NCBI GenBank assembly: GCA_016209865.1
Contig: JACQVL010000340.1
Location: 1-23,890, forward strand
Direction: 5' to 3'
DNA from: Candidatus Latescibacterota bacterium
GTDB taxonomy: Bacteria; JAAXHH01; JACQVL01
Length of the DNA: 23,890 nucleotides
The translations under genes were made by a program, and so were the position numbers. Below are positions 1-23,890 of the stretch, in pieces; position 1 is the stretch's first letter; each line of letters opens with the position of its first letter. The notes beneath the pieces are model-generated. The model ran no database searches. It saw only the letters and a program-made list of their open reading frames with translations, and was not told the origin of the DNA.

Positions 1-1067
1 CACATCTGCGGGCAAAACCAGAGGCCGAATCGCATCCCGGCCTGATGAACCTGGTGAGAAAGAGAAGCCAGCCCCCGTGGATACTTGACGCGATCTTCCT
101 GTTGCCAGTTTCCCACGCCCGTGAACCAGTCACCCGACCCGTTTTTACACGACCCGTCATACCAACTGGCATCCACGTAGAACAACTCGACCCCTAAGTC
201 AGCGGCGAACGGAATCTCGGCCAGAATGCCCTCCTCGACCCCTTCTGCCTCAGTCCCCCAGATATCGTAGGCGACCCACGGCGTGTGAGGGAGTTTCGGT
301 GCCATCACGTACATCCGAAGATAGTCGTGCAGGTCCCGGAGCGCATCATCGAGATCACCGTGGGAGACGCCGAGGAAGACACGCGGCGCGGCCAGCGTTG
401 CGTTCGGGGGAAGGTCATGCCTGACGTGCTCCAGGGTATAATGCAGGAGAACCTGCGAGTCTTGCCGTTCCAGGCTCATCTGCCAGTAGCTCTCCCATTC
501 GATCCCCACGAATAAGATTTCCTGGGCATGCGTGTTTTCCAGGACAAACCATCCCGCGGAATCTGGTCGGTTCCATTCTCCGCCCCTCAGCGTAAAAGCC
601 CGATCCAACGTCGCTTCGTGTTTACGATAATCGTACCGCGTCACCCAATGGACTTTGTAGGGAGCTGTCCCATCTCGCAGACGGATCGACAGGGGACCGA
701 AGGAAGGTGGAGTGGTCAGGAGTTCTTCACCGCTATTCCGCAACGAGGCCCCGAATGCGACCACGCTGACGCCCGGGAAACTCGTCAGAGTCCAGTCGAG
801 TGTCAGACCATCTGGCCGCGTCCATGCGACGAACAGGTGTTCGGCGTCCGATGCCGTTTTCAGCAGCGGCTGCCCGGCCAGGGTGAAGGAAGTCTCCATC
901 CCGTCGGCAGGATCGCCTCCCTGCGAAAGAGAAGGACCGAGAGGAGTCCCGGAGGCGACCCAGTTGAACCCTGTCGCCAGGTTTGTCACGCTCTGTGCGA
1001 GCAGCCTGTTGCCGTCGCGCGAAAGGGCAACGGTGATGCGGGAGTTGTGGAGGATGATAGAATCCAT
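1..1067 (-). CDS. Alpha-galactosidase, GH36/melibiase-like (N-terminal part, runs off left edge)
   Basis: This gene is only partly in the window: about 355 N-terminal residues are encoded and the reading frame is still open at base 1. It starts at ATG 1067 with AGGAG eight bases upstream. The first 250 residues form a beta-rich domain of the type that precedes the barrel in GH36 enzymes. From about residue 257 the sequence enters the catalytic barrel, with PWVAYDIWG, then LFYVDASWYDG, GVGNWQQ and MRFGLWFCPQM, a run typical of family 36 alpha-galactosidases. The catalytic Asp nucleophile and acid/base lie beyond the edge and cannot be checked. The family hydrolyses terminal alpha-galactosides, with some members acting on alpha-N-acetylgalactosaminides. 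It lies 39 bases after mpl on the same strand, so it may be the last gene of that transcript. No signal peptide is seen, suggesting a cytoplasmic enzyme. Confidence 0.82.
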   Translation of the reverse strand, partial: MDSIILHNSRITVALSRDGNRLLAQSVTNLATGFNWVASGTPLGPSLSQGGDPADGMETSFTLAGQPLLKTASDAEHLFVAWTRPDGLTLDWTLTSFPGVSVVAFGASLRNSGEELLTTPPSFGPLSIRLRDGTAPYKVHWVTRYDYRKHEATLDRAFTLRGGEWNRPDSAGWFVLENTHAQEILFVGIEWESYWQMSLERQDSQVLLHYTLEHVRHDLPPNATLAAPRVFLGVSHGDLDDALRDLHDYLRMYVMAPKLPHTPWVAYDIWGTEAEGVEEGILAEIPFAADLGVELFYVDASWYDGSCKNGSGDWFTGVGNWQQEDRVKYPRGLASLSHQVHQAGMRFGLWFCPQM

Positions 1068-1106
1068 AGCGAGAGCTCCTTTCTGGTCCCTGAACCTTGA
1101 CTCCTG

Positions 1107-2525
1107 TTATGTATCGTTCCCGCGCAATGCCCCCAGGAATCGCTCGTGGATTCCCCCGAACCCGCCGTTGCTCATGAAGACGACGTGGTCGCCCGGCTGT
1201 GTTCGTTCCGCCAGATGCTCGACGATCGCGGGAATGTCGGGCAACTGGATTGCGTCTTTCCCCCGTTGCCGGAGGTCCGCGATGAGTCGCTCGATCGAAA
1301 GCCGGTTGTCTTCGGGGGCTTTGTGCGGGTTGAACACCGGCGCGAGGACGACCCGGTCCGCCGCGTCGAACGCCCGGCCGTAGGCGTCCTGGAACACACG
1401 CCGGATCGTCGTGGCCGTCCGGGGTTCGAAGACGGCCCAGATTCGGGCGGCCGGGTAGGCGGCCCGGAGCGCCCGGAGGGTCACGTCGACCGCGGTCGGA
1501 TGATGGGCGAAATCGTCGTACACCGTGACGCCGTTGACGACCCCGCGGACTTCCAGCCGCCGTTTCACGCCGGGGAACGACCGGAGGTTGTCGCTGGTCG
1601 TCTTCCAGGACAGCCCGATAGCGTCGGCCACGGCGATGACGGCGAGCGTGTTCTGGACGTTGTGCTCACCATAGAGGGGAACGGAGACCTGGCCGCGTGA
1701 GCGCCCGTCGTCCAGCACCTCGAACCCCGTGCCGGCCGGGGAGACCCGAATATCGCGGGCGGCCCATCGGGCATCCAGGCCGAAGCCGAACGTGTGGACG
1801 GGGCAGAATGCGCCGGAGAGCAAGGAGCGGACCGCCGGGTCGTCCCCGTTGGCGACGAGCAGGCCGTTCCGGGGAATGAGATTGATGAGTCGTTTGAACG
1901 CTAAGACGATCTCATCCAGGCTTCCGTAGATGTCCGCATGGTCGAATTCGATGTTGTTGATGACCACGATCTCCGGGAGGTAGTGGAGGAACTTCGCCCG
2001 CTTATCGAAAAACGCGGAGTCGTATTCATCCCCTTCGAGGACGAAGTACTCGCCCTGGCCGAGCTTCGCCCCGGTCTCCCAGTCGACGGGCACGCCCCCG
2101 ATGATGGCGCTCGGGTCGAGGCCGGCCCGGTCGATCGTCCACGCTAAGAGTGCCGTCGTCGTCGTCTTGCCGTGCGTGCCGGTGACGACGAGCGACCGCT
2201 TCCCCCACAGGAAGAATTCCTTCAACGCTTCGGGCATCGACAGGTACCGGGTCTTCCGATCGAGCACCGCTTCCGCTTCCGGGTTGCCGCGCGAGACGGC
2301 GTTGCCGATGACGACCAGGTCGGGTGCCGGCTCTAAGTGGGCCGGGTCGAATCCCTGGGAGACGGGGATGCCCTGCCGTTCGAGCACCGTGCTCATGGGC
2401 GGGTAGACGTCCCGGTCGCTGCCGGTGACGTGATGGCCTTGCGACTTGAGCATCACGGCCAGCGCGCCCATGCCGGTGCCGCAGATGGCGATGAAGTGGA
2501 TATGCAGGGGGGATCGGGGACTCAC
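1107..2525 (-). CDS. mpl: UDP-N-acetylmuramate:L-alanyl-gamma-D-glutamyl-meso-diaminopimelate ligase (Mpl)
   Basis: Mpl recycles peptidoglycan by joining the tripeptide L-Ala-D-Glu-mDAP to UDP-MurNAc with ATP in the cytoplasm. The 472 residues fit the family. Visible features are the N-terminal nucleotide-binding start HFIAICGTGMGALA (about 10-23), the ATP loop GTHGKTTT (116-123), EGDEYDSAFFDK (164-175), NNIEFDHADIY (190-200) and DDFAHHPTAV in the ligase core. The EGDEYDSAFFDKRAKF and EFDHADIY blocks separate Mpl from MurC, which it otherwise resembles. The start is GTG at 2525, overlapping the TGA stop of the TPR gene (GTGA), so translation is probably coupled. It implies mDAP-type peptidoglycan. 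No other muropeptide recycling gene is next to it. Confidence 0.93.
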   Translation of the reverse strand: MSPRSPLHIHFIAICGTGMGALAVMLKSQGHHVTGSDRDVYPPMSTVLERQGIPVSQGFDPAHLEPAPDLVVIGNAVSRGNPEAEAVLDRKTRYLSMPEALKEFFLWGKRSLVVTGTHGKTTTTALLAWTIDRAGLDPSAIIGGVPVDWETGAKLGQGEYFVLEGDEYDSAFFDKRAKFLHYLPEIVVINNIEFDHADIYGSLDEIVLAFKRLINLIPRNGLLVANGDDPAVRSLLSGAFCPVHTFGFGLDARWAARDIRVSPAGTGFEVLDDGRSRGQVSVPLYGEHNVQNTLAVIAVADAIGLSWKTTSDNLRSFPGVKRRLEVRGVVNGVTVYDDFAHHPTAVDVTLRALRAAYPAARIWAVFEPRTATTIRRVFQDAYGRAFDAADRVVLAPVFNPHKAPEDNRLSIERLIADLRQRGKDAIQLPDIPAIVEHLAERTQPGDHVVFMSNGGFGGIHERFLGALRGNDT

Positions 2526-4387
2526 GGTCTGGGAAGATGCCGGCTGGTCAGGCCACGGAGCTTGCGGCGGACGGCGTCGTAGAACAGGCTATCGGGATAC
2601 TTGGTCAGGATCGTCTCGTACGCGGCGATGGCCTGCGGGATGTCATGGAGACGGGTTTCGTACACCTCGGCAATCCGGCGCTGCGCCTCGGCGGCGTGCC
2701 GGCTGATCGGGTACCGCTCGATCAGGTCACGGTAGGCGGCGATCGCTTCGAGGGGTTTCTCCATGCCGGTCAGGAGCGCCCCGATCTCCAGGATAGCCGC
2801 GTCGCTGACCGGGGTGGCCGGATGGGCGTTCAGGAAGAGCTTGTACTGGTCGAGCGCCTCGTTCGGCCGGTATTGCCGGGCGAGCAGGCGAGCCTGAACG
2901 TACACCCGGAGGATGTCGTCCCCGGCTTCCCTCGTCTCGTCGATCAACAGGCTCCAGTGGAGGGCGTCGTTCGCGTACACGCCCCCCGGGAAGCGCTGGG
3001 CCACGTCCTGAAACTGCGCGGCCGCGTCGTCGAATCGTCCCTGGAACAGGGCCAGTTCGGCCAACCCAAACGAGGCGTGTTCCTTCGCCCGGTCGCCGAA
3101 ATCCGGCAGCCCGGACTCCTTCGGGTTCAAGATCGCCTTGTACTGCGCGATGGCATCCTGGAGGCTCCCGGAGGCCACCTGGCAGTCGGCGAGACGGAAC
3201 AGACAGTCCTCCCGGCGGGGGGTCTTGGGCGCGGACGCCAGGAGCGACCGGTACGTGTTGAGGGCGGTTTTCGGGTCGTACTGCTTCGTGAGCTGCAACT
3301 CGGCGATCTGGAACGTGGCCTCCTCGCTCTCCCGCGTCCGGGGAGCACGCTCCACGACCTGACGGTAGACCGTGAGGGCCTCATCCACCCGGCCGAGCGC
3401 GACGAGGGATCGCGCCAGGCCGAGGGACGCCCGAGCGAGCAAGACGAGAGGAAGTGCCCCGTTCTGCACGCTCTGGTACGCCCGGATGGCATCCTCGAAG
3501 AACTGCTCTCGTTCACACCACGTCGCGAATTCCAGCAGATAGATGCCTTTCCCACCCGTCAGGCTCTCGGCCTGCTGGTACTGCTCGAACGCCTGGCCCG
3601 GCTGACCGCGCCGGATGTAGAAGTTGCCGAGGAGCTTGAAGACCTCGACACGCGGGGGGGGCGTCGCGGCGGCTTCTTTCAGGGCGAGTTCGACCGCCTC
3701 CACGCCCTTCTGGTCGGCCAGGCCCTCGATCTGGTCATCGATCATCGCGAACTGGGCGGGCTGGGCTTTCAACCAGAGCAGGTACTCACCGACCGCGTTA
3801 CGGATGTCCGAGAGGGCGGTATACAGCCCGGCCAGCTCGAGCGCGAACGCGGCAGGCTGCTTGCTCACCGAGCGCCCGCGCCGGTACGTCTCCGCTGCCT
3901 CATCGAACAGCCCGTGTTCCGCGTAGAGTGTCGCGACCAGCCGGTACGTCCCTTCACCCCGCGGGTCGATCTCAAGCATGGCCTGACCCTGCGCCCGGCC
4001 CTCGTCGGTTCGTTCCGACCGGAACAGCGCATCCGCCAGCATCCGCCGGTAGACGAGGTTTTTCGGGTCCCGTTCGACCTGGCGGTTGAGCAACGCGATC
4101 GCTTTGTCATACCGCCTTACCCGGAGGTAGAGCCGCTGGAGGGCGGAGAGCGCCTCAGGGTGAGCCGGGGAGACGGTCAGGATGCGTTCATACAGGGTGA
4201 TCGCCGCTTCAACCTGGCCGGCCTGTTCGAGCTGGCGGGCTTTCGGAAGATCGGCCGACGGGTCTGCCCGTTGCGGGATGAACACCGGCACGACGGATCG
4301 CGGGGGCGGGGTCGGCTGGGTCTGAGCGCGGACCGGGGATATGGACCCGGCGAGGACCAGGAACAGGAGCAATGCGCGTCGTCTCAT
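2522..4387 (-). CDS. Exported tetratricopeptide-repeat protein
   Basis: A 621-residue protein with a short Sec signal peptide (MRRRALLLFLVLAGSISPVRAQ, cut near residue 21) followed by a Pro-rich stretch and then TPR-type helical repeats over almost the whole chain, for example AGQVEAAITLYERILTVSPA near 57-76 and ARQYRPNEALDQYKLFLNAH further on. The last third resembles the spaced repeats of BamD- and CpoB-like periplasmic proteins (YPISRHAAEAQRRIAEVYE). No enzyme motif is visible, so a scaffold role in the periplasm is inferred. Its ATG overlaps the stop of the SGNH hydrolase gene (ATGA) and its own stop overlaps the mpl start, tying the three together. A 666-codon open frame on the opposite strand is a codon-bias shadow. 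Confidence 0.85.
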   Translation of the reverse strand: MRRRALLLFLVLAGSISPVRAQTQPTPPPRSVVPVFIPQRADPSADLPKARQLEQAGQVEAAITLYERILTVSPAHPEALSALQRLYLRVRRYDKAIALLNRQVERDPKNLVYRRMLADALFRSERTDEGRAQGQAMLEIDPRGEGTYRLVATLYAEHGLFDEAAETYRRGRSVSKQPAAFALELAGLYTALSDIRNAVGEYLLWLKAQPAQFAMIDDQIEGLADQKGVEAVELALKEAAATPPPRVEVFKLLGNFYIRRGQPGQAFEQYQQAESLTGGKGIYLLEFATWCEREQFFEDAIRAYQSVQNGALPLVLLARASLGLARSLVALGRVDEALTVYRQVVERAPRTRESEEATFQIAELQLTKQYDPKTALNTYRSLLASAPKTPRREDCLFRLADCQVASGSLQDAIAQYKAILNPKESGLPDFGDRAKEHASFGLAELALFQGRFDDAAAQFQDVAQRFPGGVYANDALHWSLLIDETREAGDDILRVYVQARLLARQYRPNEALDQYKLFLNAHPATPVSDAAILEIGALLTGMEKPLEAIAAYRDLIERYPISRHAAEAQRRIAEVYETRLHDIPQAIAAYETILTKYPDSLFYDAVRRKLRGLTSRHLPRP

Positions 4388-5565
4388 GGCATCTTCGGGC
4401 TTGGCAAGGCGGAATCACGGTGGGCCGCGGAGAGGGGCGAGGACGGGGCCGGCGGAATCAGACCCTCCTCATGGAGTGTCTCATACAGGAGGTCCGCCAC
4501 CATGCGATGCCCTTCCTCGTTCCAGTGTCTGACGTAGAGTGACCGCCCAGTGCGTGCCGTATACTGCCGAAACAGCTCAAACGTCGGGAGGAATGGAATT
4601 CCATACTCCTGGCAGATGGCGGCGAGCCGTTTCGTGGGTTTTTCCAGGTCCCAGTCCCGCTCATTCATGACGGGGTAGGTTCGGCGGGCCGCGTCTATCC
4701 CCTCGACCTCCAGGACGGATGACGTCGTGAACACCATGAACGGAATATCCCGGTCTGCGAGGTCACGGTGTATCGCCCCGACCAGACGCTTCGTGACCTC
4801 CCAGGCGGCCGTCCATTCCGGCGACTCCTCGTTCCGGTAGACATAGAAATCGAGCGGAACCCCATCGACTGACATGCTGTTTTGCCCCGCTCCCAGGAAT
4901 CCAGAGAGAGAGCCTGCCTCGACCGTGATCCCCTTATACAGAAGATACAAGAACTTCGATGAACGCAAGATTGTACGGTACGTCGGAGGAGAATGAAAGC
5001 TGATCAGCGACAGGGTATCGTGCTGAACCGCAAAATAGGGCATCCAGGGGATGCCATTCAGCGTCCGTGAATTATTCACCACGTCATTCGACGTGCAGAA
5101 ACAGAGCAGGACCAGGTCGGGATGCAACCCCAACCCCTGATGTTTGAGTTCCAGGTACTCCTGCGCCGTCCCCTGTCCCTGGCGCCCGAAGTTGAGCACC
5201 TCATACCGGGACCCGTCGCGGGACTGATCGTTCAGCCGTTGTTCAAGGAGCTTGTGAAACGTCTTCTCCAGCGGCATCTGGGTGGCTTCGACGAACGAGT
5301 CGCCCAGAACCAGGATACGGAAGGTCTCCGGTGCCTTCTCATCTGGATACTCATGATCGCGCCACCCCCGCGAGTTGATGCTGATCCGTATTCTGGTCCC
5401 TTCGTTGACGTACCAGCCCTTCGCGTTGGGGATCAACGTGACACCGAAGACGGGGTCCGGCTGCGTCAGGGGATCAGAGTTGAGCGGGAATAGACGTAAG
5501 ATGGCCTCCCCGAAGAGGGCAGAGACGAACAGGGAGCACAGCAAGAGCACGAGGTTTTTCTTCAT
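4384..5565 (-). CDS. Membrane-anchored SGNH/GDSL-type hydrolase
   Basis: A 393-residue protein with an N-terminal hydrophobic segment (MKKNLVLLLCSLFVSALFGE) that is a signal anchor or signal peptide. SGNH blocks are visible: ILVLGDSFVEA with the nucleophile Ser90, the block II region NFGRQGQGTAQEYL (125-138), block III TSNDVVNN with Asn160, and the C-terminal HWNEEGH with His347 and His353. The family includes lipases, esterases and O-acetyl transferases or esterases acting on envelope polysaccharides (AlgX/AlgJ-like). The Asp that usually precedes the catalytic His by two or three residues is not obvious in SLYVRHWN, so the active site should be modelled. The start is ATG 5565 with AGGGG seven bases upstream inside a hairpin. 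The substrate is unknown; acyl or acetyl removal from an envelope glycan is an inference. Confidence 0.8.
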   Translation of the reverse strand: MKKNLVLLLCSLFVSALFGEAILRLFPLNSDPLTQPDPVFGVTLIPNAKGWYVNEGTRIRISINSRGWRDHEYPDEKAPETFRILVLGDSFVEATQMPLEKTFHKLLEQRLNDQSRDGSRYEVLNFGRQGQGTAQEYLELKHQGLGLHPDLVLLCFCTSNDVVNNSRTLNGIPWMPYFAVQHDTLSLISFHSPPTYRTILRSSKFLYLLYKGITVEAGSLSGFLGAGQNSMSVDGVPLDFYVYRNEESPEWTAAWEVTKRLVGAIHRDLADRDIPFMVFTTSSVLEVEGIDAARRTYPVMNERDWDLEKPTKRLAAICQEYGIPFLPTFELFRQYTARTGRSLYVRHWNEEGHRMVADLLYETLHEEGLIPPAPSSPLSAAHRDSALPSPKMP

Positions 5566-5572
5566 CTACGCG

Positions 5573-5593
5573 CCCCTCTCAGAAAAAGAGGGG
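5573..5593 (-). promoter_or_regulatory. Hairpin enclosing the ribosome-binding site of the SGNH gene
   Basis: On the minus strand CCCCTCT pairs with AGAGGGG across a 7-base U-rich loop. The 3' arm contains the Shine-Dalgarno sequence of the gene that starts at 5565, so the folded form would hide it. It lies in the 50-base gap after the DUF4175-like gene. A terminator seems less likely, since the U run is in the loop and not after the stem. Confidence 0.4.
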
Positions 5594-5615
5594 TCACGAC
5601 TCAGGTTCTGAAGCA

Positions 5616-8600
5616 TCATGGGGTTTGTTCTTGCGGGATCTCCGACAGTGTCCGGAAGTACGCCCGGATGAGGTCCTCGTACTCCTTCGGGTACATCCCA
5701 TCGCGGAGCGCCCGGAGTAGGTCGTCTCGCAGGGGTTGATTCTGTTCCATCAGGCTGGCCGGGAGGTCCTTTGGTGAGGGCCGGCTCACCACGTCCTCAC
5801 CCGGCTTCGACTGCCGCTTCTCGTCGTAATCGCGTTCACGAAGCGAGCGCTGTGCGTCGAGGAGCCGGGACAGGATGCGCTGCTGGCGGTCGATCAGCCG
5901 GGGGTCGGCGTGTTGTTGCTGGAGCGACTGGACGGATTCCTTCATCTCCCGCTCGATCTCGCTCAGCCGGCCCAAGACGTCAGAGCGCTGTCCCATCTCG
6001 CGCTGGAGCTGTTCGAGACTCTTGCGAAGCGCCTCCTGCTCCGCCGCCAGCCGGGCGATCGTCGCCCGCTCCTCCATCGTCATCTGGTCCCCGGTCCGTC
6101 CCTGTCCCTGCTGCATCATCTGGTTCAACTGCTCGTTGACTCCCGACTGTTGCTGGGCCATGGCTTGCAGTTGGGCGAGCATTTCCATCAGGCCGGTGGC
6201 GGACCCGGCCGCGTTCAGGTCGTCCATCGCCTGTCGGAGCGCCAGGACAGCCCGGTTTAGGGCCCGCATCGCCTCCCCCTGCTGCTGGGAAGCCGTCGCC
6301 CGGTTCCGCTGCTCTAACCCGGTGCTTGCCGCCTGCATGCGCGACAGGCCTTCGCCCAGCGCCTGGCCGGCCTGGGGGGAGACGAAGAAGCTCTTCTGCG
6401 CCGTCTGGAGAAGCTGATCCGCCACCCTCGACGCGCCCTTGAGGAGACTCTGCTGTTCCTCAGCCAACTCTTGCAGTCTGGCCGCCCGGCTGTCTGATTG
6501 AGCCGTCCTGGATCGCAGCGTCTCCTCTCCTTGCGACAGGTCGAGCAGGTCGTGCATCGCCCGGCGCATTTCCCCGGCGATTTCTTGCTTCTGTCCCGCC
6601 TGCATCTGCGCTTGCGCCCGTTGGAGCCGTCGCGCCATCTCGGATAAATCCTGTTCCACCTCTTGCTGTCCCTGCACCGCCTGGCCCATCTGCCCGGCCG
6701 CTAACTGCTGGCTGATCCGGCCCATCTTCTGCGGCATGCGCTGCCGCTGGATGGATTCCATCGTCTCGCGGACCTCATCGGCTGGCAGGTTCGACTGCTG
6801 CTCCTCCATCGTCTTCGCCAGGTCGGACAGTTCCTGCTCCATCCCTTCGGTGTCGCGCTGCAGGGCCGATTCTTTCTCGGCCAGATTCTTCGCGGCCTGC
6901 GCAGCCTGCTGCTCCGCGTTCTGGGTGGCGTACCGGATCTCTTCCTGGCGCCTGGCCAGCTCTTCCGCTTTCTTGACCGCCGCGTCCATCTTCTGCTCGG
7001 CCTGGAGCCGTTTTAAGATCGACAGCGTCCGCTCCAGACGCTTCATGAAGTCTTCCTGGGCGATCTTGAAATCCTTGACCGCCTGGGTGAGCTTCTGCTT
7101 GTCGAGGCCCTCCATCGACTTCTTGAGGTCTTGCATCGCCTTCCGCAGCTCCGGCGTGACGATTTCCTGGAGCAGCTTCTGGAGTTGGGCCATCTTCTCC
7201 AGCAACTGCAGGCTGCTCATGTCGTGCTGTTCGAGCTGCCCGGTCATACTCTCTAACGATTCGGCCACTTTCTTCAAGTCTTCAGCCATCTCCTGCTGCC
7301 TGGTCATGAGCGATTCGACATCTTTCTTCTTCTCCCAGGACAGGTCACGTTCCTGACCCGGCTCAGGCTTCTTCGCCAGGTCGCGCGCGAGGTCTTCCAA
7401 TTTCGCCTTCACCTGTTTCTGTTCTTTGAGCATCTCTTCCAGACTCGTGATCTGCTCTGCCTGATTCGTCTCCATCTGCTTGTACATCTCCACCATCGAA
7501 GGGAACCGGACGGTGTACGTCTGACTCACTCCGCGTTTTGGACCGGAGACCGTATCGTTATCGTACACCTCAACGTAATACGTCACCGCGTCCTCAGGGA
7601 GCAGGCCGCTGTTGGACAGATCCCAGACGTACGGCTGGGAGAGGGTCGTCGTCTGCGGCTCAGCGATGGCGATGGGTTTGCGCTGTTCGTGGCCGTCTGC
7701 GCCAACCCGGTAGACAAGACGGAGCGCGGAGAAGCCGAAATCATCGGTGGCGGTGAGCATCAGCGGCACCATCATGTTCTCAGTCAGGTTCGTGTCCTGG
7801 CCGGGCGAGACGATCTGGACGTCGGGGGAGCGGTCGGGGATCACGCTGATCCGGTATTCAGGCGGGTCGACATTCGCCCGTCCTTCACGGTCGGTCAACT
7901 CGACCCGGTACCGGTCGTCCTTCCGGACCTGGAGGGTCGTGACGGCGGAGCGTCCGTTCACCGTCATCGGAATCCCGGCCGGGCGGAAGTCGCCGGCCAG
8001 TACCAGGCGGGCAGACGCGAGGGGACGGCTCGTTTCAACCGCGAGTGCGACGGACGTCCCTTTGAGCGCGATGATATCCCCCGTCCCATCGGCGGTCGTC
8101 CGGGGCGCCAGGCGGGTGTAAGCCGGGTACCGGTAGGTGAGATGGAGGGCGGTGATCACCGGGCGGTCGATGACGGTGAGAGTGAACGGCCGGCTGGTCG
8201 CGTCGCCCGCGTTGATGGTGTAAGCCAGGGTCTGCCGGATGTCCCGGATGGTGTAGAAGAATTCTGCGGGGGACCGTTTCGTCAGCGGAGTCTTCCGCCA
8301 TGCCCGCCCTTCCTCCCGCATCACAGAGATCATCCCCTCATCCGGCATCTCGCCGGTCACCGCGACCGTGACCGTCACGTCACTGCCCTTCGAGACGGTC
8401 GCGTCGCCCGGTAAGACGGCGATCATCGTCCGCGGGGGAACCGGGTAGTCGATGAACGGATGCGACAGACGGACGAGGGAGGCGGAAAGCGGGCGGAACA
8501 GACTGATGATGAGGATCATGACGACGAGCACGGTGCCGCCGAGGACAGACGCGGCACGGGTGATCCGCCAGGCCGCCGCGGCGACGCTGAACTCGACGGC

Positions 8601-9038
8601 GTGCGCCGCCTGGACGGATTCGACGATGGCCGCATCGATCAGGACGGGGGAATACCGGGACTGATTGTCCTGACGCTGCCGCCAGAGCTGGAGGGCCATC
8701 GTCACCCGGTCGTTGAGGTCTGGGTAGTGCTGTTCGACTCGGCATGCCAGGGCCTCGTCGGTCGGAGTCCGGATCAACGAGCGTCCGCATCCCCAGGCGA
8801 ACGCGGCGAGCACGACGAGCCCGCTGACGAGCAGCATCCCCTGCCGTCCGGCGGGGGACAGGCGAAAGACGGCCTCGACCGAGAGCGCCGCCACGGCGAC
8901 GACACAGAGCGCCGCCAGTCCCAGCAACGCTCCCTGGATGAGCGTCACGCGCCGATCCTGCGCCCGCAGCGCGTCAAGACGCCGGACGAGGTCATCTCTG
9001 GCCGCGCTGGGAGAGAGGGAAAAGACTGGCAAAGCCAA
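5616..9038 (-). CDS. DUF4175-like large membrane protein with long coiled coil
   Basis: A 1140-residue protein. Three hydrophobic segments (about 33-57, 67-88 and 162-182) anchor it in the inner membrane, with ACRVEQHYPDLNDRV (98-112) resembling the soluble loop of DUF4175 proteins. Residues 200-510 look like Ig-type beta domains and are probably periplasmic. From about 515 to 1060 the sequence is almost continuous Gln/Glu/Lys/Arg/Leu heptads, a long coiled coil, followed by a charged tail. The start is TTG at 9038, chosen because AAGGAG lies six bases upstream and no ATG fits. The function of the family is not known; relatives often sit with MoxR/DUF58/VWA genes, which are absent here. It lies mid-operon between an exported nucleotidase-like protein and an SGNH hydrolase, so an envelope role is inferred. 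Confidence 0.8.
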   Translation of the reverse strand: MALPVFSLSPSAARDDLVRRLDALRAQDRRVTLIQGALLGLAALCVVAVAALSVEAVFRLSPAGRQGMLLVSGLVVLAAFAWGCGRSLIRTPTDEALACRVEQHYPDLNDRVTMALQLWRQRQDNQSRYSPVLIDAAIVESVQAAHAVEFSVAAAAWRITRAASVLGGTVLVVMILIISLFRPLSASLVRLSHPFIDYPVPPRTMIAVLPGDATVSKGSDVTVTVAVTGEMPDEGMISVMREEGRAWRKTPLTKRSPAEFFYTIRDIRQTLAYTINAGDATSRPFTLTVIDRPVITALHLTYRYPAYTRLAPRTTADGTGDIIALKGTSVALAVETSRPLASARLVLAGDFRPAGIPMTVNGRSAVTTLQVRKDDRYRVELTDREGRANVDPPEYRISVIPDRSPDVQIVSPGQDTNLTENMMVPLMLTATDDFGFSALRLVYRVGADGHEQRKPIAIAEPQTTTLSQPYVWDLSNSGLLPEDAVTYYVEVYDNDTVSGPKRGVSQTYTVRFPSMVEMYKQMETNQAEQITSLEEMLKEQKQVKAKLEDLARDLAKKPEPGQERDLSWEKKKDVESLMTRQQEMAEDLKKVAESLESMTGQLEQHDMSSLQLLEKMAQLQKLLQEIVTPELRKAMQDLKKSMEGLDKQKLTQAVKDFKIAQEDFMKRLERTLSILKRLQAEQKMDAAVKKAEELARRQEEIRYATQNAEQQAAQAAKNLAEKESALQRDTEGMEQELSDLAKTMEEQQSNLPADEVRETMESIQRQRMPQKMGRISQQLAAGQMGQAVQGQQEVEQDLSEMARRLQRAQAQMQAGQKQEIAGEMRRAMHDLLDLSQGEETLRSRTAQSDSRAARLQELAEEQQSLLKGASRVADQLLQTAQKSFFVSPQAGQALGEGLSRMQAASTGLEQRNRATASQQQGEAMRALNRAVLALRQAMDDLNAAGSATGLMEMLAQLQAMAQQQSGVNEQLNQMMQQGQGRTGDQMTMEERATIARLAAEQEALRKSLEQLQREMGQRSDVLGRLSEIEREMKESVQSLQQQHADPRLIDRQQRILSRLLDAQRSLRERDYDEKRQSKPGEDVVSRPSPKDLPASLMEQNQPLRDDLLRALRDGMYPKEYEDLIRAYFRTLSEIPQEQTP

Positions 9039-9053
9039 CGAGCACTCCTTCTG

Positions 9054-9102
9054 AACGATGAATGAAGTTCAATTCATCATTCTGCATTCATCATTCATCG
9101 TT
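9054..9102. repeat. Intergenic inverted repeat built from ATTCATC heptamers
   Basis: AACGATGAATGA at 9054-9065 is the exact reverse complement of TCATTCATCGTT at 9091-9102. Between and inside the arms, 9072-9099 reads as four 7-base units (ATTCATC, ATTCTGC, ATTCATC, ATTCATC). It fills the 67-base gap between two co-directional genes of the envelope operon and could fold as a hairpin in the mRNA. Confidence 0.7.
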
Positions 9103-9105
9103 GCA

Positions 9106-11385
9106 CTAAAACCACTTCCATCCCCACGAGTACCCCAGTCCGATGTTGATCTCGGTCTTATGCGCGATGCCGGTCACGATGCTGTCCCGGTAGAAGAACA
9201 GATTCGTCCGGACGAGCAGGTCGACGGTTTTAAACAGGTTGATCCCGGCGGTGTTGTACCACTCGATCTGGGCTACACGGCTTTTCCCAGATGACAGGAA
9301 GGTCGACAGGTCGGAGGCATATCGGACGGCGGTGCCCCGGGCTCCGCGGTAGCGCGAGACAAATTCGATCCCGTATTCGACCGGCTTCGAGATTCCTCCC
9401 AGCGTCTCCTGCCGTCGCGCTCCGACCTGGTAGGTGAGGCCGGCCGTCAGGGTGGAACTCACCCCGGCGCTCGTCTTGGTCACCACGGAACGGCGTGAGG
9501 GACTCGGCGTAAAGACCGTATCGAACCCCAGGCCCCCATACGCCTGGACGGGAGCGGCCTGGCGTCCGCGTCGGTAGACGGTGTTGAAGCTGATCCGGTC
9601 GACGGATTCCTGGCTGGTCCCGCTCCCGAACCCGATGCGTCCGTATTCGAGTCGCCCCGTGTTGTCCAGGTGATGGAACTCCGTATCCCGTCGGATGACC
9701 AGGTCGAGCCGGGTATTCCAGGCGATCGAGGTCCGTCCGCCCAGGATCGGGACGTTCTGGGGCCGGTACGCGGCGACCCGGCTGTTGAGGGCGCTCTGGA
9801 GGGCGGCCCCGGCCGCCGTCAACCCCGTCTGCACGACCGCGCGTCGCCGGTACTGCTCGAACTCGGCCAGGCTGACTGGACCATGCCGGCGGCTGAAATA
9901 GTCCACGATGACGTTATTGAAGAGCAAATTCGTCTGTTCCTGGCCGGCCCCTTGAGCCAGGGTTGTATAGCCATCCCCGCCCGCCGCCAGGAATTGGTTG
10001 GTCGTCACGGAATACTGTTCGTTCGTGGCCAACGGCCGCCCATTGACCGTGCCCCCGCCGGACTCACTGGACACTCCGGCGATGATCAGATGCCGGTTCA
10101 CCCCTTCCAGCGATTTGCTCCGGGCAAGCACCTCCCGGAGTTGCGAGCCGGTGAGCTTGAGGGTCACCAGCACGTCCCGGTATGTGATGATGGTATTCAG
10201 CCGGTCCCGACTGACGGCCCCCTGAAGCGGCTGAAGGTCGACCCCTCCGGCGTTCAGAATACCGATCTCGGTCCCGCACACCACCCGGATGATATTCGCC
10301 AGCAGGAGTCCGACCTCATCCGCCGACAACGGGCCCGCTACCTGGCCGACCGTTCGACTCATCTCGGCTCGATAGGCCGAATCCACCTGGGCGATGTACA
10401 CCCCGACATCGGGTGCATCTGGGACCGTGCGATCCACCGGGATGCGATCCGCGTGGAATTCGACGGGACGGAATCGATCAGCCGCCCTGGTAAACCGGAC
10501 CCGGACCCGGCCCAGGAACTCTCCGTAACGAGGGGTGGCGACGATGCGGACGCCGTTCGCCAGCTCCGTCAGGCACTCCGCTTCCTCGGCGGTGCGCGTC
10601 TCCGGCACATGGCCGCCAACGATGAGGTCGATCGACGGCACCCGTCCGGCCAGAGCCAGGTTCAGATCATGGCCGAGATGGCTCAACGCGATCACGTACT
10701 GGACGCGCTCCTCCTGGCGGAGGTGTTGCGCGGTCGTGCGTGCCGTCTCGACCGGGTCTGCTACCTTGATCCCGCGTGTGTTGAATGGGTTGGTGGTCCC
10801 GATTACGGCGGGAGCGGTCAACCCGATCACCCCGACCCGGAGACCGCCGAGTTCGTAGACGGCGTACGGGTTCGCCAGCAACCCCCCGGTCGATGGGTCG
10901 ATGAGGTTGGCGGCCAGGATGGGCACGACGTTCCAGGCGATATGGCGCTTCAGGGGGTCGAGTCCGTAATCGAACTCGTGATTCCCGATCCCCATCGCCA
11001 TATACCCGGCCAGCCCCATCGCGCCCAGGACGCTGGCGCCGAGCGACAGCCCGGCGATCGGGTCCGGCCCGATCGTATTCCCGGCGTCGAGGACGAGCGT
11101 CGGGCCGTTCTCTCTGGCCTGGCGGATGAGGGTCGTGCGGGCGGCCAGTCCGCCTCGGTCGGGCAGGCCTGACGAATCGGGACGGACCAACCGGCCATAC
11201 GTGTCATTCGTGTGCAAGATGGTCAACGTGAAGGCCGTCGAATCGTCCGTGGCCGTGTTCGGTCCCGCCGGAACAGGATGAGCCAACGTCCGCGACAGAC
11301 CGACTGACAGGCTCACGAGCAGCGTACACACCCCGATGAGCCACGTCCGGCAACACGATACGCCCACGGGTGTTCCCTGGCTCAC
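9106..11385 (-). CDS. 5'-nucleotidase/UshA-fold protein fused to a C-terminal beta-barrel; several metal ligands replaced
   Basis: A 759-residue exported protein starting at GTG 11385, 13 bases after the S41 peptidase gene. A signal peptide spans about 1-35. Residues 53-265 match the calcineurin-like domain of 5'-nucleotidases: LHTNDTYGR, AGNTIGPDP, GNHEFDYG (134-141), SHLGHD (235-240) and GGHVPE (257-262). Residues 340-500 match the C-terminal substrate domain (LNAGGVD, TTNQFLAAGGDGY). Unusually, the His of NDxH is Tyr63, the Asp of AGD is Asn103, and the His or Gln two residues after the GGH His is Pro261, so metal site 1 looks damaged. Residues 550-759 are alternating beta strands ending in GLGYSWGWKWF, with a terminal Phe as in outer-membrane barrels (DUF3078-like). 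Surface display of a modified phosphoesterase is an inference; a UDP-sugar or nucleotide hydrolase is the ancestral role. Confidence 0.82.
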   Translation of the reverse strand: MSQGTPVGVSCCRTWLIGVCTLLVSLSVGLSRTLAHPVPAGPNTATDDSTAFTLTILHTNDTYGRLVRPDSSGLPDRGGLAARTTLIRQARENGPTLVLDAGNTIGPDPIAGLSLGASVLGAMGLAGYMAMGIGNHEFDYGLDPLKRHIAWNVVPILAANLIDPSTGGLLANPYAVYELGGLRVGVIGLTAPAVIGTTNPFNTRGIKVADPVETARTTAQHLRQEERVQYVIALSHLGHDLNLALAGRVPSIDLIVGGHVPETRTAEEAECLTELANGVRIVATPRYGEFLGRVRVRFTRAADRFRPVEFHADRIPVDRTVPDAPDVGVYIAQVDSAYRAEMSRTVGQVAGPLSADEVGLLLANIIRVVCGTEIGILNAGGVDLQPLQGAVSRDRLNTIITYRDVLVTLKLTGSQLREVLARSKSLEGVNRHLIIAGVSSESGGGTVNGRPLATNEQYSVTTNQFLAAGGDGYTTLAQGAGQEQTNLLFNNVIVDYFSRRHGPVSLAEFEQYRRRAVVQTGLTAAGAALQSALNSRVAAYRPQNVPILGGRTSIAWNTRLDLVIRRDTEFHHLDNTGRLEYGRIGFGSGTSQESVDRISFNTVYRRGRQAAPVQAYGGLGFDTVFTPSPSRRSVVTKTSAGVSSTLTAGLTYQVGARRQETLGGISKPVEYGIEFVSRYRGARGTAVRYASDLSTFLSSGKSRVAQIEWYNTAGINLFKTVDLLVRTNLFFYRDSIVTGIAHKTEINIGLGYSWGWKWF

Positions 11386-11398
11386 GAATGGTCACACC

Positions 11399-13024
11399 TT
11401 ACTTCGCGTTCACGAGCAGCGAATGTGTGGTAAACAGCTTCAGCCCTTCTTGAAGCTGCACGTCCCCCCGGACTGCGACTTTGTAGCCTTCCTCCTCTCC
11501 CCACAGGTTGCTGGCGATGGCGCGCTTCAACTGGAGCTTGACGTAATCCGCGTCGGCCTGGAAATCGTTCTCCGTAAACGTGACCCCCTGTTTCTTCATT
11601 TGATCTTTAAACCCTTTCAACATCTCATCGTCGACGACAAACGATGTCAGAAAGGTGGTAAAGTCTTTCTTCAGGTCACGATGGGTGGCGGCGTAATGGG
11701 TGGCAAACTCGAAGAAGGCGCGCCCACGCAATTTCGAGGCGAACGGGTAGGCCCGTTTCGGCGACTTAACGGTCACGTCCGGCATGATCCCTCCGCCGCC
11801 GTAGACCGTTCGACCCAGATTCCTCGTTTTAAAGGTCGGAGCGTTCTGCGCGCTATCCGCCTCAGCCGGGGTATTCTCCCCGGTCCTGTTGAGGGGTTCA
11901 TCGCCATCCTCAAACGCCTCGTCGATATAATCGCGCCAATTTTTCCCCTTGTACTCACGCTGGATGAGCCGTCCGCTCGGCGTGTAATACTTCGCGGTGG
12001 TGAGCTTGAGTGCCGACCCGTCGCGGAGGTACGGTTCCGTGAAGAGGGATTGCACCAGGCCTTTCCCGAAGCTCCGGGTCCCGACGATCAGGCCGCGGTC
12101 CCAATCCTGAATCGCCCCGGCCACGATCTCCGAAGCGCTCGCCGTCTGATGGTCGATGAGGACGATCAGGGGATAGGGAGGATGGGCGGCCGACTCGGTG
12201 GCGACATACTCCTGGTTCGAGGTGCGCGTGCGGCCGCGGGTTGAGACGATCACCTTGCCCCCGTTGATGAATTTGTTCGTCACCTCCACCGCCTGGTCGA
12301 GGTAGCCGCCGGAATTCTGGCGCAGGTCGAGCACCAACCGCTTCATCCCCTGCCCTTCGAGCTTATTCAGAGCATCTTCAAGGTCCTGGGAGGTCGTCTT
12401 CGCAAACCGGCGTAGCTGGATGTAGCCCGTCTGGGTATCGAGCATGAACGCCGCTTTAATGCTCCGGATTGGGACCCGGTTCCGGGTAATCGTCAGGTTG
12501 ACCGGGTCCGACTCTCCCTCGCGCTCGATCGTGACTAAGACTTTCGTCCCTTTCTCCCCCCGGAGCTTCGCCCGAACCTCGTCCTCTTTGATCCCGATCG
12601 AGGATTCCCCGTTAATCTTGGTGATCCGATCGCCTGGACGCAGTCCGACCTCTTCGGACGGCGACCCTTCGATGACCGCGATCACGGTGAGGTACTCGTT
12701 GATGATGTCGAATTCGATCCCGATCCCGGAGAACTGACCGCTGAAATCCTCCGACATCTGGGTGAAGCTTTCCTTACTCAAGAAATTCGAATGAGGATCG
12801 AGCGACCGGAGCATCCCATCGATCGCCCCATAGATGAGTTCTCCGGGGTCGACTTTCTCGACATAGTTGGCATCGACCAGCTTAAGCACCTGGGAAAACA
12901 GCCCGATCTTCTGGTAGATGTCATCGACGGCGTACCCTTCGTGCGTCGTCAGGCTCCCGAGCATGAAGGCAACGACGGCGACCCCGATGAGGGAGAGGAC
13001 GAAATGGGGTTTTTTCATGAACAT
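11399..13024 (-). CDS. S41 family C-terminal processing peptidase
   Basis: A carboxy-terminal processing protease acting in the periplasm. It has 541 residues with an N-terminal signal anchor (about 7-25), a helical segment, a PDZ domain at about 95-180 (FSGIGIEFD, GSPSEEVGLRPGDRITKING) and the S41 core with LDLRQNSGGYLDQAV (232-246). The Ser/Lys dyad is intact: Ser298 in TASASEIVAGA and Lys321 in SFGKGLVQ. About 150 C-terminal residues extend past the core, as in many bacterial CtpA/CtpB proteins. Of two close ATGs the first (13024) is preferred because GGAGG lies nine bases upstream. It is the first gene of the leftward operon, about 200 bases downstream of a strong promoter. A 125-bp palindromic element lies within its probable untranslated leader. 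Confidence 0.93.
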   Translation of the reverse strand: MFMKKPHFVLSLIGVAVVAFMLGSLTTHEGYAVDDIYQKIGLFSQVLKLVDANYVEKVDPGELIYGAIDGMLRSLDPHSNFLSKESFTQMSEDFSGQFSGIGIEFDIINEYLTVIAVIEGSPSEEVGLRPGDRITKINGESSIGIKEDEVRAKLRGEKGTKVLVTIEREGESDPVNLTITRNRVPIRSIKAAFMLDTQTGYIQLRRFAKTTSQDLEDALNKLEGQGMKRLVLDLRQNSGGYLDQAVEVTNKFINGGKVIVSTRGRTRTSNQEYVATESAAHPPYPLIVLIDHQTASASEIVAGAIQDWDRGLIVGTRSFGKGLVQSLFTEPYLRDGSALKLTTAKYYTPSGRLIQREYKGKNWRDYIDEAFEDGDEPLNRTGENTPAEADSAQNAPTFKTRNLGRTVYGGGGIMPDVTVKSPKRAYPFASKLRGRAFFEFATHYAATHRDLKKDFTTFLTSFVVDDEMLKGFKDQMKKQGVTFTENDFQADADYVKLQLKRAIASNLWGEEEGYKVAVRGDVQLQEGLKLFTTHSLLVNAK

Positions 13025-13093
13025 ATCTCGATTCCTCCAAGGCTGAGGAAGGAAGTAATGAATGAAATTTGGCCACCAAGACCGGTCATGAAC

Positions 13094-13218
13094 CTAATGA
13101 ATTTTGACGACCCAAATCGGTAAAAACCTGTAGGGGCGAATCTTGTATTCGCCCCGATGCGGGCGATCACAAGGATCGCCCCTACGGATGACCTGTTTTG
13201 ATCATCAAATCTCATTAG
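13094..13218 (-). repeat. 125-bp MITE/REP-like element, copy 1
   Basis: The copy begins CTAATGA and ends TCATTAG, so its ends are inverted repeats, and the outer 40 bases of each side are imperfect inverted copies. The centre holds two stem-loops: GGGGCGAAT with ATTCGCCCC (13133-13155, loop CTTGT) and GGGCGATC with GATCGCCC (13161-13181, loop ACAAG). The copy at 20241-20365 is the reverse complement with four differences in 125. No transposase is nearby. It lies between the minus-strand promoter and the S41 peptidase start, hence probably in that mRNA leader. Confidence 0.9.
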
Positions 13219-13233
13219 AGACAACTCTTGCGG

Positions 13234-13262
13234 ATGATACGTGATCGAGAACCGATTGTCAA
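13234..13262 (-). promoter_or_regulatory. Sigma70-type promoter for the leftward envelope operon
   Basis: On the minus strand TTGACA (13257-13262) and TATCAT (13234-13239) are separated by exactly 17 bases; the first is a perfect match to consensus and the second is 5 of 6. Transcription would begin near 13227 and give a leader of about 200 bases before the S41 peptidase start. The 450-base gap 13025-13475 holds this promoter, the divergent purD promoter and repeat copy 1; I see no gene in it. Confidence 0.75.
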
Positions 13263-13319
13263 TGCTTTTTTCGGCCCGGCCGCGCTGAGGAAAGACCGCA
13301 TCATTTCGCCGTTTGCCGC

Positions 13320-13348
13320 TTGACAAACCCGCGAACTCGATGTATGTT
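13320..13348 (+). promoter_or_regulatory. Sigma70-type promoter for the purD operon
   Basis: TTGACA (13320-13325) and TATGTT (13343-13348) are 17 bases apart. Transcription would start near 13355, leaving a leader of about 120 bases. The leader contains a small CGGGCG/CGCCCG hairpin (13386-13400); a run of five T follows ten bases later, which is too far for a confident terminator. No purine riboswitch core is seen. Confidence 0.65.
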
Positions 13349-13475
13349 TTTCCATCATACAATCGCACCCGCCCAGGAAGAATGACGGGCGTCACGCCCG
13401 ACAGAGAGTCTTTTTCAGAGTTAAACGCGAATTGATCGAGAAAAGTTTCATCCCTTCATCAACAGAGAGGTTGCC

Positions 13476-14753
13476 ATGAACGTCCTCGTCATCGGCGGCG
13501 GGGGCCGTGAACACGCCCTGGTCTGGGCGCTCCGGCGCGCGCCGTCCGTCCAGACACTCTACGCCGCGCCCGGCAACCCGGGGATCGCCCAGAGCGCCGA
13601 GTGTGTTCCCTTGAAAGCCACCGACATGGACGGCCTTGCGGCGTTCGCGGCGGACCATCGGGTCGACTTGACGATCGTGGGACCTGAAGCCCCGTTAGCG
13701 GCCGGTCTGGTCGATCGCTTCACGGCGCTCGGCCTGCGGGCGTTCGGACCAAGCCGTGCGGCCGCGGAGATCGAGACGAGTAAGGCGTTTGCGAAGGCCC
13801 TGATGAAGACGACGGGGATTCCCACGGCGGACTATCAGTCGTTTACGTCCCCGGATGAGGCCACGGCCTACGTGCGACGACATGGCGCGCCGGTCGTCGT
13901 CAAAGCAGATGGCCTGGCGGCTGGCAAAGGGGTGGTGGTCTGTCGTCAGGTTGATGACGCGATCCGGACAATCCAGCAGATGATGGTCGAGCAGGTGTTC
14001 GGGGCGGCGGGGACTCGCATCGTGGTCGAAGACTACCTGGCCGGCGAGGAAGCGTCCGTGCTCGCGCTGACGGACGGCGAGACGGTGATCCCCCTGATCC
14101 CCTCCCAGGACCATAAACAGGTCTTCGACGGAGACCGCGGACCGAACACAGGCGGTATGGGGGCCTACGCGCCCGTCCCGGTCGTCGATGAACGGTGTCT
14201 GGACGAGATCATGGCGCGGATCCTCGTCCCGGCCGTCCGGGCGATGGCGGCACAGGGGCGTCCCTACCGGGGTGTCCTGTACGCGGGGCTGATGCTGACC
14301 GCAGACGGTCCGAAGGTGATCGAGTTTAACTGTCGGTTCGGTGATCCTGAAACGCAGGTGATCGTGCCCCTCCTGAAGAACGACCTGGCCGACATCGCGG
14401 TCGCCGTCTGCGAGGGCGACCTCTCCCGCGTCTCCCTCGACTGGCACTCGTCCGCCGCTGTCTGCGTAGTGCTCGCGTCGGGAGGGTACCCCGGGAAGTA
14501 TGAGACCAGCAAACCGATCTCTGGCCTCGACCGGCTGGCCGGACTCGACGACGTGATCGTGTTCCATGCGGACACCGCGCTGAAGGACGGCCAGGTCGTC
14601 ACGGACGGGGGGCGGGTCGTGGGAGTGACCGCCCTGGGACGCGATATCCGGGCCGCCATCAGCCGGGCGTACGAGGCGGTCGATCAGGTGGCGTTCGAGG
14701 GGAAGTACTTCCGCCGGGATATCGGGCAGAAGGCGCTGGCACGGGTCTCATGA
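13476..14753 (+). CDS. purD: Phosphoribosylamine-glycine ligase (GAR synthetase)
   Basis: PurD catalyses the second step of de novo purine synthesis, joining glycine to 5-phosphoribosylamine with ATP in the cytoplasm. The 425 residues match the usual length. N-terminal MNVLVIGGGGREHALVWAL, the GPEAPLAAGL block, the ATP-grasp region with APVVVKADGLAAGKGVVV, PSQDHKQVFDGDRGPNTGGM, and EFNCRFGDPETQ are all present. The start is ATG 13476 with GAGAGG five bases upstream. It is the first gene of the plus-strand operon behind a good promoter, with purE 15 bases downstream. Confidence 0.97.
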   Translation: MNVLVIGGGGREHALVWALRRAPSVQTLYAAPGNPGIAQSAECVPLKATDMDGLAAFAADHRVDLTIVGPEAPLAAGLVDRFTALGLRAFGPSRAAAEIETSKAFAKALMKTTGIPTADYQSFTSPDEATAYVRRHGAPVVVKADGLAAGKGVVVCRQVDDAIRTIQQMMVEQVFGAAGTRIVVEDYLAGEEASVLALTDGETVIPLIPSQDHKQVFDGDRGPNTGGMGAYAPVPVVDERCLDEIMARILVPAVRAMAAQGRPYRGVLYAGLMLTADGPKVIEFNCRFGDPETQVIVPLLKNDLADIAVAVCEGDLSRVSLDWHSSAAVCVVLASGGYPGKYETSKPISGLDRLAGLDDVIVFHADTALKDGQVVTDGGRVVGVTALGRDIRAAISRAYEAVDQVAFEGKYFRRDIGQKALARVS

Positions 14754-14768
14754 ACGCGGAGTTCTTCT

Positions 14769-15233
14769 ATGTCTTCTCCCATCGTCGGAATCCTTATGGG
14801 AAGCGAATCAGATCGTGCGGTGATGGAAGAAACGGCGAAGATGCTCGAACGTTTTGGCGTGCCGTATGAAGTCATCGTCTCGTCTGCCCACCGGCATCCG
14901 AAACGCACGCGTGAGTACGTGCAGTCGGCGGCCGATCGCGGGATCAAGGTCATCATCGCGGGCGCCGGGATGGCCGCGCATCTCCCCGGGGTGCTCGCCT
15001 CCGAGACGACCCTCCCTGTCATCGGCGTGCCGTTGCCCGGCTCCGCGCTCAACGGGGTGGATTCTCTCTACTCGATCGTCCAGATGCCCGCGGGCGTGCC
15101 GGTCGCCGCGATGGCCATCGGGACGCACGGCGCGAAGAACGCGGCCATCTTCGCCGTCGAAATCCTCGCCTTGGCCGACCCGGAACTCCGGCAGAAGCTG
15201 GCCGACTACCGGGCAGACTGGAGCCGGAGTTGA
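14769..15233 (+). CDS. purE: N5-carboxyaminoimidazole ribonucleotide mutase
   Basis: Class I PurE moves the carboxyl group of N5-CAIR to give CAIR in purine synthesis. The 154-residue protein shows GILMGSESDRAVM near the N-terminus, the active-site SSAHRHPKRT motif, AGAGMAAHLPGVLAS, and GVPLPGSALNGVDSLYSIVQMPAGVPVAA. Class II enzymes have a different His-containing pattern, so N5-CAIR is the expected substrate. The partner PurK that makes N5-CAIR is not in this window. ATG 14769 has GGAG seven bases upstream. Confidence 0.96.
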   Translation: MSSPIVGILMGSESDRAVMEETAKMLERFGVPYEVIVSSAHRHPKRTREYVQSAADRGIKVIIAGAGMAAHLPGVLASETTLPVIGVPLPGSALNGVDSLYSIVQMPAGVPVAAMAIGTHGAKNAAIFAVEILALADPELRQKLADYRADWSRS

Positions 15234-15236
15234 CCG

Positions 15237-15884
15237 ATGCGGACGCCGGTCAGACGGGTCGATCCGGATCGTCCCGACGCTGCCGTCATCGCCGAGGCTG
15301 CCCGCATCATCCTGGCGGGGGGTCTCGTCGCGTTTCCGACAGAGACGGTGTACGGTCTGGGGGCGGACGGGACGAACCCGGACGCCATCCGGCGCGTCTA
15401 CATGGTGAAAGGGCGGGCGTTCACCAAACCGTTGCTCGTCCTGATCGCGGACCGGTCCTGGCTCGCGGGCCTGGCTGAAGCCGTCCCTGATGCGGCGATC
15501 CCGCTCATGCAGAGGTTCTGGCCCGGCCCCCTGACGCTGACGTTCCAGGCCGCGCCCACCGTCCCGCCTGAACTGTTAGGCGGTGGGACGACCATCGGGG
15601 TGCGGCTGCCCGGTCCGTCCATCGCGTTCGACCTGACTCGCACCGTCGGCCGGCCGGTCACCGCCCCCAGCGCCAACCGGTCCGGCGCCCCCAACCCGAC
15701 CTGCGCGGCGGACGTCGTGATCGCGCTCGACGGGGAGATCGACCTGATCCTGGACGGCGGGCAGTCGGGGGACAGCGTTCCGTCGACCGTGGTCGATGTG
15801 ACCACCGCGCCGCCGACGCTCATCCGTCCCGGCCGCGTGCCGTTCGATGAAATCATGAGAGTCTGGCATGGCCATGCGGACTAA
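15237..15884 (+). CDS. tsaC: L-threonylcarbamoyladenylate synthase (TsaC/Sua5/YrdC family)
   Basis: This enzyme makes threonylcarbamoyl-AMP from threonine, bicarbonate and ATP for the t6A37 modification of ANN-decoding tRNAs. The 215 residues carry the YrdC fold: IILAGGLVAFPTETVYGLGA (residues 25-44), YMVKGRAFTKPLLVLI with the nucleotide-binding basic residues, FWPGPLTL, VRLPGP and TAPSANRSGAPNPT. The Sua5 C-terminal extension is absent, so it is the short TsaC type. The ATG is three bases after the purE stop, so the two are co-transcribed. The TsaB/TsaD/TsaE partners are not in this window. Confidence 0.95.
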   Translation: MRTPVRRVDPDRPDAAVIAEAARIILAGGLVAFPTETVYGLGADGTNPDAIRRVYMVKGRAFTKPLLVLIADRSWLAGLAEAVPDAAIPLMQRFWPGPLTLTFQAAPTVPPELLGGGTTIGVRLPGPSIAFDLTRTVGRPVTAPSANRSGAPNPTCAADVVIALDGEIDLILDGGQSGDSVPSTVVDVTTAPPTLIRPGRVPFDEIMRVWHGHAD

Positions 15885-15900
15885 GAGGTCAGGAGACATG

Positions 15901-17016
15901 ATGAGCCGCTCTATCCGCAATCCGCAATCCGCAATCCGCAATCTCCTTGTCGTCCGGACGGATCGGATGGGGGACGTCCTGCTGTCGACTCCGGTCCTGA
16001 GCGGGCTGCGGGCGCGATTTCCGGACAGCCGGATGACGATGCTGGTCAGCCCGTACGCGCGCGAGGTGGTGGACGGCCACCCGGCGCTCGACGAGGTGCT
16101 GGTCGATGACGAGGGGGAGCGGCATCGTGGCCTGGCCGGGTTCATCCGGCTCGTCCGGACGATCAGGCAGCAACGGTTTGACGCGATCGTCATCCTGCAC
16201 CCGACGCTCCGGCTGGCTCTGTTAGGACTCTTAGCGGGCATCCCGGTACGGGTCGGGAGCGGGTATCGCGCCTACGGCCTCCTGTTCAACCGGCGGGTGT
16301 ACGAGCACCGGAAGGATGCGCGCCGACATGAGGTCGAGTACAATCTCCGGGTGGCCGCGGCGTTAGGCGTCGCTGACGTGCCCATCCCGCCCACTATCGT
16401 CATCCCGGACGCGGCTCGCCAGGCCATCGCCCGCTGGCTGGACGCCGGAGGTATCGGACCGGACGAGCCGTTCGTCGTGCTCCATCCGGGAAGCGGCGGC
16501 TCCGCACGCAGTTGGCCGGCGTCGTCGTTCGCCGCGCTCGGGTCTCGGCTCATCGACGAGGGCGGCGTCCGGGTGGTGTTGACTGGCGGCCCGCATGAGC
16601 GGGAACTGATCGAGTCCGTCGTCGGGCAGATGCAAACCCGGCCGCTGACCGCCGCCGGAGAGTTGACGATTAAAGAACTGGCCGCCCTCCTCGCTGGCTG
16701 CCAGCTCTGTGTGACGAACAGCACCGGCCCGCTGCATCTGGCCGCGGCCGTCGGAACCCCGACGGTCGCCCTGTTCTGTCCGATCATCCCCTGCAGCCCT
16801 GTCAGATGGGGACCGTACGGAGAAGGGCACCGGGTGCTCATGCCGGATGTCCCCGCCTGTCCCCGCTGTATCGGCACGGCCTGCGAGTACTTCGATTGTA
16901 TGACGCGCATCAGCGTCGATGCGGTCTATCGAGCGACGCGAGAAATTCTGGAAGGCATGAAGCGCCGAGGTGACGTCTGTGAACCGTTCGCATCTTCCGC
17001 TCATCGTACAGAGTGA
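15901..17016 (+). CDS. Glycosyltransferase family 9 (heptosyltransferase-like)
   Basis: A 371-residue GT-B enzyme of the ADP-heptose:LPS heptosyltransferase family, which adds heptose or related sugars to the lipopolysaccharide core at the inner membrane. LVVRTDRMGDVLLSTPVL gives the N-terminal acceptor-domain motif. VVLHPGSGGSARSWPASSF and CVTNSTGPLHLAAAVGTPTVALF give the nucleotide-sugar motifs. A C-terminal CPRCIGTACEYFDCM cluster has four Cys. ATG 15901 is chosen because AGGAG lies five bases upstream; the ATG at 15898 is in frame but too close, and one at 15868 overlaps tsaC. Codons 5-15 are encoded by an ATCCGCA tandem repeat, giving a low-complexity N-terminus (RNPQSAIRNPQ). The 3' end overlaps the helicase start. 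Confidence 0.87.
   Translation: MSRSIRNPQSAIRNLLVVRTDRMGDVLLSTPVLSGLRARFPDSRMTMLVSPYAREVVDGHPALDEVLVDDEGERHRGLAGFIRLVRTIRQQRFDAIVILHPTLRLALLGLLAGIPVRVGSGYRAYGLLFNRRVYEHRKDARRHEVEYNLRVAAALGVADVPIPPTIVIPDAARQAIARWLDAGGIGPDEPFVVLHPGSGGSARSWPASSFAALGSRLIDEGGVRVVLTGGPHERELIESVVGQMQTRPLTAAGELTIKELAALLAGCQLCVTNSTGPLHLAAAVGTPTVALFCPIIPCSPVRWGPYGEGHRVLMPDVPACPRCIGTACEYFDCMTRISVDAVYRATREILEGMKRRGDVCEPFASSAHRTE
15913..15943 (+). repeat. Heptanucleotide tandem repeat ATCCGCA inside the GT9 coding start
   Basis: There are four exact ATCCGCA units plus ATC. The unit length is not a multiple of three, so gain or loss of one unit between the ATG and the catalytic domain would shift the frame. No in-frame start codon is seen after the repeat before the MGD motif. 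Confidence 0.9.
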
Positions 17017-18679
17017 CCGGACCGTCTTGCTGGCGGTCGATCATCCGCTGTACGAAGAGGCCCGGGACGAGCTCGCCCGGTTTGCCGAGCTCGAGAAATC
17101 CCCTGAGCATATCCACACGTACCGGATCACCCCCCTCTCCCTCTGGAACGCGGCGGCGGCCGGCCTGAACGCATCCGCCATCGTCGAGACGCTCGACCGG
17201 CTGAGCAAGTATGAAATCCCACAAAATATCCAGCGGGACATCGTCGAATTCATCGCCCGGTACGGCCAGGTCCGGCTGACGAAGCCGGATGACCGCCTCA
17301 TCCTCGAATCCGATGACCCCGCCCTCATCGCGGAGATCGCCGGCCAGCGGTCGGTCAAGCCCTTCCTCGTCGGCCCGGTCGATGAATACCGCCTGCACGT
17401 CGGGGGGCGGTATCGCGGCCACGTCAAACAGGCGCTGATCAAACTCGGCTTCCCGGTCGAAGACCTGGCCGGGTATGTGACCGGCGCGCCGCTCGACCTC
17501 GTCCTGCTCGCCCTCACTCGATCTGAACGGCCGTTCCGGCTGCGGGAATACCAGGTCACCGCCGCCAACGCTTTCCATGTCGACGGCGGGCCGCGCGGCG
17601 GGAGCGGGGTCATCGTCCTGCCGTGCGGGGCGGGAAAGACGATGGTCGGGATGAGCGTGATGGCCACCTTGCGGTGCCAGACGCTGATCCTGACCGCCAA
17701 TACGGTCGCCCTCCGGCAGTGGCGGGATGAGTTGCTCGACAAGACGTCGTTGACGTCCGATCAGATCGGGGAGTACTCCGGGGAACAGAAGGTCATCCGA
17801 CCGGTCACTCTGGCCACGTACCAGATCCTCACCTACCGGAAGAGCAAAGACGAGGACTTCGAACACTTCGGGCTGTTCAACCGGGAGGACTGGGGCCTGA
17901 TCATCTACGACGAAGTCCACCTCCTGCCCGCGCCGGTGTTCAGGATCACGTCAGAGATTCAGGCGCGGCGGCGGCTCGGCCTGACCGCCACCCTCATCCG
18001 CGAGGATGGCCGTGAAGGGGATGTCTTCAGCCTGATCGGCCCGAAACGCTACGACATGCCCTGGAAGACGCTCGAGCGGCAGGGCTGGATCGCGACCGCG
18101 GAATGCCGGGAAATCCGGGTGAACCTGCCAGATGAACTGCGGATGCCATACGCCCTCGCCGGCTCACGGGAAAAGTTCAGGCTCGCGTCGGAGAACCCGA
18201 CGAAATTCGCCGTCGTCCGCGCCCTGCTGGCCCGCCACCCGGACGACCTGATCCTCATCATCGGCCAGTACCTGAAGCAACTCAAACAACTCGCCCGCGA
18301 GATCGACACGCCGCTCATCACGGGGAGCACTCCCGTCCAGGAGCGGCTGCGCCTGTACGCCCAGTTCCGGGCCGGGGAGATCACCCGGCTCGTCGTCTCA
18401 AAAGTCGCCAACTTCGCCATCGACCTTCCTGACGCCAACGTGGCCATCCAGATCTCCGGGACGTTCGGCTCCCGTCAGGAAGAGGCCCAGCGACTCGGCC
18501 GTATCCTGAGGCCGAAGCGGGACGGGGGGCCCGCGACGTTCTACTCGATCATTACGCGAAACACCCTGGACCAGGATTACGCGGTCAATCGCCAGCTCTT
18601 CTTGACAGAGCAGGGATATGAGTATACGATTCATGATGCGACGGAGGTTGTGAAAGAATCGGTGGTCGGTGGTCGGTAG
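16979..18679 (+). CDS. XPB/Rad25-type DNA helicase (superfamily 2)
   Basis: A bacterial XPB helicase, a 3'-5' DNA translocase proposed to act in repair or transcription. Residue numbers count from GTG 16979, which is preferred over GTG 16970 because GAGGTGA lies six bases upstream. Residues 5-125 form the N-terminal domain of bacterial XPB (TYRITPLSLWNAAAAGL, SKYEIPQNIQRDI). Residues 130-185 match the damage-recognition-like region (EYRLHVGGRYRGHVKQALIK). The helicase core has Walker A CGAGKT (216-221), the DEVH box (311-314), LTATLIRED with the RED motif (341-343), and a QRLGRILRP motif VI near 500. It overlaps the GT9 gene by 38 bases. Its last residues and TAG stop come from a TCGGTGG repeat, so the C-terminal tail is not conserved sequence. 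The Bax1 partner nuclease known in archaea is not adjacent. Confidence 0.93.
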   Translation: MNRSHLPLIVQSDRTVLLAVDHPLYEEARDELARFAELEKSPEHIHTYRITPLSLWNAAAAGLNASAIVETLDRLSKYEIPQNIQRDIVEFIARYGQVRLTKPDDRLILESDDPALIAEIAGQRSVKPFLVGPVDEYRLHVGGRYRGHVKQALIKLGFPVEDLAGYVTGAPLDLVLLALTRSERPFRLREYQVTAANAFHVDGGPRGGSGVIVLPCGAGKTMVGMSVMATLRCQTLILTANTVALRQWRDELLDKTSLTSDQIGEYSGEQKVIRPVTLATYQILTYRKSKDEDFEHFGLFNREDWGLIIYDEVHLLPAPVFRITSEIQARRRLGLTATLIREDGREGDVFSLIGPKRYDMPWKTLERQGWIATAECREIRVNLPDELRMPYALAGSREKFRLASENPTKFAVVRALLARHPDDLILIIGQYLKQLKQLAREIDTPLITGSTPVQERLRLYAQFRAGEITRLVVSKVANFAIDLPDANVAIQISGTFGSRQEEAQRLGRILRPKRDGGPATFYSIITRNTLDQDYAVNRQLFLTEQGYEYTIHDATEVVKESVVGGR

Positions 18680-18684
18680 TCGGT
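18659..18684 (+). repeat. Heptanucleotide tandem repeat TCGGTGG at the helicase stop codon
   Basis: The units TCGGTGG, TCGGTGG and TCGGTAG are followed by a partial TCGGT. The third unit contains the TAG stop codon of the XPB gene at 18677-18679. The inverse complement of the unit recurs at 19442-19459, after the sigma factor gene. Confidence 0.85.
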
Positions 18685-18705
18685 TCACCGGTCGCCGTTT
18701 TTCCT

Positions 18706-18733
18706 GGAACTTTTTCCCCCCTTCCTCGTGTAA
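18706..18733 (+). promoter_or_regulatory. SigmaE (ECF)-type promoter in front of the ECF sigma gene
   Basis: GGAACTT (18706-18712) is followed after exactly 15 bases by GTGTAA (18728-18733). This matches the layout of RpoE/AlgU-dependent promoters (GGAACTT, 15-17 bases, then TCTAA- or TCTGA-like). Transcription would begin about 18740, just before the GAGGAGG ribosome site at 18741-18747. The position predicts positive autoregulation by the sigma factor that follows. Confidence 0.7.
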
Positions 18734-18757
18734 CTTACGTGAGGAGGACGACACACG

Positions 18758-19393
18758 ATGCTCAGGTCTGTGCAGACATCCGACACGACATCGGCACTCA
18801 CCGCGCCGGACGAGTGGCTGTTCAATCAAGTCCAGCGAGGGCATACCGAGGCCTTCGACGCGATCGTCAACCGGTACCGGGACCGGCTGTTCAACTGTAT
18901 CATCCGGCTCGTTCGCCAGACCGAGTGTGCGGAAGACCTGGTCCAGGAAACCTTTCTCCGAGTCTACCGGAGCCGAAACGAGTACCAGGCTACCACCCAT
19001 TTCTCGACGTGGATCTACACGATCGCGCTCAACCTGGCGCGGAGCGAACTCCGCAAACGAAAGCGGCGCCGGTTTTTTTCCATCAATACCGATCCAGACG
19101 ACGACCAGGGGGAGCGGCCTGAACTCTCCGACCCCGCTGGCGGACCGGACGATCAGTTGCACCACTCCGAACTCGGCCGGTCGATCCAGCGAGCGATCGG
19201 TCAGTTGCCCATCAAGTACCGGACCGTCATCGTGCTCAGGGATATCGAAGAACTCTCGTACGAACAGATCAGCGAGGTCCTCCAGTGCCCGACGGGAACG
19301 ATCAAGTCGCGGGTCAACCGGGCCCGCCTGAAGTTGCAGGAAAAGTTGCGATACTGGCAGGATGACCGTGGATTCCCGCTCTCGCGGGCATGA
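18758..19393 (+). CDS. ECF RNA polymerase sigma factor, RpoE-like
   Basis: A 211-residue group IV sigma factor. Region 2 covers about residues 25-95 (QRGHTEAFDAIVNRYRDRLF, CAEDLVQETFLRVYRSR, THFSTWIYTIALNLARSEL). After a linker rich in Asp, region 4 covers about 145-205 (LPIKYRTVIVLRDIEELSYE, CPTGTIKSRVNRARLKLQEK). There is no extra C-terminal domain. ATG 18758 follows GAGGAGG at about ten bases. The next gene encodes a zinc-finger anti-sigma protein and the one after that an HtrA-family protein, the order seen in algU/mucA/mucD-type envelope-stress loci. The sigma is therefore probably held at the membrane until an envelope signal releases it. The GGAACTT promoter upstream fits this family. 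Confidence 0.95.
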   Translation: MLRSVQTSDTTSALTAPDEWLFNQVQRGHTEAFDAIVNRYRDRLFNCIIRLVRQTECAEDLVQETFLRVYRSRNEYQATTHFSTWIYTIALNLARSELRKRKRRRFFSINTDPDDDQGERPELSDPAGGPDDQLHHSELGRSIQRAIGQLPIKYRTVIVLRDIEELSYEQISEVLQCPTGTIKSRVNRARLKLQEKLRYWQDDRGFPLSRA

Positions 19394-19406
19394 CGACCGT
19401 TTTTCT

Positions 19407-19434
19407 CGTCACTCGCCACTCGTCACTTGTCACT
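19407..19434 (+). repeat. Heptanucleotide tandem repeat CGTCACT
   Basis: The four units read CGTCACT, CGCCACT, CGTCACT and TGTCACT. The stretch lies in the 83-base gap between the sigma and anti-sigma genes. A closely related array with three units is at 23776-23796. Confidence 0.85.
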
Positions 19435-19441
19435 GATTCTT

Positions 19442-19459
19442 ACCGACCACCGACCACCG
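19442..19459 (+). repeat. Heptanucleotide repeat ACCGACC (inverse complement of the 18659 array)
   Basis: ACCGACC occurs twice and is followed by ACCG. Its reverse complement matches the TCGGTGG array at 18659-18684, so the sigma factor gene is flanked by inverted copies about 780 bases apart. Confidence 0.8.
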
Positions 19460-19476
19460 TTTGAAGGATATTCACC

Positions 19477-20244
19477 GTGCAGTGCCGCGATTTTGAGCCT
19501 TTCTTCTCACAGTACATCGACGGGGAATTGGAGCGGAACCAGTTCGAATCGATCCGATTCCATCTGAGCGGCTGTCCCCGATGTCACCTCATCCTGGAGG
19601 AGATGCAGCAGGCGGTGAACGCGGTTCAGGGGTTGCCCCGTCTGGCCCCGAGGCCGGAATTCGCGGAAGCCCTCCGCCAGCGCCTCCATCAGGAGATCAC
19701 GCAGGACCTCTACCAGCGGCCGGAGTGGACACGCTGGGCCGAAGGGCTGACCGAATTCTGGCGGGCCGGGCTCCAGCGCTCCCCCCAGATCGCCGTCGCG
19801 TTCATCCTGGTTGTTGCCGTAGGCGTGGGGATGTTCATCTTCCAGAGCGGCCCGCCGGCCGGCCGGGTGAACGAAACCCTGAACACCCAACGGCCGGCTC
19901 CATCGTTCGGCCAGACACTGACTGTTTCCGCACGTGAAGAACGGGCACAGGCCGAGCGTTCCGGGTCTGCGTCTCGACCGCTGTCACGCCTGGCCTTATC
20001 CTCCCCGGCGCGCCAGGATCGGCGCGCTCCACAGCCGGAGCGCGCTGAGTTTGCCGCCCCGCCAGATAGCGCCGCGTTGTTCCTGGCTTCCACCCCCCCA
20101 GACCCCCATTGGGTGCTTCCCCAGGCGTCAGGCGATGGGGTGGCATCGGCCAGGGGATCGATCGTCGATGGCCGGAGGGAGACGATGCATTATCTCTTGC
20201 CGACGATCCCCTCCCGTCCCCGTTTCAGCCGGGTTGCGTTCTAA
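19477..20244 (+). CDS. Anti-sigma factor with zinc-finger (zf-HC2) domain, membrane-spanning
   Basis: A 255-residue single-pass inner-membrane protein. The N-terminal cytoplasmic domain has the zinc-binding anti-sigma signature: Cys3 near the start, YIDGELERNQFESIRFHLSG, and His29, Cys33 and Cys36 in the HxxxCxxC spacing. A hydrophobic span lies at about 104-123 (QIAVAFILVVAVGVGMFIF). The remaining 130 residues are Pro/Ala/Arg-rich and predicted periplasmic, without a known domain. The start is GTG 19477 with GAAGGA eight bases upstream. By family it binds the ECF sigma factor encoded just before it. The TAA stop lies inside the first bases (CTAATGA) of the 125-bp repeat, so insertion of the element may have changed the C-terminus. 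How the signal is received is unknown; the HtrA-like neighbour is a candidate. Confidence 0.88.
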   Translation: MQCRDFEPFFSQYIDGELERNQFESIRFHLSGCPRCHLILEEMQQAVNAVQGLPRLAPRPEFAEALRQRLHQEITQDLYQRPEWTRWAEGLTEFWRAGLQRSPQIAVAFILVVAVGVGMFIFQSGPPAGRVNETLNTQRPAPSFGQTLTVSAREERAQAERSGSASRPLSRLALSSPARQDRRAPQPERAEFAAPPDSAALFLASTPPDPHWVLPQASGDGVASARGSIVDGRRETMHYLLPTIPSRPRFSRVAF

Positions 20245-20365
20245 TGAGATTTGATAATCAAAACAGGTCATCCGTAGGGGCGATCCTTGTGATCGCCCGC
20301 ATCGGGGCGAATACAAGATTCGCCCCTACAGGTCTTTACCGATTTTGGTCGTCAAAATTCATAAG
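20241..20365 (+). repeat. 125-bp MITE/REP-like element, copy 2
   Basis: It matches the reverse complement of copy 1 (13094-13218) at 121 of 125 bases, including both internal stem-loops. It fills the gap between the anti-sigma and HtrA-like genes: its first bases supply the TAA stop upstream, and its end (ATAAG) abuts the AAGGG ribosome-binding site of the next gene. Relative to the downstream gene it has the same orientation as copy 1. Confidence 0.9.
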
Positions 20366-20377
20366 GGCGTGATCGTG

Positions 20378-21670
20378 ATGGAGAGGACGTGCCTTTTGTC
20401 GAAGATGAACCCCCGAACGCTTCGTCTCCTCACGCTGCTCAACTTAGCTGTCTTCGCGTTCCTCCTCTTCCCTGTGACAGAGGCCTCAGGCCAGACGTCG
20501 ACTCCAACCTTGACCGCCATCGAGCAGGAAGTGGTCGGACTGGTCGAGCGGGTGCAGACCTCGATCGTCAGCATCGTTGCTCAACGGCGTTTCATGATCC
20601 CGGTCGATGGGCACATCCTCACCACGTGGGACCGGGATGTCGGCTCTGGGATCGTCATCAGCCCGTCTGGGCACATCCTGACTACGGCGAGTGTTGTCAA
20701 GGGCGCGAATGCGTTGAGTCTCAGCCTCGCAGACGGACGCCAACAGCCGGCTCGATTGGTCGGGGTCGACCCGCTCTCCTCGATCGCGGTCGTCCAGGCG
20801 GACAGCGCGGGCCTCCTCCCGGCGGGCCTTGGCGACTCGGACAGCATCCGTGCAGGAACCTGGGCGATCATGATCGGCAATGCGTTCGGCCTGCCGTCGT
20901 CCCCGTCGTTCGGACTGGTGAACGGGGTTCGTTCGGAGGATGGGCTGCTCCAGATCAACGCGATGGCCAGTCCAGGCTCGACCGGCGGGGCGGTTGTCGC
21001 CTCAGATGGCCGGGTCATCGGCCTGATCGTGGGAAAGCTGACGGTGCTCCCAGACTTTCCTGCAATCTTTCATTCCCCGAATCAGGCTGGGACGTTCTGG
21101 ACCGCGGAGGGCCCGTTTTCCGGGGCTCTCCTGGCCATTCCGATGAACCGGGCTCTGACGATCGCTCGCCAACTGATCGAGTTTGGGGAGGTACGCCGGA
21201 GTTGGCTGGGGGTTGAGATCGAGAGCCTGGCGGGAAGAGAGGGAGGAGTCCCGATCGATCACGTCTACGAAGGGAGCCCTGCCCAGGCGGCTGGCCTCCG
21301 CAAGGGAGATATCCTGCTTTCGGTCAACGGGCTTCCGACCACCAGCCCGTTCGCGCTGGCGGATCGTGTGGCGAACATCCCGGTCGGGACGGAAGTGGAA
21401 CTCCAGTACATTCGAAACAGCCACCAGGAGGTCAAGCGGGTGCGGCTCGGCCAGCGACCGGCTCTCCTCGACCGGCGACAGGGCGATGAAGCGAGAGAAG
21501 AGGTCAGGCCCGTGGAAGCGGGCCCCAACGGTCCCAAGCCGGTCTTAACGGAAAAATCCCTCACCCAATGGCTGCTGGAGCTGCAGGCGGAGATTCAACG
21601 GCTGAAGAATCTTGAAGGAGAGCGACAGAACGAGCAGATGCGACGCGTGAAGGCGCAACCACGCCGGTAG
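20378..21670 (+). CDS. HtrA/DegP-family PDZ protein with a lost catalytic triad (pseudoprotease)
   Basis: A 430-residue exported protein; numbers count from ATG 20378, chosen because AAGGG lies ten bases upstream and a signal peptide follows (LLTLLNLAVFAFLLFPVTEA, about 17-36). The trypsin-like domain aligns with HtrA throughout: GSGIVISPSGHILTTASVV, LVGVDPLSSIAVVQ, LGDSDSIRAG, IGNAFGLP and SPGSTGGAV. All three catalytic positions are changed: TNAHVV is TTASVV (His to Ser105), DPLSDIAV is DPLSSIAV (Asp to Ser135) and GNSGG is GSTGG (Ser to Thr202). One PDZ domain follows (about 275-355, SWLGVEIESL, GSPAQAAGLRKGDILLSVNG), then a short coiled-coil tail. Proteolysis is therefore unlikely. Its place after a sigma/anti-sigma pair, where MucD/DegP often sits, suggests a periplasmic sensor, chaperone or anti-sigma partner; this is inference. 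An alternative in-frame ATG is at 20405. Confidence 0.88.
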   Translation: MERTCLLSKMNPRTLRLLTLLNLAVFAFLLFPVTEASGQTSTPTLTAIEQEVVGLVERVQTSIVSIVAQRRFMIPVDGHILTTWDRDVGSGIVISPSGHILTTASVVKGANALSLSLADGRQQPARLVGVDPLSSIAVVQADSAGLLPAGLGDSDSIRAGTWAIMIGNAFGLPSSPSFGLVNGVRSEDGLLQINAMASPGSTGGAVVASDGRVIGLIVGKLTVLPDFPAIFHSPNQAGTFWTAEGPFSGALLAIPMNRALTIARQLIEFGEVRRSWLGVEIESLAGREGGVPIDHVYEGSPAQAAGLRKGDILLSVNGLPTTSPFALADRVANIPVGTEVELQYIRNSHQEVKRVRLGQRPALLDRRQGDEAREEVRPVEAGPNGPKPVLTEKSLTQWLLELQAEIQRLKNLEGERQNEQMRRVKAQPRR

Positions 21671-21684
21671 GCGGAGGAAATCCT

Positions 21685-22311
21685 ATGAACCTTGACCTCA
21701 TCCAGCGTCCGTTTCCGTCCGATCAGATTAGACGGCGCAAGACCGCCCTGGGGACGACCCTCGACTATCTTGAGACCCACACCGTTATCGCCCGGCTGAA
21801 CGAGACGTTCGGCGGCCTGTGGAGTTTCAAGATTCTCGATCACAAACTGCTGGAGGACGACGTGGTCGTCCTGGGGGAGCTGACGGCGGAAGGAGTGACG
21901 AAGCAGCAGTTCGGCACGTGCGAGCTCCGTCAGGAAGGGGATGAGGGCGTCGTCCTGTCGATGGGAGATGCCTTGAAAGCGGCCGCCTCGGATGCCTTGA
22001 AGAAAGCCGCCACCCTGTTCGGAATCGGCTTACACCTCTACCACTCCGCAGAGTCCGCGCCCGTCTCGCCGCCAGAGGCCGCCTTGCCCGAGCCCACGCC
22101 AGAACCGGAGCCCGAACCGGCCCCCGAGCCGGGTCCCCCGCCCGATTTGATTACCGACTTCCAGGTCGCCGAGATCATTGAATTAGCCAAACAGCGGAAG
22201 ATCACCCAGGCCCAGGTGGAACGCCGTGCCCGCGAGCGGTATGGCCGGGGGCTGGCCGAGTTGACCCAGGCCGAAGCCCAGGAGATCATCACCAAGCTCC
22301 GGCCGCGGTGA
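21685..22311 (+). CDS. Rad52/Rad22-like single-strand annealing protein
   Basis: A 208-residue protein. Residues 10-120 match the Rad52/22 family: TLDYLETHTVIARLNETFGG, then LWSFKI, and GDALKAAASDALKKAATLFG (94-113), the conserved end of the annealing domain. A Pro/Glu linker (about 127-153) made of PEP repeats joins a small helical C-terminal domain (155-205, ending LTQAEAQEIITKL), as found in phage Rad52-type recombinases. It would anneal complementary single strands and may load on SSB-coated DNA. Start ATG 21685 has GGAGG seven bases upstream and is 14 bases after the HtrA-like gene, so it is probably co-transcribed. No phage structural gene is near. Rad52-like genes in bacteria are mostly phage-derived, so transfer is possible. 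Confidence 0.83.
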   Translation: MNLDLIQRPFPSDQIRRRKTALGTTLDYLETHTVIARLNETFGGLWSFKILDHKLLEDDVVVLGELTAEGVTKQQFGTCELRQEGDEGVVLSMGDALKAAASDALKKAATLFGIGLHLYHSAESAPVSPPEAALPEPTPEPEPEPAPEPGPPPDLITDFQVAEIIELAKQRKITQAQVERRARERYGRGLAELTQAEAQEIITKLRPR

Positions 22312-22332
22312 GTTTTTCCCCTTTTTGTCCTC

Positions 22333-23706
22333 TTATTCCCCGACCTGTGCCAGCGCCCGTCGTGCAAACGCGATGAACGCCTCGACATCCTGCTGGGTAT
22401 CGTACGAGATGATCCCGTCGGGCGGCAGGACGAGGGTCATCAGCGCCTGCCTGTGCGGTTCTGCCCCGGTTCCCGTCCAGACCGTCCATCCGGATGCGGG
22501 GTCCACACGGTGAGGCACGAACAGCACCCCGCCGACCACGGTGGCGCACACGGATGAACCGCCGAACTGGTACAGATACCCCATCATCTTGTAGAAGGCC
22601 GCGCCGTAACTGCTGACCATGTATTGCTTCGCATCCCCGATGAGGACACGACTGGTCTTCGGGTTTCTGATGATGAAATCTGGAACCCCGGCCAGTTGCT
22701 GCAGATACCGGTGCTCCTGAATCGGGTGCGACGTCTGGACGAACATCTCCCACGTCTCCCCGTTGCGAAACCGGCACTCGAACGCCGGCAGACCGGAGAC
22801 CCGTCCCGTCCCGAAGACCGCCCCGCGCTGCCGGACGATCCCGTGATGGCTCAACCGGACGAGGAGTTCGAGCAGGACGAGCAACTCGTACGCCCGGTCG
22901 GGGGAAATCGGACGGAACGGCGCCGAGAACGCGGGGCCGAAGGATGCGAGGTCAAGCTGCCCGTACTGCTCCCGCCATGCGAGGAGCGCCTGATACCCCC
23001 CATGCGTCCGCCTGGCCCGCTCGATCCGAGACCGGGCCAGCCCTTCCAGGCGGTTCTCTTCCGTCTGCGCGCGCTCCCCTCTGAGCAGTCCCTTCGCGTC
23101 CGCGATGAGGCTGGAGAAGGGCGTGGGGCGCAGCGCTTGGCGGCATGTCCAGATGATCTCCTGAATCTTCCGTCGCTCCTGGTCGTGCAGAGCCGGGCCA
23201 ACGGCCGGATGATGGAGTACGCCGCGCGCGTCATCGATGACACGAACGAGCGTCAGGACGGTCAACAGGTTTTCGGGCGTCTTAAAATCCTTGATCGGAC
23301 GGCAGACGACGAAATCGGACAGCAGGGGGGAGGCGGCGACGAGGAAGTTTGCCCGGAGCGTGCGTCCCCAGTCGAGCGCGCCCCGGACGTGATAGCGGTG
23401 GGTCTCTGACGCCCGATCCGGGGTGAACGTGATACGGCGACGAATCCGGGGGAGGATGCCATCCGTCAGGACGGCGACGAGCGTCTCCAGCTTCAGGAGC
23501 CGGCGAAAGCGTTCGGCGAACTGAAGGGCAGGATGGGCGTCGAACGTCACCGTCAACGCTTCGTCGAGGTAGCCGCGCTCGAACAGCCCGATGACGAGCT
23601 GGACGATTCGGGTCTGCATCGTCTTCACGCTCGCGAGCGCGACGTGTTCAGACAGGTCCGTGTCGGTGATCTGGAAGCAGGCAGGAATTCTGTTCTTGTC
23701 AGGCAT
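22333..23706 (-). CDS. PD-(D/E)XK nuclease, McrC/DUF2357-like
   Basis: A 457-residue protein. The nuclease signature is VPDFIIRNPK (Asp343) followed by VLIGDAKQY (Asp358, Lys360), and then YKMMGYLYQFG, the helix with Tyr and Gln often found after the lysine in this superfamily. Upstream, FKTPENLLTVLTL (141-153) resembles the TPEN/R motif of McrC and DUF2357 proteins. In type IV restriction such proteins work with an McrB-like AAA+ GTPase. No such partner is in the window, but one could lie beyond the right edge, as that gene is transcribed in the same direction. It is convergent with the Rad52-like gene, with 21 bases between stops. ATG 23706 has only a weak ribosome site. The family assignment beyond the nuclease fold is moderate. 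Confidence 0.75.
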   Translation of the reverse strand: MPDKNRIPACFQITDTDLSEHVALASVKTMQTRIVQLVIGLFERGYLDEALTVTFDAHPALQFAERFRRLLKLETLVAVLTDGILPRIRRRITFTPDRASETHRYHVRGALDWGRTLRANFLVAASPLLSDFVVCRPIKDFKTPENLLTVLTLVRVIDDARGVLHHPAVGPALHDQERRKIQEIIWTCRQALRPTPFSSLIADAKGLLRGERAQTEENRLEGLARSRIERARRTHGGYQALLAWREQYGQLDLASFGPAFSAPFRPISPDRAYELLVLLELLVRLSHHGIVRQRGAVFGTGRVSGLPAFECRFRNGETWEMFVQTSHPIQEHRYLQQLAGVPDFIIRNPKTSRVLIGDAKQYMVSSYGAAFYKMMGYLYQFGGSSVCATVVGGVLFVPHRVDPASGWTVWTGTGAEPHRQALMTLVLPPDGIISYDTQQDVEAFIAFARRALAQVGE

Positions 23707-23722
23707 GATTGCTTACCAAGAC

Positions 23723-23767
23723 ACCCCCCTATCGTCCCCCCGCATGCGGGGGGACACGGAGGGGGGT
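23723..23767. repeat. Long GC-rich palindrome upstream of the nuclease gene
   Basis: The inner arms GTCCCCCCGCA and TGCGGGGGGAC (23734-23755) pair perfectly around the centre. Outer arms of ACCCCCCT and AGGGGGGT pair across a small internal loop, giving about 20 base pairs in all. It lies between two minus-strand genes. No T run follows, so a REP-like element is more likely than a simple terminator. Confidence 0.75.
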
Positions 23768-23775
23768 AACATGCT

Positions 23776-23796
23776 TGTCACTCGTCACTTGTCACT
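23776..23796 (+). repeat. Heptanucleotide tandem repeat TGTCACT/CGTCACT
   Basis: The three units TGTCACT, CGTCACT and TGTCACT belong to the same sequence family as the array at 19407-19434, about 4.3 kb away. It starts right after the stop codon of the partial minus-strand gene at the window edge. Confidence 0.8.
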
Positions 23797-23797
23797 C

Positions 23798-23890
23798 TCA
23801 TTCCTCCGCCATCTCACGGAGGGCCGCGCTGACGGCCGGCAGGACCGGGCCCCGGACTGCCTGGCGCGCCTCCTCCCGCCACCCTGACTC
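23798..23890 (-). CDS. C-terminal end of an unidentified gene (runs off right edge)
   Basis: An open minus-strand frame from the edge ends at TGA 23798-23800. The last 30 codons give an Arg/Glu/Ala-rich, helix-like tail (WREEARQAV, VSAALREMAEE). It reads toward the nuclease gene, whose start is 91 bases away, so it may be an operon partner. The piece is too short to name; it is the place to look for an McrB-like ATPase. A helical tail and the stop just before an intergenic repeat support a real gene end. Confidence 0.45.
   Translation of the reverse strand, partial: ESGWREEARQAVRGPVLPAVSAALREMAEE

Follow-up and report, generated by a model that had tools for sequence, protein, structure and literature searches.

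The closest described counterparts of the locus analyzed here are the AlgU–MucA–MucB–AlgW and RpoE–RseA–RseB–DegS systems, with which it shares an ECF sigma factor, a membrane-bound anti-sigma factor, an HtrA fold with a single PDZ domain, a genome-encoded M50 site-2 protease and C-terminal peptides of outer-membrane proteins (OMPs) as the likely signal. It departs from them in that its operon HtrA is dead and appears from its sequence to be soluble, its anti-sigma factor is a zf-HC2 protein with an OMP-like C-terminus, and the operon has no RseB/MucB gene. HtrA genes in or near sigma/anti-sigma operons have precedents in MucD, the HtrA gene of the algU operon, and in the Mycobacterium tuberculosis SigE–RseA–HtrA (Rv1223) arrangement. 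Both MucD and Rv1223 are regarded as active proteases, whereas the HtrA of the window (the whole analyzed stretch of 23,890 nucleotides) lacks the triad. Degenerate members of the family are exemplified by MamO-type pseudoproteases, which have a degenerate triad and an altered oxyanion loop and are kept beside active paralogs (PMC4794232). The HtrA-family protein described here likewise combines a degenerate triad and an altered loop with active paralogs in the same genomes, but the magnetosome protein MamO works by binding metal and activating MamE, whereas the present gene goes with a sigma/anti-sigma pair; its scores against the NCBIfam MamO and MamE models were far below cut-off. No pseudo-HtrA tied to such a pair was found in the open-access literature.

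The earlier observation on positions 18706–21670 was confirmed: the region is an operon encoding an ECF sigma factor, a zinc anti-sigma factor and, as the third gene, an HtrA-type pseudoprotease. The sigma factor (18758..19393, forward strand; 211 aa) carries Sigma70_r2 and r4_2 domains and is SigW/RpoE-like, these being its best NCBIfam models. The anti-sigma factor (19477..20244, forward strand) combines a zf-HC2 zinc domain (E 7e-7) with one transmembrane segment predicted from the sequence (approximately residues 105–122) and a disordered-looking periplasmic part. An ECF-type promoter, TGGAAC-N16-CGTGTAA (18706..18733, forward strand), begins exactly where the noted region does and lies 24 bases ahead of the sigma gene start, and the pattern TGRAAC-N16/17-CGTNTAA could be aligned 5′ of the ECF gene in 16 of 16 genomes. 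With both Sigma-70 regions, an adjacent membrane-spanning zf-HC2 anti-sigma factor and a promoter of the autoregulatory type, the locus belongs among the ECF/zinc anti-sigma systems; it falls outside RpoE/AlgU in the strict sense, the sigma factor scoring below both the RpoE and the SigW equivalog cut-offs and RseB/MucB being missing from the operon.

Orthologs in identical gene order were present in 13 other genomes of the same phylum; the sampling spans four genera and two families of one order, with few independent lineages. Sigma factor orthologs are 62–67% identical, and the synteny of sigma factor, anti-sigma factor and dead HtrA is fixed wherever the locus is assembled. In G007 and G015, no dead HtrA copy was seen, and the sigma contigs stop short of the gene position. 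The RpoE/AlgU-like layout described in the earlier note thus stands, with the open reading frames where it had placed them, the neighborhood kept in every assembled locus and the dead copies adjoining sigma and anti-sigma genes in all 14 genomes.

The third gene (20378..21670, forward strand) encodes a protein of 430 aa comprising a probable signal peptide, a trypsin-like domain (Trypsin_2, E 7e-23), one PDZ domain and a C-terminal helix, a single-PDZ architecture as in DegS/AlgW. The N-terminus is hydrophobic, and its conserved A-x-A/G-Q-like end suggests a signal peptide that can be cleaved. Membership in the HtrA family is not a chance result: phmmer matches the protein to a DegP-like protease (1.9e-36), and its structural model is most similar to AlgW (Z 30), Deg1, DegS, DegQ and MucD (Z 29.5–30), with Rv1223 also among the matches; the model rose from a pLDDT of 56 with orthologs alone to 80.8 once active paralogs were added, so that the fold match leans partly on the latter. 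In the window, Ser105 replaces the catalytic His (TTASVV; 20690..20692), Ser135 the Asp (DPLSSIAV; 20780..20782) and Thr202 the Ser (SPGSTGG; 20981..20983, all on the forward strand). The His position is Gly in 13/13 orthologs, whereas His-Asp-Ser is retained in 20/20 aligned paralogs. The other two positions vary among the 14 dead copies (D in 9, N in 3 and S in 2; S in 10 and T in 4), and the NPGNSGG loop is replaced clade-wide. The loss of every catalytic residue, as previously claimed, therefore holds for the window (S-S-T) and for G014, the only genomes in which all three are gone; as a trait of the clade it was rejected, loss of the His alone being general and constituting the founding loss. 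In its sequence, the operon HtrA is a pseudoprotease of the HtrA/Deg family by descent, with the trypsin-like domain followed by PDZ and no catalytic triad, rather than an HtrA protease, and so would not be expected to cleave the anti-sigma factor itself.

The dead copies, which are 36–47% identical to the window protein, form a single clade (support 100/100) that is remote in the tree from the active paralogs (approximately 30% identity). They are under purifying selection comparable to that on the active DegP-like paralog (dN/dS of 0.19 vs 0.175), and their protease domain is the most constrained part (0.13, vs 0.22 for PDZ). These results bear out the proposal of the earlier note that the protein has been selected for a non-proteolytic role: the dead copies make up one clade beside zf-HC2 anti-sigma and ECF genes in the same order, and no relative's copy of the gene keeps the triad. 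That the triad was lost through neutral decay, or only seems lost because a single genome was wrongly sequenced or assembled, is barely credible; the assembly of the window genome is fragmented and 83% complete, but the same loss recurs in 14 genomes from four genera and two families, in an open frame under purifying selection, which refutes a recent pseudogene or an assembly error. The pseudoprotease might instead be a partner of an active HtrA, tuning the anti-sigma cut through mixed trimers or allosteric activation, in the way that MamO, a dead HtrA, activates MamE-dependent proteolysis (PMC4794232). A constrained trypsin-like domain would suit an oligomer interface; however, the distance of the dead clade from the active paralogs makes mixed trimers less likely, and such a partnership, which we regard as improbable, leaves the conserved anti-sigma tail described below unexplained.

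The PDZ framework, previously said to have been kept, is indeed retained. The domain (21194..21448, forward strand) matches PDZ_6 and PDZ_2, and its pocket, R274-S-W276-L277-G278-V279-E280-I-E282 (21197–21223, forward strand), shows an AlgW-type residue pattern in which R273, R274, S275, W276, L277, G278, V279 and E282 are invariant across 13 sequences. The corresponding residues of AlgW are R279, W281, L282, V284, E285 and K287; the pocket that takes up ligand 0F is lined by W281, L282 and V284, while the −3R of the MucE ligand ...LRWVF is contacted by E285 (numbering of PMC8545111). The R-x-W-L-G-V pattern of the dead PDZ, with WLGV kept, corresponds to an AlgW-type peptide pocket, and the E285 equivalent is H or Y across the dead clade, the window excepted. 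At the level of residue pattern only, the domain appears to hold a pocket for a C-terminal x-Phe, as in DegS/AlgW.

A putative ligand for this pocket is encoded immediately upstream. The anti-sigma orthologs can be aligned only across residues ~1–128 (tblastn), and their periplasmic part diverges in sequence (dN/dS of 0.44) and in length (133–178 aa), ending in the C-terminal tail RFSRVAF-stop (20221..20241, forward strand), which is kept in 14/14 orthologs as R-[V/I]-[A/S]-F (R at −3, V or I at −2, S or A at −1 and F at 0). This likeness exceeds chance, as none of 1e6 random segment sets was equally similar, and no zf-HC2 protein other than the operon anti-sigma factor ended in F among those read in four genomes. 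The tail, a new finding that the earlier note had missed, is the strongest clue to how the locus works. It agrees with the AlgW ligand RWVF at −3R, in the hydrophobic −2 residue and at 0F, and it resembles the ends of the outer-membrane barrels of these genomes (VNF, VTF, VRF and QIF), in which F is terminal at 26 of the 46 loci read. The Arg at −3 is missing from most barrel ends, and a competing ligand of the PDZ domain is a more natural interpretation of the tail than a plain OMP sensor. Constraint on the DNA of the HtrA translation start region, rather than on a protein ligand, might also conserve the tail, given that the HtrA start codon follows the anti-sigma stop by 6–10 bases in 12/13 relatives. 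This explanation is very improbable: the Arg, Val and Ile codons vary synonymously while the residues stay constant, and the window retains the tail even though its HtrA gene starts ~130 bases away.

The OMP-like tail and the conserved operon together suggest that the dead protease is a peptide-binding switch. The most likely reading, in which our confidence is evenly balanced, makes the locus an envelope-stress sigma system and assigns to its dead, periplasmic, AlgW-like HtrA the task of regulating the anti-sigma factor through peptide binding. Starting from what the sequences offer, namely the operon, the lost catalysis, the conserved tail, the OMP-like ends, the AlgW-type pocket, the promoters and the other proteases, we infer the binding, the competition, the identity of the cutting protease and the sign of control as follows. 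At rest, the anti-sigma factor would hold the ECF sigma factor at the membrane, with its R-[VI]-[AS]-F tail lodged in the groove of the pseudoprotease's PDZ domain and thereby shielded. When OMP assembly fails, exposed C-termini of the V-x-F type would compete for the groove and free the tail, and the anti-sigma factor could then be destroyed, first by either the tail-specific S41 peptidase or an anchored HtrA with a single PDZ domain, and next by an M50 site-2 protease. The released sigma factor would activate the operon that encodes it and, probably, the gene of the S41 peptidase. As a proposed periplasmic guard, displaced by a signal and until then keeping the anti-sigma factor uncut, the pseudoprotease would resemble RseB/MucB, but the folds are unrelated, and RseB senses LPS/lipid, whereas peptides are proposed here. 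More tentatively, the anti-sigma factor may carry a built-in mimic of an OMP C-terminus that a co-evolved dead protease reads, stress being sensed through competition for the groove between the mimic and unfolded OMP ends, in a DegS-like sensor whose catalysis has been handed to other proteases.

Candidate proteases for the cut are at hand. Membrane-anchored, active single-PDZ HtrAs and M50 proteases are present in these genomes, and the window also encodes a PDZ-bearing S41 peptidase of the CtpA/CtpB/Prc type (11399..13024, reverse strand; Peptidase_S41, E 3e-51, CtpB_N-like), which is intact as the earlier note stated, with the active-site motif HQTASASE (TASASE). Wherever the contigs extend that far, its gene shares the synteny block, and its product, which resembles the tail-specific CtpB/Prc proteases, is a plausible site-1 protease. 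A tentative second ECF-like promoter, TGAAAC-N17-CGTTTAA (13421..13450, reverse strand), was identified upstream of the S41 gene with a degenerate motif, which it matches perfectly in the window, with one mismatch in G001 and with two (weaker −10) in ten others. It lies ~310–400 nt from the S41 start in 12/12 genomes, no shared ORF that could be a hidden leader gene was found in between, and its conservation suggests that the S41 gene may be co-regulated with the operon.

The same proteases could support another explanation, in which the sigma factor induces the dead HtrA as a periplasmic holdase, a chaperone that binds misfolded envelope proteins without touching the anti-sigma factor directly, and the tail is a tag for the S41 peptidase or the anchored HtrA. 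The S41 peptidase, with its PDZ domain, shared synteny block and conserved promoter, and the presence of anchored active HtrAs favor this account, as does the stronger constraint on the protease domain than on PDZ, which would fit a function residing in the protein body. The AlgW-type pocket of the dead PDZ nevertheless fits the tail, and genes of one operon usually work together; we consider the holdase unlikely, if well short of negligible. The tail could alternatively be a ligand for the PDZ domain of either the S41 peptidase or the anchored HtrA, although the pseudoprotease remains the favored binder.

If the peptide-binding switch is correct, sensing of peptides and cutting, both carried out by DegS/AlgW, would be split between separate proteins, and a pseudoprotease would have become fixed as a signaling component of a sigma-factor pathway. 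It would also provide a recognizable envelope-stress system for uncultured lineages and make it worthwhile to check the C-terminal residues of other anti-sigma factors for PDZ-ligand mimics. The testable core is small, consisting of one PDZ domain and a peptide of seven residues.

The strict promoter motif was found at the operon in 5/5 g3 genomes, with one further match in total, and at the operon in 4/4 other genomes, with 12 matches altogether. Matches beyond the operon were few and not above a reversed-pattern control, and a regulon based on exact matches was dropped; the exact matches outside the operon included one at a TolC-like gene of the window genome and one at a MoxR-like ATPase gene in G001.

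The ECF sigma gene (18758-19393, +), the zf-HC2 anti-sigma gene (19477-20244, +), and an HtrA-like gene encoding a Trypsin_2 domain and one PDZ (20378-21670, +) form an operon, which is preceded by an XPB helicase gene (16970-18679, +) and directly followed by a Rad52-like gene (21685-22311, +). The order XPB-sigma-anti-sigma-HtrA is common to the relatives wherever contigs are long enough, and in 2 of them, G001 and G014, the block is also flanked by S41-purD-TsaC on the 5' side and Rad52 on the 3' side; the Rad52/22-family gene was not found in the fetched flanks of g3, one genus of relatives. The phylum was represented by 16 genomes, all of one order, with the window genome the sole one of its family; the evidence comes from four genera of that order, and the named relatives, assembled from metagenomes, carry the labels Latescibacterota, Gemmatimonadetes, or Zixiibacteriota. 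Operons with HtrA beside sigma and anti-sigma genes are known, as with MucD and the mycobacterial SigE-RseA-HtrA.

The HtrA-like protein aligns by sequence with DegP, DegQ, AlgW, and DegS, and its second structure model (pLDDT 80.8), from an alignment that took in active paralogues, matches AlgW with decapeptide, Deg1, DegS, DegQ, and MucD (Z 29.5-30). A conserved charged helix after the PDZ (residues 392-426; 21551-21655) lies outside these matches. Orthologues (36-47% identity) are carried by 13 relatives, that of G014 being split over two contigs; no dead copy was seen in 2 genomes, but there the contig with the sigma gene stops before its presence could be judged. The earlier note held that every catalytic residue is lost, which is true of the window protein (Ser105, Ser135, Thr202); clade-wide, only the His position lacks a catalytic residue throughout (Gly in 13/13 orthologues, Ser in the window), whereas among the window protein and the 13 orthologues Asp is retained by 9 and replaced by N in 3 and S in 2, and Ser is retained by 10 and replaced by T in 4. 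The NPGNSGG loop is altered in every dead copy, and H-D-S is kept in 20/20 aligned paralogues (19 from the phylum, one from outside). The dead copies form a single clade (support 100/100) beside zf-HC2 anti-sigma and ECF genes, in the same order where assembled, and the proposed selection is borne out within g3, where dN/dS is 0.19 (trypsin-like domain, 0.13; PDZ, 0.22; loop insert, 0.91), similar to 0.175 for the active DegP-type paralogue. The protein is an old, retained pseudoprotease and, because the triad test fails, is not a DegS/AlgW protease. HtrA pseudoproteases are known from magnetosome genes (MamO; PMC4794232); an open-access library yielded no description of one linked to a sigma/anti-sigma pair, which is weak evidence of absence.

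The zinc domain and membrane segment of the anti-sigma are conserved; its periplasmic part (133-178 aa) diverges, save for the end, which reads KRVRISF, KRIRISF, RRVRISF, or KRVTRVSF in relatives and RFSRVAF in the window. This similarity, over the last four or six residues, was reached by 0 of a million random draws of segments from the matching anti-sigma regions of the four genera. Tail codons vary while the residues stay fixed, and the tail is kept in the window, where HtrA starts ~130 bases downstream of it versus 6-10 bases in most relatives. No Phe end was found in other zf-HC2 proteins of four genomes. Since beta-barrel proteins of these genomes share Phe-type ends (26/46 loci read, some ends being wrong as ORFs were chosen by length), including GGRVNF, GVEVTF, GVGVNF, GMAVRF, and LGQIF, the tail, judged by sequence, looks like an OMP C-terminus.

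In AlgW, the terminal Phe enters a pocket lined by W281, L282, and V284; E285 limits how large -1 can be and also contacts -3R in the MucE ligand SVRDELRWVF, whose -5E is contacted by K287, and R279 couples the domains (PMC8545111). The window pocket reads R274-S-W276-L277-G278-V279-E280-I-E282, and the dead clade shows no variation at R274, W276, L277, G278, V279, or E282. The tail offers 0F, small -1 (A/S), hydrophobic -2 (V/I), and invariant -3R; tails of g3 and G001 carry Arg at -5, putatively opposite the AlgW K287 site, here Glu. This tail-to-pocket correspondence rests on motif register.

We propose that the operon works like RpoE/AlgU, with the RseB-like shielding role borne here by an AlgW-like fold. 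In this capped-tail model, which we rate an even call, the anti-sigma tail would occupy the dead PDZ until OMP ends compete for it, other proteases would cut the anti-sigma, and sigma would be released. Tail binding could instead have the opposite sign and recruit a protease, or the tail could be read by some other PDZ. Because these genomes encode anchored active single-PDZ HtrAs and M50 proteases, a regulated cascade could run with the operon's HtrA contributing no catalysis.

In the genomes compared, a TGRAAC-N16/17-CGTNTAA element precedes the sigma gene by 6-24 bases; a search for its strict form hit the operon in 9/9 genomes and other sites only rarely. The S41 peptidase, intact as previously described, has a conserved ECF-like promoter upstream of its gene (13421-13450, -); this second element is found ~310-400 bases upstream in 12 genomes. 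The window copy is perfect, copies in other genomes are weaker, and a sigma-70-like TTGACA/TAGTAT lies nearer the gene. The promoter sequence suggests that S41 is a member of this sigma regulon or of one like it. A 1140-aa ORF (5616-9038, -) is kept next to the S41 gene in relatives (34-44% identity over fetched parts), and a 457-aa ORF without Pfam match (22333-23706, -) possibly encodes a restriction-like or DUF protein.

The palindromic repeat GTAGGGGCGA...TCGCCCCTAC has two intergenic copies in the window (13130-13185 and 20274-20329; chance expectation 0.03 for four half-sites), one of which adds to the distance separating the HtrA gene from the anti-sigma gene. Found elsewhere in the window genome as well but in none of the relatives' loci, it is a REP/MITE-like element special to the window lineage.
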